Positions 1 through 64,000 of a stretch of DNA of 64,000 nt are shown piece by piece (within the stretch, counting starts at the first letter, position 1; every line of letters begins with the position of its first letter). Position numbers and translations under genes: made by a program. This DNA is from Acidobacteriota bacterium (GTDB lineage: Bacteria; Acidobacteriota; Terriglobia; Terriglobales; Acidobacteriaceae): assembly GCA_021816455.1 (NCBI GenBank), contig JAKAXU010000014.1:1-64000 (forward strand), written 5' to 3'. A model generated the notes under the pieces. It was not told the origin of the DNA. It searched no databases and saw only the letters and a list, made by a program, of their open reading frames with translations.

Positions 1-96
1 TAGACCAGCGACGCGCGGACTCCATTATGGCCAGGAGCTTGGCTCCACAAACAGGCCGGATACATTTGAGCAGACCAACCCACCCACGACAGAGAT

Positions 97-360
97 TTGG
101 CTTGCAATCCGGCGGCGGACCATACATTTCCCACCACCACCAAGCAGACTTCGTCCACTCCCGTCGGCCTTGATGGCGTTCGCTGTTTTCGCGCGCTCGC
201 CGGACCGGATGCGATCCTGGTGGCCGCAGCCGACATCACGCTCGAAACTGCGCCGACTATCCTGGATGCCGGAGCCAATTCCGTCGCTGTCTCCGCCGCC
301 ATCTTCCGCGCAACTCATCCGGCAGCAGAACTCCGCCGCTGGCTGGACGCGCTCGTCTGA
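97..360 (+). pseudogene. thiE-like C-terminal remnant (thiamine-phosphate synthase)
   Basis: The reading frame ends in a stretch that resembles the C-terminal part of thiamine-phosphate synthase: TTTKQTSSTPVGLDGVR, a run like the beta-7/beta-8 phosphate loop, then ITLETAPTILDAGANSVAVSAAIF. An intact ThiE is about 200-220 residues, and only about 80 are present. A stop codon lies in frame at 67-69, and neither of the other two forward frames upstream encodes a recognisable N-terminus. The usual Gly-Gly of the phosphate-binding loop reads Ala-Ala here (ILVAAADIT). The only start is a TTG without a convincing ribosome-binding site. I read this as a decayed gene end rather than a working enzyme. 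A real divergent ThiE-like gene with a frameshift at the window edge is the alternative. Confidence 0.5.
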
Positions 361-448
361 TCTGGTCTTCGCGCTCGTCTATTTCTTCGGAGCGCATCGT
401 CGCCCGCAGGGCCAACTAGTCTGACCCGCAAACGGCGATTCATAATGG

Positions 449-483
449 GATAAGGGCGCAGCGGAGACCGCCGCACCCTTATT
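449..483. terminator. Hairpin terminator between thiE remnant and cyclophilin gene
   Basis: A near-perfect inverted repeat pairs AAGGGCGCAGCGG with CCGCCGCACCCTT around a short loop, flanked by A/T bases on both sides. It lies just past the stop codon of the minus-strand cyclophilin gene and could serve both directions. Confidence 0.55.
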
Positions 484-513
484 GCTTCATTCACTCTTCG
501 TTTGAACGCGTAC

Positions 514-1038
514 TCAGGCCACTCGCTCGATCGTCACCGATTCCAGCACCACCGGTTTCAGTGGCTTGTCCTGTCCGTTTCGCGCAACCTGCGTGATCTT
601 CACTGCAATCTCCTGGCCTTCGATCACTTCGCCGAAGATGGTGTGCTTGCCCGTCAGCCAGGTTGTGGCCGCGACGGTGATAAAAAACTGGCTGCCATTG
701 GTGTTCGGCCCGGCATTGGCCATCGCCAGTTTGCCCGGCTTGTCAAAGCTGTGTCGCGAGCCACGCGTCTCGTCCTGGAAGCGGTATCCGGGTCCACCCA
801 TGCCGCTGCCTGCCGGATCGCCGCCCTGAATCATGAAATCCGGAATCACGCGATGAAAGATCGTTCCGTCGTAGAGCTTCTCGGTGGAGCTTTTTCCTGT
901 CAGCGGATGCTTCCACTCCTTTTTGCCTTCGGCCAGTTCAATGAAGTTCGCCACCGTCACCGGTGCATCTTCAGGAAACAGCCGAACCGTGATCTTTCCC
1001 TCGCTTGTGTTGAAAATTGCATACGTTCCCGATTCCAT
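514..1038 (-). CDS. Cyclophilin-type peptidyl-prolyl cis-trans isomerase (cytoplasmic)
   Basis: This 174-residue protein is a complete cyclophilin that isomerises Xaa-Pro bonds during folding. It carries the catalytic signature FHRVIPDFMIQGGD (residues 61-74), the active-site GSQFFIT (115-121) and the Trp in TTWLTGKHTIFG (from 125) where the loop of cyclosporin-sensitive members sits. There is no signal peptide, so it should act in the cytoplasm. The start ATG at 1038 has AAAGGA eight to nine bases upstream; the frame is open further upstream, but that part does not look like protein of this family. It is the last of three same-strand genes after acs and a second, exported cyclophilin, with 58 bases separating the two isomerase genes. 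They look like a duplicated pair serving two compartments. Confidence 0.93.
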   Translation of the reverse strand: MESGTYAIFNTSEGKITVRLFPEDAPVTVANFIELAEGKKEWKHPLTGKSSTEKLYDGTIFHRVIPDFMIQGGDPAGSGMGGPGYRFQDETRGSRHSFDKPGKLAMANAGPNTNGSQFFITVAATTWLTGKHTIFGEVIEGQEIAVKITQVARNGQDKPLKPVVLESVTIERVA

Positions 1039-1096
1039 GCAGAGATCCTTTCTGGTGAGTGGAATACCCTTCGGGCATTCCGGGAAAATTGGAGAC

Positions 1097-1924
1097 TTAC
1101 TGTTGTGGACTCGCCGCCGGAGCAGCGGTCTTCGCTGGCACCGTCGGCTCTGCGGGAGCGGGTGGAACAGGCTCGCCTTCGGGCACAATCGTCACCTTGA
1201 GCAGCAGGACCGGCGTCAGCGGCTTGTCGTTGCCGTCGCGATCCACCCGTGCAATCGCCTTCACTACCTCCACGCTGTCCGGGTCGCATTGGCCGAAGAT
1301 TGTGTAGTGCTGATCCAGCGATGGATAGGCCTTCTCTGTGATGAAGAACTGGCCGCCGTTGCTGTTTGGTCCGCTGTTGGCCATCGCCAGTCGGCCCGGC
1401 TCGTCGAAGTTCAGGTTCGGGTCAAACTCGTCGTCGAACTTGTAGCCCGGATCGCCCATGCCGGTACCGGTCGGATCGCCGCCCTGGATCATGAACCCAG
1501 GAATCACCCGGTGAAAGGTCGTCCCATCATAGTACGGTTTGCCGTGCATCTTCTGCTGCGTTGTTGGATCGATCCAGTCCTTGGTGCCCGTCGCAAGGCC
1601 GATAAAATTCGCCACCGCGGTCGGCGCCTGCTGCTGATAAAACTGGCAGACCATCCGTCCCATCGACGTTTGGAAGATTACGTGCGGCCCGTTCGGTTGG
1701 ACGAAGGCCGAAGCCTGCGGAGCGGGACCGTCCGGCAAATCCGCATCCGACACCGGAGCCTGGCTTGCTGAAGATGGATTCGCCGGGGTCGCAGCAGACT
1801 GACCGGCGGAAGTATTCGTCGCCGGAGTCTGGGGTGTCTGGTCGGTCGGAGTTTGCTGCGCGTGCGCCATCCGCCCCGTGCTCACCAGAAGCGCAAAAAA
1901 GAGAAACCATGAAGTTAGTCGCAT
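1097..1924 (-). CDS. Exported cyclophilin-type peptidyl-prolyl isomerase
   Basis: The 275-residue product begins with a clear signal peptide (MRLTSWFLFFALLVSTG, cleavage near AHAQ, residue 24). A Thr/Pro/Ala-rich linker of about 60 residues leads to a cyclophilin domain with FHRVIPGFMIQGGD and GGQFFITEKAYPSLDQHYTI. A short Pro/Ala tail ends the protein. The Trp of the canonical PWLDG loop is absent (YPSLDQ), as in many bacterial periplasmic cyclophilins. The protein should fold clients in the periplasm, complementing the cytoplasmic paralogue encoded 58 bases downstream. It begins 32 bases after the acs stop and is probably cotranscribed with it. The start was placed at the signal peptide because the longer frame upstream runs inside acs and is not protein-like. 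Confidence 0.92.
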   Translation of the reverse strand: MRLTSWFLFFALLVSTGRMAHAQQTPTDQTPQTPATNTSAGQSAATPANPSSASQAPVSDADLPDGPAPQASAFVQPNGPHVIFQTSMGRMVCQFYQQQAPTAVANFIGLATGTKDWIDPTTQQKMHGKPYYDGTTFHRVIPGFMIQGGDPTGTGMGDPGYKFDDEFDPNLNFDEPGRLAMANSGPNSNGGQFFITEKAYPSLDQHYTIFGQCDPDSVEVVKAIARVDRDGNDKPLTPVLLLKVTIVPEGEPVPPAPAEPTVPAKTAAPAASPQQ

Positions 1925-1956
1925 CACAGGACAGGATAAATCACCGCGCCTGCCGC

Positions 1957-3951
<1,995 letters not shown>

Positions 3952-4163
3952 GTGAACATCCTCTGATAGAAAGAGATTTACCGGATTGCGCGCACCGCGA
4001 CTCAGCTGACCTGTCTGTAGAGCTTTCGCTCCCGGCCCGTGCAGGGATCGAATGAAACAATATCCGTTGAGACATGCGCTGGGCAAGCGGTCGCAGCTTG
4101 TGCTCTTCCACGAAAGATGCCATCCGGCTCTGAAAAATCCCCCTTGAAAGGCAACAGAAACGC

Positions 4164-5120
4164 TTGCAGACAACAAATTTCAACACACAGGTTCATGTCC
4201 TCGTTATCGGAGGATCGCTTGATGCGGAATTTCAAGGCGCGTCAAGACAATGCATCGAAGACCACTCCGGCCGAATAGCCGCCGAGCGCTGGCTGACCGG
4301 TCAGCCCCGCGGCGTGTTCGGACGCGGCTGCATTGAGTGGAGCGTGCTGCTTCCAGCCGACCGGATTGAGACGTTGCGTATCGCAATTCGCTCAATGGCA
4401 GATGCAGCACGGGCCGATTTCGCTGTGCTCGCCGCCGGCCATTCCACGCGTCTGCCTCGCATGATCGCCTTCGACATGGACTCGACGCTCATTCAAGGCG
4501 AGGTCATCGATGAACTGGCCAGACTCGCGGGTGTTGGTGAAGAGGTTGCCGCCATTACTGCCGCGGCCATGCGCGGGGAACTCGTCTTTCAGCAGAGCTT
4601 TCGCAAGCGCATTGCGCTGCTGCGCGGATTGCCGGAGACCGAGGCGCTCAGCCTGCTCGGCAGAATTCCGCTGATGCCCGGAGCCAAGCGCCTCTTTGCG
4701 GTGCTGCGCGCGCTCCGGGTGCGCACTGCGGTGCTCTCCGGAGGATTCACCTTCTTCGGTGCAGACCTGCAACGAAGACTGGGCATTGATGAAGTCCACG
4801 CCAATCTTCTCGACACGCGTGACGGCATCGTCACGGGTGAGATTCGCGGCCAGATTGTGGACGGCGCGCGCAAGGCCGCGCTGCTCGGCGAGATTGCCAC
4901 CCGAGAAGGGATTGCACTACACCAAACCGTGGCTGTGGGCGATGGAGCCAACGACCTGCCGATGCTGCGACTCAGTGGCCTCGGCGTCGCTTTCCACGCC
5001 AAGCCGATGGTGCGCGCCAGCGCCGAATGCTCCATCTCCGGGCAGGATCTCGACGCGCTGCTCTATCTCTTCGGACTCACCGATGACGAGATTCAGCGAT
5101 TCGAAGCTCAGGCGGAATAA
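4164..5120 (+). CDS. serB: Phosphoserine phosphatase
   Basis: The 318-residue product dephosphorylates O-phospho-L-serine in the last step of serine synthesis. The HAD motifs are all present: nucleophile/acid pair in AFDMDSTLI (D104 and D106), the motif-II serine in LSGGFTFFG, and the motif-III/IV metal ligands in [10 protein letters not shown]. About 95 residues precede the catalytic domain and resemble the ACT-like N-terminal domain of SerB-type enzymes. The start is a TTG, since no in-frame ATG precedes residue 80; GAAAGG lies about 12 bases upstream. The stop lies 13 bases inside the end of convergent galE. A GTG/ATG start upstream is not available. Confidence 0.92.
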
Positions 5121-6121
5121 CGCTTGCGGTGCCAGGCCCAAGCTGTACGCAGAATGGCATCCAGCGAGGTGTAACGCGGCTTCCAGCCAAGCTCCGCGAT
5201 GGCTTTGCCGCTGGAGGCAACGAGCGTCGCTGGGTCGCCCGGGCGTCGCGGGCAGATTTCGACAGGAATTGGATGGCCCGTCACGCGGCGCGCGGCTTCA
5301 ATCACCTCCTGCACGGTGAATCCTGCACCGTTGCCGAGGTTATAGATCAGGCGATCTTCTGCGGCGCGCGCGGTTTCGAGTGCTGCGAGCGCCAGCAGAT
5401 GTGCTTCGGCAAGGTCGGAAACATGTACGTAGTCGCGGATGCAGGTTCCGTCCTTGGTGGCGTAATCGTTTCCAAAAATTTTGATGGAAGCGCGCCGGCC
5501 AAGCGCGACATCGAGGATCAGCGGAATCAGGTGCGATTCTGGTTCGTGAGCTTCGCCGCGCACGATACCGGCTTCGGTCTCCGCCGCACCGGCCACATTG
5601 AAGTAGCGCAGCGCCGCACTGCGCAGGCCGTGAATGCGATGGAACCAGCCGAGCATCTGCTCGACCAGCAGTTTCGATTCGCCATACGCGTTGGTTGGGC
5701 GCAAAGGGGCTGTTTCCGGGATCGGCACCACCTCCGGCTCGCCATAAACTGCTGCAGTAGAAGAAAATACAAGCCGTTTCGGCCCGGCGGCGATCATAGC
5801 CTCCAGCAGCGAGAGCGTGGAGGCTGTGTTGTTGCGGAAGTAAATCTCCGGTTTCTGCATCGATTCGCCGGCTTCGATCAGCGCGGCAAAGTGGATGACG
5901 CCGTCAAACGGTTTACCTGTGCGGGTTGCATGATGGAAAAGCGCCTCGATCCGGTCGCGATCAGCCAGCGGGGCTTCGACAAACTCCGCACCCGAGGGGA
6001 CAGAGTCGCGCTGTGCATGACACAGGTTGTCCAGAATCAATACCTGATGGCCGCGTGCCAGCAGCAGTTCCGCAACGGTACTTCCGATATACCCGGCACC
6101 ACCCGTTACCATGATTTTCAT
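5108..6121 (-). CDS. galE: UDP-glucose 4-epimerase
   Basis: This 337-residue short-chain dehydrogenase-type epimerase interconverts UDP-glucose and UDP-galactose with tightly bound NAD. It shows the glycine-rich nucleotide motif GGAGYIGS at the N-terminus, the catalytic serine/threonine region FSSTAAVYGEPE, the YGESK catalytic Tyr/Lys pair, and GTCIRDYVHVSDLAEAH. Of the two possible ATGs (6130 and 6121) the second sits ten bases after GGAG, whereas the first is only one base away, so 6121 was chosen. It supplies UDP-galactose for surface polysaccharides, such as those implied in the right half of the window. Its 3' end overlaps the end of serB by 13 bases, convergently. Confidence 0.95.
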   Translation of the reverse strand: MKIMVTGGAGYIGSTVAELLLARGHQVLILDNLCHAQRDSVPSGAEFVEAPLADRDRIEALFHHATRTGKPFDGVIHFAALIEAGESMQKPEIYFRNNTASTLSLLEAMIAAGPKRLVFSSTAAVYGEPEVVPIPETAPLRPTNAYGESKLLVEQMLGWFHRIHGLRSAALRYFNVAGAAETEAGIVRGEAHEPESHLIPLILDVALGRRASIKIFGNDYATKDGTCIRDYVHVSDLAEAHLLALAALETARAAEDRLIYNLGNGAGFTVQEVIEAARRVTGHPIPVEICPRRPGDPATLVASSGKAIAELGWKPRYTSLDAILRTAWAWHRKRYSA

Positions 6122-6299
6122 AAAAACCATTCTCCGCAGGACCGACTTCGTTTAAGTTTAGAGTATGAGCTTCGTGAATCCATTCCTACTTAGGCATGAC
6201 CTGCGACCCGGGAGAGGTAACTTCCGGGTTGGCCGGACTCCCAATTAGCAGACTTCGCGAATTGCAACGAGAATTTAATTCTGGAGCACAGAAAATTTC

Positions 6300-7352
6300 A
6301 TGACAATGCATCTCGAATCGACCCCCCATCGTTTCGGACTGCTGCCAGAACCTGAGCGTAACCCGACGACGTTCTTCGCCAGTGCGGTACTGAACGTCTC
6401 GTTACTGGGATTATTGCTCGTCCTCGGCACTTTCACGCATCATGTCGTCATTCAGCGGCGCATGGAACTGACCACACTGGAGCTGCCTGTTTCCAAGCCT
6501 CCGGAGATCAAGGTGAAGACCCCTCCGCCGCCGAGGATTCCGCCTCCACCGCGCCCGGAGGTGGTTCACCTCGAGCCTCCGCACCTGGCCATCACTCGCC
6601 CAGAGCCAAAGCCTGAGGCGAAGCCGATCCAGATGATGAAGGAAACCGCCCAGATGCCGGTAGTGCATGAGGCGAAACCGCAGATTGTGCTGGCTCCGCA
6701 GCCTAAAGCAGCACTGGCTTATGCCGCAGCGCCTGCGGTTGCGCCGCAGGCGCATCCGTCCACGACGGCGGTGCACTTTGGCGACCTGAATGGTGTTCGC
6801 CCCAATCCGAACGCAAATCGCCCGGCCACCGTGGCCGCCCTGGGCAATCCATTTGGGGGCAATCAGGGGAAGGCGGAAGCGCCGCGAGGTGTGGTAGGCT
6901 CGACCGGCTTTGGCAACGGACTGCGCTCCGGATCGAGCGCCGGTGTCGTGGGCAAGGTCGCTTCTGCTGGGATTCCCGGTTCTGCCTTGCAACAGAACGC
7001 GGTTGCGGGACACGTGGCCTCGGCGGGTATTCCGGGTGTGGTGAGAGTGGCTGCGCCGGTGATGCCTGCTGCGCCAGCCGTCAACACTACTCCGCCGATA
7101 CTGGTGAATAGCAACAAACCGGAGTACACTGCGGAAGCGCGTCAATTGAAAATTCAGGGAGATGTGGTTCTGCGCGTTACGATTACCACGTCCGGTACGA
7201 CTGTGGTGCATGGTGTTGTGCGTGGCCTTGGGTATGGACTGGATGAATCTGCTGTCCGGTCAGCATCAACCTACCGTTTCCGTCCAGCTACGCGAAACGG
7301 ACGACCCGTGGATTACACGACGAACATCATCGTTCGGTTCCAGACCGCATGA
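6300..7352 (+). CDS. TonB-family energy transducer
   Basis: The 350-residue protein has the TonB layout: a short cytoplasmic N-terminus, one membrane segment (about residues 25-46), a Pro-rich periplasmic stretch (PPPPRIPPPPRPEVV followed by PEPKPEAKP), a Gly/Ala-rich spacer and a C-terminal TonB domain from about residue 265 (PEYTAEARQLKIQGDVVLRV through the end). TonB couples the proton motive force of the inner membrane to outer-membrane receptors. The start ATG follows GGAG at 13 bases; a second in-frame ATG is two codons on. A paralogue lies at 62933-63919. The next gene, an M48-like exported protein, starts 77 bases downstream. Whether this copy serves the B12 receptor at 17390 is unknown. 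Confidence 0.88.
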   Translation: MTMHLESTPHRFGLLPEPERNPTTFFASAVLNVSLLGLLLVLGTFTHHVVIQRRMELTTLELPVSKPPEIKVKTPPPPRIPPPPRPEVVHLEPPHLAITRPEPKPEAKPIQMMKETAQMPVVHEAKPQIVLAPQPKAALAYAAAPAVAPQAHPSTTAVHFGDLNGVRPNPNANRPATVAALGNPFGGNQGKAEAPRGVVGSTGFGNGLRSGSSAGVVGKVASAGIPGSALQQNAVAGHVASAGIPGVVRVAAPVMPAAPAVNTTPPILVNSNKPEYTAEARQLKIQGDVVLRVTITTSGTTVVHGVVRGLGYGLDESAVRSASTYRFRPATRNGRPVDYTTNIIVRFQTA

Positions 7353-7429
7353 TGGCATGTAATGATGGTCAAAAGCTGCGTCATCCATGGGACTGTGAAC
7401 GTGAATGTACGGTGCATCAGGAGATAACC

Positions 7430-9172
7430 ATGAAGTTTTCCAAGACCTGTCTCGTCCTGCTGTTGCTTTTTGGAGGCGCGCATCTGGCTCAAGCGAAGAA
7501 AGCACCCAAGTATGGGACGGTGTATCCACTGACACCTGCCCAGTCTGCGCTGGTGGATAAATCGATCGCACGCGAAAAAGTTATCATTCAGAATATCCAG
7601 AAGCACACACCTTTGGTCGAAACCTACATTCAGGACACTAAGCCCGATCCGAAGCTCTACCAGGTGCCGGTCTCGGACACCTATATGTTAAGCCGCGTCG
7701 ATTTCCACAAGACCTTTATTGACAAAGCCTACGCATCGCCGACCAGGAAAGAGTCCGGCTTCTTCAAAGGCTCGCTTGCTGCATTCGAGAACATCGGCAA
7801 AGCGCTCCATCTGAATCAGGAGACCTACAACACGCAGGGATTCATGGACATGATGTTCATAGACCCGGTGGGCTTTGATCGCCAGCACTACGAATTCAAT
7901 TACGTGCGGCGCGAGTTTCTGGGTAGCGTGCGAACCGTGGTCTTCGACGTGCATCCCAAAGTCAGGGGCCAGGGTCGCTTCAACGGTCGAATCTGGGTGG
8001 AGGATCAGGACGGAAATGTGGTTCGCTTCAACGGCAGCTACACCGAGAGCACCAGCGAAGACAATACGCGGGAGTACTTCCACTTCGATAGCTGGCGCAT
8101 GAACCTTCAGCCGAATCTGTGGCTTCCGGCCGCGATCTATGTGGAGGAATCGCAGCGCATCGAAGGCAACAAGACCATGGGCCTGCGCGCGCAGACACAC
8201 TTCTGGGGCTATTCGCTGACCTTGCCGACGCGCGACAGCGACAATGTTTCGGTTGAGGTGGAGGGCGCAGTCGATCAAAGCCAGGATTCGCAGGATGTGA
8301 CGCCGTTGGAGGCCAGTCGGCTGTGGGTGCAGCAGGCGGAAAACAACGTGCTGGACCGGCTTCAGCAGGCTGGCTTGCTGGCGCCCCCCAGCGACTTCGA
8401 TAAGACGCTGGAGCAAATCATCATCAACCTTGAAGTACCGAATAATCTGAACTTCCCGACACCGGTGCACGCTCGCATCCTGCTGACGACAACCCTGGAA
8501 GCGACGACAGTCGGCAACACGATCCTGCTCAGCAAAGGGCTGATAGACACGCTGCCCAACGAAGAATCGATCGCCGCTGTGGTATCGATGGAGCTGGCGC
8601 ATGTCGCGCTGGGACATCACATCGATACGCGCTACGCGTTCAATGACCGGTTGCTCTTTCCAGATGAATCGTCATTCCAGCGCATCAAAATGAACCACAG
8701 CGACCAGGACAATACCGACGCGGCAAAGGTCGCCGTCAAGTATCTCCAGGTATCAATGTATAAAGATCGGCTGGGCAACGCCGGACTCTACATGGCGCAG
8801 CTAGCCGAACGAGGCAAAGCTCTGAAGCAGCTCAATACCCCGAAGCTGGGTGATTCCATGTTGCAGGCCGACGGAACGCCGTGGCTGGCCGCGCTGGAGC
8901 AGGGCGCGCCGAAGCTCAACCAGGACGACCTGACACAGATCGCCGCCTTCCCGTTGGGAAGCTGGCTGAAGACCGATCCCTGGGATGATACCGAGCACAT
9001 GTTGAATGCCAAGCGCTACGCTCCGATGAATGCGCGCGACAAGATGCCGTTCGAGGTGACCCCGATCTACTTTCGTCTGCGCCGCTATGAAACGGCACAG
9101 GCACAGCCTGTGCAGCCGACTCAGCCTGCTGCGCCCACAGCTTCTGCCAATCCAGCCCCTGCCGCTCAGTAG
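7430..9172 (+). CDS. Exported M48-like protein with altered zinc motif
   Basis: The 580-residue product starts with a signal peptide (MKFSKTCLVLLLLFGGAHLAQA), preceded by AGGAG at six bases. The middle is of unknown function. From about residue 345 it resembles acidobacterial M48-type peptidases (VGNTILLSKGLIDTLPNEESIAAV, then the ALGHHIDTRYAFND stretch), but where the family has HExxH this protein reads MELAH (residues 387-391). The first zinc-binding His is therefore Met, and the glutamate and second His remain. It may be a pseudo-enzyme, a chaperone-like relative or use another ligand. The C-terminus is a Gln/Pro/Ala-rich tail. The neighbours are a TonB gene upstream and a BON-domain envelope protein downstream. 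Family membership is inferred from the conserved surroundings of the motif. Confidence 0.75.
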   Translation: MKFSKTCLVLLLLFGGAHLAQAKKAPKYGTVYPLTPAQSALVDKSIAREKVIIQNIQKHTPLVETYIQDTKPDPKLYQVPVSDTYMLSRVDFHKTFIDKAYASPTRKESGFFKGSLAAFENIGKALHLNQETYNTQGFMDMMFIDPVGFDRQHYEFNYVRREFLGSVRTVVFDVHPKVRGQGRFNGRIWVEDQDGNVVRFNGSYTESTSEDNTREYFHFDSWRMNLQPNLWLPAAIYVEESQRIEGNKTMGLRAQTHFWGYSLTLPTRDSDNVSVEVEGAVDQSQDSQDVTPLEASRLWVQQAENNVLDRLQQAGLLAPPSDFDKTLEQIIINLEVPNNLNFPTPVHARILLTTTLEATTVGNTILLSKGLIDTLPNEESIAAVVSMELAHVALGHHIDTRYAFNDRLLFPDESSFQRIKMNHSDQDNTDAAKVAVKYLQVSMYKDRLGNAGLYMAQLAERGKALKQLNTPKLGDSMLQADGTPWLAALEQGAPKLNQDDLTQIAAFPLGSWLKTDPWDDTEHMLNAKRYAPMNARDKMPFEVTPIYFRLRRYETAQAQPVQPTQPAAPTASANPAPAAQ

Positions 9173-9613
9173 TTGGACTGGGGACTGGAAATCTCGGTTT
9201 ATCATGCAGGTCGTTTTTGGTCGGGAGCAGTGGAACCGGACCTCAAGCACGCCAATCTGGAAGATCTGGAGCCTCCAGATCGTATCCACCTGGGCCAATC
9301 CTCTGGGACAATTCTGTGCCATGCAGGGCCAGCCGCCGCAGTGCAAGGTGCAGGCCAGAGTCGGCTGGTACAACCGGGGCTGATAGCCCTTGCATTTCTG
9401 CGGGCGATAGGCGAATAGGCACTTCTGTTCGATGTACCGTACATCTCCGGTCTCTGTTGCTCCATACACTTCGATTCGTGTCCTCAGCTGCTTTCCGCTT
9501 ACGCTGGCGCAACCTCGCGCGTTCTTTGGTGTCTAATGGGTTAAGTCCGGCGGTACAGCCCATACTGGGCGAACCGCCGCTTGCGTACATCTTCTCCTCG
9601 AATGAGGTTTTCT
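9173..9613. other. Intergenic region with leader hairpin
   Basis: These 441 bases hold no gene I can support; short frames exist on both strands but none has a ribosome-binding site or a recognisable product. The one structure visible is a two-part hairpin at 9548-9579 (CGGCGGT with ACCGCCG outside, GCCCA with TGGGC inside), which ends about 25 bases before the ribosome-binding site of the next gene and has no T-tract, so it is more likely a structured 5' leader than a terminator. Confidence 0.4.
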
Positions 9614-10948
9614 ATGCGCCTGCATCGACGTCAGAATCGTTTTCACAAGCTTGTTTCCGTCGTAGCGCTTGGGTTGCTGCTTTTTCTGGTCGCTTTGCCT
9701 ACGGCTCGAGCGCAGAGTGCTGCCTCGCCGGCGGCAAACTCGGACGGTCAGATCGAGATGAATGTCGTCCACGCTCTGGATGCAGCCGCACAGCTCAAGC
9801 CGGACTGGATCACGGCAACGACAGTCCAGGGCGTCGTCACACTCGCGGGCACATCGACGAGCAAAGCGAACCGCGAACTTGCGGCCTCGCTAGCCGCCAA
9901 GGTTCCGGGTGTGACCAAAGTGGTCAATAAGCTGACAGTAGGCAATCCGCAACAGGCTGGCGAGGTGCCGACGGGTGCGGCCACGGCACAGAACACCCCT
10001 GGCCAGGCACCCCAGCAGGAAGGCTCGGCCGGTCAGCCGCCTGCGGATCAGACCGGACAGGCGGGGCAAGCCGGACAGGCTGATTCGGCGAACAACGCCG
10101 ACTACGGCGCAGCGCAAGGCGGCCCGGGGTCTCCAGCCGACGGTGCTCGCGCCGGATACACTCGGCAGGGGAACGGATTCCAACAGCAGGGCCAGCCGTA
10201 TCAGGAGCAGTACCCCGCTGGGCCGGAGCCGCCACGCAACCCCGTGACTCTGCCGCAGGGCACGACACTGGTCGTTCGCACGGCGCAGCCGGTGTCGACG
10301 CAGATGGCGCAGCCTGGTACTCCGATTGACTTTGTTGCGGCGCGGGATGTCTACGCCGGCGGTATTCTGGCCATTCCGCGCGGCGCGACGATTCACGGCG
10401 AAGTTACGGATGTCCGCAAGGCCGGGGCGCTGACCGGGCATCCTGAGCTTGCGCTGAAGCTTGACGCCGTGCAACTGGAAGGCAACAGCTATCCTGTGAC
10501 GGCCAATTTCTTCAAAGTCCGCGGTCCTGGCAAGGGCGGCCGCACCGCCGCCAGCGCTTTCGGCGGAGCCTTACTTGGCGCACTCGTGGGAGGCGCGTTT
10601 GGAGGCGGCAGCGGAGCGTTGATTGGCGGCACTGCAGGCGGATTGGGCGGCACAGCTGCTTCGGCGATGTCGCACGGCCCGCAGGTCTGGATCCCGACGG
10701 AATCGATGCTGACATTCCACTTGACGACTCCGCTTACGGTTACGCCGGTCAGCCGCCAGGAAGCTCTTCGCTTGTCCTCAGCCGCGCCTGGAAACGGCGG
10801 TCCGGTGCTTCAGCGTCGGGCGGTTTATCCAACTCCACCTCCGGCCCCGATAATCTACCCCTACGGATATTACGGCGGCTACTATCCTGGCTATTACCCT
10901 GGGTATTATGCGCCGGGTGCGGGGGTTTACTTCGGTCGTGTCTGGTAG
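9614..10948 (+). CDS. Exported BON-domain protein with glycine-zipper segment
   Basis: The 444-residue protein has a signal peptide (hydrophobic run VVALGLLLFLVALP, cleavage near ARAQ). A BON-like domain follows at about residues 35-105 (ALDAAAQLKPDWI, VVTLAGTSTSKANRE, VPGVTKVVNKLTV). Next is a Gln/Gly/Pro-rich low-complexity linker, then a conserved domain (PQGTTLVVRTAQPVSTQ to KVRGP) and a Gly/Ala-rich zipper segment (FGGALLGALVGGAFGGG). The tail consists of Tyr/Gly repeats (YYPGYYPGYY). BON domains bind membranes or lipids, so an outer-membrane or periplasmic structural role is likely. The start was chosen because TGAGG lies six bases upstream. Function is otherwise unknown. Confidence 0.8.
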   Translation: MRLHRRQNRFHKLVSVVALGLLLFLVALPTARAQSAASPAANSDGQIEMNVVHALDAAAQLKPDWITATTVQGVVTLAGTSTSKANRELAASLAAKVPGVTKVVNKLTVGNPQQAGEVPTGAATAQNTPGQAPQQEGSAGQPPADQTGQAGQAGQADSANNADYGAAQGGPGSPADGARAGYTRQGNGFQQQGQPYQEQYPAGPEPPRNPVTLPQGTTLVVRTAQPVSTQMAQPGTPIDFVAARDVYAGGILAIPRGATIHGEVTDVRKAGALTGHPELALKLDAVQLEGNSYPVTANFFKVRGPGKGGRTAASAFGGALLGALVGGAFGGGSGALIGGTAGGLGGTAASAMSHGPQVWIPTESMLTFHLTTPLTVTPVSRQEALRLSSAAPGNGGPVLQRRAVYPTPPPAPIIYPYGYYGGYYPGYYPGYYAPGAGVYFGRVW

Positions 10949-11124
10949 GTTGGTCGCGTCCGGAAGTTGACGCGGAGCGCCGGCACCATCATCAACCACC
11001 ATGGATTCCCATCAATCGCGCATGGGGAGAGAGTTGCCGAGGCGATTACAACAAGCACGAGCCATGCACTTGAGGGATTTTCCGCAGAGATTTTTCTGAG
11101 AGCGAATTTTTCCGGAGATCAGAT

Positions 11125-11140
11125 AACTAAATCTTTAGTT
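11125..11140. promoter_or_regulatory. Candidate BlaI operator upstream of blaI
   Basis: AACTAAATCTTTAGTT is a perfect palindrome with a 2-base centre, 35 bases upstream of the blaI start. It fits the ACTA-N6-TAGT pattern of known BlaI/MecI operators and is followed by GATG. A matching site, with the same six-base arms and the same GATG flank, lies at the start of htrA (13187-13202). Confidence 0.6.
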
Positions 11141-11175
11141 GATGCGTCTCAGATAGAAGAAGGAGAGAATCGCGC

Positions 11176-11580
11176 ATGCCGCCCAAAAAATCCGCAACGC
11201 TGACGGAAGCGGAGCTTCGACTGATGAAAATCCTCTGGCGACGTGGGGAATCCGGAGTTGCCGAGTTGGTGGCCGCTCTGCCGGATGAGGAATCGATCGC
11301 TTACAACTCCGCGCTGACGACGATTCGCATCCTTGAAAAAAAAGGATATGTCACGCACCGGCAGGAGGGTCGCGCGTTCCTCTATCAGGCGGCTGTCGCA
11401 GAGCACGAGGCGGGCCACTCCGCGGTGCAGCATCTGCTCAGCCGATTTTTTGGCAACTCGCGCGAGCAACTCGTGTTATCTCTTCTGGGCGATGCTTCGC
11501 TCTCGCGCGAGGAGGTCGAGCGCCTTCGCGCACTTGTGAATCAGGCGGCAGCCGGGCATTCGGCTGCCGACGGAGAATAG
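11176..11580 (+). CDS. blaI: BlaI/MecI-family winged-helix repressor
   Basis: The 134-residue protein has the BlaI/MecI layout: an N-terminal winged helix (LTEAELRLMKILWRRGESGVAELV, then YNSALTTIRILEKKGYV) and a C-terminal dimerisation helix region (LLSRFFGNSREQLVLSLL). Such repressors are cleaved or displaced after a membrane M56 sensor protease detects envelope or beta-lactam stress. AAGGAGAG lies eight bases before the ATG. The next gene is the M56 partner, starting three bases after this stop, so the pair is cotranscribed. A palindromic operator-like site precedes the gene, suggesting autorepression. In Acidobacteria such pairs are common and need not involve beta-lactamase; none is encoded here. 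Confidence 0.92.
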   Translation: MPPKKSATLTEAELRLMKILWRRGESGVAELVAALPDEESIAYNSALTTIRILEKKGYVTHRQEGRAFLYQAAVAEHEAGHSAVQHLLSRFFGNSREQLVLSLLGDASLSREEVERLRALVNQAAAGHSAADGE

Positions 11581-11583
11581 CCG

Positions 11584-13125
11584 ATGTCAAGCATTCTCTC
11601 ATCCATCGACGCGTCGGTCGAGATGGCATTCGCCGAGGCGCTCACGCGATTTGTGCTGGCGGGTCTGGTCGCCAGCCTGGTGGTTGTCTTCGTGGGCGTG
11701 TTGGCGCTGCCTGCCCGTCCGCTGGTTCGCCGACTCACGGCAACACTGCGTTTTCGCCTGCTGGCCGTGGCTTTTGTGGGTGCCGCTGCTCTTCCACTCT
11801 TCACGCTGATTTCGGGCAGGCCGATGAGCGTTGCCCGGGCGGCTGCGTCCACCCGTTCGGATGCTTTGATTCATCTTGCTCCAGGAGCAGCGATTCTCAT
11901 CGCCTTGCTATGGATAGTGCTTTCGCTTGTCTTCGCCGGGCACCTGCTGACGCAGGCATGGCGGCAGGGGACTCTGGCTCGCGGGGCGCAACCTGTCAGA
12001 GCGATGAATGCTTCGGTGCGGACTGCAATGGTCGACGCGTTGCCTTGCCCGGTTGCACTCTCAGAGGGCGTCAATTCCCCCTGCGTGGCTGGAGTGCTGC
12101 GGCCGGTAATCCTTCTCCCGCGCCATCTTCCTGATCAGCTCACGCCGACGCAGCTTGCCTCCGTGCTGGCGCATGAGTCAGCGCATCTTGAGCGCCGCGA
12201 CCACTGGATGAATCTGGTGCAAAAGCTTGCTCTGGTGATTTTTCCGCTACATCCCGGCCTTCATCTGCTGGATCGCTGGCTGTGCGGCGAACGTGAACTG
12301 GCCTGCGATGAGTTTGTGCTGCGTCACGCGCACGCGCCCATCGATTACGCCGCCAGCCTGGTCGATGTCGCTGCTTTCACTCTGAATCGCCCGGCGATCA
12401 GCCTGCCCTTCGGCGCTATGCGGTCCCCATCCGAGCTTTCCGCGCGCGTGGAGCGGATCCTTCGTCCGGCGCCGCGGCTTCATCCTGTTCTGACGGTGGT
12501 TTTCACCGCCGCGCTGACAGCGGGCACGGCTGTGCTCACCGGCTTTGCACTCGATCGCCTGCCGACCATCTCATTTGAGCCGACGCATCCGGAAACCCTG
12601 ACGGTTCCTCCTCGTTCGCTGCGTCTTGCGGAAGATCGCGACGATGCAGCCGCTGGCCCGATCCGCATGGTTGATGCGGCGTATCGCGCACCTTTAGTCT
12701 CGTCGACAACTCACCCTTCGGTGAGTCACCCTCGACGGCTCTCGTCTGTAGCGCAGAGGTTCGCAGCGTCATCGGCAACCGCAGCAGGCGCGCAGGCGTA
12801 CCTGACTGCGTGGCATCGATCCGCCGACGGTGAGTACGGCGTGAAACCGATGCATGCCGTTCAGCCGCGCACTCGCCAGGGCCAGACGGCCGCCGTAGAG
12901 TATTCCGTCGTTGTCCTCTTCACCTCGGTCACTTCCTCCACGGAAGTATCGGAGCCGGAGGCACAGATGCCACAGACACTGTCCGCGATGCAAACCGTAG
13001 AGATGGCTCATCCGCAGCGCGGTGTCACCACCCAAGTCTTCTTCTCTATTGTCACGACCACTCTGCGCGTTCGACCGGCGGAACGCCTCCGGCTCTCGCC
13101 TGAGTGGCTCGAACGCCAACTCTGA
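11584..13125 (+). CDS. BlaR1/MecR1-like M56 membrane metalloprotease
   Basis: The 513-residue protein has about three to four membrane segments in its first 130 residues and an M56-type zinc protease motif HESAH at 197-201, followed by RRDHWMNLVQKL and, further on, the glutamate-bearing RELACDEFVL. This is the sensor-protease partner of BlaI-type repressors. The C-terminal 200 residues contain a further hydrophobic segment (near FTAALTAGTAVLTGFAL) and a region without the penicillin-binding transpeptidase domain of classical BlaR1, so the signal sensed is not obvious. It starts three bases after blaI and ends 38 bases before htrA, consistent with one signalling unit. Confidence 0.85.
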   Translation: MSSILSSIDASVEMAFAEALTRFVLAGLVASLVVVFVGVLALPARPLVRRLTATLRFRLLAVAFVGAAALPLFTLISGRPMSVARAAASTRSDALIHLAPGAAILIALLWIVLSLVFAGHLLTQAWRQGTLARGAQPVRAMNASVRTAMVDALPCPVALSEGVNSPCVAGVLRPVILLPRHLPDQLTPTQLASVLAHESAHLERRDHWMNLVQKLALVIFPLHPGLHLLDRWLCGERELACDEFVLRHAHAPIDYAASLVDVAAFTLNRPAISLPFGAMRSPSELSARVERILRPAPRLHPVLTVVFTAALTAGTAVLTGFALDRLPTISFEPTHPETLTVPPRSLRLAEDRDDAAAGPIRMVDAAYRAPLVSSTTHPSVSHPRRLSSVAQRFAASSATAAGAQAYLTAWHRSADGEYGVKPMHAVQPRTRQGQTAAVEYSVVVLFTSVTSSTEVSEPEAQMPQTLSAMQTVEMAHPQRGVTTQVFFSIVTTTLRVRPAERLRLSPEWLERQL

Positions 13126-13163
13126 TCCCATCTCAAACCTTGCACTTTAAGGAGAATCGAACC

Positions 13164-14729
13164 ATGTATAGCACGATGTCAACAAAAACTAATCGATTAG
13201 TTGATGCTCTCCGACGCGGAGTCGTCCCGGCGCTTGCGGTCACCGCCATCGTCGTTGGAGTCGGCGCGTGGGCGCATTACACCGATGTCCACGCTGCCAG
13301 TGCAGCTGTCTCACCCATCGACGACAGCAGTGTCTCGGCTCTTGAGTCGCTCGACAACGCTGTGGAGGCTGTGGCAGCTCGCGTTACACCGACGGTGGTC
13401 AATGTCTCGGTGACTGCGCGGCCGACAGGCGGCGAGGAAGATGCGCAGAATGGTCCGCAACAGGGCATTCAGCCGGGCCAGTTGCCGCCGGGGTTGCAGC
13501 AGTTTTTCTTCGGCGGGCCGCAGGCACCACAGCAGAATCCGCTGGAGCATGCGGTAGGCAGCGGTGTCATCATCTCGCCGGATGGCTACATCCTTACCAA
13601 TAATCATGTCGTCAACGGGGCCGTGAACATTCAGGTTACGCTGGATGACCGCCGAGTCTTCCCCGCGAAGCTGGTAGGCGCGGATAAGCTTACCGATCTG
13701 GCCGTGCTCAAGATCGACGCCAGCCATCTTCCCTTCATCGGCTGGGGCAACTCAGCCAATCTGCATCCGGGGCAGACAGTGCTGGCCTTCGGCAGTCCCT
13801 TTGGCTACTTCCGTTTTTCGGTCACGCGCGGCATCGTCAGTGCGCTCAACCGGCCCAATCCCTTTACCGATGACCCGCGCAAACCGGGAGGTTTCATCCA
13901 GACCGATGCGGCGATCAATCCCGGTAACTCCGGCGGTCCGCTGGTGAATGCGCGCGGCGAACTGGTTGGCATCAACACTTTCATCATCTCTAACAGTGGA
14001 TCATTTGCTGGCGCGGGCTTTGCCATTCCGTCACAGATTGCCAAAGCCATCTCCCAACAGATCATTGAGCATGGGTCCGTTCACCATGGCTATCTGGGCA
14101 TCACTCTGAACGACGTGACGCCGCAAAACTCCAGCTTCTTCAATTTGCCGGATGCCTCCGGCGCGATCGTCAGCCAGGTTGCTCCGTCCTCTCCTGCGTC
14201 AGGCGCCGGCCTCAAGCAGGGTGACGTGATCCGCACTCTGAATGGTGAAAGGATCGACGACGGCAGCGCGCTTCAGGTTGCAATCAGCGAGATGGCTCCG
14301 GGTGCAAGCATCAAGCTCGGCGTTCTCCGCGACGGGAAGCAGGTCAGTATCCCTGTCGTGATCGGGGAGTACCACAAGAACGCGGAGGTAGCCGATAACG
14401 GAGGCGGCTCCTCGACGCACGGCGCGCGGCTTGGTTTGGCCGTCACCGATCTCTCGCCCGATGTGCGCGGCCAGCTCAATCTGCCCGATCAAGTACACGG
14501 CGTGGCGGTGGAGGACGTGAAACCCGGAAGCCCAGCTGATGAGGCCGGTATTGCTCCAGGAGACGTCATTCTGCAACTTGATCGCAAGCCGGTCGAATCG
14601 GCACAGCAGTTTGCCAGCGCCGTTCACACGATGCCAGCGAATCAGGATGTTCTGCTGCTGGTCTGGTCGCATGGCGGAGCTACCTATCGGGTGCTTCAGC
14701 CCTCGACTGCGGCGCAGAGCGGCGACTGA
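13164..14729 (+). CDS. HtrA/DegP-like periplasmic serine protease
   Basis: The 521-residue protein is a Do-type protease/chaperone that degrades misfolded envelope proteins. It has an N-terminal membrane anchor or uncleaved signal (about residues 18-38), a trypsin-like domain with the triad His148 (LTNNHVV), Asp178 (KLTDLAVLK) and Ser256 (NPGNSGGPL), and two PDZ domains from about residue 300 to the end (GYLGITLNDV and RLGLAVTDLSPDVRG). AAGGAG lies nine bases before the start at 13164. It follows the blaI-M56 pair by 38 bases, and a BlaI-type palindrome overlaps codons 8-13, which suggests control by that repressor. A strong terminator lies 44 bases after the stop. Confidence 0.94.
   Translation: MYSTMSTKTNRLVDALRRGVVPALAVTAIVVGVGAWAHYTDVHAASAAVSPIDDSSVSALESLDNAVEAVAARVTPTVVNVSVTARPTGGEEDAQNGPQQGIQPGQLPPGLQQFFFGGPQAPQQNPLEHAVGSGVIISPDGYILTNNHVVNGAVNIQVTLDDRRVFPAKLVGADKLTDLAVLKIDASHLPFIGWGNSANLHPGQTVLAFGSPFGYFRFSVTRGIVSALNRPNPFTDDPRKPGGFIQTDAAINPGNSGGPLVNARGELVGINTFIISNSGSFAGAGFAIPSQIAKAISQQIIEHGSVHHGYLGITLNDVTPQNSSFFNLPDASGAIVSQVAPSSPASGAGLKQGDVIRTLNGERIDDGSALQVAISEMAPGASIKLGVLRDGKQVSIPVVIGEYHKNAEVADNGGGSSTHGARLGLAVTDLSPDVRGQLNLPDQVHGVAVEDVKPGSPADEAGIAPGDVILQLDRKPVESAQQFASAVHTMPANQDVLLLVWSHGGATYRVLQPSTAAQSGD
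13187..13202. promoter_or_regulatory. Second candidate BlaI operator, inside the start of htrA
   Basis: AACTAATCGATTAGTT is a perfect 16-base palindrome, followed by GATG just like the site upstream of blaI. The arms AACTAA/TTAGTT are identical in both. The position inside codons 8-13 of htrA would allow a roadblock or occlusion of a nearby promoter. Chance coding similarity cannot be excluded. Confidence 0.5.
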
Positions 14730-14773
14730 TAGAGAATCGCACCTGTTGATGCAGGCAAGTTGCAGAAATACAG

Positions 14774-14807
14774 ACAGCCGGAGCACTATGCTCCGGCTGT
14801 TTTTCTT
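14774..14807 (+). terminator. Rho-independent terminator after htrA
   Basis: A perfect 11-base stem (ACAGCCGGAGC with GCTCCGGCTGT) and a five-base loop are followed by TTTTCTT. It ends the blaI-M56-htrA unit and lies 20 bases before the stop of the convergent porin gene. Confidence 0.9.
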
Positions 14808-14826
14808 CGGGCCATGGTCCGCGTAC

Positions 14827-16356
14827 TCAGAAATCCACATGCGTTCGCACGGATCCGACCCAAGCCGGTCCGCGGACGCGGTTATATCCGGGGTTGTTGA
14901 TGTGCTGGATATCGACCGCGTAGAACAATCCGCGCCATGCGTGCCGGTTGTAGTAGGTTTCCACAATGTTTTCGCGACCGTAGCTCAGATTGCCGTCCCC
15001 GAGCAGAAAGCCAAGACCGCCAAGCTTCAGGTACTCCTGATGGTCGCTTTTGATGGCGTTGGAGACGATGGCAATCCCGATCTTGTCGTTGGGTCGGTGC
15101 CAGCGCGCACCGTTGAAATCCGCACCGCCGGAGACGGTCTGATCGTCTTCAGTGTAAGCAAAGGACTCATGCTGACCTTCGTTCCAGCCAAAGCGTGCGT
15201 AGATGCGCAGATGCTCGGTAAGCATCTGTTGCGTATTTACGCCGAAGCCGTATTTGAGAGCGCCGAAGTGCTCGTGCGCAGTGATCGTCGGCATCTTGTC
15301 AATTCCTTCCAGATAGGCGTCGTTTGCTTCTCGATAGTCGCCCATGTGTGCGTGGTTGGCAAAGAAGAGAACGCGGGTGACACCTTCGTGATGGGGAATC
15401 CAGCTTCGGCGCAGCTCAAACTCGCCATTCTGACCATTGGCACGGCTGAAGGCCCAATCGAGCGAGATGCCGTTGGCCACGGTCGGCATGGCAAAGATGC
15501 CGTAACGAAGGCTCCACGCACGGTCGTCGTACTCGACCATTCCGCCGGTTGTGTACCCGCGCGTGTCGGCTGCATAATCCCAGGCGCCGTTGTTGTCCAC
15601 GGTCCAGTTCATGAACTGCAGGTGGCTGTCCGATCCGACTTCATTCACGTCATAGAAATCCGGCAGCGTGAACCTGCCGATGCGGAAGTCGATACGCCGC
15701 ACTGGCACACGCGTGGCCAGGCTGAACGGACCGACCACCTGCTCGACGGTCTCGCGCGTGAGCCCAAAGGTCTGGTGAATCTCATAACGCGCCATGTAGG
15801 GCGCTGAGCTGAGATAGGGATTGCGCACCACGTCCAGATTGGTGAAGCCGGCCAATCCCAGCGCTTCACTCAATCCTCGGCCGCCGGTGCTTTCCATGTC
15901 GAAGATCAGGTCTGTATTCCAGCGATCGGAGTGATCGACGCGCAGCGCGGTGAAGAACGTCCCAAGCAGGGAAGTCTTGTATTCGGCCGAGTTCCGAAAG
16001 CTGTTCGGTCCCTGATAGAGCGAATGAAAGGGCAGTCGCCCCTGATAGATGATATTGGCCTGTCCACTGATCCACCATCGTCCATTGTCCGGGTGCGGAA
16101 ACATGGCCACGTCACCGTCGTCGACAATGGCTTCCATGGAGTCGTTGCTTTGCCGCTGCGCCAGTGACCAGCCGGAATTGCCGAAGTAATTGTCGACGGA
16201 ATTACTGGAAAGGTCAGCGGACTCAGGCTGCCCTGCGACGGACGCAAGCAGACGCGCTGCCGGCGCATCGGGCAGACTCTGAGCTGCGGCGTTCACGGCA
16301 TGTGTGCCCATCAGAAAGCCGATGGCGAACACGATGCGCGACTGAATACGATTCAT
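14827..16356 (-). CDS. OprB-like carbohydrate-type porin
   Basis: The 509-residue product has a signal peptide (MNRIQSRIVFAIGFLMGTHAVNAAAQ). The mature part is rich in alternating aromatic/polar strands ending in Phe (WVGSVRTHVDF), as in outer-membrane barrels. Stretches such as WWISGQANIIYQGRLPF, FDMESTGGRGLSEALGLAGFTNLD, LYARFGWNEGQHESFAYTE-like wording (here IYARFGWNEGQHESFAY) and PNDKIGIAIVSNAI match carbohydrate-selective porins of the OprB family. Substrate is not predictable. The start ATG follows GGAG at 11 bases. The gene diverges from an FrmR/RcnR-type metal sensor, and tandem palindromes between the two genes suggest that the sensor may control this porin, hinting at a role linked to metal uptake or stress. 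Confidence 0.8.
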   Translation of the reverse strand: MNRIQSRIVFAIGFLMGTHAVNAAAQSLPDAPAARLLASVAGQPESADLSSNSVDNYFGNSGWSLAQRQSNDSMEAIVDDGDVAMFPHPDNGRWWISGQANIIYQGRLPFHSLYQGPNSFRNSAEYKTSLLGTFFTALRVDHSDRWNTDLIFDMESTGGRGLSEALGLAGFTNLDVVRNPYLSSAPYMARYEIHQTFGLTRETVEQVVGPFSLATRVPVRRIDFRIGRFTLPDFYDVNEVGSDSHLQFMNWTVDNNGAWDYAADTRGYTTGGMVEYDDRAWSLRYGIFAMPTVANGISLDWAFSRANGQNGEFELRRSWIPHHEGVTRVLFFANHAHMGDYREANDAYLEGIDKMPTITAHEHFGALKYGFGVNTQQMLTEHLRIYARFGWNEGQHESFAYTEDDQTVSGGADFNGARWHRPNDKIGIAIVSNAIKSDHQEYLKLGGLGFLLGDGNLSYGRENIVETYYNRHAWRGLFYAVDIQHINNPGYNRVRGPAWVGSVRTHVDF

Positions 16357-16393
16357 AAAGCTTGACTCCGGCGCATGGATGAGCAAGTATAAG

Positions 16394-16414
16394 GTATACC
16401 TGGTATGGGTATAC
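16394..16414. promoter_or_regulatory. Operator-like palindrome 1 (metal-sensor type)
   Basis: GTATACC and GGTATAC form a perfect inverted repeat around TGGTATG. With the adjacent site it lies between the divergent porin and sensor genes. Sites recognised by CsoR/RcnR/FrmR repressors consist of a C/G tract flanked by AT-containing inverted repeats, as here. Confidence 0.5.
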
Positions 16415-16418
16415 ATAT

Positions 16419-16437
16419 CATACCCCATATGGGTATG
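16419..16437. promoter_or_regulatory. Operator-like palindrome 2 (metal-sensor type)
   Basis: CATACCC and GGGTATG form a perfect inverted repeat around CATAT. The core ATACCCCATAT resembles the C-tract flanked by ATA/TAT half-sites seen in FrmR-type operators. It starts five bases after palindrome 1 and 29 bases before the sensor start codon. Confidence 0.55.
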
Positions 16438-16465
16438 TACACATCACGAAAAGATGGGAGATCCG

Positions 16466-16840
16466 ATGCCGCGCGTGACCTCGGGAAACAAGGTAGGACG
16501 GACTGGAATGGGAAGAAAATCCAGGCCGAAGAGCGAAGGACTGCGCGCTGCGGAGATACGTCAACCAGCGAAAGCAGAGGTTCCGGAGCGCGAGAAGCTG
16601 GCGCAACGGCTTCACAAAGTTCGCGGTCAGATGGATGCCGTCGAACGAGCCATCGAAGAGGGGAGTGATTGTGGAGACCAACTGATGCTGCTGGCCGCTG
16701 TGCGCGGCGGAGTGAACGCCCTGATGGCGACTGTACTGGAGACTCATATCCGGGTCCATCTGACCGGAGACGCGCAGCAGCGTATCGCTCCCGATCTCGC
16801 GGAGGATCTGCTTCAGCTCGTGCGTTCGTATCTGAAATAG
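16466..16840 (+). CDS. FrmR/RcnR/CsoR-family metal- or aldehyde-sensing repressor
   Basis: The 124-residue protein ends in the compact all-helical domain of this family: HKVRGQMDAVERAIEEGSDC, then LLAAVRGGVNALMATVLETHIRVHL. The metal-site positions can be aligned by spacing: Cys69, His94 and His98 fall at the same intervals as Cys35, His60 and His64 of the nickel/cobalt sensor RcnR; FrmR has Glu and CsoR Cys at the last position. The first 45 residues are a basic extension not usual for the family. Of three candidate starts I chose the ATG at 16466, six bases after GGGAG. Two palindromes upstream fit autorepression and control of the divergent porin. Confidence 0.85.
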   Translation: MPRVTSGNKVGRTGMGRKSRPKSEGLRAAEIRQPAKAEVPEREKLAQRLHKVRGQMDAVERAIEEGSDCGDQLMLLAAVRGGVNALMATVLETHIRVHLTGDAQQRIAPDLAEDLLQLVRSYLK

Positions 16841-17109
16841 AGTCAGCCGGAAGCGCGTCTGTGCGCGTGAGCTTCGCATCAGGCCAGCTTACCGGAGGTG
16901 CATCAATGCTGAGTGAATTGCAACCACTTCTTCTGCCAGAGGGCGGTTGAGATGCGGCGCAGGCGGTTCTCCGCATTCGGGGATCCGGTTGTTACGGCGG
17001 ATATATTGGCGTGCGCGTAGTTGGTTGGGTTATTTTGATGGCATGAATAATTATGTCGATCTTTTTGACTTGAGATCGGGCTGCCTCGTATTCTGACCAC
17101 ACTGCATAC
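16841..17109. other. Intergenic region upstream of the riboswitch
   Basis: This spacer between the sensor gene and the cobalamin riboswitch carries no supportable gene. It becomes AT-rich towards 17030-17070, where the promoter of the riboswitch transcript may lie, but I could not fix clear -35/-10 boxes. Confidence 0.4.
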
Positions 17110-17348
17110 AGAAGTGCCTGTTTGTAGGGCCAGGGGAATAGTACCCCAAGAGACTCAATCGTAACCACCAGGATGTTCGGGAAGGCGGTGAAAATCCGCC
17201 ACTGCCCCGCAACTGTAAGCGCAGGAACAGTGCCGCGGTCATGGATTCAAGAGGGATACGCGCGGCGGTTCGTTCTTCATCGAAGCCACTGGATTTCCGG
17301 GAAGGCGATGGAGATTGGAAGCGCAAGTCAGGAGACCGGTCCTCAGGT
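17110..17348 (+). ncRNA. Cobalamin (B12) riboswitch
   Basis: The leader carries the conserved core of the AdoCbl/cobalamin riboswitch: GGGAAGGCGGTGAAAATCC at 17190-17208 and ACTGCCCCGCAACTGTAAGC ending at 17220, followed by the 3' element AAGTCAGGAGACCGG at 17325-17339. Between them lie the usual variable arms. The 5' limit is approximate. It ends about 45 bases before the start of a TonB-dependent receptor and should repress that gene when cobalamin is plentiful. Confidence 0.93.
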
Positions 17349-17389
17349 GATTCCAGCGCTGACGTTCCGAGGGGAACGGAAGGAGATCG

Positions 17390-19909
17390 ATGTTGACTGC
17401 AAGCTGGCGTGCGCGCCTGTCACTGCTGCTTTTTGTTTTGTTGTTGCATGTTGCTTCCTACGCGGGTGTGATTCGTGGAACGGTACGGGACACCACCGGA
17501 GCGACGATCCAGGGAGCGACGATCCTGCTCGGTCTGAACGGCAATTACATTCACCAGACGCGTTCGCAGTCGGACGGAACCTTTCAGTTTGTCACCGGAC
17601 AGAGCGGCCGTTTCACGTTGGTGATCCAGGCCAGCACCTTCCGACAACTGAACGTTCCGGCGTTTTATGCCGGTCGCTCGGACAGTGTGGAGCGCACGCT
17701 GATTCTGGAGCCGGAGTGGGTGCATGAGTCGATGGTGGTGACGGCGACGGGTACGCCGACGCCGCAGGACGAGACCAGCGAACCAACCTCGGTGCTGACG
17801 CCGATCGACCTCGATCGTCAACAGGATTTTGTGGATGCGCTGCGCATTGAGCCTGGCGTGAATGTGGTGCAGACCGGGCAGCGCGGCGCACAAACTTCGC
17901 TCTTCCTGCGCGGTGGAGACTCCGACGCCAGCCTGACGCTGCTCGATGGGATTCCAATCGATGAGATCGGCGGCATCTTCGACTATGGCAACATGGCCAA
18001 TACGGGCATACAGAGCGTGGAGGTCTATCGCGGGCCGGACAGCAACCTGTATGGCGCGGACGCGGCCTCGGGTGTCGTAGAGTTTCGCACGCCGGTTGGC
18101 TTCACCAGCTCGCCGACGCTGACCTTCCGCGGCGATCTGGGAAATTTTCATACCTCTCGCAATGAGCTGGATATGGCGGGCAGCTATCATCGGCTGGATT
18201 ATTATGGCGCGTATTCATGGCTGCAGACGGCGAACGCACTGCCGATGGATGAGTATCACGAAGGGGCAGCAGCGGGAAATCTGGGCTGGCAACCGACAGC
18301 CAATCTTGCCCTGCGCGGCACGGCGCACTATATCGTCTCCGCGGTGGGCGTACCGAATGCCTGGAACTTCTATTTCATCCCCGACGACCGCAAGCAGAGC
18401 GACCAGAATCTCTACATCGCCGGCACGTTGGAATATCAGATGACGCCGGATTTTCACAATCGCGTAGTGTATGGAGCGACGCGCAAGCGTGAACAGTCGC
18501 AGCAGTGGTATCCGGCGGGTATATGCGAACCGGTGAACACCTGCGATCTCTCCTATCCGAATGCGGGCAATTATTACGGCGAGGACGTGACGATCCGCGG
18601 CGCCAACGGCTATCAGGTGGTAGGCCAGGCGTTGCTCAATTACTCGACGGGCAATGGATCGGTGTATCCAAACCGGCTGGATCTGGTCTCCAATCGCGAT
18701 CAGGTGCAGTATCAGGGCGACTATCACGTTACGCCTCACATCACTGGCCTGATTGGATTTCACTACGAGAACGAGCGAGGCACTGAGCGCGAGCCGGTCT
18801 ATGCGCTGAACGATCAGGTGGAGCGCAACAATTACGATTATCTGGCGGAGTTGACCGGCGATATTCATAGCCGGTTTTTCTATACGCTCGGCAGCAGTCT
18901 GGAGCGCTACCAGCTTTTCGGCACTCAGGTGACGCCGCGCTTCGGCTTCAGCTATTACGTGGTGCGTCCGCGGCACGGCATCTTCAACGGCACGCGTCTG
19001 AACTTCGACTTTGCAGAAGGCGTGCGTGAGCCGACGGTGGCCGATCAGTCCGGCTCGCTCTACACGTTTCTGCAGAACAATGGCGGTGAGGCGACGATCC
19101 AATCGCTGCATATTCCGCAACTGCAAGCGCCGACCTCGCGCACCTGGCAAGGAGGACTGGAGCAGGTGATGCTCGGTGAGCGGATGATCTTTCGCCTGAA
19201 CCTGTTTCACAATGAGTTTGGCAGGCAGATTGAGTCGGTGGGTGTGGGGCTGATTCCGGAACTTCTGCCCGGGCTGACGCCGGCACAGCAGCAGCAGCTT
19301 GAGGCCACGCTGAACAACGACGGCGCATTCTCGCTGACTGTGAATTCGGAGGCCTTTCGCGCGATGGGAATTGAGGCTACGATCGATGGAGGCGTTGGTC
19401 GCGGCTTCCGCTACAAGAGTGGATACACCTATCTGGACGCAGTCGTGCAGCGCTCATTCAGCAGCGACAATCAGGCGCTTCTGGGCGGCTATGAGCCGAC
19501 GCTCAACGGCATTCCCATCGGAATTTATTCGCCTTTGGACGGCGCGCGGCCATTCCGTCGACCGCCCCACACGGGCTTTTTCTCAGCCAGCTATGCGGGC
19601 AAGCGATGGACTGTGCTGGGGACTGGCGCATTTGCGAGCCGTAGCGACGATTCCACATTCCTGGGCTACATGGACATCAATCAGGGCAACTCATTGCTGC
19701 TGCCCAATCGCAACCTGGATTTCGGCTACGCGAATATCGACTTTGGAGGCAGCTTTCAGTTACTGACGCACTTGGCGATTTACGGCCAGGCGGAGAATCT
19801 GCTGAGCGATCAGCACATCGCGCCGATCGGCTATCCCAGCCTGCCGTTCAACTTCCGTCTTGGGCTGCGCATCGCCGTTGGCAGGCAGTCAGCGACCCCG
19901 CTGCACTGA
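17390..19909 (+). CDS. TonB-dependent receptor, probable cobalamin/corrinoid transporter (BtuB-like)
   Basis: The 839-residue outer-membrane receptor has a signal peptide (LSLLLFVLLLHVASYA), an N-terminal carboxypeptidase-regulatory-like domain typical of acidobacterial and Bacteroidota receptors (GVIRGTVRDTTGATIQGATI), a TonB-box-like MVVTATG near residue 115, a plug domain (LRIEPGVNVVQTGQRGAQ, LFLRGGDSDASLTLLDGIP, VEVYRGPDSNLYGADAASGV) and a long C-terminal barrel. The cobalamin riboswitch in its leader points to corrinoid as the substrate. AAGGAGATCG precedes the ATG. No BtuCDF genes are nearby, so inner-membrane import must be encoded elsewhere. Confidence 0.9.
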   Translation: MLTASWRARLSLLLFVLLLHVASYAGVIRGTVRDTTGATIQGATILLGLNGNYIHQTRSQSDGTFQFVTGQSGRFTLVIQASTFRQLNVPAFYAGRSDSVERTLILEPEWVHESMVVTATGTPTPQDETSEPTSVLTPIDLDRQQDFVDALRIEPGVNVVQTGQRGAQTSLFLRGGDSDASLTLLDGIPIDEIGGIFDYGNMANTGIQSVEVYRGPDSNLYGADAASGVVEFRTPVGFTSSPTLTFRGDLGNFHTSRNELDMAGSYHRLDYYGAYSWLQTANALPMDEYHEGAAAGNLGWQPTANLALRGTAHYIVSAVGVPNAWNFYFIPDDRKQSDQNLYIAGTLEYQMTPDFHNRVVYGATRKREQSQQWYPAGICEPVNTCDLSYPNAGNYYGEDVTIRGANGYQVVGQALLNYSTGNGSVYPNRLDLVSNRDQVQYQGDYHVTPHITGLIGFHYENERGTEREPVYALNDQVERNNYDYLAELTGDIHSRFFYTLGSSLERYQLFGTQVTPRFGFSYYVVRPRHGIFNGTRLNFDFAEGVREPTVADQSGSLYTFLQNNGGEATIQSLHIPQLQAPTSRTWQGGLEQVMLGERMIFRLNLFHNEFGRQIESVGVGLIPELLPGLTPAQQQQLEATLNNDGAFSLTVNSEAFRAMGIEATIDGGVGRGFRYKSGYTYLDAVVQRSFSSDNQALLGGYEPTLNGIPIGIYSPLDGARPFRRPPHTGFFSASYAGKRWTVLGTGAFASRSDDSTFLGYMDINQGNSLLLPNRNLDFGYANIDFGGSFQLLTHLAIYGQAENLLSDQHIAPIGYPSLPFNFRLGLRIAVGRQSATPLH

Positions 19910-19940
19910 GCGGAATGGAGCACTTGAGGAGTATTTGAGG

Positions 19941-19979
19941 GATGAGGAGCAAAGGCACCCGTCTTTTGCTCCCCTCAGC
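19941..19979. terminator. Hairpin terminator between receptor and mnmA
   Basis: GAGGAGCAAA pairs with TTTGCTCCCCTC (one bulge) around a GC-rich loop, between the convergent ends of the B12 receptor and mnmA genes. A/T runs flank the stem, so it may act in both directions. Confidence 0.5.
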
Positions 19980-19984
19980 CTTGT

Positions 19985-21151
19985 TTACCGGGTAACTTCG
20001 GGCGGCAAAATCCAACCACCGCCTAATACTTCGTCGTCGTCATAGAAGACGGCGGAATGACCTGGAGTCACAGCGCGCTGTGGCTCGTCGAAGGTGACGC
20101 GCACGCGGTCCTCGGAGATAGGTGTGATCGTCGCTGGCGTGGGCTGCTGACTGTGGCGGATGCGGACTTCCGCGCGGCGCGGAGCATCGAGCGTGGCTAC
20201 GCCGATCCAGTTCAGCCGGTGCACCAGTAGCGATGGCCGGTTCAATTCAGCCTCGCTTCCGACGGTGACGCGGTGCGTGGCGGGATCGATCTGGAGCACG
20301 TAGAGCGGGTTGGGAGCGAAGACGCCAAGCCCTTTGCGCTGGCCGATAGTGAAGCCATGAATGCCGCTGTGACTGCCCAGGGTTTCGCCAGAGGTTGCGA
20401 CGATTTCACCGGATGAATCTGGAATGTGCTCGCCCTTTTCGTCGAGATAGTTCGCGATGAATTGTCTGTAATCGCCGCCGGGGATGAAGCATATCTCCTG
20501 AGAGTCGGGCTTGTCGGCCAGCGCCAGTCCGCTGGTGCGGGCTATCTCGCGTACCTCGGGCTTGGTCATCTGGCCCAGTGGAAAGAGCGTATGCGCAAGT
20601 TGCTCCTGCGTCAGCCCAAAGAGAAACCAGGTCTGGTCCTTGGCCAGGTCGGCGGGTCGCTTCAGGATCCATCGCCTGCGCTCAGGGTCAAACTCGTTGC
20701 GCGCGTAGTGGCCTGTGGCGATCTTTGTCGCGCCAATCTGCCGCGCTGTTCGCAGAAGCTGATCGAACTTGAGATGGTTGTTGCAGAGAGAGCAGGGAAT
20801 TGGAGTGCGTCCGGCAAGGTAGTCGTTCACAAACGGCTGGACCACGTCGCGCTCAAAGCGCTCCTGCTGATTCACTACATAGTAGGGAATTCCGAGCGAC
20901 TCGGCGACGCGCCGCGCGTCGTAGACATCGTCGAGCGAACAGCAGCGGCCTGTCGAGCGCGTAGGCACCCCGGGTCGGCCTGCAAGACGATTTTGATCCC
21001 ACAGTTGCAGCGTCAGCCCGATGACATCCGCGCCCTGCGCGCGCAGCATCGCCGCAACTGTCGAAGAATCGACGCCGCCGGACATGGCGACGGCAATGGT
21101 ATCCCGCACGGCTGCCAGATGCAATTGGTTTGGGAGGGCTTGCGTACTCAT
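19985..21151 (-). CDS. mnmA: tRNA-specific 2-thiouridylase
   Basis: The 388-residue enzyme activates U34 of tRNA-Lys/Glu/Gln with ATP and inserts sulfur delivered as persulfide. It has the PP-loop motif [11 protein letters not shown], the first catalytic cysteine in [13 protein letters not shown], the motif GHYAR, the second catalytic cysteine in [10 protein letters not shown], and the C-terminal barrel (GQRKGLGV and beyond). The length is usual. The ATG overlaps the stop of the cysteine desulfurase gene (ATGA), so the two are translationally coupled; the desulfurase is the natural sulfur donor. The 3' end faces a hairpin terminator. Confidence 0.96.
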
Positions 21152-22308
21152 ACACCCGCTCCGGCAAATGCAGGCGACAATGCGCGCAGGCGTTCGACCG
21201 CCGCAGGCACAATCTCCAGCACCGTGGTCACATCCTCATCCGTTGCGGTCTTCAGCAGGCTGAAGCGAAGACTGGCGCGTGCGCGCTCCTTGCTCAGGCC
21301 CATGGCCAGCAGGACGTGCGACGGTTCCGTCGCTCCTGAATGGCAGGCAGATCCACCGGAGACAGAGACTCCCTTGAGGTCAAGCGCGATGACCAGAGGT
21401 TCGCTGTCCACTGCGTCGAACCAGAGATTGCTGGTGTTGGCCACGCGCTGTGCCGGGCCGCCATTAACTCCGCAGCCGGGAATACGCTGAAGCAGTCCGG
21501 ACTCCAGACGATCGCGGAGGGCTGCGACTCGAGGCATTGCTCCGTCGGCGAGCGCTCTGGAGGCAATCTCTGCGGCCTGGCCGAAGCCCACGATGCCAGG
21601 CACATTCTCGGTGCCGGCGCGACGGCGGCGCTCATGTCCGCCGCCCAGAACCAGAGATTCGATCTGCGTTCCTCGGCGCACAAACAGCGCGCCGACACCC
21701 TTGGGTCCATGCATCTTGTGTGCGCTGATAGAGAGCAGATGGCAGCCGATCTCTTCCACGCGGATAGGAATCTTGCCTGCCGCCTGCACAGCGTCCAGGT
21801 GCAGCAGAAGACCGGCTGCGGATGCGATGCGGGCGATGGCTTCCACCGGCTGCACCACTCCGGTTTCGTTGTTTGCCAGCATCACGCTGATCAGCCTCGT
21901 GGCGGGACGAATGGCTGCGCGAATCGCCTCCGGATCGATACGCCCGTCGGGCAGCGGAGCCACGCGAGTGACAGAAACGCCACAGCCTTCCAGATGAGCC
22001 GCAGTTGTCAGAATCGCCGAGTGCTCGATGGCGGTCGTGATGAGGTGGTCGCCGGGGCGCAGGATGCCGCGCAGCGCGCTGTTGTCGCCTTCGGTGCCTC
22101 CGGAGTTGAAGACGACCTCCGCCGGGCGACAGCCCAGGAACGCCGCCACCTGCTCACGTGCGTGATCGACGGCGCGACGCGCCACCTGACCCGGCTGGTG
22201 GATGGACGACGCATTGGCGAAGTGTTCGATCCAAAATGGCTGCATCGACGCCAGAACCTCCGGCAGGAGCGGAGTAGTGGCGTTTGCATCCATGTAAATT
22301 CTGCGCAT
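21148..22308 (-). CDS. Cysteine desulfurase (NifS/IscS type)
   Basis: This 386-residue PLP enzyme removes sulfur from cysteine as a persulfide. Motifs: the N-terminal [26 protein letters not shown], the PLP-lysine region [16 protein letters not shown], and the catalytic cysteine loop [15 protein letters not shown]. Residues [15 protein letters not shown] are also diagnostic. The ATG at 22308 follows GAGG by seven bases; a TTG two codons earlier is less likely. The stop overlaps the mnmA start by ATGA, so its main partner is probably MnmA (U34 thiolation), with Fe-S supply possible too. No iscU or sufE is adjacent. Confidence 0.94.
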
Positions 22309-22361
22309 GCGCAAGCCTCAACCTTTATTGTATCGGGGAATGATTTTTCCAGCCCGGCAGG

Positions 22362-22395
22362 CAAAAGAAAAGGCAGGGATCGGAGTCCCTGCCAG
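22362..22395 (-). terminator. Rho-independent terminator after citrate synthase
   Basis: Read on the minus strand, an eight-base stem GGCAGGGA/TCCCTGCC with a six-base loop is followed by TTTTCTTTT. It separates the citrate synthase gene from the nifS-mnmA pair on the same strand. Confidence 0.85.
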
Positions 22396-22419
22396 CTTTC
22401 TATTCGGACGGCAAGAGGC

Positions 22420-23556
<1,137 letters not shown>

Positions 23557-23650
23557 AAACTCATTTTGCTCCCTGTATCAATTTGCCTTCAGGTTCGAGC
23601 CGGATTCAGAGCGATCCGTTGCTTCGTTTCCAGAATTCGTCACCAGCCTT

Positions 23651-23680
23651 TTTATAGCGCAGCGATTCAGCACTTGTCAC
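23651..23680 (-). promoter_or_regulatory. Candidate sigma-70-type promoter for citrate synthase
   Basis: On the minus strand GTGACA and TATAAA are separated by 18 bases, about 95 bases upstream of the citrate synthase start. The boxes are one mismatch from the -35 and one from the -10 consensus. Confidence 0.4.
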
Positions 23681-23883
23681 TTTTGCGTCATCGATTGTTC
23701 TGTTGGATGAAACGGCGGCCATGCGAAAGCGGGAAAACCGGTGGCTGAAGAGACGGATTGAGCCGAGTCAATTACACTTCCAGTATCGGATTGGCATCCG
23801 GAATCGACTTGCAGGCGTCTGACAGAGTGCGAGTCGGCGGTGAGAGAGTCCGTCGATCCGCGGGCAATGGAAAGGAAGCATCC
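23681..23883. other. Divergent intergenic spacer
   Basis: Together with the promoter above, this forms the 327-base gap between citrate synthase and the coiled-coil membrane protein gene. No gene or further structure could be supported. Confidence 0.4.
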
Positions 23884-24717
23884 ATGAGTGATTTCGATAC
23901 AACGCCTTCCCGTTCGGTTTCCGGCGCGCTGCTGGGAATTGTGGCGGCAAGCCTCGTGCTTGGCGTCGCAAGTCTGGGTTGGAACTACGTGCTTTCCGGG
24001 CGTATCAGCCGGGAGTCGGCCGCACTGAGCGACGCCAGTCAGCAAACCGCTGAGCTAGCCGCTGAGCTGCGTGAAACCAATGCGCGGCTCAAGGTGACCA
24101 GCGAAGAGATGGGTCAGTCCCTGGGACTGACCCAGAAACAGCTTGAAGCGCGGGCACAGGATATTCTGAAGCGCGAACAAGCCGACAGCCAGCGGCTGGA
24201 GTCTGCACAGAAAGCAAATTCGCAGCAGATCAGCGCGGTATCCAGTGAAGTCTCCAACGTGAAGACCGACGTGGGTGGCGTGAAGACCGACGTTGCCAAA
24301 ACGCAGAACGACCTGGCGACCACCATCTCCCAGTTGCAGTCGATGAAGGGCGACATGGGCATGCAGTCCGGGCTGATCGCTCGCAACGAGAGCGAACTGG
24401 ACGCGCTGAAACATCGCGGAGACCGGAACTACTACGAGTTCAAGCTGATCCGCGGACGCAGACAGCCGGTGGCTACGGTGAGTCTGGAACTACGGAAAGC
24501 GGATCCCAAGCGCAATCGCTTTACTCTCGATGTGCTGGCCGACGATCGCAAGTACGAGAAGAAGGATCGCAACACGGATGAGCCCCTTCAGTTCTATACG
24601 GGGCGCGATCCGATGCTGTACGAGATCGTCATCAACTCCATCGACAGTAAGAACCAGGTGACCGGATATCTCTCCACACCGAAGAACGCGCCAACGCCGG
24701 TCAACGTGGCGAAGTAG
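23884..24717 (+). CDS. Membrane-anchored coiled-coil protein, function unknown
   Basis: I do not recognise a characterised family. The 277-residue product has one membrane segment near the N-terminus (about residues 14-36, SGALLGIVAASLVLGVASLGW) and then a long heptad-rich coiled coil with many Gln, Glu and Ala (about 45-180), in which SNVKTDVGGVKTDVAKTQND is an internal near-repeat. The C-terminal 100 residues form a compact, charged domain (RNYYEFKLIRGRR, NRFTLDVLADDRKYEKKDRN, YEIVINSIDSKNQVTGYLS). The start was set at the ATG six bases after AAGGAAG. It stands alone between citrate synthase and a convergent small membrane protein gene. A scaffold or envelope-spanning role is conceivable but unproven. 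Confidence 0.75.
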   Translation: MSDFDTTPSRSVSGALLGIVAASLVLGVASLGWNYVLSGRISRESAALSDASQQTAELAAELRETNARLKVTSEEMGQSLGLTQKQLEARAQDILKREQADSQRLESAQKANSQQISAVSSEVSNVKTDVGGVKTDVAKTQNDLATTISQLQSMKGDMGMQSGLIARNESELDALKHRGDRNYYEFKLIRGRRQPVATVSLELRKADPKRNRFTLDVLADDRKYEKKDRNTDEPLQFYTGRDPMLYEIVINSIDSKNQVTGYLSTPKNAPTPVNVAK

Positions 24718-24750
24718 CGACTGCACTGCGTGACAAAGGCCGTGCGGCCG

Positions 24751-25350
24751 TCATAAAACGGTCGCAGCGACCTTTGGCGCAAGGATCAAAGCGGGATGCA
24801 TTTTGAGGTCAATCTCAAAGTTCATCCCGCTTTGCTGTTTCCACTGGTCGGCGGTGAGGTGAAAGCTGGAGATAATCATGCCGTCTAGGCTGGCCATGGG
24901 CGCAATGACGGTATCGTCGCGAAGCGGTTGTGTGCGCAGGCCGTCAAGTTCAGGGTAGGCAACGAAGACGCGATCGTAATCGGTCGCCGTTGCGGCGTAG
25001 CTGGAATCTTCGCCGCCGGGCAGATGGATATTGGTGAGCAGGTGCTTCAGGATAACGGCCTGATGGCTGCGGTTGTGCAGGTGAATCTGCGCCAGAACGA
25101 GTACCTGATCGAAAGCCTCCGGTGCCTGCACGACGCCAGAAGCGTCGTGGCGTGTGACGACCGTGTGCATCGGATGAATCCAGAGCTGAGTTACGGTTCC
25201 TTCGATGGGGGAAGACTGGTGCGCGATCAACCAGAAGAGCGCGACGGAAACTACGAGAATTGCTGCCGCAATCCCCGCGCTGCTTGCCATCCGGCGCGAT
25301 TCCGCGCGGGTCTCCTGTTGTTCCTCTTCGGTATTCTGCAGAAAGGTCAT
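24751..25350 (-). CDS. Single-pass membrane protein, function unknown
   Basis: The 199-residue protein has a charged N-terminus (EEEQQETRAESRR), one membrane segment (about residues 22-43) and an extracytoplasmic domain of about 150 residues with no family I can name. The domain has beta-rich character (VLVLAQIHLHNRSHQAVILKHLL, GEDSSYAATATDYDRVFVAYP) that resembles FxLYD/DUF-type immunoglobulin-like folds found in acidobacterial membrane proteins. A strong AAGGAGG precedes the ATG. It starts 44 bases after polX on the same strand and is probably cotranscribed with it. Confidence 0.75.
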   Translation of the reverse strand: MTFLQNTEEEQQETRAESRRMASSAGIAAAILVVSVALFWLIAHQSSPIEGTVTQLWIHPMHTVVTRHDASGVVQAPEAFDQVLVLAQIHLHNRSHQAVILKHLLTNIHLPGGEDSSYAATATDYDRVFVAYPELDGLRTQPLRDDTVIAPMASLDGMIISSFHLTADQWKQQSGMNFEIDLKMHPALILAPKVAATVL

Positions 25351-25394
25351 CCCGCCTCCTTATCTCACGTCACGCGGCATCGCGTCGCTGTGCA

Positions 25395-27200
25395 TCACGA
25401 TGAATTCGTGGATACGGCGCCGACGGGGGACTGTAGCGAAAAGCAGGAGCCGCTTGCGGAAGTTCGTGCGCGCAGCGCCGAGAGCAGGGCGCCGACCTCC
25501 AGCGTGTTCAGCACATCCGCAGGCCGAACCCAGGCGCGCCGCAATTGTCGAACGCCGTAGCGCATTTTGTCCAGTTGACGCCTGTCGTGCGCATCCGTAT
25601 TGACGACCAGTCGACAGCCAGCTTCAAGCGCGAGACGCAGGTCGCGATCGCAGAGATCGAGCCGCTCCGGCGCGGCATTGTGCTCCACGGCGACGCCAAG
25701 TTCGGCGCAACGGCGCAGGACGGCGGGTAGATCGACTTCGTATGGCTCACGGCGCAGCAGCAACCGGCCGGTACCGTGACCGAGGATGCGTACGTAGGGG
25801 TTCTCCACGGCGCGCAGAATGCGCCTTGTCATGGCCTCGCGCGGCATCTGCAGCGCGGTGTGAACGCTGGCGATGACGATCTCCATCTCGGCCAGTACGG
25901 CATCGGGAAGATCCAGCTCGCCGTCGGTGAGGATGTCCACTTCGATTCCGGCGAAGACGCGAATGCGGCCGCCGAGGGCGCGGTCCACGGCGCGGATGCG
26001 CGCAATGTGTTCGAGAGCACGTTCTTCGTTCAGCCCGTTGGTCATGGCCAAATTTTTTGAGTGGTCGGTGATGGCGATGTAGCTGTAGCCGCGCGCGCAG
26101 GCGGCTTCGGCCATTTCTTCGATCGAGTGGAGACCGTCCGTTGCGTGGGTGTGCATGTGCAGGTCGCCCCGCAGGTCGTCGAGCGCGATCAATCGGGGCA
26201 AAGAATGCGTCTGCGCTGCTTCGATCTCGCCCAGATTCTCGCGCAGCTCGGGCGGAATCCAGTCCAGACCGAGTACTGAGTAGATGGCATCTTCTGTCTC
26301 CGACGCGACCACGCTGCCGTCATCCACGCGGGCAAGCGCCCATTCATTCAGCGTGTAACCCATGCGCAGCGCGCGCTGTCGAAGCGCAACGTTGTGCATC
26401 TTCGAGCCGGTGAAGTATTGCAGGGCGGCGCCGAAGGATCGAGCGGGCAGCAGGCGCACGTCCACCTGAAGACTACTCTGCAGATGGAAGCTGACCTTGT
26501 TTTCGCCTTTGGCGATCAGGTCGCGGATGTCTTCGTAACGGGCAATGGCCTCCACCAGTTCGCCTGTCGCGCCAGGTTCGCACGCCGGTCCGGTGACCAG
26601 AATGTCGAGATCGCCGACGGTTTCACGTCCGCGTCGCAGTGAGCCGGCAGTGGTCACCGTCTCCACGCCGGAGAGTGCGCCGAGATAGGCTCGCAGCGCA
26701 AGCCACGCCTCCTCCGCGTGGTCGATGCGGAAGCGACCGGAACTTTTGCGATAGTCTTCGATGCCCTTTTTCAGTTTGGCAACCTGCTTCTCGCTCATAC
26801 GCGGAAGACCCTGCAGCGCGCCGGAGCGAATGGCTGCTTCAAGCGCATCGATGCTGGCGATCTTTGCAGCGTCCCACAGCAGACGGACGGTCTTTGGACC
26901 CACCCCGGGCAGCTTCATCAGGTCGAGTATTTCGGCTGAGTAGCGTGCCAGCAGCTCGTCGCGCAGAGGAATCGAGCGCTCGCGCACGGCGACTTGTAAG
27001 TTCGCCGCCATCCCTTTGCCAATGCCCGGAATCTCCAGCAGCCGCTTCGGCATATCGACGAGGGAGGCAATGGCAACAGTAGATTGTTCTACTGCTTCGG
27101 CCGCGCGGCGATAGCTTCGAATGCGAAACGAATCGCCACCGTCGATCTCCAGCAGATCGGCGGTCTCCTCCAGCAAACGTGCAATGCCCTGATTATTCAT
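25395..27200 (-). CDS. polX: DNA polymerase/3'-5' exonuclease PolX
   Basis: The 601-residue protein has the PolX arrangement: an N-terminal helix-hairpin-helix/8-kDa region (IPGIGKGMAANLQ, LPGVGPKTVRLLWDAAK), a family X polymerase core (TTAGSLRRGRETVGDLDILV, with the metal-binding Asp pair), and a C-terminal PHP domain (DLHMHTHATDGLHSIEEM, AITDHSK, FAGIEVDIL, HGTGRLLLRREPYE, NTDAHD) that supplies exonuclease or AP-endonuclease activity in base-excision repair. Its length is typical. The start at 27200 has only a weak ribosome-binding site. A single-pass membrane protein gene follows 44 bases downstream. Confidence 0.94.
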   Translation of the reverse strand: MNNQGIARLLEETADLLEIDGGDSFRIRSYRRAAEAVEQSTVAIASLVDMPKRLLEIPGIGKGMAANLQVAVRERSIPLRDELLARYSAEILDLMKLPGVGPKTVRLLWDAAKIASIDALEAAIRSGALQGLPRMSEKQVAKLKKGIEDYRKSSGRFRIDHAEEAWLALRAYLGALSGVETVTTAGSLRRGRETVGDLDILVTGPACEPGATGELVEAIARYEDIRDLIAKGENKVSFHLQSSLQVDVRLLPARSFGAALQYFTGSKMHNVALRQRALRMGYTLNEWALARVDDGSVVASETEDAIYSVLGLDWIPPELRENLGEIEAAQTHSLPRLIALDDLRGDLHMHTHATDGLHSIEEMAEAACARGYSYIAITDHSKNLAMTNGLNEERALEHIARIRAVDRALGGRIRVFAGIEVDILTDGELDLPDAVLAEMEIVIASVHTALQMPREAMTRRILRAVENPYVRILGHGTGRLLLRREPYEVDLPAVLRRCAELGVAVEHNAAPERLDLCDRDLRLALEAGCRLVVNTDAHDRRQLDKMRYGVRQLRRAWVRPADVLNTLEVGALLSALRARTSASGSCFSLQSPVGAVSTNSS

Positions 27201-27419
27201 CGGACAGGTATTCTTCCCTGGAAGCTTCCACCAGTAGGATAGCGCCGCAACATTGCGGCGTCAGTTCTGGAAGGTGGGAAGTTGAGGACCGGCCAGCGCG
27301 GGTGCACGCGGAAAACTTCAGTGAAAGGAGACAGCCCAGTGAACCGAGATGGGGGTCTCGATGACACACAAATTCCGTAACTTGCCGGTTATCTCGTAAC
27401 AGGAGCGAGCCGGACGACC

Positions 27420-27674
27420 CTACGCCGCTTCATCCTTGGAGGCAGATTTGTACCGAACAACGGCATCTGCCTGAGGGCCTTTCTGCCCTAGGATGATGTC
27501 GAACTCGACCGCATCGCCCTCTTTTAATGACTTGTAGCCGTCCACCTGGATAGCAGTGTAATGAACGAAGACATCCGGGCCGTCGTCGCGACCAATGAAG
27601 CCGAAGCCTTTTGCGTTGTTAAACCACTTGACCGTGCCCTTATATTGCGCCACAGGTTCTGCACCATCCTTCAT
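27420..27674 (-). CDS. Cold-shock-domain protein (CspA family)
   Basis: The 84-residue product has the OB-fold RNA/DNA-binding domain of cold-shock proteins: [20 protein letters not shown] holds RNP-1 (KGFGFI), and [10 protein letters not shown] holds RNP-2. It acts as an RNA chaperone. The start is uncertain: the ATG at 27674 gives a ten-residue leader, whereas a GTG at 27653 would begin with the usual VAQYKG sequence and has AAGGATG about 13 bases upstream. It is monocistronic between polX and the Nudix gene. Confidence 0.9.
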
Positions 27675-27829
27675 CCGGTGATCGCGACAGACGAGCGAGC
27701 CGCTACACACTAAGACGCAGGACTTCGACGAAAGGTTGATTACGCTTCAAAATCGATGCAGACAAGCGTAACGGCGTCCGTCGACATCCTTCTGTGGAGG
27801 AGACGGAGCGTGCTTACCGGCGGTGCTTT

Positions 27830-28606
27830 CTAGTGGTGCTTTTTGCGAGGCTTGACGCCGACCGCTCGTGCGAAAAGGAGTGCTCCGACGAGGGTTTTAC
27901 CGTCGATGATGGAGCCTTTTTCGATTCGCTCCAGCAACTCCGAGAGTCGCACCAGACGAAAGTCGATCTGTTCATCATCCTCCGGATGAGCGTCGCCTGG
28001 AATCAGCCCCTCGGCCAGAAAGATGTACATGCCTTCGCCGAGGAATCCTGGACTGGGATAGTAATAAACCAGCCTGCTCCAGTGATGGGCGGCGTAGCCG
28101 GTTTCCTCGGCCAGTTCGCGCTGCGCGCCGTGCAGAGGATCTTCCCCTGCGTCCAGTTTGCCCGCCGGAAGCTCCCAGAGATACTGCCCCGCAGCATGCC
28201 GATACTGGCGTTCGATGACGATCCACGGATCTTTCCGGTCCTTGCCTTTGCCCTTGCCGTAATCGACGGCAAGAATGACCACAGAGCCGTTATGGCGGAT
28301 CACGTCACGCCAGGCTGCCTTGCCTCCCGGCTCCACGATGTGATCCCGATAAATGCGAAAGAGCGGTCCATCAAAGGCAATCTTCGACTCGATCAGCTTC
28401 GCGCGCTCAGTCGCTTTGGCTGCCGTCTTTTTCACAACTGTCTTTCCTGCGGAGGGTGTCTTTTGCGCGGCTGTTTTTTTCGCTGCGGGCTGTCGGGCTG
28501 CGGGTTTTGAGGTCTCTGATTTTTCGGCGGTTGGTTTTGTTGTCTTTTTCATTACTTTCGCTGGTTTGGCGGCTCTGGCCTGCGGCTTCTTCGCGCTGGA
28601 TGTCAT
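27830..28606 (-). CDS. Nudix hydrolase (ADP-ribose pyrophosphatase-like) with histone-H1-like N-terminal tail
   Basis: The 258-residue protein has two parts. Residues 1-70 are a Lys/Ala/Pro/Thr-rich tail (KKTTKP, AAKKTAAQKTPSAGK) like the C-terminal tails of histone H1 or HU-type nucleoid proteins. Residues about 75-258 form a Nudix domain with a perfect Nudix box at 149-171, GKLDAGEDPLHG then AQRELAEETGY, that is, G-x5-E-x7-RELAEE-x-G-Y. The surroundings (VIERQYRHAAGQYLWELPAG, FLGEGMYIFLA) fit ADP-ribose pyrophosphatases. The ATG at 28606 follows GAGGA at eight bases, so the tail is translated. A role near nucleic acid is an inference from the tail. Confidence 0.88.
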   Translation of the reverse strand: MTSSAKKPQARAAKPAKVMKKTTKPTAEKSETSKPAARQPAAKKTAAQKTPSAGKTVVKKTAAKATERAKLIESKIAFDGPLFRIYRDHIVEPGGKAAWRDVIRHNGSVVILAVDYGKGKGKDRKDPWIVIERQYRHAAGQYLWELPAGKLDAGEDPLHGAQRELAEETGYAAHHWSRLVYYYPSPGFLGEGMYIFLAEGLIPGDAHPEDDEQIDFRLVRLSELLERIEKGSIIDGKTLVGALLFARAVGVKPRKKHH

Positions 28607-28886
28607 TTCGATTTCCTCTCGGTACTCTCGCGGTTTCATCCTTACGGTAACACCGGATGGCGTGGATGATAAGGCCGGAAGGCACTGGCAGCGATTCACC
28701 GCGATATTGCGCCACTGCGATGCGGCATTCTGCATCCGAAAGCCATTCGCCGGCATCCTTCAGGAGGACGCATCTGCAGATGCATCGGCGGCAACGGGCA
28801 TGAACGCGACATCGATGCGTCACAGTCTGTAGACTCAAAACGAATCGCATCTGGAAGAAAGACTTGAGAGCACGAGAGACCGAGCC

Positions 28887-30536
28887 TTGAAAACGGAATG
28901 TTTGCCCCTGGAGACCTTGCCCGGATCGCAGCGCATCTTTCTCGACTTCTGTCGCAGGCATACGCAGATTGCCGAAGGCATTGTTGCCAACGGACCTTCG
29001 CCGCTGGATCGCTGGTATGCCGGATGGATCCCCGGTCAGCCGGTGGCTGCGGTGGGGCGATCGCTTGTTCCGGAGCGAATCTCCGAACCGATGCTCGCGC
29101 TGCTTGCGGAACAGAATCCGGATCCGGCGCAGCGAGCATCGCTCGACCGGCTGCGAGCTGGTGCGCGTACGGTCGTCACCGGTCAGCAGGTCGGCCTCTT
29201 CGGCGGTTCGGCGCTGATTCCGTACAAAGCGGCCACGGCGATTGCTCTTGCCGCCGCAGCCACAGCCCATAGCACGCCACATCAGCCGGTTTTCTGGCTT
29301 GCCGGCGAGGATCACGATTTCGCGGAAGTCGATCATGTGGTCTTCCCGGATCGCCGAGGATTCGAGACGCTGCGTTACGAAATCCGGCCAGACGTGCCGG
29401 TTCCGGTGGGCAAACTTGTGCTGACCCGGGCCATCGAGCCGCTTGTTGAGCGGGCGCAGACCCTCCTCTCCTGGTCGGAGGTTGGCGACTGCCTGGCCGC
29501 CGCATATCGCCCCGGCGTCACGCTGGCCGACGCCTTCCATGCGCTCTATGCACGCATCTTTGCTCGTCACGGTCTGCTGATTCTCGATCCTTCGGGCAGG
29601 GAAGCGCATCGGCAGGGCGCTCCGGTCCTGCGCGCCGCCATCGAGCGTGCCGACGAACTGCATCAGGCGTTGCTGGAGCGCAATCGTGAGCTGGAGGGGG
29701 CCGGATATCACGTGCAGGTCGCGGTCGCTGAACGTTCCAGTCTGCTCTTTCTCATCGATCCGGCGACAGGCGCGCGCACGGCGCTGCGCCGCACTCCGGC
29801 CGGTGTCGATGAGCCGCATGGTCTTTGGCAGGCAGGCAGAGAGATGTTGAGCACCGGGGAGTTGCTCGCGATTCTTGACAGCGAACCGGAGCGCATCTCG
29901 CCTTCCGCCCTGCTGCGTCCCGTTTTTCAGGATTGCATCCTGCCGAACTCTGCCTACGTGGGTGGACCGGCGGAGATTGCTTATTTTGCTCAGACGGCCG
30001 TGCTTCTCGAAAAAATTCTGGGACGCATTACGCCCATCCTGCCGCGTTTCTCGGCTACAGTCATCGATCCTTCCACGGCAGGGCTCCTGGCGCGCTATGA
30101 CCTGACTCCGGAGCGCGTTATCGGCACCGATCCCGATGCGCTGAAGCAGTCTCTGGCGGCGCGTTCCATGCCTGTGGCGACCAAGCAGATGCTGGCGACA
30201 GCAGGCAATGCGCTGGACAAGGAATTGACGGCTTTGAATGAACATCTGGCCGCCATGGATGCGAATCTGGGGCGCGCGGCCGGCGTCGCGGCCAGCAAGA
30301 TGCGCTATCAAATGAATCGGCTGCGGCGGCTGGCGGCAAACTTCCAGTTGCAGCGCGAATCCTCCATCGGCCGCGATGCGGCAACGATGTGCAACGCGAT
30401 TTTTCCGAAGAGTATTCCTCAGGAGCGTGTGCTGGGCGCCGCGGCACTGATATCCAATGCCGGAATGGAGTTTGTGGATCGGCTGGTGCGTGAGGCGGCC
30501 AGTCCGGAACCCGGCCATTGGCTTCTTTGGCTATAA
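28887..30536 (+). CDS. bshC: Bacillithiol biosynthesis cysteine-adding enzyme
   Basis: The 549-residue protein matches BshC, which adds cysteine to glucosaminyl-malate in the last step of bacillithiol synthesis. Recognisable stretches are CLPLETLPGSQRIFLDF at the N-terminus, VVTGQQVGLFGGSALIPYKA, PVFWLAGEDHDFAEVDH, and PNSAYVGGPAEIAYFAQ, in the order of the family; the C-terminal coiled coil is also present. The start is a TTG at 28887, because no in-frame ATG lies near the conserved N-terminus. bshA and bshB are not in this window. An esterase gene follows after 35 bases and may share the transcript. Confidence 0.94.
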   Translation: MKTECLPLETLPGSQRIFLDFCRRHTQIAEGIVANGPSPLDRWYAGWIPGQPVAAVGRSLVPERISEPMLALLAEQNPDPAQRASLDRLRAGARTVVTGQQVGLFGGSALIPYKAATAIALAAAATAHSTPHQPVFWLAGEDHDFAEVDHVVFPDRRGFETLRYEIRPDVPVPVGKLVLTRAIEPLVERAQTLLSWSEVGDCLAAAYRPGVTLADAFHALYARIFARHGLLILDPSGREAHRQGAPVLRAAIERADELHQALLERNRELEGAGYHVQVAVAERSSLLFLIDPATGARTALRRTPAGVDEPHGLWQAGREMLSTGELLAILDSEPERISPSALLRPVFQDCILPNSAYVGGPAEIAYFAQTAVLLEKILGRITPILPRFSATVIDPSTAGLLARYDLTPERVIGTDPDALKQSLAARSMPVATKQMLATAGNALDKELTALNEHLAAMDANLGRAAGVAASKMRYQMNRLRRLAANFQLQRESSIGRDAATMCNAIFPKSIPQERVLGAAALISNAGMEFVDRLVREAASPEPGHWLLWL

Positions 30537-30571
30537 TCGCCTTCGCACGCTGTTGCAGTTGGAGGAACGAA

Positions 30572-31519
30572 ATGAATTCCGGGCGCCGCGCTTGTCCACT
30601 GTTTGTCATGGTTTTTCTGCTGATCGCCGGCCTGTCTGCTCCGCAGATGCGCGCCGCTTGCCCGGAGTTGGAGACGCACAGCGATTATCTGGGCATCAGC
30701 ACGGTGCGCCTGTGGGCGGGCAATGCTCCACAGGCGAAAGGCGATTCCTGCGGCGACATTCCGTTCCTGACCGTCTTCAAGCCTCAATATCAGACGAAAA
30801 ACGGGAATGCGGTCATCATTCTGCCTGGCGGCGCCTACCTTGGTCTGGCATCGATCCTCGAAGGGCGCGAGATCGCCGATTGGTTCACGGTGCGCGGCTT
30901 CACTGCGTTTGTCCTGCATTACCGGCTGGGGAAGAATTACCTGCTTCCGGTGCCGCTGCTCGATGCCCGGCGCGCAATCCAGACCGTACGCTCAGAGGCG
31001 GCAAACTACCAGATTGCTCCGGACCGCATTGCGATCATCGGCTTCTCGGCTGGCGGCCATCTGGCGGCGCTTTCGGCCACGCAGTTTATCGCCGGAGACG
31101 CCTCTGCGACCGATCCCGTCGAACGTGTCTCCAGCCGTCCGGATGCTCTCATCCTCGGCTACGGCTGGCTGGGCGGAGTTACGCCCGATACGACGCACTT
31201 GAGCTACTGCAAGCTGATGGACGTGATGGACCAGTGCGACGCGCTGCAGAAGGCGTATACGCCGGAGCGGTTTGTTACCGCACAGACTCCGCCGACCTTC
31301 CTCTACCACACCACTTCGGATACGACGGTTCCGGTGCAACAGGCGCTCGGTTTCTATCAGGCGCTGCTCAACGCGGGAGTCTCGGCGGAGATGCACATCT
31401 TCGCTCATGGCGGGCATGGCAGCGGATTGGGCAAAGGCGACGCGGCACTCGATCAGTGGCCGAATCTGCTGGAGACATGGTTGCGTGGACTGGGCTGGCT
31501 GCCCGGAGCAACGCAGTAG
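30572..31519 (+). CDS. Exported alpha/beta-hydrolase (carbohydrate-esterase-like)
   Basis: The 315-residue protein has a signal peptide (ACPLFVMVFLLIAGLSAPQMRA, cleaved near AAC). The mature part is an alpha/beta hydrolase with an oxyanion-hole motif LPGGAYLGLAS, the nucleophile elbow GFSAGGH, an acid in HTTSDTTVPV and the catalytic His in HIFAHGGHGSG. The pattern resembles acetyl-xylan-esterase/BD-FAE type polysaccharide esterases. GGAGG precedes the start at six bases. It is 35 bases downstream of bshC and convergent with cinA. The substrate is unknown; deacetylation of plant or own polysaccharide would fit. Confidence 0.87.
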   Translation: MNSGRRACPLFVMVFLLIAGLSAPQMRAACPELETHSDYLGISTVRLWAGNAPQAKGDSCGDIPFLTVFKPQYQTKNGNAVIILPGGAYLGLASILEGREIADWFTVRGFTAFVLHYRLGKNYLLPVPLLDARRAIQTVRSEAANYQIAPDRIAIIGFSAGGHLAALSATQFIAGDASATDPVERVSSRPDALILGYGWLGGVTPDTTHLSYCKLMDVMDQCDALQKAYTPERFVTAQTPPTFLYHTTSDTTVPVQQALGFYQALLNAGVSAEMHIFAHGGHGSGLGKGDAALDQWPNLLETWLRGLGWLPGATQ

Positions 31520-31552
31520 ATTCCGCAGAAGCGTGCTGCGGCGAGCGATACT

Positions 31553-32800
31553 TCAGTGCATCAGCCTTCGGCGCAGCATGTCCAGCGCTTTCTGCGTGGC
31601 CCACTGACGCACCTTTTGGCGATCGCCGCGAAAGTGGTTTTCGCTGCATTCGCGGCTGCTTCCATCGCTGAGCGCGACATAGACGAGCCCTACTGGCTTC
31701 TCTTCGGTGCCGCCGCCGGGTCCGGCTATTCCGGTGATTCCGATGCCGAAGGTCGCCCCTGTCCTGCGACGGATGCCCTCAGCCATGGCCTCCGCGACAG
31801 CAGCACTCACGGCTCCGTGAGCGGAGATCAGATCGGGAGCAACGCTGCAAAATTCGCTCTTCAGCGCGTCGGAGTACACCAGCGCGCCGCCTACAAACGA
31901 ACGCGAGCTTCCGCTGACCGACGTGATGCGCTCGCCCAGCATCCCGCCGGTGCAGCTTTCCGCCACGGCCAGAGTCGCCTGCTTCAATTCGAGGTAATAG
32001 AGGACGATCTGCTCCAGCGTTTCGTCGTGCGAAGCAAAGAGATACTCATCGAGCGCCTCTTCCAGTTTGCCGGCCAGGTGATCCACGCGCACCTGGGCCT
32101 CTTCCAGTGTGGCTTTTGCGCAGGATAGTTGAAGCTGAATCTCACAATTTCCGGCCAGAATTGTGGTCTCTACGTCCGTGTAGGTGGAGTAGATCGGCGC
32201 CAGCAGCGCATCTGCGGCGGACTCGCCGATCATCGTCGCCTTCAAGGTGCGTCGCGCAATTTTTCGCGCCGGAATCACCTGTCGCAGCCGGGGCAGACAC
32301 TGCTCCTCGAACAACGGCCTGCACTCGGACGGAGGGCCGGGGATCAGCATCACGAGTTTGCGGAAACCGTTGCATGCCGTGTCCAGCCATTGCCCCGGTG
32401 CGGTGCCGTTCGGGTTGACAAGCACCTCTGCACCCTCGATCACATCTGCCTGCTTCAGGTTGTTGTCGGTCATCGTCATACGCCGCTCGGCAAAGCGCGC
32501 GCTGAGCGCGGCCACCAGGCTGCCATCGCGCCGCATGCCCACGCCCAGGGCTTCGGACACGGCTTCGCGGCTCAGGTCGTCTTCCGTGGGGCCAAGCCCG
32601 CCCATGACGATCAGGATGTCGGTGCGCGTCAGCGCTGCGCGGACGGCGCTCACGATATCTGTCCTGCGATCTCCCACAATCGTCTTGAACCGTACGGCTA
32701 CGCCGATTGCGTTCAGATGCTCGGTCAAAAACAGCGAATTTGTGTCCTGACGCCAGGGCGTCAGCATCTCCGATCCAACAGCGAGAATTTCAGCGTTCAT
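31553..32800 (-). CDS. cinA: CinA family protein, nicotinamide-nucleotide amidohydrolase type
   Basis: The 415-residue protein has an N-terminal MoCF/COG1058 domain (ILAVGSEMLTPWRQDTN, IVMGGLGPTEDDLSRE) and a C-terminal PncC-type domain (VAESCTGGMLGERITSVSGSS, GITGIAGPGGGTEEKPVGLV). Such proteins hydrolyse damaged or recycled nicotinamide mononucleotide and have a pyrophosphatase activity. It is the last gene of the minus-strand rimO-yacG-pgpA-propeller-cinA group; pgpA-cinA proximity is common in bacteria. The start ATG at 32800 is four codons after another ATG, and neither has a strong ribosome-binding site. Confidence 0.94.
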   Translation of the reverse strand: MNAEILAVGSEMLTPWRQDTNSLFLTEHLNAIGVAVRFKTIVGDRRTDIVSAVRAALTRTDILIVMGGLGPTEDDLSREAVSEALGVGMRRDGSLVAALSARFAERRMTMTDNNLKQADVIEGAEVLVNPNGTAPGQWLDTACNGFRKLVMLIPGPPSECRPLFEEQCLPRLRQVIPARKIARRTLKATMIGESAADALLAPIYSTYTDVETTILAGNCEIQLQLSCAKATLEEAQVRVDHLAGKLEEALDEYLFASHDETLEQIVLYYLELKQATLAVAESCTGGMLGERITSVSGSSRSFVGGALVYSDALKSEFCSVAPDLISAHGAVSAAVAEAMAEGIRRRTGATFGIGITGIAGPGGGTEEKPVGLVYVALSDGSSRECSENHFRGDRQKVRQWATQKALDMLRRRLMH

Positions 32801-32874
32801 CGTTGTTCCCATGCGGCAGGTATGTGCCGGAGACAGTTCTCGTCGGCGTCAATTGCGCCGGGAGCGGTTTGCGT

Positions 32875-33948
32875 TCAGACATCTGTGCCGTTCACGCCCA
32901 GCTCCACTTCAAACACAGCATTGCTTGTGGTCAGGATGGTGGAGCCAAGCGGTGAAAACGCAACGCCAACGACAGCGTGGCCGGCCACCACCAACTCCGC
33001 TCGTCCATCCGGGTCAATTCGCACCAGTCCGCGTTGTCCGCCAAGCGATGCGGCCACATAAACATTGGAGTCGGCATCGACGGCCAGCCCCTGCGGACGT
33101 CCCAGTCCGCGAAACCAGGAGCGCACCGCGCCATCGTGATCGATGGCCCAGATCGCGTCGTGCGAGGTTAGCGTCGGCGCGGTGACAAAGAGCGTTCCAT
33201 CCGGACCAATCGCCAGATGATAGGCGGCGACGCTCGGCTCCAGAGTGGCGAAGACAAAAATCTGTTTGTCGCGCTCGCTGTGTCCCTGAGCAATCTTGAA
33301 GATGGTTCCCGAGCGATCTCCGACAAAGAGATTGCCGTCCGCATCGAAGGCAATCCCGGTCGCAACGCCCATGCCGTCCGCATAGGTCTGCGCATCGCCG
33401 CCAGCGTCGATGCGATAGATTGTTCCCTCGGCGCGGGAAGAGACGAAAAGATCGCCATCGGGATGAATTGCCACACCGGTCGGATTCAGAATTCCGCTTG
33501 TAAACGGCGTGCCTTCTCCATCCGGGTTGATGCGCACGATTGAGACAGGAGTCTGTTTTCCGCGCGGCCCGGAGATCGTCGTGAAGATCATGCCGGAACG
33601 GCTGACCGCGGGACTGGTCACAGGGTGCAATCCATCGGAGAGCTGCCGGGCGACAATCAGCGGAATCTGGTTGCTGCGCTTGCCATCGCGGAGCACCTCC
33701 AGCATTCCGGTTCGCGCCTGCTCCGGCAGTCTTGCCACGATGCAGTCGGAACGGCACATCACGAGATGAGCCGGGTGCCCGCTGGCCATCACCGTCGGCA
33801 GATGCCCAGCGGACGCTCCCAGCGACGCCCCCAGCAGCGCGATCTCCGCCCCTGGCAGCGCAGCGGCGGGCGAGGCTTGTTGGATTATTGGGTCGCGCGG
33901 AATTGGTGTGCGTCCTGTCGGCATAGATTTCGTTAGCCCGCTGCTCAT
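32875..33948 (-). CDS. NHL/SMP-30-like beta-propeller protein with N-terminal IPT-like domain
   Basis: The 357-residue protein has an N-terminal immunoglobulin-like stretch (ALPGAEIALLGASLG, typical of IPT/TIG domains) of about 80 residues and then about six propeller blades recognisable by repeated patterns such as NPTGVAIHPDGDLFVSSR, ATGIAFDADGNLFVGDR, HLAIGPDGTLFVT and PQGLAVDADSNVYVA. No signal peptide is visible, so the place of action is unclear. The ATG overlaps the pgpA stop (ATGA), and cinA follows after 74 bases. The catalytic metal residues of SMP-30 lactonases could not be assigned, so an enzyme function is not claimed. Confidence 0.82.
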   Translation of the reverse strand: MSSGLTKSMPTGRTPIPRDPIIQQASPAAALPGAEIALLGASLGASAGHLPTVMASGHPAHLVMCRSDCIVARLPEQARTGMLEVLRDGKRSNQIPLIVARQLSDGLHPVTSPAVSRSGMIFTTISGPRGKQTPVSIVRINPDGEGTPFTSGILNPTGVAIHPDGDLFVSSRAEGTIYRIDAGGDAQTYADGMGVATGIAFDADGNLFVGDRSGTIFKIAQGHSERDKQIFVFATLEPSVAAYHLAIGPDGTLFVTAPTLTSHDAIWAIDHDGAVRSWFRGLGRPQGLAVDADSNVYVAASLGGQRGLVRIDPDGRAELVVAGHAVVGVAFSPLGSTILTTSNAVFEVELGVNGTDV

Positions 33949-34469
33949 TGAATCCAGTGCATCAGCAGCAGAAGGCAAATTCCAGCATACAGTCCTGCTG
34001 CCAGATCGTCACAGACAATCCCCCAGCCCTCGGGTAGCTTTTCCAGTTGATGAACAGGAAACGGCTTCCACATATCAAAGATGCGAAAGAAGACAAGCGC
34101 CGCGACAATCGACTTCCATTTCGGATGTACCGCTGCGGGCAACAGCGCAACCCACATTCCTGCGACCTCATCGATAACCACGAAGCCGGGATCTTCGCTT
34201 TGGCTCTCTCTCGCGGCCCGCGTCGCTGCCGGAACCCCTGCCGAGACCGTAATCAGCAATGCGACAAGTGTTCCCGCCAATAGCGGGCCGGGCGCGGGAT
34301 GCAGCCACGTGGCTACAGCACTGTAGAGGAGAGTTGCGACAATCGAACCCCAGGTTCCCGGTCCGGGGCGCAGAAAACCCGCGCCGGCAAAGGTTGCCAC
34401 AGCCCAGGCCCACGGAGTCACGCGCATCGTGCGCAGTTCCCGCAGATTCAGATGGCCACCGTCATTCAT
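33945..34469 (-). CDS. pgpA: Phosphatidylglycerophosphatase A
   Basis: The 174-residue inner-membrane protein dephosphorylates phosphatidylglycerol phosphate. It shows FLRPGPGTWGSIVATLL near the N-terminus, the signature VIDEVAGMWVALL and DMWKPFPVHQLEKLPEGWGIVCDDLAAGLYAG, and about four membrane segments. The ATG at 34469 lies 11 bases after AAGGAAG and overlaps the yacG gene by eight bases; a downstream ATG at 34427 is a weaker choice. The stop overlaps the propeller gene start (ATGA). Confidence 0.95.
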   Translation of the reverse strand: MNDGGHLNLRELRTMRVTPWAWAVATFAGAGFLRPGPGTWGSIVATLLYSAVATWLHPAPGPLLAGTLVALLITVSAGVPAATRAARESQSEDPGFVVIDEVAGMWVALLPAAVHPKWKSIVAALVFFRIFDMWKPFPVHQLEKLPEGWGIVCDDLAAGLYAGICLLLLMHWIQ

Positions 34470-34683
34470 GCTGGCCACCGCTTCCTTCCATCTCTTCCAG
34501 GAGTTCCGGATCGAGCACCGGCGAACTGATGCGATAGACGCCCATCGCCCACTTGCCCAGGTCAATCTTACGACAACGATCGCTGCAGAATGGAAAGTCT
34601 TCGCCGCTTGCCAGGACGCGCTCTCCGCACGTGGGACAGCGGAGTTTCCTGGTGCGGAGGATGGATTTTTTCGCTTCGGTCAT
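34462..34683 (-). CDS. yacG: YacG-like zinc-finger protein (DNA gyrase inhibitor)
   Basis: The 73-residue protein has the YacG zinc ribbon: LRCPTCGERVLASGEDFPFC with SDRCRKIDLGKWA, that is, two CxxC/CxxxC knuckles. E. coli YacG binds GyrB and inhibits gyrase. It overlaps pgpA by eight bases at its 3' end. The C-terminal Glu-rich tail is usual. Confidence 0.9.
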   Translation of the reverse strand: MTEAKKSILRTRKLRCPTCGERVLASGEDFPFCSDRCRKIDLGKWAMGVYRISSPVLDPELLEEMEGSGGQHE

Positions 34684-34728
34684 GCCTTGATTCCTGAATG
34701 TTTAATTCTTTCACTGGATTCCAACCTT

Positions 34729-34756
34729 GTACCCGGTAAGAAGCCTCGCCGGGTAC
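34729..34756. repeat. Hairpin between rimO and yacG
   Basis: GTACCCGG pairs perfectly with CCGGGTAC around a 12-base loop just past the rimO stop. No T-tract follows on either strand, so it may be an mRNA-processing or stabilising hairpin rather than a terminator. Confidence 0.35.
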
Positions 34757-34791
34757 GTCAGCGTTGAGCCGGCGCAGCGTGCTGGCAACGC

Positions 34792-36291
34792 TCAGGCGAC
34801 AATCCGTGCGACGACATCGTAGTGATGCGATTCTGTGATTTCGCATTCGTAAAAGTTACCCGGAACAAGCGTTTCGTGCGGGCCGAAGTCGTTCACCAGC
34901 ACCTTGCCGTCAATCTCCGGCGCGTGCAGCAGCGTCCTGCCCTGCCACAGCAGATCGGACTCTTCGCTGACGCCCTCGACCAGCAGCTTCATCCGCCGTC
35001 CGATCCACTTGGTCTGTTTCTCCGCGCTGATCGCCTGCTGCATCTTCATCAGCCGCCTGCGCCGCGCTTCGATGGTTCGCTTCGGCACCTTGGCCTCCAG
35101 GAGATGTGCCGCCGAACCCTCTTCGTCGGAGTAACTGAAGGCTCCCATCCAGTCCAGTTTTGCTGTGCGGACAAAGCCCTCCAGTTCGGCGAATTCCTCG
35201 GCGGTTTCGCCGGGAAATCCGACGATGAAAGTCGTGCGTACAACCAGTCCCGGCACGGTGGTGCGTGCCTTTTCGATCATTTTCAGGAAGATTTCTCCGC
35301 TGCCGCCGCGCTTCATGCGTTTCAGCACGCTGGCCGATGCGTGTTGCAGCGGCACGTCCAGATACTTTGCAATGTTATCGTGCCGCGCGATCGTCTCCAG
35401 CAGCTTTGTCGTCACCTTGTTGGGATAGGCGTAGAGGAAGCGCAGCCATGTCAGACCCTCGATGCGCGCCAGCGTGTCCAGCAGATCGGCCAGACCATCC
35501 TTCATACCAAGGTCTTCGCCGTAGCAGGTTGTGTCCTGCCCGATCAGCGTAATCTCGCGCACGCCCTGCCGCACCAGTTGTTCGGCCTCGGCCACGACGG
35601 AGGCAAAGCGCCGCGAGCGGAATTTCCCGCGCAGTTGGGGAATGATGCAGAAGCCGCAGGGATGATCGCAACCCTCGGCGATTTTGATGTAGGCCGAGGA
35701 GCGTGGCGTCGTCAGCAGCCGCGGCGTCGCTTCGTCGTAGAGATAGTTTGGCAACGTGGCGATGGCACCCACCCACTGACCGCGATCAAATCGTCCCTGC
35801 TCTTCGCGCAGGTCTCCTTCCGGTCGGCTATGCGTCTTCACTGCGCTCGGCGCGCGTTCGATCAGTTCCGATTGAGTCAGGATCGGAAAGGGCGACTGGG
35901 TCTGTGTTCGGGCTTGCGTTGCTATTCCTGCCGCCGCCAGAATCGCATCGAGTTCACCGGTGCCAACGACGGCATCGACCTCGGGAATGTTCTTCTGAAT
36001 CTCGTTGCGATATCGCTCCACCAGGCAGCCTGCCACGATCAGCCGCTTCGCCGTTCCTGCGGCCTTGTGGCGCGCCATTTCGAGGATCGTATTCACCGAC
36101 TCCTGCTGGGCCGAATCGATGAAGGAGCAGGTGTTGACGACAAGGATTTCAGCGTCTTCAGGGGAGTTGGTGAGGCGCGCTCCGGCGCGATCCAGCAGGC
36201 CCATCATGACTTCAGAGTCGACGAGGTTTTTGGGGCAGCCGAGGGAGATGAAGCCGACTTTGGGAGCGGCGGAGGTGGGGGTCGTGGTCAC
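34792..36291 (-). CDS. rimO: Ribosomal protein S12 methylthiotransferase
   Basis: The 499-residue radical-SAM enzyme adds a methylthio group to Asp88 of S12. The N-terminal MTTase domain has three Cys (ISLGCPKNLVDSEV, VVNTCSFI, VAGCLVERY), the radical-SAM cluster is in GCDHPCGFCIIPQLRG, and the C-terminal TRAM domain includes EESDLLWQGRTLLHAPEIDG. The ISLGCPKN and GCDHPCGFC forms favour RimO over MiaB. An insert of about 60 residues before the SAM domain (TQTQSPFPILTQSEL) makes it longer than the usual 440. The start is a GTG. It heads the operon with yacG, pgpA and cinA. Confidence 0.95.
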   Translation of the reverse strand: MTTTPTSAAPKVGFISLGCPKNLVDSEVMMGLLDRAGARLTNSPEDAEILVVNTCSFIDSAQQESVNTILEMARHKAAGTAKRLIVAGCLVERYRNEIQKNIPEVDAVVGTGELDAILAAAGIATQARTQTQSPFPILTQSELIERAPSAVKTHSRPEGDLREEQGRFDRGQWVGAIATLPNYLYDEATPRLLTTPRSSAYIKIAEGCDHPCGFCIIPQLRGKFRSRRFASVVAEAEQLVRQGVREITLIGQDTTCYGEDLGMKDGLADLLDTLARIEGLTWLRFLYAYPNKVTTKLLETIARHDNIAKYLDVPLQHASASVLKRMKRGGSGEIFLKMIEKARTTVPGLVVRTTFIVGFPGETAEEFAELEGFVRTAKLDWMGAFSYSDEEGSAAHLLEAKVPKRTIEARRRRLMKMQQAISAEKQTKWIGRRMKLLVEGVSEESDLLWQGRTLLHAPEIDGKVLVNDFGPHETLVPGNFYECEITESHHYDVVARIVA

Positions 36292-36802
36292 ACATATCAG
36301 TTTATCTGCTTTGCTGTTGCAGGGAAAGTGACGATCAGCAGGTGGTTGTTTTTATCATCAAACGTGTATCGTTCCGGTGTGATTCGACACATCTACATGC
36401 GTGACTATCGCTGCCTGGAGAACTGTGACAGAATCTTTACCTGACGAGAGATTGGATTGTGATTCCTATACCCCTGTACGTGCTTCAACACGCCAACAAT
36501 TTGCTCCACAGAAAAAACGCTTATTCTTCATTGCGATGCCTTCCAGTATTCAGGTCAGATTTGGTCGAAGACTAACATTCAGACTAGTTCAGAAATGCCG
36601 AGGTCGATCAACTGCTTATTTCTTAGATATCAGTGCACTACAGGATGATATGCATGAACACAGAGTATTGAAGATACTCGTACGCGCCAGTTTATAAAGC
36701 CGGACCAGGATCAGGTGTGCAAAGAAAGCTTACGTTATCTGGAAATTCGATTGCTCGACACAGATACTCGGCGCTTGTCAGAGTCAGAGTATGCACTTTC
36801 CG
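36292..36802. other. Intergenic region at the composition change
   Basis: These 511 bases between the GC-rich housekeeping block and the AT-richer polysaccharide block hold no gene I can support. Two short forward frames (36401-36697, 36715-36909) have no ribosome-binding site and no recognisable product. The region is the left boundary of the presumed island; no tRNA, attachment repeat or transposase is visible in it. Confidence 0.4.
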
Positions 36803-37798
36803 TTACGCTGCGTCCGTTGTTGCTTCTTTGCTCTGATGGGTTCCAGCTTGCACAGCGATCATGCCAAATTGAGACGCACTTATCGTCTGAGAACGGTGGA
36901 TTGTGTTGATAATGGAAAGAGGTCGATTACGTACTTCGTCATAAACACGTCCAATATACTCTCCGAGCACGCCGAGGGATAGAAGCAGAAGACCTCCTAC
37001 AAGAAACACAGTAGCTGCTATACCAAATCCGGCCGCACTCATCGAACTCTTAGAAAGCAGCATACAAAGCGCCAGCAACCCAGCCATAAAGCTCGCGAAA
37101 ATAAAGAATGCGAAACTGAGTCGTAATGGTTTGTAACTGAAGCTGGTGATTGCGTCCATAGCATACTTAATCCGACTAACAAAGGAAAGCTTTCCTTCGC
37201 CGGCCATCCGGTCCTGACGATCATAAAATATAACCTTATTTCGATAGCCGACCCAAGCTCGCAGCCCTGGAAGATACCGGTTTTTTTCTTCCATTTCATT
37301 GATGGAGTCAATGGTTTTGCGACTCATCAGACTGAATATTCCAGCGTTGAGAGGGATCGGGTAGTCGGAGAGAGTGCCTAGCACACGATAGAAGAGTGGG
37401 AATAGCTTAGCCAGTATCTTGCGTCGTTCCTGGCGACTCCTTCTTACCGCGACTACAACTTCGGCACCATCCCGCCACGCTTCGATCAATTCGGGCAAAA
37501 CTTCTGGAGGATCCTGAAAATCGCCGTCCATAAGGATCACCGCATCGCCATGAGCTGTTTTGAGGCCGGCAGAAATGGCACCCATGTGTCCCCAGTTGCG
37601 GGATAGTTCAACCACCACAACATGTGGATCGAGTTGCTGCAATCCTCTGAGGAGTTCGAGAGAAGAATCACTAGAACCATCGTTGACATACACTACTTCC
37701 CACTGTGTTTGAGCGATTTCCATTGCTTCTGCAACTGCCTCGTGGAATCGCGCAATCAGTTCCTCTTCGTTATAGATTGGTACGACCACTGAGATCAT
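36803..37798 (-). CDS. GtrB/DPM1-like family 2 glycosyltransferase
   Basis: The 331-residue protein has a GT-A domain (ISVVVPIYNEEELI, VNDGSSDSSLELL, metal-binding ILMDGDFQDPP) and two C-terminal membrane segments (about residues 225-250 and 260-285), the layout of GtrB/ArnC-type enzymes that move a sugar from a nucleotide donor to undecaprenyl phosphate on the cytoplasmic face. AGGAG lies nine bases before the ATG at 37798. It is the last gene of a five-gene minus-strand group whose first gene is a GT-C-like membrane protein, which could use the lipid-linked sugar on the outer face. About 105 bases separate it from the gene before it. Confidence 0.92.
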   Translation of the reverse strand: MISVVVPIYNEEELIARFHEAVAEAMEIAQTQWEVVYVNDGSSDSSLELLRGLQQLDPHVVVVELSRNWGHMGAISAGLKTAHGDAVILMDGDFQDPPEVLPELIEAWRDGAEVVVAVRRSRQERRKILAKLFPLFYRVLGTLSDYPIPLNAGIFSLMSRKTIDSINEMEEKNRYLPGLRAWVGYRNKVIFYDRQDRMAGEGKLSFVSRIKYAMDAITSFSYKPLRLSFAFFIFASFMAGLLALCMLLSKSSMSAAGFGIAATVFLVGGLLLLSLGVLGEYIGRVYDEVRNRPLSIINTIHRSQTISASQFGMIAVQAGTHQSKEATTDAA

Positions 37799-37903
37799 AG
37801 TCAAAACTCCTGCATTCAGCATTCTGTTGCGATCATGAATTTCTTTATCTTCGTTATTTTCCGGTTCAGCACTTCATGCTTCTTCTGATTTATGGTGAAC
37901 GCA

Positions 37904-38407
37904 TTATTCTGGCACTGTCTGGAATACCCGGACTCTCCATCGGACTTCGGATGGGGTAAGGATGACAATGTAGCGTGCACTCATACGTTGCGTCGTTATC
38001 ACTCTCTTCTTGTCAAGAAACTGCATATCGTATTGGACCTTGTCTACAATTTCGATGGAAAGGCCTTCCGGTGAGTAGAAAACGATTTGGAGATCATGTT
38101 CTCGGTCCATGTAGTGGGTGCTAACCCCTAACAGAGCTTGCTGCTGAATTGTGTCTGTGAGTTTCTCTTTGGCAGTTCCAACGAAATCCTGATCGAGTAG
38201 AAGAGCGCTATTCTGCTCAAGTGCAGCACGGAAGCTTTCCCAAGATTGCATATAGTCACGGATCACTGCTGTCTCAGTTTGCTCTTGTAGAGGCCTTGAA
38301 CCGTGCAAATTTGCAGGTTCAACGCGAACGGAAGCCTGTCCTGCTCCAAAGCTAGAGACAGTGTTGAAGGCCAGACAAAAAATCAGGATCGATTTCAACA
38401 TAATCAT
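37904..38407 (-). CDS. Exported protein with NTF2-like character, function unknown
   Basis: The 167-residue product has a signal peptide (LKSILIFCLAFNTVSSFGAG). The mature part has a helix followed by strands (VIRDYMQSWESFRAALEQN, LDKKRVITTQRMSARYIVIL, EVRWRVRVFQTVPE) that recall NTF2-like/Tim44-like domains; the assignment is tentative. The ATG at 38407 overlaps the stop of the preceding gene (ATGA); ATGs at 38416 and 38401 are alternatives. It belongs to the group 36803-42145. Confidence 0.75.
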   Translation of the reverse strand: MIMLKSILIFCLAFNTVSSFGAGQASVRVEPANLHGSRPLQEQTETAVIRDYMQSWESFRAALEQNSALLLDQDFVGTAKEKLTDTIQQQALLGVSTHYMDREHDLQIVFYSPEGLSIEIVDKVQYDMQFLDKKRVITTQRMSARYIVILTPSEVRWRVRVFQTVPE

Positions 38408-39273
38408 CTTTTCCATTCAATCTGGTTTCCCAGGACAATTCCACTCGCGACGGAGATTGCTGCGCCGTTTATGCTGGGCATCTCCACCTCTGCAAATCCG
38501 CGTTTGATCGGGACATCGACGGTCCATAGAGTGCCGTGATAGCTCTCCGTGAAGGTGACAATTGTTCCGTCTGTTACGGGGTTGCCTCTGCAGTCGTATA
38601 CCGTCTCTGTGGCTAGCTGAATCTGCTGACCTGACTGCTGAGCACTCATCTTTAATCCGCACGGGTCACCTGGGACCTGTTGTACCAGACGCGTTTCGGA
38701 TACATCGCCCATTCGCGCCACGAATCTATCGGTCCCCTGCAGAGCTGTGGAGTCCATTCCGGTCCATGCAGCGCCATCATGGGTTAGCAAAACTTTAGTC
38801 TGCATACTGCCGCCCGGACTCGAAAGCTCGAAGGAAACAAGCGCAGGTGTGTAGATCAGATTGTGATACGCATCGAAGACATAAACGGCGCCGGTGATGC
38901 CGCCCTTCAGGTCAACTGGAAGACGTGAAGGTTTCGCAAGAAAGCTCAGTTCAGCAGGTTGACTGGAGGGCACAATATCGAAGGTGCCACTTTTTTTTTC
39001 GGACCCTGCTACTAGAACTGCCAGATAATGTCCAGAATTGGAAAGCGATGCGCTTTGAAAAAAAATCATTTCTCCCAATTGCACATCGCGCTTCAGAACC
39101 TGTCCTGGACCTATGATGTACAGTGTCGCTTTTCCGTTTCCGCTGCTTTGAATCGAGAACGAATTGCCGGCTTTGAAAACTCTTGGGAAAGTCATGTTCA
39201 GTCCTTGCGCCAGAGCCAGTTGCATCGTTACGACGGCCAGACTGATGATTAAGAACAACTGACGGAGTCTCAC
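38404..39273 (-). CDS. Exported Ig-like-domain protein, function unknown
   Basis: The 289-residue protein has a signal peptide (LFLIISLAVVTMQLALAQ) and two or three beta-sandwich-like domains. One part (PSRLPVDLKGGITGAVYVFD, LVSFELSSPGG) and the C-terminal part (ATETVYDCRGNPVTDGTIVTF) follow the pattern of Big_1/invasin-type Ig domains. GTG is the start, six bases after GGAGG, and it overlaps the previous stop (GTGA). It might act as a periplasmic accessory of the neighbouring GT-C/GtrB enzymes, by inference from the operon only. Confidence 0.78.
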   Translation of the reverse strand: MRLRQLFLIISLAVVTMQLALAQGLNMTFPRVFKAGNSFSIQSSGNGKATLYIIGPGQVLKRDVQLGEMIFFQSASLSNSGHYLAVLVAGSEKKSGTFDIVPSSQPAELSFLAKPSRLPVDLKGGITGAVYVFDAYHNLIYTPALVSFELSSPGGSMQTKVLLTHDGAAWTGMDSTALQGTDRFVARMGDVSETRLVQQVPGDPCGLKMSAQQSGQQIQLATETVYDCRGNPVTDGTIVTFTESYHGTLWTVDVPIKRGFAEVEMPSINGAAISVASGIVLGNQIEWKR

Positions 39274-40400
39274 TGGTAGCCTCCAAAACTATAGGTCGCA
39301 ACGACTGTACGTTGACTACTTATCTTTTTCGAGAGGTCTTCAGGAATATGAATCTCGAACGGTACTGGAGCCTGCGGCAAAAGTGCGTGATCGAGATACT
39401 TGTCTGCAACCCAGACAACTTGGCCGGCACTATCGTAGAAAGTGGCGAGCACATGCGCGACGTTCACGATCTGTCCGCTTTGATTCGCTAGTTGGCCAGT
39501 CAAGGAGGAATCTGGAGATGGATGCAACTGCTCGTTCTCTATCTCGATAACGGGATCCGCTGAGGCAGCAATAAGCGCGGACAAAGGCGTCATTCGAATG
39601 CTTTCGACATCGGACAACTGCACGTCTGGAAACCGAATTAGAAACGGAGTCACCTGCTTTGGCAGCAGAAGGTGGGATATCTTGTCAAAGCTTCCTTCGG
39701 TCGCGATCACAGACTGGTGCTTTGATAGCAATGTCGCAGTGACCGACACGTACGCCGGAACAACATCTTCGTTTATTAATTCTCCGAGTACCATCATCCC
39801 TTCTGCTCGTTCTACAGGATGCACGTCCACAATGCGGACATGAGGCGATTCCACATCCTGTGCTCCCCAATCATCTTCAGAACCCCGGTAGATCACATCC
39901 CAACGTAGATAATTAACCGGGATGATCTGTGGTGGTACTGAGGGATCTTTGACGATCTGCCACTCCGGTTCCCAACGGTCTCCGTTTCTTACCACATGCA
40001 CGCGACGTGTAGTTACGGATGCGCCTACAATTGTCGACCAATGCAATTTCAGCAGAACATCTGCTTCTTTGGCTGAGGCATGGATTGGCAGTACTTCAAA
40101 GCTGTTCAGAGTGGCGTAGGTAAGCAAGCCCGGGGAGTATCCCTTCAGGTCATGTACAAATTCAGGCTCTGTGAACTCTGCCTTGTTGGCGAAACTGGAG
40201 TACGCCTTTTCCCACGCTTGGTCGCGGATGTCATTGCCAAGATTTTCAACTACCGCCTCCGGAGTTGAAGTCGAGCTTCTCAGACTCTCCCCGCCGACAT
40301 AGGCAACTGCGGATGGCGACGGCCACACAGTACCTACCACGACGAGCACAATAGTTACAGCTGCGAGAAGCAAGGCAAATATGCGTCCCTGGCTCACCAT
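39270..40400 (-). CDS. Membrane-anchored periplasmic protein with NTF2-like and FxLYD-like domains
   Basis: The 376-residue product has an uncleaved signal or anchor (about residues 8-27), an NTF2-like region (TPEAVVENLGNDIRDQAWEKAY to WEPEWQIVKD) and two related C-terminal segments that look like FxLYD/Ig repeats (GELINEDVVPAYVSVTATL and GQLANQSGQIVNVAHVLATF). No enzyme motif was found. GAGG precedes the ATG by five bases. It overlaps the upstream membrane protein gene by seven bases and the downstream Ig-protein gene by four. Confidence 0.78.
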   Translation of the reverse strand: MVSQGRIFALLLAAVTIVLVVVGTVWPSPSAVAYVGGESLRSSTSTPEAVVENLGNDIRDQAWEKAYSSFANKAEFTEPEFVHDLKGYSPGLLTYATLNSFEVLPIHASAKEADVLLKLHWSTIVGASVTTRRVHVVRNGDRWEPEWQIVKDPSVPPQIIPVNYLRWDVIYRGSEDDWGAQDVESPHVRIVDVHPVERAEGMMVLGELINEDVVPAYVSVTATLLSKHQSVIATEGSFDKISHLLLPKQVTPFLIRFPDVQLSDVESIRMTPLSALIAASADPVIEIENEQLHPSPDSSLTGQLANQSGQIVNVAHVLATFYDSAGQVVWVADKYLDHALLPQAPVPFEIHIPEDLSKKISSQRTVVATYSFGGYQ

Positions 40401-42145
40401 ACCAACCTCTCTAGCTCACGACTATTGTTGGCGGCATGCACTTTCTGCGCTCGACGTTCGTAGCGTTTCTCGTTTGGAATCAAGACCACAAAAATAGCTA
40501 GAACGCTACTGCCAAAGGGCAAGATGCCCCACATCAAGCCCTGCCAGCGAGGAGGTATTTGTGGAGCATTCAAAGGTGTTGCCGGTGGCACCCCGTCCTT
40601 GCTCCACACAGTGATGGTGTTGTCTTCAAGAGTGTCTACAGGGCGCCAACCAGCGAAGGACAGGAGCGGATCATAGAAATGATCTCTCACAAAAACCCAC
40701 TTCAGTCCGTAATGGTCTGCGTGAGTCAGCATTGCGCGGAGTGCATCGAGGCCCGGCTTGCCGAAATATTTTGAGCTGGTAAGAGCGCCTGCACCGTAGC
40801 GAGTCAGTTCTGGCAACATCCGGCCTGAATTCCATTCACCATCCACGCTGTTGGCGTCTGTCATCATGGCCAGCCGAGCAATTTTATTTCCGAATCCCAG
40901 GGTGACGTAACGGTACTGATCATGGCTGTCACGATTGAGCCACGCTGCAACCGTATCGACCTTGAAATCTTCGCCATCGGCAGGACGAAAGGTTGCCCAC
41001 CCTACAGCCAGTGCACAACTGAGCGCTGCTGTGATGGTCAAACCAACAACCGCCCACATCCGATACCGTTCGACAAGTTCGGCAGCTAACAGTCCGATAA
41101 ACGGGAGAGCGAGTAGTGTTGCCCAATAGCTGAAGCGCTCCATTGTCAGCACTTCAAAGGCGCGGCCCAGAAGGATATGGCCCACGGGAGTTGTTCCCCC
41201 AAGCCCTACTAGAAATGCCACCCAAAAGCCTAGTAGCAATGGGCGAAGGCGAACAACCGTACAACCTCGAAGGAAGATAAACGGGAAGGCAAGAATCAAA
41301 GCTCCATAGGGAATGATGAAGTAGTTGAGGCCCCACTGCGGGCTCAGTATGTAATTTGCCCTACTGGCATGCGGGATTGGTGTCTGCGTGACGGGGTACT
41401 GAAACAATGCGATCCAGAAGGGAAGAAGTACGATAGCAATTCCTGCACCTACCACCACTGTTATTGTTATGGCGCGTCTCAAAAAAGCAGAGATCGAGGT
41501 TTGTTCTCCATCGTTTCTGTCAAGAAGAGCCAGTGCCAAGACGGGTAGCGCAAAGAAAAAGGATCCAAACAGCAACGTGGCATGATGAGCAGCAGCAGCA
41601 GCCGTAAAGAGTACACTCCCTTTAAGGAAGGGTCTCCATTTGCCATGTCGGACCCACTCGAAGAGAAATGGAAGCGCATTTAAATAAATTGGTGCAGCAA
41701 AAGTGGTGCCTAACTGACCTGCTGAATAGACCAGAAAACTCTCTGAGCCAAGAAATACGCTTGCTAGGGCTGCAATCGATGCAGCGCGCGGACTAACCCA
41801 TAGCAAAGAGAAGCGATAGACTCCCAGCACGAGCAGCAACATGGCAGCTAGCTGGACGGCCATATATGCCATGTCTAAACCAAGGATTCGAGATGCCAGC
41901 GCTATCCATTGCTGTGGCAGTGGGGGATACGTAGCCTGTGAGAAGCCAGCATACCACTTCGTATTCCATGGGTTGAACCAGTGGTGAACGTAATGAGAAG
42001 CAAAAAAAATGTGAAAGTTAGTATCAAACGATTTCAACGGCAACTGCATGAGCAGAAGCGGCAGGTGAACCACTAGAACCGCCATCAGAACAAGGCTTAT
42101 GGGTATAGGCTGTTCTGACGTAAATATGGAGTTAACTTTCTGCAA
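40394..42145 (-). CDS. Polytopic membrane protein, GT-C-like/PTPS-related
   Basis: The 583-residue protein has about 11 membrane segments in its first 400 residues and a periplasmic-looking C-terminal domain before a last segment. An acidic pair near the first loop (MQLPLKSFDTNFHIFFASHYVHHWFN) recalls the Asp-containing first loop of GT-C glycosyltransferases, and the overall form resembles '6-pyruvoyl-tetrahydropterin synthase-related' membrane proteins of polysaccharide loci. It may transfer a sugar from a lipid carrier made by the GtrB-like enzyme. The start is a TTG five bases after GAGG. It is the first gene of the minus-strand group. Confidence 0.8.
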   Translation of the reverse strand: MQKVNSIFTSEQPIPISLVLMAVLVVHLPLLLMQLPLKSFDTNFHIFFASHYVHHWFNPWNTKWYAGFSQATYPPLPQQWIALASRILGLDMAYMAVQLAAMLLLVLGVYRFSLLWVSPRAASIAALASVFLGSESFLVYSAGQLGTTFAAPIYLNALPFLFEWVRHGKWRPFLKGSVLFTAAAAAHHATLLFGSFFFALPVLALALLDRNDGEQTSISAFLRRAITITVVVGAGIAIVLLPFWIALFQYPVTQTPIPHASRANYILSPQWGLNYFIIPYGALILAFPFIFLRGCTVVRLRPLLLGFWVAFLVGLGGTTPVGHILLGRAFEVLTMERFSYWATLLALPFIGLLAAELVERYRMWAVVGLTITAALSCALAVGWATFRPADGEDFKVDTVAAWLNRDSHDQYRYVTLGFGNKIARLAMMTDANSVDGEWNSGRMLPELTRYGAGALTSSKYFGKPGLDALRAMLTHADHYGLKWVFVRDHFYDPLLSFAGWRPVDTLEDNTITVWSKDGVPPATPLNAPQIPPRWQGLMWGILPFGSSVLAIFVVLIPNEKRYERRAQKVHAANNSRELERLVW

Positions 42146-42878
42146 TGTAACCTCGCGAAAACACGCCTCTCAAAGAACTGAACTAAATAGCCAATTCTTT
42201 ACAAGTTGTTTCATATCATCATGCTCTTGCGTTCATCGTTTAGTTTTGGAGGACCGTGTGTTTTTCTTGTGGGTAGTCTTGTTTTGTGGTCACTGCACTG
42301 TTTTGGAAAAGCCATGCATCTCACGAACATTTAGCTGGCAGGAATGTTTCGTCGTATTTAAAGACGGCCGCTACATCCTCCTTATCCCGAACCGATCATA
42401 AGGAACTTCCCTCATCAGATCGCTTAATCTGACCGACTTGTGCAGGAGACAATCTGCATCAAGAGTCGAATCATAAGGTCATCTTCAGAAGATCATAAGT
42501 CGTGCTCGTGTACCCGCGAGAATCTTCACATGGCTATTCTTCGATGCTCAACTAATGGTCTGAGTGTCGCAGCAAGATAGTGAAAAGTATGGCTAATTTT
42601 GAACACGAGATTCAAAATATTTGCCTGCGCCTTGTTCAATTGTGGGCATACTCGCTTTCACGTTGAGAAGAAATCAAGGCTTCTTTTGCATTTTATGAGC
42701 TTGTAATCCTGATGATGGAGCAGAAGTGCTCAGGTATTCTGCGGCGATTATGAAAATGTGTAATGAAGCGCAGAAGAAGATGTAGGGAGAAGTGGAAGAT
42801 TTCTTTCTCTGCTGGCCCGAAAGCGCTCCGATGAGATTGATGTGAATATATTCTGCACGCAATAGGAAGCTGATTGTG
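42146..42878. promoter_or_regulatory. Divergent regulatory spacer with repeated ATCATAAG boxes
   Basis: This 733-base AT-rich spacer separates the minus-strand sugar-transfer operon from the Crp-like gene. ATCATAAG occurs at 42395, 42470 and 42492, that is, spaced by about seven and two helical turns. CCTTAT at 42380 and ATAAGG at 42398 also make an inverted repeat around the first box. Short frames on the minus strand (42674-42986) have no ribosome-binding site and are not supported as genes. Confidence 0.4.
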
Positions 42879-43610
42879 ATGACTGAAGCAGAAGAAAAGA
42901 CATTTGATAGTGGCATCTTCCTCAAGACCGTTGGGCCTGGGAAAACTTTTGTTCACCGCAAGGCTAAAGATATCTTCTTCTCTCAAGGTGAAGAAGCGGA
43001 CTCTGTGTTCTATCTTCGGAGCGGACGTGCGAAGCTCACCGTTGTCTCCAAAAAAGGAAAGGAAGCCACAGTCACACTGTTGGGCGTCGGAGATTTCTTC
43101 GGCGAAGAATCTATGTCGGGTGAAGGAACACGTCGATTCTCAACAGCCTCGGCAATTACAGTTTGCTCGACGACCAGGATTGCAAGTGACGAGATGCTAC
43201 ATGTGATCCATGAAGAGCATACATTCTCAGACTTCTTCATGCAGTTTATTCTGAAGCGCAGTATCAGAACCCATGCAGACCTCGTCGACCAACTCTTCAA
43301 TTCAAGCGAGAGGCGTTTGGCACGAATCCTGCTTATCATGGCTGAATATGGAGGGCCGGGTGCTCCAGAAGCGATGATCCCAGAGGTTACACAGGAGGCA
43401 CTCGCTGAGATGATCGGTTCCACCCGTTCTCGCATCAGCTTTTTTATGAATCGCTTCAGGAAACTCGGATACATCGAATATGACGGATACAGGGGACGCA
43501 TCCGCGTTCACAAGTCATTGCTCAATGTGGTTCTTAGGGATGAATTACCCGAGGAAAATGCCTCCAGACCAAAGCTCATTGATCCTTCGACCAGGAAAGC
43601 CCTGCTCTGA
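42879..43610 (+). CDS. Crp/Fnr-family transcriptional regulator
   Basis: The 243-residue protein has an N-terminal cyclic-nucleotide-binding-type jelly roll (KDIFFSQGEEADSVFYLRSGRAKLTV, LLGVGDFFGEESM) and a C-terminal winged helix (VTQEALAEMIGSTRSRISFFMNRFRKLGYIEY). The phosphate-binding cassette GEES lacks the Arg-Ser/Thr pair of cAMP-binding CRP, and there is no N-terminal Cys cluster of FNR, so ligand is unknown. I took the ATG at 42879, ten bases after AGGAAG; the GTG directly before it is equally possible. It sits between two surface-polysaccharide operons and is their likely regulator. Confidence 0.92.
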   Translation: MTEAEEKTFDSGIFLKTVGPGKTFVHRKAKDIFFSQGEEADSVFYLRSGRAKLTVVSKKGKEATVTLLGVGDFFGEESMSGEGTRRFSTASAITVCSTTRIASDEMLHVIHEEHTFSDFFMQFILKRSIRTHADLVDQLFNSSERRLARILLIMAEYGGPGAPEAMIPEVTQEALAEMIGSTRSRISFFMNRFRKLGYIEYDGYRGRIRVHKSLLNVVLRDELPEENASRPKLIDPSTRKALL

Positions 43611-44070
43611 AAAAGCTCTGTCATCAACTGAGTAACCTGTTCTTCAGGAAATACAGGGTTATCTGCGTGCATGGTTCATAAATGGTTTTCCACCTGGATC
43701 GATAGTTGCGATGGCACCTTCAGGAGCAAGATGTGCATTTCTTTGACCAGCTACGAGTGATTGTCGTCTGAGTCCTTGGTGCGGTCAATATTGAACAGGT
43801 TTTTCAGGAGCGAGAGCGTAATGTCGGGAAGACAAGACATTCAATGGAGACTGCCCATGAGCTCATCTTCACACGACGACCTATATTTCATGGAAAATCC
43901 TGACATCTGTGGTTTCCTTTTCGGTATTCCGCCGACAAGCAGCCTGAGCCGGTTGTAAGGCGCGATATGCACTGTAGGGTAGTACTGCCGACAACACAAA
44001 CCTCTTTGGATGGCAACCAACATGGCGCACGTTTCTATACGGTAAACCCGCTCAGATTGTGCCTCCTAAT
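43611..44070. other. Intergenic region upstream of the TPR exporter gene
   Basis: These 460 bases hold no supportable gene; a 65-codon frame at 43761-43958 lacks a ribosome-binding site and resembles nothing I know. An imperfect AACCTGT/ACAGGGTT pairing near 43633-43662 may end the crp-like transcript, and the remainder is presumably the promoter region of the exporter operon. Confidence 0.35.
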
Positions 44071-47000
44071 ATGACTCTACGTTGGTGCCTTGTGATTGTG
44101 CGACTTGGAATCTCGATTTCTGCTTTGGTAGCTTCGATCGTCGCATCAGTTTACGTCGTCAGGGCTCAGACGTACGCTGTGGGGTCTGCTTCGCCTGAAA
44201 GCTCGCAGTCTAAAACAGGAAGCAGCATGCCTTCAGATAAATCGCTCGGTTGGGGATCGAATATTCAGAATGCGCGCTTAGCGCGCGCCGCAGAACAGGC
44301 CCTGCAGCATGGCGACAAGGCGCTCGCGCTTGACTACGCTCAACGTGCTGCGCAAGCTACTCCAAATGATCTTCGGCTATGGTTTCTGCTTGGCTATGCG
44401 GCTCGGCTGGATGGAAAGCAGTCACTCTCAGTGAATGCCTATTCTCGCGGTCTGCAACTTAACCCATCATCAGTAGAAGGACTTTCTGGCCTTGCGCAGA
44501 CATTCAGCATGATGGGCCGAAACGAAGATGCTGTGCGCCTTCTCAAGCAGGTTGTCACGGCTGATCCTAGACGTAGAGATGACGTGTTACTTCTTGGAGA
44601 CCTGAACATGAGATTGGGGGATTACACAGGCGCGCTGGATTGGCTTGGAAGGGCAGAGCGCATGCAGCCGGACGCACGATCGGAGTTGCTGATGGCGCTC
44701 TCGTATCAGCACCTGAAGCAAATGAACAAAGCAAATCATTACCTTGAAATGGCGAAACGCAGAGATCCCAATAATCCGGAAGTACAGCGCACAATGGCAG
44801 GGTATTACCGCGAGGTTGGAAATTATCCCGAAGCTATTTCTGCACTGAAGTTAATTCAAAATCCCAGTCGTGATGTAATTGCCGAACTTGCCTATACTTA
44901 CCAGCTTACAGGTGATTTCGATGATTCCGCGAGACTGTACGCGCAGGTAGCCAATGCAGATATCAGAAATCTCGACTGGCAGTTCGCTGCGGCTCAAGCC
45001 GAGTTGGCTGCCGGTTCCATCGATAAGGCGAATTTATTTCTTACTCATGCTGCTGCACTCGATGCAAACAATTATCGTTTGCACGCAATCCGTGGAGACA
45101 TCGCAAAACTGCAAGATCGCGAAAGGGATGCTGTCCTGGAGTACAGCGCTGCCTTAGCATCCCTGCCTGCAAGTCCCACAGAAGGCTCGCTGTATGGCAT
45201 ACAGCTGCACATGGATCTAATGGAACTTTATCGTGACATGAACTACACTGCCGATTCTAATCGCCAGCTTCAGATTGCACGGTCAGAAATAAAAGTGCTA
45301 GATGAGAACAGACCAAGGACAGGGCAGTACCTTCATCTTCGAGCACTGATCAAGATGAATGGCGGCGACCTCCAAGGCGCGCTTGCTGACATCGTAAAAG
45401 AACGCGAAATCGACGCGCACGATAGAAACGGTTTGCAGCTAAACGGAGATATCCTCATAAGACTTGGGCGCACCGATGAAGCCATAAGCATATACAAGCA
45501 AATACTTGCGGATGACCCTGCCAACCGTTTCGCTCTCACCTCACTTGGCTACGCTCTTCGAGCAGCGGGGCATAACCTGGAGGCAGAAAAATGCTTCTTG
45601 AGCCTTGCAAAAGCAAATCCTTCGCTATATATTCCCTACCTTGCGCTTGGAGATATTTACACCGCAGAAGGAGAATTCGCAAATGCTCAGGTTTCCTACG
45701 GAAAGGCCTATGCCCTGGATCCTCAGAAGCCGCAGATACTGGCTGGTGGAATGAATGCTGCGATTGAAGATCATAACCTCGATTTGGCTGCACTGTGGCT
45801 CAGTCGTGTAACAAATAAAATGCATGACAATCCACAAATTCTTCAGGAACAGGAAAGATATCTAAGTTTTAAAGGCCTGTATCAGGAGTCAGCTTCCATA
45901 GGATGGAAGGCAATCAAAGTATTGCCTGGAAATAGAGATGTAGTTATATATCTCGGCTATGATCTTCTTCACCTTGGCGAGTATACGAAACTACTTATCC
46001 TGACATCGAAATATCTAACTATCTTCCCAAATGAGCCCGACATACCGCTTCTTGAGGGCTATGTCCACAAGCATCAAGGGAAGTTAAAACAGGCACAGCT
46101 GGACTTTACTGAAGCTCTGAAGCGCGATCCTGGAATTGTTACGGGGTATGTAAATCTCGGATACATATCAAATGACATGCACCAGCCCAAGGCGGCAGCA
46201 GAAGATTTTTCTGCAGCTCTCGAGAGAGAACCAGACAATGGTGAGGCACACCTGGGTTTGGCCTACGCAAGCCTTGATCTGCATAAGCCCAAAGCTGCTT
46301 TGCAACAAGCACAATTGGCGGAGCATGCTCTAGGCGATTTGCTGGATATTCACCTGATTCGCGCAACAGCCTATGGGCAAGAGGACATGTTGTCCAAAGC
46401 ATCAGGCGAATACCAGGCTGCCTTAAAGTTCACTCCCAATGATGGCTCGCTTCACTTCGACCTTGGAAATACGTTATATGCAGAGCGGAGGTATCACGAT
46501 GCAATTAGCGAGTTGACTATCGCAAAACACGATTCGCCCGATAACGCGGCTATCTATGCATTGATTGCTCGGTCCTATGCAAATCTCCAGAACCGGGAAA
46601 AAACCCTGAAATATGTCCAACTAGCTGAGATGCATGGCAGGCGCACGTTCGATGCAGTAGCTCACTCTCAATCAGGGGAATGGAGCAACATACTTATCTC
46701 TACTGGAGAGGCTTTAAGTACCCTTGGAGACAAGAGAGCAGCCATAGATCGTTTTCGGCAAGCGCTCGAAATTCCGGGAAGTAATTGGATAACCATTCGC
46801 ATGGCAATTGCTCAGGTTATGGCACAGCAAGACCATTCGGAAGATGCTGAGAGACAAATTGCTCTGGCCATGATGGAAGCAAAGGCAGGTGAAACAGTCC
46901 CACCCTCGGCTAGCCAATACATCATGGCAGCAGACGTTTTTCGTACCCTGCATGATTATGAACTATCACAGTCCTATCTTCAACGAGCAAAAGCAGCAGG

Positions 47001-48318
47001 CGCGCCTGATGCGGAAGTGCGTATCGGACTGGCCAATAACTATCTAGCGCTCGGAGACGCGATCCGGGCAGAGGCAGAGCTTGCAGCAATCAGGCTATCT
47101 TCAGATAATTCAGACAATTATCAGTATCTTCTTGCTCAGGCGAACGTGCTTCGACAGCAACACAACGGAGCAGATGCGCTCACTTCTTTTGCGCAGGCCT
47201 CGAATTCAGAAGGCGAAGATCAAATTGCCCAGGAAGCTATGCTGCAGTCTGGTGCCGACGAGGGACTTAGGCTCAATCCGACACTGAGTATCCTCTCTGA
47301 TTTATCGGTTGAACCTATTTATGAAGATACAACTGTCTATGTACTCGACTCCAAGCTAGATGCTTCGTTTGCTGTGCCGATCAACGACACGGCACTTCTC
47401 CCGCCTCCACGTTCATCCATAGAAACACAATCGACCAGTGCATTCCATCTACATATTGATCATATCCCAACTCCGGGGGGATTCTACCAGATACGGAACA
47501 CGATAGGTAAGATATCAGTCCCAAGCACAAACACTATAGTTAATCGCAACACCACTGACAATATATTTAATATTGGATTAAACCCTACAGTGAATCTAGG
47601 TAACAACATTATTACATTTAACGGCGGTATTCAAACAACCATCCGACGCGATTCTGAGTCTCCCGTCGCGATGAATCAGAACCTATTCCGAATGTTTGCC
47701 TATATGTCCACAAGTGCTTTCTTAAATGCCGTATCTGTAACCGGTTATGTGATCAGGGAAGCGGGACCTTTTACTGAAAGCAATCTGCATTCGCTGGCAC
47801 TGACCGGTGCGCTTGATTTTCGTGTCGGCGCACCCTGGGGGAAGACTGCGATGGTAGCTGGATGGGGTGCGAACGACCAGAAATTCTCACCTGTAAGTTA
47901 TGAAGATTACTACACGTCATCCTATATTGGACTCGAGCACCGGTTTTCAGAGCGTCTGAATATTAGAGCTTTGATTGAAGACCTTCGCGCATGGCGGATC
48001 GTAGGAGCTGCTTCAGGTAATGCTCAGAATGTACGTCCTGCCGGAATGGTCGACTTTAATCCAACACGCAACTGGGGCATCCACTATGCAACTGCGTATT
48101 CCAGCACAAGAAGTTTCCACGTGTACGATGCGACGCAGAACGGCGTGTCTATCTCGTATTCGCACGCATTTCACCATATGTATAACGGCGACTCCAAGAA
48201 ACTTATTCTGCAATATCCTGTCCGGTTCTCTGCAGGTTTCCAAGAAGAGGATTTTTTTAATTTTAAAGGTGGTCACACTCAGCAACTCAGGCCATATGTT
48301 CAACTCACTCTATTCTGA
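44071..48318 (+). CDS. TPR/beta-barrel outer-membrane polysaccharide exporter (PelB/PgaA/BcsC-like)
   Basis: The 1415-residue protein has an N-terminal signal or anchor (MTLRWCLVIVRLGISISALV, cleavage near VRAQ) followed by about 30 TPR-like helical repeats from about residue 65 to 1060 (for example ALDYAQRAAQATPNDLRLWF, AISIYKQILADDPANRFALT, QLDFTEALKRDPGIVTGYVN). The last 330 residues are beta-barrel-like, ending in an outer-membrane-type final strand (LRPYVQLTLF). This layout is known from BcsC, PgaA and PelB, which pass cellulose, PNAG and Pel through the outer membrane. No good ribosome-binding site was found: GTG at 44059 and ATG at 44071 are both open. A GT4 gene follows after 12 bases. 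Confidence 0.88.
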   Translation: MTLRWCLVIVRLGISISALVASIVASVYVVRAQTYAVGSASPESSQSKTGSSMPSDKSLGWGSNIQNARLARAAEQALQHGDKALALDYAQRAAQATPNDLRLWFLLGYAARLDGKQSLSVNAYSRGLQLNPSSVEGLSGLAQTFSMMGRNEDAVRLLKQVVTADPRRRDDVLLLGDLNMRLGDYTGALDWLGRAERMQPDARSELLMALSYQHLKQMNKANHYLEMAKRRDPNNPEVQRTMAGYYREVGNYPEAISALKLIQNPSRDVIAELAYTYQLTGDFDDSARLYAQVANADIRNLDWQFAAAQAELAAGSIDKANLFLTHAAALDANNYRLHAIRGDIAKLQDRERDAVLEYSAALASLPASPTEGSLYGIQLHMDLMELYRDMNYTADSNRQLQIARSEIKVLDENRPRTGQYLHLRALIKMNGGDLQGALADIVKEREIDAHDRNGLQLNGDILIRLGRTDEAISIYKQILADDPANRFALTSLGYALRAAGHNLEAEKCFLSLAKANPSLYIPYLALGDIYTAEGEFANAQVSYGKAYALDPQKPQILAGGMNAAIEDHNLDLAALWLSRVTNKMHDNPQILQEQERYLSFKGLYQESASIGWKAIKVLPGNRDVVIYLGYDLLHLGEYTKLLILTSKYLTIFPNEPDIPLLEGYVHKHQGKLKQAQLDFTEALKRDPGIVTGYVNLGYISNDMHQPKAAAEDFSAALEREPDNGEAHLGLAYASLDLHKPKAALQQAQLAEHALGDLLDIHLIRATAYGQEDMLSKASGEYQAALKFTPNDGSLHFDLGNTLYAERRYHDAISELTIAKHDSPDNAAIYALIARSYANLQNREKTLKYVQLAEMHGRRTFDAVAHSQSGEWSNILISTGEALSTLGDKRAAIDRFRQALEIPGSNWITIRMAIAQVMAQQDHSEDAERQIALAMMEAKAGETVPPSASQYIMAADVFRTLHDYELSQSYLQRAKAAGAPDAEVRIGLANNYLALGDAIRAEAELAAIRLSSDNSDNYQYLLAQANVLRQQHNGADALTSFAQASNSEGEDQIAQEAMLQSGADEGLRLNPTLSILSDLSVEPIYEDTTVYVLDSKLDASFAVPINDTALLPPPRSSIETQSTSAFHLHIDHIPTPGGFYQIRNTIGKISVPSTNTIVNRNTTDNIFNIGLNPTVNLGNNIITFNGGIQTTIRRDSESPVAMNQNLFRMFAYMSTSAFLNAVSVTGYVIREAGPFTESNLHSLALTGALDFRVGAPWGKTAMVAGWGANDQKFSPVSYEDYYTSSYIGLEHRFSERLNIRALIEDLRAWRIVGAASGNAQNVRPAGMVDFNPTRNWGIHYATAYSSTRSFHVYDATQNGVSISYSHAFHHMYNGDSKKLILQYPVRFSAGFQEEDFFNFKGGHTQQLRPYVQLTLF

Positions 48319-48330
48319 AGGCGGAATTTG

Positions 48331-49731
48331 ATGAAGATATGTCTAGTTGCAACATTCCCTCCTAGTGGACGCCAGTTGAATGAGTATGCATATCACATTG
48401 CGCGTGAATTACAGCGCAATCCTGATATTGAATTGACAATTCTAGCTGATGAATTGGAAGACTATGACTTTGCTACTGACGAGAATGGTAATTCTATGAA
48501 GCATAATCAGCTCAAAGAGCTGCCCGGATTTAACCTGATCCACTGTTGGAGATTCGGCAGGATGTCAACTCCCATACGTCTGTTGAACACTATCCGGAAG
48601 CTGAAGCCAGACGTCGTATGGTTCAACCTGGTGTTCTCAAGCTTTGCTACACCAGAGAATCCTTTTGCTGCATTTCTTGGGCTTTCGGTACCTGCACTTA
48701 CGCGTGCCGCGGGGTTCTTCACGCATGTCACCTTGCACCATATTCTCGAGCATGTCGACTTTTCTGCTGCGGGAGTCCGGCAAGATAAAGTATTTCGGAT
48801 GGGAGCGAACCTGGCAACCAGAGCACTGCTGAAAGCACATTCAGTGTCGGTACTGCTTCCCGCATATCGTACCACTCTCATTACAAAATATGTTGCACAG
48901 AATGTGTTGTTGGGGACTCATGGAACATTTGCATCCAATCCATCTCCACCAGACTTTTCTAAGCGCGGTAATCCCGATCTATGTATTCTGGCAATAGGGC
49001 ACTGGGGAACTTATAAGCGGTTAGAAACGCTTATGACTGCTTTCCCCAGAATTCTCGAAAGATCTCCTAACGCAAGGCTGATCGTTGCCGGAGCTAACCA
49101 TCACACAAAGGCCGGATATTGGGAGTCAATACGCGACGCTATGCCGGCAGGTCTCCCAATAGAATTCCGAGGGTATGTACCAGAGGAGGCTATCCCGGAA
49201 TTATTCCAAAAAGCTTCAGTTCTGGTGATGCCCTATGACTCAGCAACCGGATCAAGTGGGCCAGCTCATCAAGCGTGTCAATATGGCGTTCCAGTTGTGT
49301 GTGCCGACATCAAAGACTTTCGTGAAATGGCGACAAGTGAAGGCATGGCAATACGCTTTTATCAAAAATATGATGCGGCCGACCTTGCTGAGCAGGTCTC
49401 TACCATTCTCGAGTCACAAGTCATGCTACAACAAATGGCAGTACATAACTATTCTGCCGGCCTTGATATGACTCTATCGAGTGTCGTCAAGAACTATCTT
49501 CGTTGGTTCGAACTAAACAAATGTAAAAACACTATAAGCAATGACGGTGATAGTGCATCACTAAAAAAGTTATGGTTAAGGATCTTTCAAGCCAAACAAA
49601 TATCCCCTGGTTGGAATCTACAGTCGGCCCTGTTGGGTGGCGCAGGAGGAAGGACAGTCGGTCGAAAAGACGAAGAAATAGCTGAAATCCATGTCACCTT
49701 CGACTCAGTCGCCGGTCCATCTGATGGGTGA
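48331..49731 (+). CDS. Family 4 (GT-B) glycosyltransferase
   Basis: The 466-residue protein has the two Rossmann domains of GT4 enzymes. The N-terminus (MKICLVATFPPSGRQLNEYA) is the usual acceptor domain; the C-terminal domain shows CILAIGHWGTYKRLETLM (the K/R pair near the donor site) and the E-x7-E-like region MPYDSATGSSGPAHQACQYGVPVV. There are no membrane segments. It starts 12 bases after the TPR/barrel gene, so polymer synthesis and export are likely coupled, as PelF and PelB are in Pel systems; similarity to PelF itself was not established. About 60 residues at the C-terminus are of unclear function. Confidence 0.9.
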   Translation: MKICLVATFPPSGRQLNEYAYHIARELQRNPDIELTILADELEDYDFATDENGNSMKHNQLKELPGFNLIHCWRFGRMSTPIRLLNTIRKLKPDVVWFNLVFSSFATPENPFAAFLGLSVPALTRAAGFFTHVTLHHILEHVDFSAAGVRQDKVFRMGANLATRALLKAHSVSVLLPAYRTTLITKYVAQNVLLGTHGTFASNPSPPDFSKRGNPDLCILAIGHWGTYKRLETLMTAFPRILERSPNARLIVAGANHHTKAGYWESIRDAMPAGLPIEFRGYVPEEAIPELFQKASVLVMPYDSATGSSGPAHQACQYGVPVVCADIKDFREMATSEGMAIRFYQKYDAADLAEQVSTILESQVMLQQMAVHNYSAGLDMTLSSVVKNYLRWFELNKCKNTISNDGDSASLKKLWLRIFQAKQISPGWNLQSALLGGAGGRTVGRKDEEIAEIHVTFDSVAGPSDG

Positions 49732-49914
49732 GGGGGAAAGCAAAAGAATCATTTTAGATCGTCGGAGTCCAATTGTAAATATTCGCGAGGGGTCCAAAAT
49801 TCCATTTCGTGCATCCTGAAGTCTTCGATGTGCCGTCTTCGGTTTGCTGCGTATTGTTCATCTGCGCCAGACTTATCGGTCTACCACAAATCAGATGATA
49901 AGAAGGAGAGTGCC

Positions 49915-52848
49915 GTGACTAATGATTATGTTGACGGATATCTTCATCGGATATTACAGTGGCGTTTTTTTATGTATTTCCTTTCTCTGTTGATTTCTGG
50001 CTGCGGTATCCACTTCAATACCCCGTCTCCAACGGTCGAAATTACAGCCAATCCTGCTTCAATCAGCTCGGGTAATTCTTCCACTCTGATTGTGACTGCA
50101 ACCAATGCGAATCAGATCACGATACGCGGATCCGACGGAACAACCTATACTCTCCTGTCAAGCGGCGGAAGCCAAAGCGTGACACCACTGTCAACTACGA
50201 CTTACACGGCCGTCGCAAAAGGAGCGGGAGGAAGTGCGTCAGCCACGGCATCTATTACGGTAGTACCTGCTACTGCTCCTATAGTAACTATAGAAGCCAA
50301 GCCTTCTTCTATTAGCGTGGGTGGTTCATCTGTTCTCTCCATAGCAGCGACGAGCGCAACTCAGTTGACGGTGACTGGAACTGATGGGAGCGCGTATACA
50401 TTCCAGCCCAGCGGCGGAACCCAGACTGTGAGCCCGGTAGCGACAACAACTTATACTGCGGTCGCCGCCGGTCCTGGTGGAACGAGCTCAGCGAGTGCAA
50501 CGCTCACGGTAATACCCATTCCTGCGCCGACTGTTTCGATAACTGCCATCCCGACCTCGATTACTGCAGGAAGTTCTTCCATTCTGACAATCACTGCTTT
50601 CGGTGCGACACAGGTAAAGGTTATTGGATCCGACGGAAGTACATACGTTCTCCAGCCAAGCGGTGGAACACAAGCTGTAAGCCCGACAAAAACTACAATA
50701 TATACGGCAATCGCTACTGGCGTCGGCGGGAATGTTTCAGCTGCTACGACTGTGGTAGTCACTCCAATTCCATTACCCACAGTGATCATTACTGCAAATC
50801 CAGCTTCGATTACTATGGATAGCTCGTCCACTCTGAATGTGGCTGCAGTTGATGCAACGCAAGTGACGATAAGCGGAACCGACGGCAGTACATATTCCTT
50901 GCAATCGAGCGGTGGAACGCAGCTAGTGAGTCCAACCGCGACTACGACATATACGGCAGTTGCTATCGGCAATGGAGGCAAGTCGTCTGCAAGTACAACT
51001 GTGACTGTAACACCGAATCCTACTCCGAATGTCAGTATTACGGCTAACCCAACTTCAATCATTTCAGGTAATTCATCTATATTAAGCGTGACAGCGTCTA
51101 ATGCCACTCAGGTGAGCGTAATTGGATCTGATGGCAGCACGTATGTCTTACAGCCAAACGGAGGAACGCAATCCGTGAGCCCGACTGCAACCGCGAGCTA
51201 TACGGCTACTGCAACCGGTCTTGGTGGAACTATCTCGGCTAGTACGACCGTATCAGTGACGGCAGCAGCTAGCATTCAATCGATCGATCATGTCGTATTC
51301 ATGTTGCAAGAAAATCACACATTCGACAATTACTTCGGAATGCTGAATCCTTACCGGAAATCAAACGGATGGAACATAGGCGATGATGGAATCGACTATG
51401 AAGTGGATGGCATTGATGACAAGCTTTCCATAATCAGCAACGTTGATGATGAGGGAACAACCTACTCACTTTTCAAGCTCAAAAGCACATGTGTCGATGA
51501 CGAAACATCAGCATGGCTGTCAAGCTATGGATCAGTCAACCGTTACAACTTTCTCACCACGCGTCCTATCGTGATGGATGGCTTCGTCCACAACGCTGAG
51601 GGATATGCAAAGAGCTGCGCTATCCCTGGAGCCGCAGGAAGTTGTTCCGGAACTTATACCGATCTAACAGGGGAAAGATCTATGGGGTATTATGATCAAC
51701 ACTTTCTCAATTATTACTACTTTATGGCATCGCAGTTTGCTGTGTCCGATCGATGGTTTTCCCCGATATCGACCAAGAGCATTGGTAATCGCATCGCCAC
51801 TTTCACTGGAGGAACGACTCAAGGCTTGGTGAATGATCCGGGAAGCAACGACCATCTTTCTCAGCTTGACATTCCGAACATCTTCCAGGAACTTGACCAA
51901 GCGAAGGTATCATGGAAGATATACTACACTGTGACCGAGGGATTCTGCTTGACTGACAGTGCTTGTACAGGTGGTCCAAACGCGGCATATCCCGCAACAA
52001 CATTTTCTAGTCTCACATATTCATATCAGTATCTGTATGAAAATCCAACTGGAGTAGCCTGTACTCCACCCACGCAGGCATCGAATGTAGTTGGCGATTC
52101 GACGAACTCTTTTTGCATTGATCCTGACCATATTGCTCCGCTTTCTGTCTATTTTACGGATCTCACCAACAGCACGCTACCAAGCTTCGCTTTCATTGAG
52201 GCCGGTTACGCTAACAATGACGAGCATCCAGGTTCCGGCCAATCTATTCTTATGGGACAGGCGCAAGTGGCCAATATCGTTAATTCGTTTATGTCGAGTC
52301 CCGAGTGGATGGATTCTATATTCTTCCTTAGTTATGACGAAGGAGGAGGACCATATGACCATGTTCCGCCGGTTCCCGGGCACTCAAACGATAACTCTGA
52401 CGCTTCTCTCGGAACAATCCCGGATATCTCGCAGATCGCGGTGAATCCTGATACGTACGGCCCATGCGTGCCACCTGGTGGAGTACCTACATTGCATTGC
52501 GATCTGGCTACGAATGACCCTGGCGCGAATGCCGGAGATGCTCCGTCCGTCCAGGGATTTGCAGCACAACTTGGCTTTCGCCTGCCGAATATCATCATCT
52601 CGCCTTTCACCCGCAGGCATTATGTATCGCACACGCCAATGGATCACACTGCCGTAATTAAGTTCGTTGAAAACCGCTTTATTGGTAGTGCAGCGCACCT
52701 TACAGCTCGTGATGCCGCGCAGCCAAACCTGCTGGAGTTCTTTGACTTCAACAACATTCCATGGATCACACCGCCCACGCCGCCGAATCCGGTAACGGCA
52801 ACGTCGCTGGGGTATGACCCCTGTACTCCTGCAAATATGGGACCATGA
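49915..52848 (+). CDS. Lipoprotein phosphoesterase with five Ig-like repeats (acid phosphatase/phospholipase C family)
   Basis: The 977-residue product has a lipobox (LSLLISGCG, Cys near residue 32), so it should be lipid-anchored. Five tandem repeats of about 80 residues follow (each around NPASIxxxxSSTLxVxATNATQV, SGTDGSTYTLQPSGGTQ and TTTYTAVA), together about residues 40-455. The C-terminal 520 residues are a phosphoesterase domain of the AcpA/PlcC type: IDHVVFMLQENHTFDNYFG, IEAGYANNDEHPG and IFFLSYDEGGGPYDHVPP with metal-binding Glu, Asn, Asp and His. The start is a GTG seven bases after AAGGAG; a plain ATG upstream lacks one. It stands alone, 183 bases after the GT4 gene. Confidence 0.9.
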   Translation: MTNDYVDGYLHRILQWRFFMYFLSLLISGCGIHFNTPSPTVEITANPASISSGNSSTLIVTATNANQITIRGSDGTTYTLLSSGGSQSVTPLSTTTYTAVAKGAGGSASATASITVVPATAPIVTIEAKPSSISVGGSSVLSIAATSATQLTVTGTDGSAYTFQPSGGTQTVSPVATTTYTAVAAGPGGTSSASATLTVIPIPAPTVSITAIPTSITAGSSSILTITAFGATQVKVIGSDGSTYVLQPSGGTQAVSPTKTTIYTAIATGVGGNVSAATTVVVTPIPLPTVIITANPASITMDSSSTLNVAAVDATQVTISGTDGSTYSLQSSGGTQLVSPTATTTYTAVAIGNGGKSSASTTVTVTPNPTPNVSITANPTSIISGNSSILSVTASNATQVSVIGSDGSTYVLQPNGGTQSVSPTATASYTATATGLGGTISASTTVSVTAAASIQSIDHVVFMLQENHTFDNYFGMLNPYRKSNGWNIGDDGIDYEVDGIDDKLSIISNVDDEGTTYSLFKLKSTCVDDETSAWLSSYGSVNRYNFLTTRPIVMDGFVHNAEGYAKSCAIPGAAGSCSGTYTDLTGERSMGYYDQHFLNYYYFMASQFAVSDRWFSPISTKSIGNRIATFTGGTTQGLVNDPGSNDHLSQLDIPNIFQELDQAKVSWKIYYTVTEGFCLTDSACTGGPNAAYPATTFSSLTYSYQYLYENPTGVACTPPTQASNVVGDSTNSFCIDPDHIAPLSVYFTDLTNSTLPSFAFIEAGYANNDEHPGSGQSILMGQAQVANIVNSFMSSPEWMDSIFFLSYDEGGGPYDHVPPVPGHSNDNSDASLGTIPDISQIAVNPDTYGPCVPPGGVPTLHCDLATNDPGANAGDAPSVQGFAAQLGFRLPNIIISPFTRRHYVSHTPMDHTAVIKFVENRFIGSAAHLTARDAAQPNLLEFFDFNNIPWITPPTPPNPVTATSLGYDPCTPANMGP

Positions 52849-52967
52849 ATCCTCGATACACGCGTTCCGTAATCCCAAGAGTCAGACTCAATAAATCTGA
52901 ACATGTGTATAAGTGGGCGAAGGAGACGGAGCGGTTTCGGCAGTCCTCGGTGGGTTCTAACCTCATT

Positions 52968-53645
52968 TTACAGAGTAGTACTGAATGAAAGCTCTTTGCG
53001 TACGTAGCATAAGACGGTTCGATGAACGTCCTCGATCGACATCGGGCAGATGACAGTTAATCCGCCAATCAAATCATTCAGAGCCAGATACGATCGGCGA
53101 CTGGTGTACAAAAACTCGATAGGGTACTCAGGCTTGCGCGCGCGCGCCATCACAGGATCTGCATCGAGCAAATAACTGATATGAGGCTTAGGAATCAGCT
53201 TCATAATTAGCCATACATATACGCGAATAGCTGGATTGTTCAACGAAAGATTTGCAAGTTCATCGTAAATGTATCTGTCAAAAATTATCAGGTCAGCTTT
53301 CGATTGCGTTGCCTTTCTCACGACAAAGCATATTGATACAGCATCGATGGAATATAGGAAAAGACGTACCAACGTCATGATGGATGATCTGACATTCTTG
53401 TCTCGTCGATTGATTGGCGTGGATGGAGTTCCAACTCCTCTGTCGCCCTTAAAGACTGCGTGCCCTACTGCTTCCCGGAATTGCGTCAGTGTTGCAATGT
53501 CATCCCAAAACCTGATTACCAGAACCTGCAGACCATGCTCCTTCATCCGAGTGCAAAGGGCTTCGATCTGGGTGCTCTTCCCGGAACCATCCATGCCTGA
53601 GAAACTTACATAGTTGGCGACACCGCTCTTTGGCTGCATAGTCAT
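52968..53645 (-). CDS. Thymidylate-kinase-like P-loop kinase
   Basis: The 225-residue protein has a P-loop FSGMDGSGKSTQ near the N-terminus, a LID/base-binding Asp-Arg in IIFDRYIYDELANL and a C-terminal helical part. This matches thymidylate-kinase-like proteins, but the length and divergent substrate region (RFWDDIATLTQF) suggest that dTMP is not necessarily its substrate. Relatives of this kind are met in capsule and exopolysaccharide loci, where their role is unclear. GGAG precedes the ATG by seven bases. It is the last of four minus-strand genes with flippase, STAS and tail-anchored protein. Confidence 0.8.
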   Translation of the reverse strand: MTMQPKSGVANYVSFSGMDGSGKSTQIEALCTRMKEHGLQVLVIRFWDDIATLTQFREAVGHAVFKGDRGVGTPSTPINRRDKNVRSSIMTLVRLFLYSIDAVSICFVVRKATQSKADLIIFDRYIYDELANLSLNNPAIRVYVWLIMKLIPKPHISYLLDADPVMARARKPEYPIEFLYTSRRSYLALNDLIGGLTVICPMSIEDVHRTVLCYVRKELSFSTTL

Positions 53646-53685
53646 CGCGTTTCTCCAATAGGTATGGAATTACGTTGTCTCCATG

Positions 53686-54207
53686 TCAATATGGCCGACT
53701 CGGGCTAGCACGAGAAAGTAGTACGACTATTCCAATCGCCGCTGCTGCGCCCACGACCACACCGACCCGGATCAGGATGGAACGCGCGTGGCGCTGTTTT
53801 GCAGGCGCAATGACTGCTCCAGCAGGCCTGGATGCAGCAACGCCAGTGCTCTTTTCAAACGGTCCTACGGCTGTACCGAGAGGTTTGCGTACACTGCACG
53901 GTGGAGGCTGCTCTGCTCCGGACGGCGGCACATTGGACTCTCCACTTTGATCGGCCGACAGCGAATGCACAGGTTCAGGATTGTCAGGATACTCCGCTTC
54001 AGAAGGACTTCTACCTACATCATCCACATTCCAGTCTTGACTATGTGAGTATTGCAGATGGATTTGTGTACAGGGAACCTCTGGCGACTGCTGACGGGTA
54101 GTTGCTTGCAGCGGCGGCGCTGGTGCGGCACCTGCAAATCGTACGGCCATGGTTATCACAAGGCTGCAGACCATCCCCTGTTTGAACCAGCAACGTGATA
54201 AGCTCAT
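53686..54207 (-). CDS. Exported protein with C-terminal membrane anchor, function unknown
   Basis: The 173-residue product has an N-terminal signal peptide (CSLVITMAVRFAGAAPA), a Pro/Ser/Glu-rich, probably disordered middle and one C-terminal membrane segment (GVVVGAAAAIGIVVLLS) ending with a short basic tail (SRASPSRPY). No family was recognised; the layout suggests a protein stretched across the periplasm and held at the inner membrane. It starts eight bases after the STAS gene stop and 40 bases before the kinase start. Confidence 0.65.
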   Translation of the reverse strand: MSLSRCWFKQGMVCSLVITMAVRFAGAAPAPPLQATTRQQSPEVPCTQIHLQYSHSQDWNVDDVGRSPSEAEYPDNPEPVHSLSADQSGESNVPPSGAEQPPPCSVRKPLGTAVGPFEKSTGVAASRPAGAVIAPAKQRHARSILIRVGVVVGAAAAIGIVVLLSRASPSRPY

Positions 54208-54215
54208 CGATAACC

Positions 54216-54785
54216 CTAATCGTTGTCAGGTGGTGCGGGCTGGAAGCCCATCAAGTACGGCTCCGGCAAGTTCGCAGTGGTTCGTGGCGAGCTTACAGGT
54301 AAGGAGTTGTTGGAAATTGTATAAGGAGAATGTTGACGAAAACTGCTTGCCGCTTCCTCAGCTGTGTCAAAAATTTCAAAGAGTCGGTCTGCCGCGCTGA
54401 GAGTCATCATCACTCTCGCTTCTGCAGAGATTGCTGCCAGCTTGACATCGCCATTACGCTTTATTGCCTCCTCCAAGCAACACAGAAGTATGAGGATCGA
54501 AGTCCTATCCATATGGCTTACCTTGGAGCAATCGAAGACGATTGAAGGACGATTAACATTCATGCAACTCTCCAACTCTTTGAAGAAGAGCCGCCCGCCG
54601 TTCTCATTCAATCTCTCCGGTACCTGCTTCACAACCACAGTGCATGCTCGAGTTGCCATGTCTACATTTTGTCTTAGGCTCAAGGCAGAACTCTGTTCAA
54701 AAGGAATCACATCTACTTGCAAGGGATAATGCACGACATCTTTCCGCGTTGCATCTTGCCGGATTCTTTGTTTTGTGCGACTCAT
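54216..54785 (-). CDS. STAS-domain protein (anti-anti-sigma-factor-like)
   Basis: The 189-residue protein has a STAS domain at about residues 44-150: VVVKQVPERLNENGGRLFFKELE, then RPSIVFDCSKVSHMDRTSILILLCCLEEAI-type wording with the acceptor loop at HMDRTS (a Thr/Ser where SpoIIAA has the phosphorylated Ser), then VKLAAISAEARVMMTLSAAD. N- and C-terminal extensions are low in complexity. STAS proteins switch partners by phosphorylation. No anti-sigma kinase is nearby. The ATG overlaps the flippase stop (ATGA), so the protein is produced together with the flippase and may regulate polysaccharide export. Confidence 0.88.
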   Translation of the reverse strand: MSRTKQRIRQDATRKDVVHYPLQVDVIPFEQSSALSLRQNVDMATRACTVVVKQVPERLNENGGRLFFKELESCMNVNRPSIVFDCSKVSHMDRTSILILLCCLEEAIKRNGDVKLAAISAEARVMMTLSAADRLFEIFDTAEEAASSFRQHSPYTISNNSLPVSSPRTTANLPEPYLMGFQPAPPDND

Positions 54786-56746
54786 AGAAGGCGCGCAAGT
54801 TCATTCTCGGGATTCCGTCGTGCAAGTGCCAGCATATTTCTCGCATATCGGAATAGCGTGACAAAGTTTGTTTTGTACCAACAGCACTCGCTCATACGAG
54901 GCGATAGGCCACATAAAAAGCGGAGCTTCTCCAGCCTGTATGGAGATACAGATATTGCTGCGACAAGACGATGATTGCCATCCAGAACCGTAAGTGGTTC
55001 GCTAACGGTAAGGCCGATCAGAATCACAGAGCTAACCCCGGGATTATCCGAAATTAGCTGTTCGCCAATGTCAGAGATCTTTGATAAGAATGGGCGATCG
55101 ACAAGATGTTGGCGGATGCGAAGTCCTTCGGCTATTTCGGTGATCGAGAAATCACCGTGCGCAAGCTTTCTCCACTGGGCCCTGGGAAAGACCCTGATCT
55201 GGCTGACATCCGATTGCTTGACCTCCACCTCATACCATTCCGTGTCGGTTGGAATTTCCTTCCACAGTGCAAGATGCCGAATAAACAGCAGGGCACGTCG
55301 CTTCGCATTCTCTTCTGCATTTCCAAGATCAGGGTTGCTAACAACATTTTGAAGAATCGTCTGATACTCTCTGAAGGCGGGAACGTGGAAATCGCTCTTC
55401 AAGAATTCAGCGATGACTTCGTCTTCCGATACGCGTCGGATTAACCTTACAGACCCTTTAACTTCTGTTGCTAACAGTTCGTTCGGATGGCGGAGCAAGT
55501 CGATCACAAACGGAACCGCCACAAAAACGAACAGAAACACCATCAAGATCAGTTGTACAAGGATGACTTCCCGCAAAGACGAATGGAAGCGGATAATGCA
55601 CGCGATCACTATTCCGCTGAAGGCCATCTGAATCCAACTTGTATTCGCAATCTTGTATGACATCTCAAAAGTAATCATAACCACACTGAGAGAGTAGACG
55701 ATCGTCGTAACAGCGTACAACGCAAGAAGATAGGGTAGGTTGTACTTTCCGGATATCTCGAATCCAGGGCCAAAAAGCGTCGCCCATAGCCCTGCAGGTG
55801 CGACACTTAAACCAAGAGCCAAGACAGATCCCGTGCCCAATACCATCAATAGAGAGGTAGCGATGACCTTTAGATCCTTTCTCTCTTCATCTTGAGTGCC
55901 TGCGACGAGCGGAAACATGCTATTTACCACCGCAGAAGAAAACGCAAAGATTACCCGGCCAACCATCGCTACGGCCGCATAAATCCCAGCTTCTCTCGCG
56001 ATGAAAAAGTGTTGTACGAGTACGATGTCACAGTTATTGATTAAGACCTGACCGGCGAAAAAAATCATTGCGTGGGATGTTTCGTGAAGAGCATTCAGGA
56101 AGCGAAGAGGACTCGCAGTCCGGCCCGACAACTTCGGTGCAATCGCAAGATAAGCCACTGCAATGGCTGCAGTATTGGCCGCAATCACACCATCGACGCC
56201 CATGCCTGACACAATCAAGAGGAAAGATCCGCCGAGACGAACTGAACCCTCCAAAACAAGATTTGCGGCAAGACGGCGAAATCCGTATGTGCCCTGAATG
56301 TATCCACGCCTTGTTCCGAGTGGGATATAAAAAGTTGCACCTACGGCGAGCAACGCGATGAGAACAGGACTTGACAGATTCAAATACTCTGCAATTGATC
56401 TCTGAAACAGCATCAATAGCAGCCCAATCAGGATGCCGACCGCCCATGCGCCTCGATGGAAACTTCTGTACACTCCTGCCGCCTCTTCAGGAGACTTGTG
56501 TCGTGCTACAGCTTTTGATGACACAATCTGAAAGGAGAGCATTACCGCAGAAATCAAGGTGAGAATGGTGTAAACGACCGTAGCCTGCCCGAACCCTTTT
56601 GGGCCAATGTACCGCGCAACGACAATGTTGTACGTGAGGTTGATTGCAGTCGTCAGACTAGAACCGGAGAGCATTACAATGCTTCCGGAAATAATGCGCG
56701 CTTGTAGCGTTTTTGCCTTTTGTGTCAAATCATTCACCACATTCAT
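54782..56746 (-). CDS. Wzx-like polysaccharide flippase fused to a ParB/sulfiredoxin-like domain
   Basis: The 654-residue protein has 12-14 membrane segments in residues 1-430 with a MATE/Wzx-type start (VMLSGSSLTTAINLTYNIVVARYIGPKGFGQATV), which marks a lipid-linked-sugar translocase. It continues with about 220 soluble residues that normal Wzx proteins (about 420-500) lack. In that tail, TVLDGNHRLVAAI (about residues 586-598) resembles the DGNHR/DGhHR nucleotide-binding motif of ParB and sulfiredoxin folds, preceded by residues compatible with the fold's strands (SVILIGLTVSEPL). Function of the tail is unknown. It is followed by STAS, exported and kinase genes, and is the first gene of that operon. 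Confidence 0.85.
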   Translation of the reverse strand: MNVVNDLTQKAKTLQARIISGSIVMLSGSSLTTAINLTYNIVVARYIGPKGFGQATVVYTILTLISAVMLSFQIVSSKAVARHKSPEEAAGVYRSFHRGAWAVGILIGLLLMLFQRSIAEYLNLSSPVLIALLAVGATFYIPLGTRRGYIQGTYGFRRLAANLVLEGSVRLGGSFLLIVSGMGVDGVIAANTAAIAVAYLAIAPKLSGRTASPLRFLNALHETSHAMIFFAGQVLINNCDIVLVQHFFIAREAGIYAAVAMVGRVIFAFSSAVVNSMFPLVAGTQDEERKDLKVIATSLLMVLGTGSVLALGLSVAPAGLWATLFGPGFEISGKYNLPYLLALYAVTTIVYSLSVVMITFEMSYKIANTSWIQMAFSGIVIACIIRFHSSLREVILVQLILMVFLFVFVAVPFVIDLLRHPNELLATEVKGSVRLIRRVSEDEVIAEFLKSDFHVPAFREYQTILQNVVSNPDLGNAEENAKRRALLFIRHLALWKEIPTDTEWYEVEVKQSDVSQIRVFPRAQWRKLAHGDFSITEIAEGLRIRQHLVDRPFLSKISDIGEQLISDNPGVSSVILIGLTVSEPLTVLDGNHRLVAAISVSPYRLEKLRFLCGLSPRMSECCWYKTNFVTLFRYARNMLALARRNPENELARLL

Positions 56747-56928
56747 AAATTCCCGTTATGCCATGCAGGAATGGATCAGCATCTAGCTAGGGAAATAGCC
56801 GGGTATGTCACGACCGACTATACGATGCGAAGATTCACAATCCGGCTGCTCACAATCGACATAAGGTGGTGTTTTATGCAGGACTGCTGACAACCAAGAA
56901 GATTCCAACCGACTCTAATAAATAGCTC

Positions 56929-57867
56929 ATGCTGAATCACGCGTACTCTATATTTCTTCTTTTTCTTCTATTGCCCCACGGATGCTCTAGTCCTGGGTCA
57001 GTTCATGCGTTGCCGCTGAAGTATAGAGCAACGGGAAGTTCACCCGAAGTAATTGCCTTATATGAGGCATGGTTTGGCCATCCCAAGCACATCTCAGTGG
57101 GCTATTCCTCGCAGGATCCGAAAGAGATAAACAGTCAGATTCGCAGGGCGAAAGCAATGGGTATCTCCGCATTCGTGGTCGATTGGTATGGCGACCGAGA
57201 GCCATTCATCGATCGAAGCTATGCCATGATCCAGAAGGTTGCTGCCAAGGATAAATTCCATGTCGCTATGATGTATGACGAAACTGACGAGGAAGAGGGT
57301 GCGACCGACGAAGCTATTGCAGACTTTACGATGTTCTATGACACCTATCTCTCAAAACAAGCGCCTGAGCATCAGGCGTATCTTACCTACCTGGGACGCC
57401 CTGTGATTTTCATTTTCCCCAAAGGTAAGCACACCGACTGGGATAAAGTGCGCAGGCTGGTGAACCAATGGCCCGATCCACCTTGGCTGATCTATGAGAA
57501 CCTTCCTGATTCCTCTTCAGACGTATTCGATGGATACTACGCGTGGATTAACCCCGGGGAAAAGGGATGGACCGCGGATGGCAGCAACTGGGGTGAGCAA
57601 TATCTGAGTGATTTCTACACGACGATGCGGCTAAAGTACGCTGATAAGATTATTATCGGGGGCGCGTGGTCCAGCTTTGACGACAGTAAAGCATCCTGGG
57701 GACTTAATCGGCATATATCCGCGAGATGTGGAAAGACTTTTTCCGATACTTCCAACTTGTGGCGAAAATACTTCTCTGCGGATGATCCTCTGCCATTCAT
57801 AATGATTGAAACATGGAACGACCACGAAGAAGGCACTGCCATTGAAGATGGTATTCCCTCATGCTGA
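56929..57867 (+). CDS. GH99-like lipoprotein, probably ending early
   Basis: The 312-residue product has a lipoprotein signal (FLLFLLLPHGCSS). The mature part matches glycoside-hydrolase family 99-like/WbsX-type proteins: YEAWFGHPKHISVGYSSQDP, ISAFVVDWYGDRE, and the C-terminal ETWNDHEEGTAIE with acidic residues near the expected catalytic site. Relatives continue past this point (a carbohydrate-binding or further strand region follows a Cys); here a stop comes right after GIPSC, so the protein may be trimmed or the gene slightly decayed. No clear ribosome-binding site precedes the ATG. It could trim the polymer made by the surrounding locus. Confidence 0.8.
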   Translation: MLNHAYSIFLLFLLLPHGCSSPGSVHALPLKYRATGSSPEVIALYEAWFGHPKHISVGYSSQDPKEINSQIRRAKAMGISAFVVDWYGDREPFIDRSYAMIQKVAAKDKFHVAMMYDETDEEEGATDEAIADFTMFYDTYLSKQAPEHQAYLTYLGRPVIFIFPKGKHTDWDKVRRLVNQWPDPPWLIYENLPDSSSDVFDGYYAWINPGEKGWTADGSNWGEQYLSDFYTTMRLKYADKIIIGGAWSSFDDSKASWGLNRHISARCGKTFSDTSNLWRKYFSADDPLPFIMIETWNDHEEGTAIEDGIPSC

Positions 57868-57892
57868 CCTGCTCGGTCATTATCCGTCTCAG

Positions 57893-58030
57893 TCATAACC
57901 GGAGTTTCCGATCCAGGTCTGTGTATATCTTACCGCCGTCGTAGTCTGAATCGGGTGTCCACGTGAATGTCACACCAGGTTGATCTTGCGTTCCTCCGCC
58001 GAGCACATTTGCCGTGGGCGAGGTCGCCAT
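57893..58030 (-). CDS. Possible 45-residue ORF after the jelly-roll protein gene
   Basis: The ATG lies one base after the stop of the upstream minus-strand gene (58032-59318). The frame (MATSPTANVLGGGTQDQPGV, then TFTWTPDSDYDGGKIYTDL) is protein-like but was not recognised. It may be a translated small protein, or the remains of a longer one cut off by sequence change. No separate ribosome-binding site was found, so only re-initiation would explain its translation. Confidence 0.3.
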   Translation of the reverse strand: MATSPTANVLGGGTQDQPGVTFTWTPDSDYDGGKIYTDLDRKLRL

Positions 58031-58031
58031 T

Positions 58032-59318
58032 CTACCAATACGTAAAACTCAAATTATCCAAGTATGTGCTATTTGAGGACATCTTGCTGTCGCCATCCAT
58101 CTGATAGTTAAGGGTGATTCCCCACCAGCTCGCAGGAACCGAAAATGGGGCATAGGTTCGATTGATAATTGCCGTCACTCCGTTCAGCGTAATCGATTGA
58201 AACAGCAGCGTATTATTCGATTGCCGCTGTACCTGAATCGTTACGTGATTCCAGGCATTGTTGATCAAGTTACAAGGTACGTTGGCAGTAACCCATTTTG
58301 CATTGACATTGTCCCATATATCCCATACCTTGCCTCCAAGATAGTTACATTGATTGCCCCATATCATCCCCACTCCATTCATGTACATGCTGATGTCAAA
58401 TTCCAACACCTGGGTAACGGAGGCGTTTGTCACGAAGAAGTATGCATCGTAGGTAAAGTAGTGCAACGTGGGAAGGAGCGTGTGGTTTGTATCCGGAATG
58501 CCTTGCGTCGAGAATTGGCCGATCACCGGAATTGACCAGAGGACGTCTGCGTAGGGCGTGGTTCCGCCAATATTGAACCTATTCGCATTTCCGCTCAACG
58601 ACGGTGAGGTCTGGTGCTGCCAGAGGGACCAGCTGATTCCCTGGCAATTGGATGTGCAGATGTCATAGTTGGGAGCAAATTCAGCCCAGCTTTTCCAACC
58701 TCCACTTGCCTGGATGTTGGAGAGAACTTTTCCTCCACCCTGAACCGTAATGTCGACAGGTGTGTATGCTGCCCCGCCACAGTGGTCCCACTCTTCCACA
58801 ACAGTGTGCTGAGTTCCAGAGCCTGGATTCAATTGCGCGTTGAGGCTGGCTCCGTTTTGAACGACCATGAGCTTATTGTTTACATACACGCCCATGGATG
58901 CAACGCCTTCTGGGCATGTGCTCGTGCCTGTCGCAACATAATTTGCTGGGGCGCTCACAATGCTGTTGCTTGCTGGCGAAATCACGTGTACGCCGGACTG
59001 ACTGCTAACGGTGATATCCATTGAGGCGAATGTGGCCCCGCCGCAATAATCCCATTCTTCTACAACAGTGTTGTGTCTGCCGACACTCACTGTAAGTGAA
59101 GTATTAAGTCTGGTTCCATTCTCGACATAGAGCAGTCTGTAGTCTATGTAGACGCCCATCGACGCCACGCCCCTTGAGCAGGTATTGGTGGTGGCGGTTG
59201 CAGCGTACGTCACGGTTGTACTAACCGTTGCTCCATTCCATGGACTCGTGACAGCAACAGTTGCGAATGCAGGCGCTGCGATGGAGATCAGCAATATAGC
59301 GGGCAGGAGTATCTTCAT
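58032..59318 (-). CDS. Exported protein with two Ig-like repeats and a jelly-roll-like C-terminal domain
   Basis: The 428-residue protein has a signal peptide (LLPAILLISIAAPAFA). Two tandem repeats of about 85 residues follow (VAVTSPWNGATVSTTVTYAA and VHVISPASNSIVSAPANYVA, each ending in the HNTVVEEWDYCGGA / HTVVEEWDHCGGA pattern with paired Cys). The C-terminal 230 residues have a lectin/glucanase-like beta pattern (WKSWAEFAPNYDICTSNCQG, VLEFDISMYMNG, WNHVTIQVQRQSNN), which is also met in acidobacterial secreted proteins. No catalytic residues could be assigned. GAGG precedes the ATG. A perfect hairpin lies in its leader. It may bind or process polysaccharide. Confidence 0.82.
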   Translation of the reverse strand: MKILLPAILLISIAAPAFATVAVTSPWNGATVSTTVTYAATATTNTCSRGVASMGVYIDYRLLYVENGTRLNTSLTVSVGRHNTVVEEWDYCGGATFASMDITVSSQSGVHVISPASNSIVSAPANYVATGTSTCPEGVASMGVYVNNKLMVVQNGASLNAQLNPGSGTQHTVVEEWDHCGGAAYTPVDITVQGGGKVLSNIQASGGWKSWAEFAPNYDICTSNCQGISWSLWQHQTSPSLSGNANRFNIGGTTPYADVLWSIPVIGQFSTQGIPDTNHTLLPTLHYFTYDAYFFVTNASVTQVLEFDISMYMNGVGMIWGNQCNYLGGKVWDIWDNVNAKWVTANVPCNLINNAWNHVTIQVQRQSNNTLLFQSITLNGVTAIINRTYAPFSVPASWWGITLNYQMDGDSKMSSNSTYLDNLSFTYW

Positions 59319-59923
59319 GAGTCCACCTCGTCGGGAAATATGATCCCGAAAAAATATTCGAAAATGCCGTAGTGTACCTTCCGGTACACTTTCTCAACGA
59401 CAGAGACAAGATTGGTCGCTCATCAAAAGGGTTTGTCTGAACTCTACCCGGCGAGCGCAATCGGCCTGACAGGGACTCAGCAACCTCTTTATTATCGGAT
59501 TCTCGGGGGCTGCAGAAAGCGTATCTCTCTACAAAGCGCTCCCGAATTTCGGCTTGATTTGCAAAGCACTGTAAATTTATGATTCGGGCCCTAGAAAACT
59601 ACCCGTTCGAAAATCTCAGCGTCAATGTCTAAATCTTACCGCACAGGCAACAGAACTGAGGTGTTCACATTTGACCAATATCTAAGGTGAGCATACGCGC
59701 AATTAAGCGGATGTCAAGCTGCTTTGAATGAGTAAAAAGAAAAAGTGCAATTATCAGATGACATTTTGCAACAGAAGACGTTGCCGCACGTGAGCATATA
59801 AATCTTAATAGCATCACGATTGGATTGCTGTTTGGTAGGTATTAGGGCGGAAAAAATGCGCATTTCAACTGGGTAGCCTTCGGAAGCGGTGAGACTTACA
59901 TTGATTAAAATCCAAGGCAGCAG
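59319..59923. other. Intergenic region with perfect leader hairpin at 59371-59390
   Basis: This 605-base region has no supportable gene. At 59371-59390 AGTGTACC and GGTACACT form a perfect 8-base stem with a four-base loop, 53 bases before the start of the minus-strand jelly-roll gene; it may be a leader element or a regulator-binding palindrome. An unexplained GC-rich patch lies around 59450-59500. The rest is AT-rich and shows no further structure. Confidence 0.4.
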
Positions 59924-60682
59924 CTACTGCGGAGTATTTTGCATCTGCTGATTCTGGATGTGTTGCAGCCGTTGCAGATTGTTTTGTGTGCGAGTATCGT
60001 CGTCTTGTTGGTCGAGCGAGGGAGATGGTACAACGGCTCCTGGACCCAGTGTAGCCTGAACCGAAGGAGTAGTATCGAACTCTTGCTGTACGCGTTCGTT
60101 GCGGGCAGGGGAGGGAACTTGTGCTGGAGTGGCCAGGGCGGTGGCAGGAGCATCGTTCTTCTCGGCGGAGAGTTGCAATTCGCGAAGCGTACCGGCACCG
60201 CCCACCATGATGAAGTTGTAGCCGGAGCCGACGAGCAAAGTCGCAATAACTTCACGCAGAGCGCCAGGGCCGTAAACGCCATAGATGCGTGGCCCCTTGC
60301 CCAGACCGTGTACGGTCATTCCACTGATGTTAGACAGATCTTGCAGGATCTGGGTTAAGTCGGAATTGTTTGCCTCTACGGTAAGCTTTCCATCCATGAT
60401 GGTCACAGTCGCAGGCTGAGTCGCTTGGTCGGACGGAGGCAGAGATTGTTTCATTCTCCCGCCTTGCGTACCTGCTGGAGGTTTACGTACAGTCGCTGAT
60501 CTATCAAGTGCGGAGTCAGATGTATTATTCGCAACACTCATAGGAGGAGCAGCAGGTGCGGCCTGTAGGGTATGTATCTCCTGCAGCGAAGTAGCCGGTG
60601 CAGAATAGAGCAAAACTGCACAGCAGACAAAGAGGATTGCACTGTATCTTGTTTGCGTTTTTTCACCCACGACGAAATACAT
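59924..60682 (-). CDS. Exported protein with STN-like domain
   Basis: The 252-residue product has an N-terminal signal (SAILFVCCAVLLYSAPATS). A central segment (about residues 90-170: VTIMDGKLTVEANNSDLTQI, LQDLSNISGMTVHGLGKGPR, LREVIATLLVGSGYNFIMVG) follows the secretin/TonB short N-terminal (STN) pattern, found at the entry of secretins and TonB-type signalling receptors. The flanks are low in complexity, and the C-terminus is Gln/Asn-rich. GAGGA lies seven bases before the chosen ATG. It is divergent to the VWFA gene; the intergenic space is only 75 bases. Its exact role is unknown. Confidence 0.75.
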   Translation of the reverse strand: MYFVVGEKTQTRYSAILFVCCAVLLYSAPATSLQEIHTLQAAPAAPPMSVANNTSDSALDRSATVRKPPAGTQGGRMKQSLPPSDQATQPATVTIMDGKLTVEANNSDLTQILQDLSNISGMTVHGLGKGPRIYGVYGPGALREVIATLLVGSGYNFIMVGGAGTLRELQLSAEKNDAPATALATPAQVPSPARNERVQQEFDTTPSVQATLGPGAVVPSPSLDQQDDDTRTQNNLQRLQHIQNQQMQNTPQ

Positions 60683-60757
60683 AAGTAATTCCTCTTTGGA
60701 TGCTATATATAAACGTCCTGTTCGCATCATATATCAGAAACGTGTGGAGGTTATTTG

Positions 60758-62899
60758 TTGAGAGACAAACAAACGCCGCAGAAGGCAGTAGCTGTGATAC
60801 GGAGTACAACTAAAGTACGATACAGCCTGATTCTGTTTCAGGCATTTGCGGGTGTACTGTTGCCCTTGGGTGCATACGCCGCTTCCTGCAAGAGCCAGGC
60901 TCAAATGACAATTGCACAGCGTTCGGCCTTGTCTAGCGCCGCTCGTACCATGGTCGGCGAGGTACAAAGCGGAGATGTGCAGGCTCTACGGGCGATCGCA
61001 ATTCCTGCATTTGCTGCTGATTTCAGTGGGATTGCTGATTCGATCGGTACTTTGAAGCCTTTCTTGCAGAAAGCGTCCATTACTGTCGATAACCTTTACA
61101 CACTCGATGCTTCGATCGACTCGTTAGGATCCGCACGCATAGATTTCTATTGTGGAACACCGGTTGTTGCATTGAACTTTACGGATCTTCCCCCCGGAAG
61201 CTACGCATTGGCCATTCTCCACGCCACCGGCGTACCAAATCCGCAGCAGATTGCACTGATACTGTCTGAAACAGCTCTACACAGCTGGATGCTCGCTGGT
61301 TTCTTCAGCAGACCCTTAATGGAGGCAGGTCACGATGGCCTCTGGTATTGGCTATCAGCGCGTAATTATGCACAGCGGAGTATGAGTTGGAATGCTTGGC
61401 TTTATTACCGAACTGCTGCCTATCTTCTGGACCCTGTGGAGTTTTTGTCCAGCCCTAATGTCGAGAAGCTGCGACATGAAGAAGAGCGTGTACACCCCGA
61501 CAGTTTTCCCGGCATCCAGCCACTCCTGCTCGATGCGCATGGTTCTGTGCTAAAGGTGACGTCAATCGGCGTTACAGTCACATTCGGTGTGCTGGACATC
61601 GAGGTCCACTACACTCCGGACGCCGCACAGGCTGCCCAGTTACTCGATCCAATTGCTGCGCGGCGACAGGTAACTGAGGTGATGACTGCACTGCTCGCCT
61701 TGCGCCCTGAGTTGCGGGAAGCTTTCCACGGGTTCTGGGTGCAGGCGGATGGTGAGTCCTCTGTTCTCTATTCGTTGGAATTGCCAATGAACCTGGTTGT
61801 TCCCGGGACACAGTTGCCAGCAACAAGCGCGAAATCAGTGGCTGAGGCGCAGTCTATAACGCTTTCCCCTTTACGCGATCCTACGCATCCGGAGGTGCAG
61901 GCAAGTCTGGATGTGGATAGTGATCCAAGTCCCTCGCCGGATCCTGAAAGGAATGCACTTCTGAGCACTGCATCGCCGTTCACCTCGGGCAGACAAGGCG
62001 AGATTAAGAAGCAGCAGGACGGCACCTACACCATGCATGAAGACGTGGATGAGGTTCTTTTGAACTGCGCGGTGATAGACGAGAAAGGACGACGGGTCAC
62101 GGATTTAAAACAAGGCAACTTTCACGTCTGGGAAGATGGCGATCCGCAGACTACGCGATCTTTTCTGCATCAGGATCTGCCCGTCTCACTCGGCATTCTC
62201 ATCGACAGTTCGGGCTCAATGCTTGACAAGCGGGTCGCTGTCGATGATGCTGCTCTGAACCTCTTAAATGCGTCCAATCCGCAGGATGCAACGTTTATTG
62301 TAAATTTTTCGGATCGTGCTTACCTCGATCAGGGCTTCACCTCGAACATCAGTGCGCTGAGTCGCGGGTTAACGCACTTCGATGCAAAAGGTACTACGGC
62401 GTTGTACGATGCGGTGGTTGCAGCAGCTGATGAGTTATCCAGACACGGAAAGTTTCCTAAGCAGGTGCTGTTGGTCATCACGGATGGCGCAGACAATGCT
62501 TCGCATCTCGACCTGGACCAGACGATTCGCCGTGTGCAGAACCTTGGGGGACCCGTGGTCTATGCGATTGGTCTTCTTTTCGGAACCAATGCACGAGAAG
62601 CAGAACAAGCGAGAATCGCTCTTGAAAGGTTGTCGAAGGAAACAGGCGGCATCGCTTTTTTCCCACATTCCATGCAGAATGTGGATAGCATCGCCGCTGA
62701 GGTCGCGCGCGATATCAGGGATCAATATACGATCGGGTATCAATCGACCATACCTGCAAGCCAGGGAGGCTACCGCGGAGTGCGTGTCGAGGTGAACGCA
62801 CCGAAACATGGCAAGATGATCGTGAGGACACGCAAGGGCTACTATGCCAAAAATCCCGCACCGAAAAACGTGCAAACTGCTCACGAAGTCAGGCAGTGA
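60758..62899 (+). CDS. VWFA-related acidobacterial-type exported protein
   Basis: The 713-residue protein has an N-terminal signal (SLILFQAFAGVLLPLGAYA) and an uncharacterised region of about 400 residues. The C-terminal part is of the VWFA-related acidobacterial type (about residues 420-700): a preceding strand region (VLLNCAVIDEKGRRVTDLKQ), the MIDAS motif LIDSSGSM, the second loop TTALYDAV and the third-site region ITDGADNAS; it ends with a basic tail (VRTRKGYYAK). The start is one of two consecutive TTG codons; the second is seven bases after GGAGG and was chosen. It lies divergent to the STN-like gene and convergent with tonB2 at 62933. VWA domains of this type are thought to mediate surface protein binding. 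Confidence 0.9.
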   Translation: MRDKQTPQKAVAVIRSTTKVRYSLILFQAFAGVLLPLGAYAASCKSQAQMTIAQRSALSSAARTMVGEVQSGDVQALRAIAIPAFAADFSGIADSIGTLKPFLQKASITVDNLYTLDASIDSLGSARIDFYCGTPVVALNFTDLPPGSYALAILHATGVPNPQQIALILSETALHSWMLAGFFSRPLMEAGHDGLWYWLSARNYAQRSMSWNAWLYYRTAAYLLDPVEFLSSPNVEKLRHEEERVHPDSFPGIQPLLLDAHGSVLKVTSIGVTVTFGVLDIEVHYTPDAAQAAQLLDPIAARRQVTEVMTALLALRPELREAFHGFWVQADGESSVLYSLELPMNLVVPGTQLPATSAKSVAEAQSITLSPLRDPTHPEVQASLDVDSDPSPSPDPERNALLSTASPFTSGRQGEIKKQQDGTYTMHEDVDEVLLNCAVIDEKGRRVTDLKQGNFHVWEDGDPQTTRSFLHQDLPVSLGILIDSSGSMLDKRVAVDDAALNLLNASNPQDATFIVNFSDRAYLDQGFTSNISALSRGLTHFDAKGTTALYDAVVAAADELSRHGKFPKQVLLVITDGADNASHLDLDQTIRRVQNLGGPVVYAIGLLFGTNAREAEQARIALERLSKETGGIAFFPHSMQNVDSIAAEVARDIRDQYTIGYQSTIPASQGGYRGVRVEVNAPKHGKMIVRTRKGYYAKNPAPKNVQTAHEVRQ

Positions 62900-62932
62900 A
62901 TCACACGAGAATTGCTCGGATGCTCCAGTGAA

Positions 62933-63919
62933 TCAATGGAGATGGAAGTCTACATCGATCACGATCTGTACCGATACAGGATGTCCCTGATAGATCGCAG
63001 GACTGAACTTGTACTGTCTTACTGCTTCAACAGCTTTTTCCTCCAACCCCATTCCAAGATGGCTTGCCAGACGAACATTTTGTGGGTTCCCTTGAGAATC
63101 AACAATTAGCCTGATCGATACGTTGCCCTGATAATTTGCGCGTCGAGCTTCCTCGGTGAATTCCGGCGCAACCGAGTGAAGAACATGAGGTGCGCTTACG
63201 CCGTCGCCAACACTCATGAGCCCGCCGCCGTAACCGCTGCCGGTGCCCGAGCTGACTCCGCTGCCGTAGCCTGCTCCAAGGCCGCCATTCAAACCTTGTC
63301 CGAATCCTGAACCACTGCTCCGGCCTTGCGAGACTATTGCAATCTGCGGTGACTTGGTCACACCGAGATTGGGTAGATTGTTATTGTCTGGCATATTCAC
63401 CGGAGAAATTGGCTCTACCTCTAGCTTCGAGCGGTCGTTTCTGATGATCTGAGGATGAGTCAACTGAATTTTCACGATCAGTGGTCGGTGGCTTTCCGGT
63501 GCCTTCACTCTTGCATGCTGCCCGCCGCCGCCAGTCATCAACTTTGCGACTGGACGAATCACAGGCGGAATGAATACTTTGAAGTCCATCGGCGTTACTA
63601 TCGTGGTCGGCGGTGGCATCACGACTGGCGGAGTCTTTAGCGCGAGCACCAGAACCAATGTGATGCCGAAAACATGGATAGCGAATGAAATAACTCTCGA
63701 TGTCTTGTCACTCTTGAAAGCAAATCGATCGGTAGCGAATATAGGTTTCGAATTCGAGGCAAGTCGAACTGTGCTCTGCGATGGGCACGGAACTGCCCGG
63801 CCAAACCCAAGGGATGGGTATGCTGATGCATCGGTATTCTGCATCATACCGTCGGGACTCCCGGCAGACAGTGTATCTCCCAGGATGAACTTGGAATCTA
63901 ACGATATCATCTTTTCCAT
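62933..63919 (-). CDS. TonB-family energy transducer (second copy)
   Basis: The 328-residue protein has about 75 residues of cytoplasmic N-terminus, one membrane segment (about 76-96, ISFAIHVFGITLVLVLAL), a Pro-containing periplasmic part (TPPVVMPPPTTIV), a Gly/Ser-rich stretch (GSGFGQGLNGGLGAGYGSGV) and a C-terminal TonB domain (APEFTEEARRANYQGNVSIRL to the end). The long N-terminus is unusual compared with the first copy at 6300. The start ATG at 63919 is followed by another at 63910. It is convergent with the VWFA gene, with 33 bases between their ends. Confidence 0.88.
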   Translation of the reverse strand: MEKMISLDSKFILGDTLSAGSPDGMMQNTDASAYPSLGFGRAVPCPSQSTVRLASNSKPIFATDRFAFKSDKTSRVISFAIHVFGITLVLVLALKTPPVVMPPPTTIVTPMDFKVFIPPVIRPVAKLMTGGGGQHARVKAPESHRPLIVKIQLTHPQIIRNDRSKLEVEPISPVNMPDNNNLPNLGVTKSPQIAIVSQGRSSGSGFGQGLNGGLGAGYGSGVSSGTGSGYGGGLMSVGDGVSAPHVLHSVAPEFTEEARRANYQGNVSIRLIVDSQGNPQNVRLASHLGMGLEEKAVEAVRQYKFSPAIYQGHPVSVQIVIDVDFHLH

Positions 63920-64000
63920 ATCACTTTGCCGGAACCATGAAGATCGGCATCTCCTTGCTTGGTCAACAACTGTTTGAATACGTCCGGTCTCGTAAATTCT

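Follow-up and report, generated by a model that had tools for sequence, protein, structure and literature searches.

A Wzx-like flippase with a predicted ParB/sulfiredoxin-like tail in a conserved surface-sugar cluster of Acidobacteriaceae-type bacteria

Nearly half of the sampled genomes from one family of soil-dwelling Acidobacteriota carry a surface-sugar cluster in which a predicted flippase of sugar-loaded lipids is joined to, or lies beside, a ParB/sulfiredoxin (Srx)-like domain. This domain probably binds nucleotide, judging from its predicted fold and an invariant motif, and the flippase of the cluster could be under nucleotide control. The window, by which we mean the whole stretch of 64,000 nucleotides that was analysed, contains four closely spaced ORFs on its minus strand (56746-52968), encoding the flippase with its C-terminal tail, a STAS protein, a 173-residue protein and a thymidylate-kinase-like protein (Table 1); all four ORFs of the initial annotation were recovered at the coordinates given there, on the minus strand. 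The folds are known ones, the combination was not found in the literature searched, and neither the flippase-ParB-like pairing nor the locus is described among the open-access matches listed (titles and abstract starts). The general interpretation in the initial annotation stood as regards the ParB/Srx-like fold, the linkage of the genes and the glycan context, and was not supported as regards phosphorylation of STAS at the canonical site.

Table 1. Features of the four-gene module and of the surrounding glycan locus, in window coordinates.
Feature	Position	Strand	Basis
MOP-superfamily (Wzx-like) flippase with C-terminal ParB/Srx-like tail, 654 aa	54782..56746	-	PF01943 match and hydropathy
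Tail, residues 430-654 of the flippase (225 residues)	54785..55459	-	AF2 model and VIA
ParB/Srx-like core of the tail, about residues 503-615	54902-55240	-	structure comparison
DGNHR, residues 589-593, candidate P motif (GxxR)	54968..54982	-	invariance in aligned tails
STAS-domain protein, 189 aa	54216..54785	-	PF01740; start overlaps flippase stop (ATGA)
Pro/Ser-rich protein, 173 aa	53686..54207	-	conserved C-terminal part; signal-like N-terminus and C-terminal membrane segment by eye
Thymidylate-kinase-like P-loop protein, 225 aa	52968..53645	-	PF02223
GT2 glycosyltransferase, polyprenyl-phosphate type	36803..37822	-	PF00535, E 5e-33
Conserved protein, 170 aa	37904..38416	-	same cluster in 19/61 stretches, 57/80 named loci
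Conserved protein, 289 aa	38404..39273	-	26/61 stretches, 56/80 named loci
Conserved protein, 376 aa	39270..40400	-	31/61 stretches, 55/80 named loci
GT-C-fold membrane protein, 583 aa	40394..42145	-	AF2 pLDDT 86.9, pTM 0.88
TPR-rich protein, 1419 aa, possible export protein	44059..48318	+	TPR families to 2.2e-34
GT4 glycosyltransferase	48328..49731	+	PF13692, E 6.3e-18
Phosphoesterase (phospholipase C / acid phosphatase type)	49828..52848	+	PF04185, E 1.2e-57
GH71/GH99-like protein, divergent from the flippase gene	56929..57867	+	PF03659, E 1.4e-6, and PF16317, E 8.2e-5, both below cut-off

The membrane part of the flippase matches Polysacc_synt (PF01943) over residues 21-282 with E 6.8e-7 and 29.4 bits, above the Pfam cut-off of 28.2, and hydropathy smoothed over 66 homologues gives 13 peaks, interpreted as about 12 membrane segments; both observations place it among the MOP flippases. 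In the same homologues the flank following the last membrane segment is the most positive, and the alternation of loop charge is clean in the first half only. Wzx, MurJ and other MOP flippases are understood to be coupled to ions or to membrane potential, and no member is known to have a nucleotide switch, nor is this class of transporters known to use NTPs. A gatekeeping relative is TacF, but in another sense of the word (PMC13385700).

The AlphaFold2 model of the tail (pLDDT 92.4, pTM 0.88) was aligned to 467 chains by VIA, where Z below 8 may reflect merely a common arrangement, and the first ten rows comprised six sulfiredoxin entries, Noc, two ParB and KorB (Z 5.3-4.0). The top match was the sulfiredoxin 6ky4 (Z 5.3, rmsd 2.8, 87 aligned of 89 target residues), the free serine kinase 5x0g stood in row 12 (Z 3.6), and an unrelated HBV capsid entered the list from Z 3.2. 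Against a viral structure library, five of the ten leading rows bore the name ParB or sulfiredoxin, the best with E 0.026; Foldseek with the same model returned no match at E<=1e-3 in the PDB or the viral library. With modest Z values and no significant Foldseek match, a ParB/Srx fold of the tail core is supported by the model but not proven. Helices lie beyond this core at tail residues 12-67 and 199-224.

An alignment of 69 of the 71 distinct tails (L022 and L086 were omitted, the L086 tail being truncated) shows no variation at tail residues G161, N162, H163 and R164 (GNHR), and R54, R93, W75, W96 and W194 are likewise invariant; the accompanying tree was a quick one without bootstrap. A low-confidence profile alignment sets the DGNHR region onto GERR of ParB. 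The initial annotation had proposed a ParB/sulfiredoxin-like tail, and the structure comparison, which favoured that fold over an unrelated one, together with GxxR in 69 of 69 tails, supports this. GxxR is termed the P motif in a 2025 survey of the ParB/Srx fold, which reports that an R-to-A change in the motif abolished NTP binding (PMC12704722). That survey searched by PF02195 and would probably have missed the tail, which lacks a PF02195 match; the words 'flippase' and 'polysaccharide' have no occurrence in its main text (PMC12704722).

Sequence comparison was silent as to the identity of the tail. The window tail has no Pfam or NCBIfam match at E 0.1, phmmer and hmmsearch against the PDB returned nothing on its identity, and a scan of viral contigs found no relative. 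Membership in the ParB family PF02195 was rejected, since PF02195 is absent from the Pfam matches of 69 tail members (the best relevant one being DndB, in one member, at E 0.032) and hhalign against 10 motif-picked ParB sequences gave a probability of 0.8% (E 0.066). The tail was also rejected as a sulfiredoxin: the catalytic Cys of sulfiredoxin sits in GGCHR, and in all 69 tails Asn is found at that position, an equivalence drawn by motif and not by residue-level superposition. Distant stand-alone relatives (L070, L178/L228) have uninformative gene contexts, and a search with one such relative gave matches in 3 of 247 genomes, in two of which the match was to the fused form.

We consider it most likely that the tail serves a lipid-linked-sugar flippase as an NTP-binding gate or docking module, and two other functions have to be weighed for it. 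It is conceivable, if somewhat unlikely, that the tail keeps the ParB/Srx-like scaffold without nucleotide binding and docks only STAS and cytosolic glycosyltransferases; fusions of tail and STAS exist, the helices outside the core are possible interaction surfaces, and 17 of 28 purified members of the fold did not bind NTP in vitro in the 2025 survey (PMC12704722). The invariant GNHR, arginines and tryptophans, on the other hand, are not obviously needed by a pure scaffold. It is unlikely that the tail is an enzyme akin to the free serine kinase or sulfiredoxin that transfers phosphate to a small molecule, lipid carrier or partner, although 5x0g and the six sulfiredoxin entries rank among its top structural matches and DGNHR resembles the GGCHR motif of Srx. 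The FPR.QWR region of the tail, the site of the base in SerK, contains no invariant acidic residue, Asn replaces the Srx Cys, and the gene context suggests no substrate.

From the family of the window genome (group f1, probably of Acidobacteriaceae type), 200 genomes were sampled. The tail was found in 92 and the kinase in 90, with both in 88, neither in 106 and just one of the two in 6; Fisher's test, which takes no account of phylogeny, was given no weight here. The GT-C protein occurs in 96, of which 90 have the tail; six genomes have the GT-C protein but no tail and two the reverse. Tail and flippase share one ORF in 48 of the 69 aligned tails and the tail is its own gene in 21, and this, together with recurrence in 92 of 200 genomes, shows that the joining is neither accidental nor the product of a local frameshift. 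Of 61 stretches compared (the window plus L031-L090), 60 have the tail, and on 36 of the 61 the STAS, 173-residue and kinase genes share its strand at a distance of no more than 3.5 kb, the flippase and tail being fused in 22 of these sets, separate in 13 and fused to STAS as well in one. The full compact set is missing from 24 of the 60 tail stretches: in 7 fused cases all three partners are absent from the stretch, with the kinase elsewhere in all 7 genomes, in 5 the partners are inverted and more distant, and the others are partial. Single flippase-tail-STAS ORFs number two, in L090 and L086. Among 80 named GTDB loci, which overlap the genomes of the first set, all five domains were on the fetched stretch in 61. 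Cultured relatives such as Acidipila rosea and Occallatibacter savannae also carry the locus. Gene order varies (flippase-tail, STAS versus STAS, flippase, tail) while the module remains together. The neighbourhood search found the four genes travelling together rather than apart, as the initial annotation would need, with 88 of 200 genomes having tail and kinase and 36 of 61 stretches the compact set. The wider locus is inherited jointly, so that co-occurrence is no proof of physical coupling, and the association might be a by-product of the shared descent of a large glycan locus in which tail, STAS and kinase each have a function of their own; the module, however, is intact despite changed gene order and tail-STAS fusions occur, and we regard a mere by-product as improbable.

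The 189-residue protein has a clear STAS domain (PF01740, E 2.2e-9; sequence match to TM1442 in the PDB, E 1.2e-4). Its phospho-site position was set by alignment register against TM1442 in 53 sequences (de-duplicated BLAST matches over a length limit, window included). A phosphorylation-switched STAS element controlling flipping as in anti-sigma antagonists, the initial proposal, is very unlikely, for despite the clear domain, a Thr and then a Ser right behind the Arg of the window protein, and Ser/Thr at the second position in 13 of 53 sequences, the residue following the conserved Asp is Ser/Thr in 8 of 53 and Arg in the window.

The 173-residue protein has no Pfam or NCBIfam match at E 0.1, and over 49 sequences its conservation peaks in the last ~65 residues (ASRPAG..IAPAKQRR). 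The 225-residue protein matches Thymidylate_kin (PF02223) with E 6.6e-9; among 51 sequences (both sets collected as for STAS), P-loop residues G17, D19, G20, G22, K23 and T25, as well as D123-R124 and R170-Y174, are present in all that align (50 or 51). As a dTMP kinase it was rejected, scoring 40.5 bits on TIGR00041 against a curated cut-off of 83.25; a dTMP kinase above cut-off is encoded on another contig of the same genome, and together these argue that the 225-residue protein is not the housekeeping enzyme.

In NCBIfam the GT2 protein matches PgfS with E 6.2e-77 and an ArnC-type model with E 4.6e-47, each below its cut-off. The model of the 583-residue protein has 22 PDB matches at E<=1e-3, of which 21 are titled glycosyl- or oligosaccharyltransferases or complexes containing them and one is a secretory translocon complex. 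The TPR protein matches XrtA/PEP-CTERM PrsT best (E 3.1e-50), then PgaA (E 1e-19) and BcsC (E 1.2e-11), all below cut-off, and the GH71/GH99-like gene is present on 29 of 61 stretches and in 70 of 80 named loci. Recurring neighbours of polyprenyl-phosphate-type GT, GT-C-fold, TPR and GH71/99-like kinds point to glycan assembly, and the adjoining glycosyltransferases fit the initial claim of lipid-linked-sugar flipping. The contig may hold an acquired island or a chimeric join at 36.3 kb.

The computed results are the fold predicted for the tail, its invariant motif, the joint inheritance of the genes, ORFs that fuse flippase, tail and STAS, and neighbours of glycan type. Our best explanation, which as a whole has a probability of roughly 0.5, is a membrane-flipping module with an NTP-binding tail, a STAS adaptor and a dedicated kinase. 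In Acidobacteriaceae-type bacteria the four genes would form such a module within a locus for glycan assembly, and their flippase would carry a polyprenyl-linked sugar or oligosaccharide into the periplasm, where the GT-C enzyme would transfer it onto a glycan for export, perhaps via the TPR protein. We infer further that the cytosolic tail, as a divergent ParB/sulfiredoxin-like fold, would bind a nucleoside triphosphate through GNHR and gate or couple flipping, that the STAS protein would dock on it as an adaptor without a canonical phospho-switch, and that the kinase-like protein would serve this pathway alone, acting on a nucleotide or a small molecule. The narrower proposition that nucleotide switches the flippase via its intrinsic ParB-type domain, with STAS as transducer, is possible and offered tentatively. 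NTP binding by the tail, if real, could link the flipping of glycan precursors directly to nucleotide-sugar or energy status; it would also extend the ParB fold to membrane transport and add a nucleotide-gated member to the MOP lipid-linked-sugar flippases. The locus itself offers genetic access to surface glycans in Acidobacteriota, a phylum that is abundant in soil and poorly understood.

The layout of TPR protein, glycosyltransferase and glycoside hydrolase is similar to that of Pel, PNAG and cellulose systems; in contrast to these the locus has polyprenyl-phosphate-type GT2 and GT-C proteins, its matches to their models are the sub-threshold PgaA and BcsC ones of the TPR protein, and no Pel-named model is among the Pfam and NCBIfam matches listed (25 of 26 in one table). 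The XrtA/PEP-CTERM exopolysaccharide systems are resembled through PrsT and, for GT4, the stp2/stp3 models, whereas all locus matches to their models fall below cut-off. With Tmk the kinase-like protein shares P-loop, DRY and LID-like motifs, at under half the curated cut-off. SpoIIAA-like antagonists and TM1442 share the STAS domain, as indicated by Pfam and by a sequence match in the PDB, but their canonical phospho-acceptor is mostly missing in the STAS proteins of the locus. With ParB, Noc, Srx and SerK the tail shares the predicted core fold and GxxR; unlike ParB-CTPase/sulfiredoxin fold proteins it has no PF02195 match, adds helical N- and C-terminal parts and is joined to a membrane flippase. 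The flippase domain, like MOP-superfamily polysaccharide flippases (Wzx), exceeds the PF01943 cut-off, and the protein differs from the Wzx type in having a further domain of ~225 residues behind the membrane part.

The four open reading frames of the module were confirmed where the initial annotation had placed them. The flippase domain scored above the PF01943 cut-off, and the STAS and thymidylate-kinase domains were clear in the domain profile search, in which neither the 225-residue tail of the flippase (residues 430–654) nor the 173-residue protein gave a match at E 0.1. The mean hydropathy of 66 flippase homologues features 13 smoothed peaks, which we read as about 12 membrane segments. 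Loop-charge alternation in these homologues is clean in the first half and less clean further on, and since the most positive flank is that following the last segment, a cytosolic location of the tail is favoured.

The module is real and widespread. The four-gene neighbourhood, for which a search across relatives had been proposed, was sought in 61 stretches (the window and L031–L090), 60 of which encode the tail. In 22 the tail is fused to the flippase, and the STAS protein, 173-residue protein and kinase lie no more than 3.5 kb away and on its strand; another 13 run STAS, flippase, separate tail, 173-residue protein, kinase; and in one a single reading frame comprises flippase, ParB-like tail and STAS. 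A second such frame lies on a short contig and has a truncated tail. The three partners are inverted and more distant in five stretches and missing from seven fused ones (L052, L057, L059, L061, L064, L065, L088), with the kinase elsewhere in all seven genomes; the remaining stretches have partial partner sets. In a quick tree of 48 fused and 21 free tails, for which no root was inferred, fused forms fall to either side of the midpoint and the pattern needs no more than two changes, so that fusion could be the old state, with the free tail split off later.

Coordinates of the module and related features
Feature	Location	Remarks
Four-gene module	window 52968-56746	minus strand
Low-GC part	window 36250-64000	onward in the contig to 69084
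Flippase-tail-STAS frame	L090:6085-8544
Second flippase-tail-STAS frame	L086:1361-3712
Distant stand-alone tail relative	L070:9722-10339	205 aa, EGHCR motif
Free tail paralogues	L031:9561-10583; L032:9587-10564	another context, common to both
NTP-transferase/GlmU-like protein	L038:11730-12920

On the opposite strand, the distant tail relative sits between two genes that by eye look murD-like and ftsW-like, and the genomes with the free paralogues also have the fused form (L060, L063). Two flippase-tail copies lie about 18–27 kb apart on one contig in genomes G033 (L051/L052), G195 (L058/L059) and G167 (L030).

Among 200 sampled genomes of the window's family, the tail is present in 92 (49 of 79 genera), the kinase in 90 and the GT-C protein in 96; tail and kinase are both present in 88 and both absent from 106, and tail and GT-C protein occur together in 90. 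STAS matches, part of them weak and some perhaps general STAS proteins, were found in 93. When 297 genomes sampled from the phylum were searched with the tail profile, seven were hit: one distant and six from the family, among them that of the window. Scanning GTDB contigs gave 159 confirmed relatives, of which 80 were listed; 79 of these have acidobacterial titles, and one, a MAG labelled Rhodanobacteraceae (L156), shows the acidobacterial gene order and is either a misbinned contig or a transfer. Complete modules are found in isolates too, among them Occallatibacter savannae AB23, Acidipila rosea, Acidobacterium sp. S8, strain AB60 and KBS 83/89.

Genes flanking the module, counted by protein cluster in the 61 stretches and within flanks of up to 10 kb in 80 named loci (those listed of 159)
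Protein	Stretches	Named loci
GT-C	35/61	50/80
377-aa	31/61	55/80
TPR	31/61 (+10 as fragments)	37/80
GH71/99-like	29/61	70/80
289-aa	26/61	56/80
GT4	22/61	10/80
170-aa	19/61	57/80
GT2	15/61	48/80
Phosphoesterase	9/61	7/80

The GT-C fold is predicted from a model (pLDDT 86.9) that matches 22 PDB entries at E≤1e-3, of which 21 are titled glycosyl-/oligosaccharyltransferases or complexes with them and one a secretory translocon. We read the locus around the four genes as a glycan-assembly locus. The NTP-transferase/GlmU-like protein occurs in 22 of the 61 stretches, often adjoining STAS, and none was seen in the window in this cluster comparison.

At 36.25 kb, right after a rimO-like gene, GC content drops sharply, from about 60% to about 50%, and the contig ends within the low-GC part. 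Comparison with six same-genus stretches found counterparts for the reading frames as far as 36.3 kb and for none beyond 36.5 kb; tail, kinase and GT-C gene were each found in none of seven sampled same-genus genomes. Either the locus was acquired as an island or the contig is chimeric, and the finding is independent of which.

Across 69 of 71 distinct tails, 14 columns are invariant (F19, R54, P70, W75, R93, W96, G161, N162, H163, R164, S186, M189, C193, W194). In a VIA comparison of the AlphaFold2 tail model (pLDDT 92.4, pTM 0.88) with 467 chains, the top ten comprised six sulfiredoxin entries, Noc, two ParB entries and KorB. The best match, 6ky4 (rmsd 2.8, 87 of 89 residues aligned), has a Z of 5.3, where values below 8 possibly reflect just a common arrangement, and the plainly unrelated HBV capsid enters from Z 3.2. 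The rows directly after the top ten are 1vk1 and 4ovb, which share the sulfiredoxin/ParB fold, the free serine kinase 5x0g and Atu1540. Foldseek gave nothing at E 1e-3 against the PDB or a viral library (best E 0.026 in the latter, with ParB or sulfiredoxin named in five of the top ten rows). The ParB/sulfiredoxin-like fold originally proposed is thus supported by comparison of the predicted structure, but sequence profiles fail to connect the tail with this fold, although hhalign, at a probability of 0.8%, placed DGNHR over GERR of ParB; for this reason the tail was kept out of PF02195. A survey of this fold names GxxR the P motif, reports that its R-to-A change abolished binding in NTP binders, and lists 11 of 28 purified members as binding NTP and 17 as not (PMC12704722). 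We put the full claim of a nucleotide-gated flippase at about 0.3; for the broader explanation of the four-gene module the odds are roughly even.

Phosphorylation control through the STAS loop, also suggested initially, is not supported at the canonical site: the residue right after the conserved Asp is Ser/Thr in 8 of 53 sequences and Arg in the window (MDRTS over MDSAG of TM1442), so a canonical phospho-switch is unlikely. The second position is Ser/Thr in 13 of 53, the window among them. The kinase retains P-loop, DRY and RKPEYP motifs and scores 40.5 bits against a dTMP kinase model with a cut-off of 83.25; a Tmk above cut-off is encoded on another contig of the genome.

The module joins known folds in a combination not found described in the literature searched. 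Matches of the locus to models of these known systems stayed below cut-off: XrtA/PEP-CTERM for its TPR and GT4 proteins, and PgaA and BcsC for the TPR protein.
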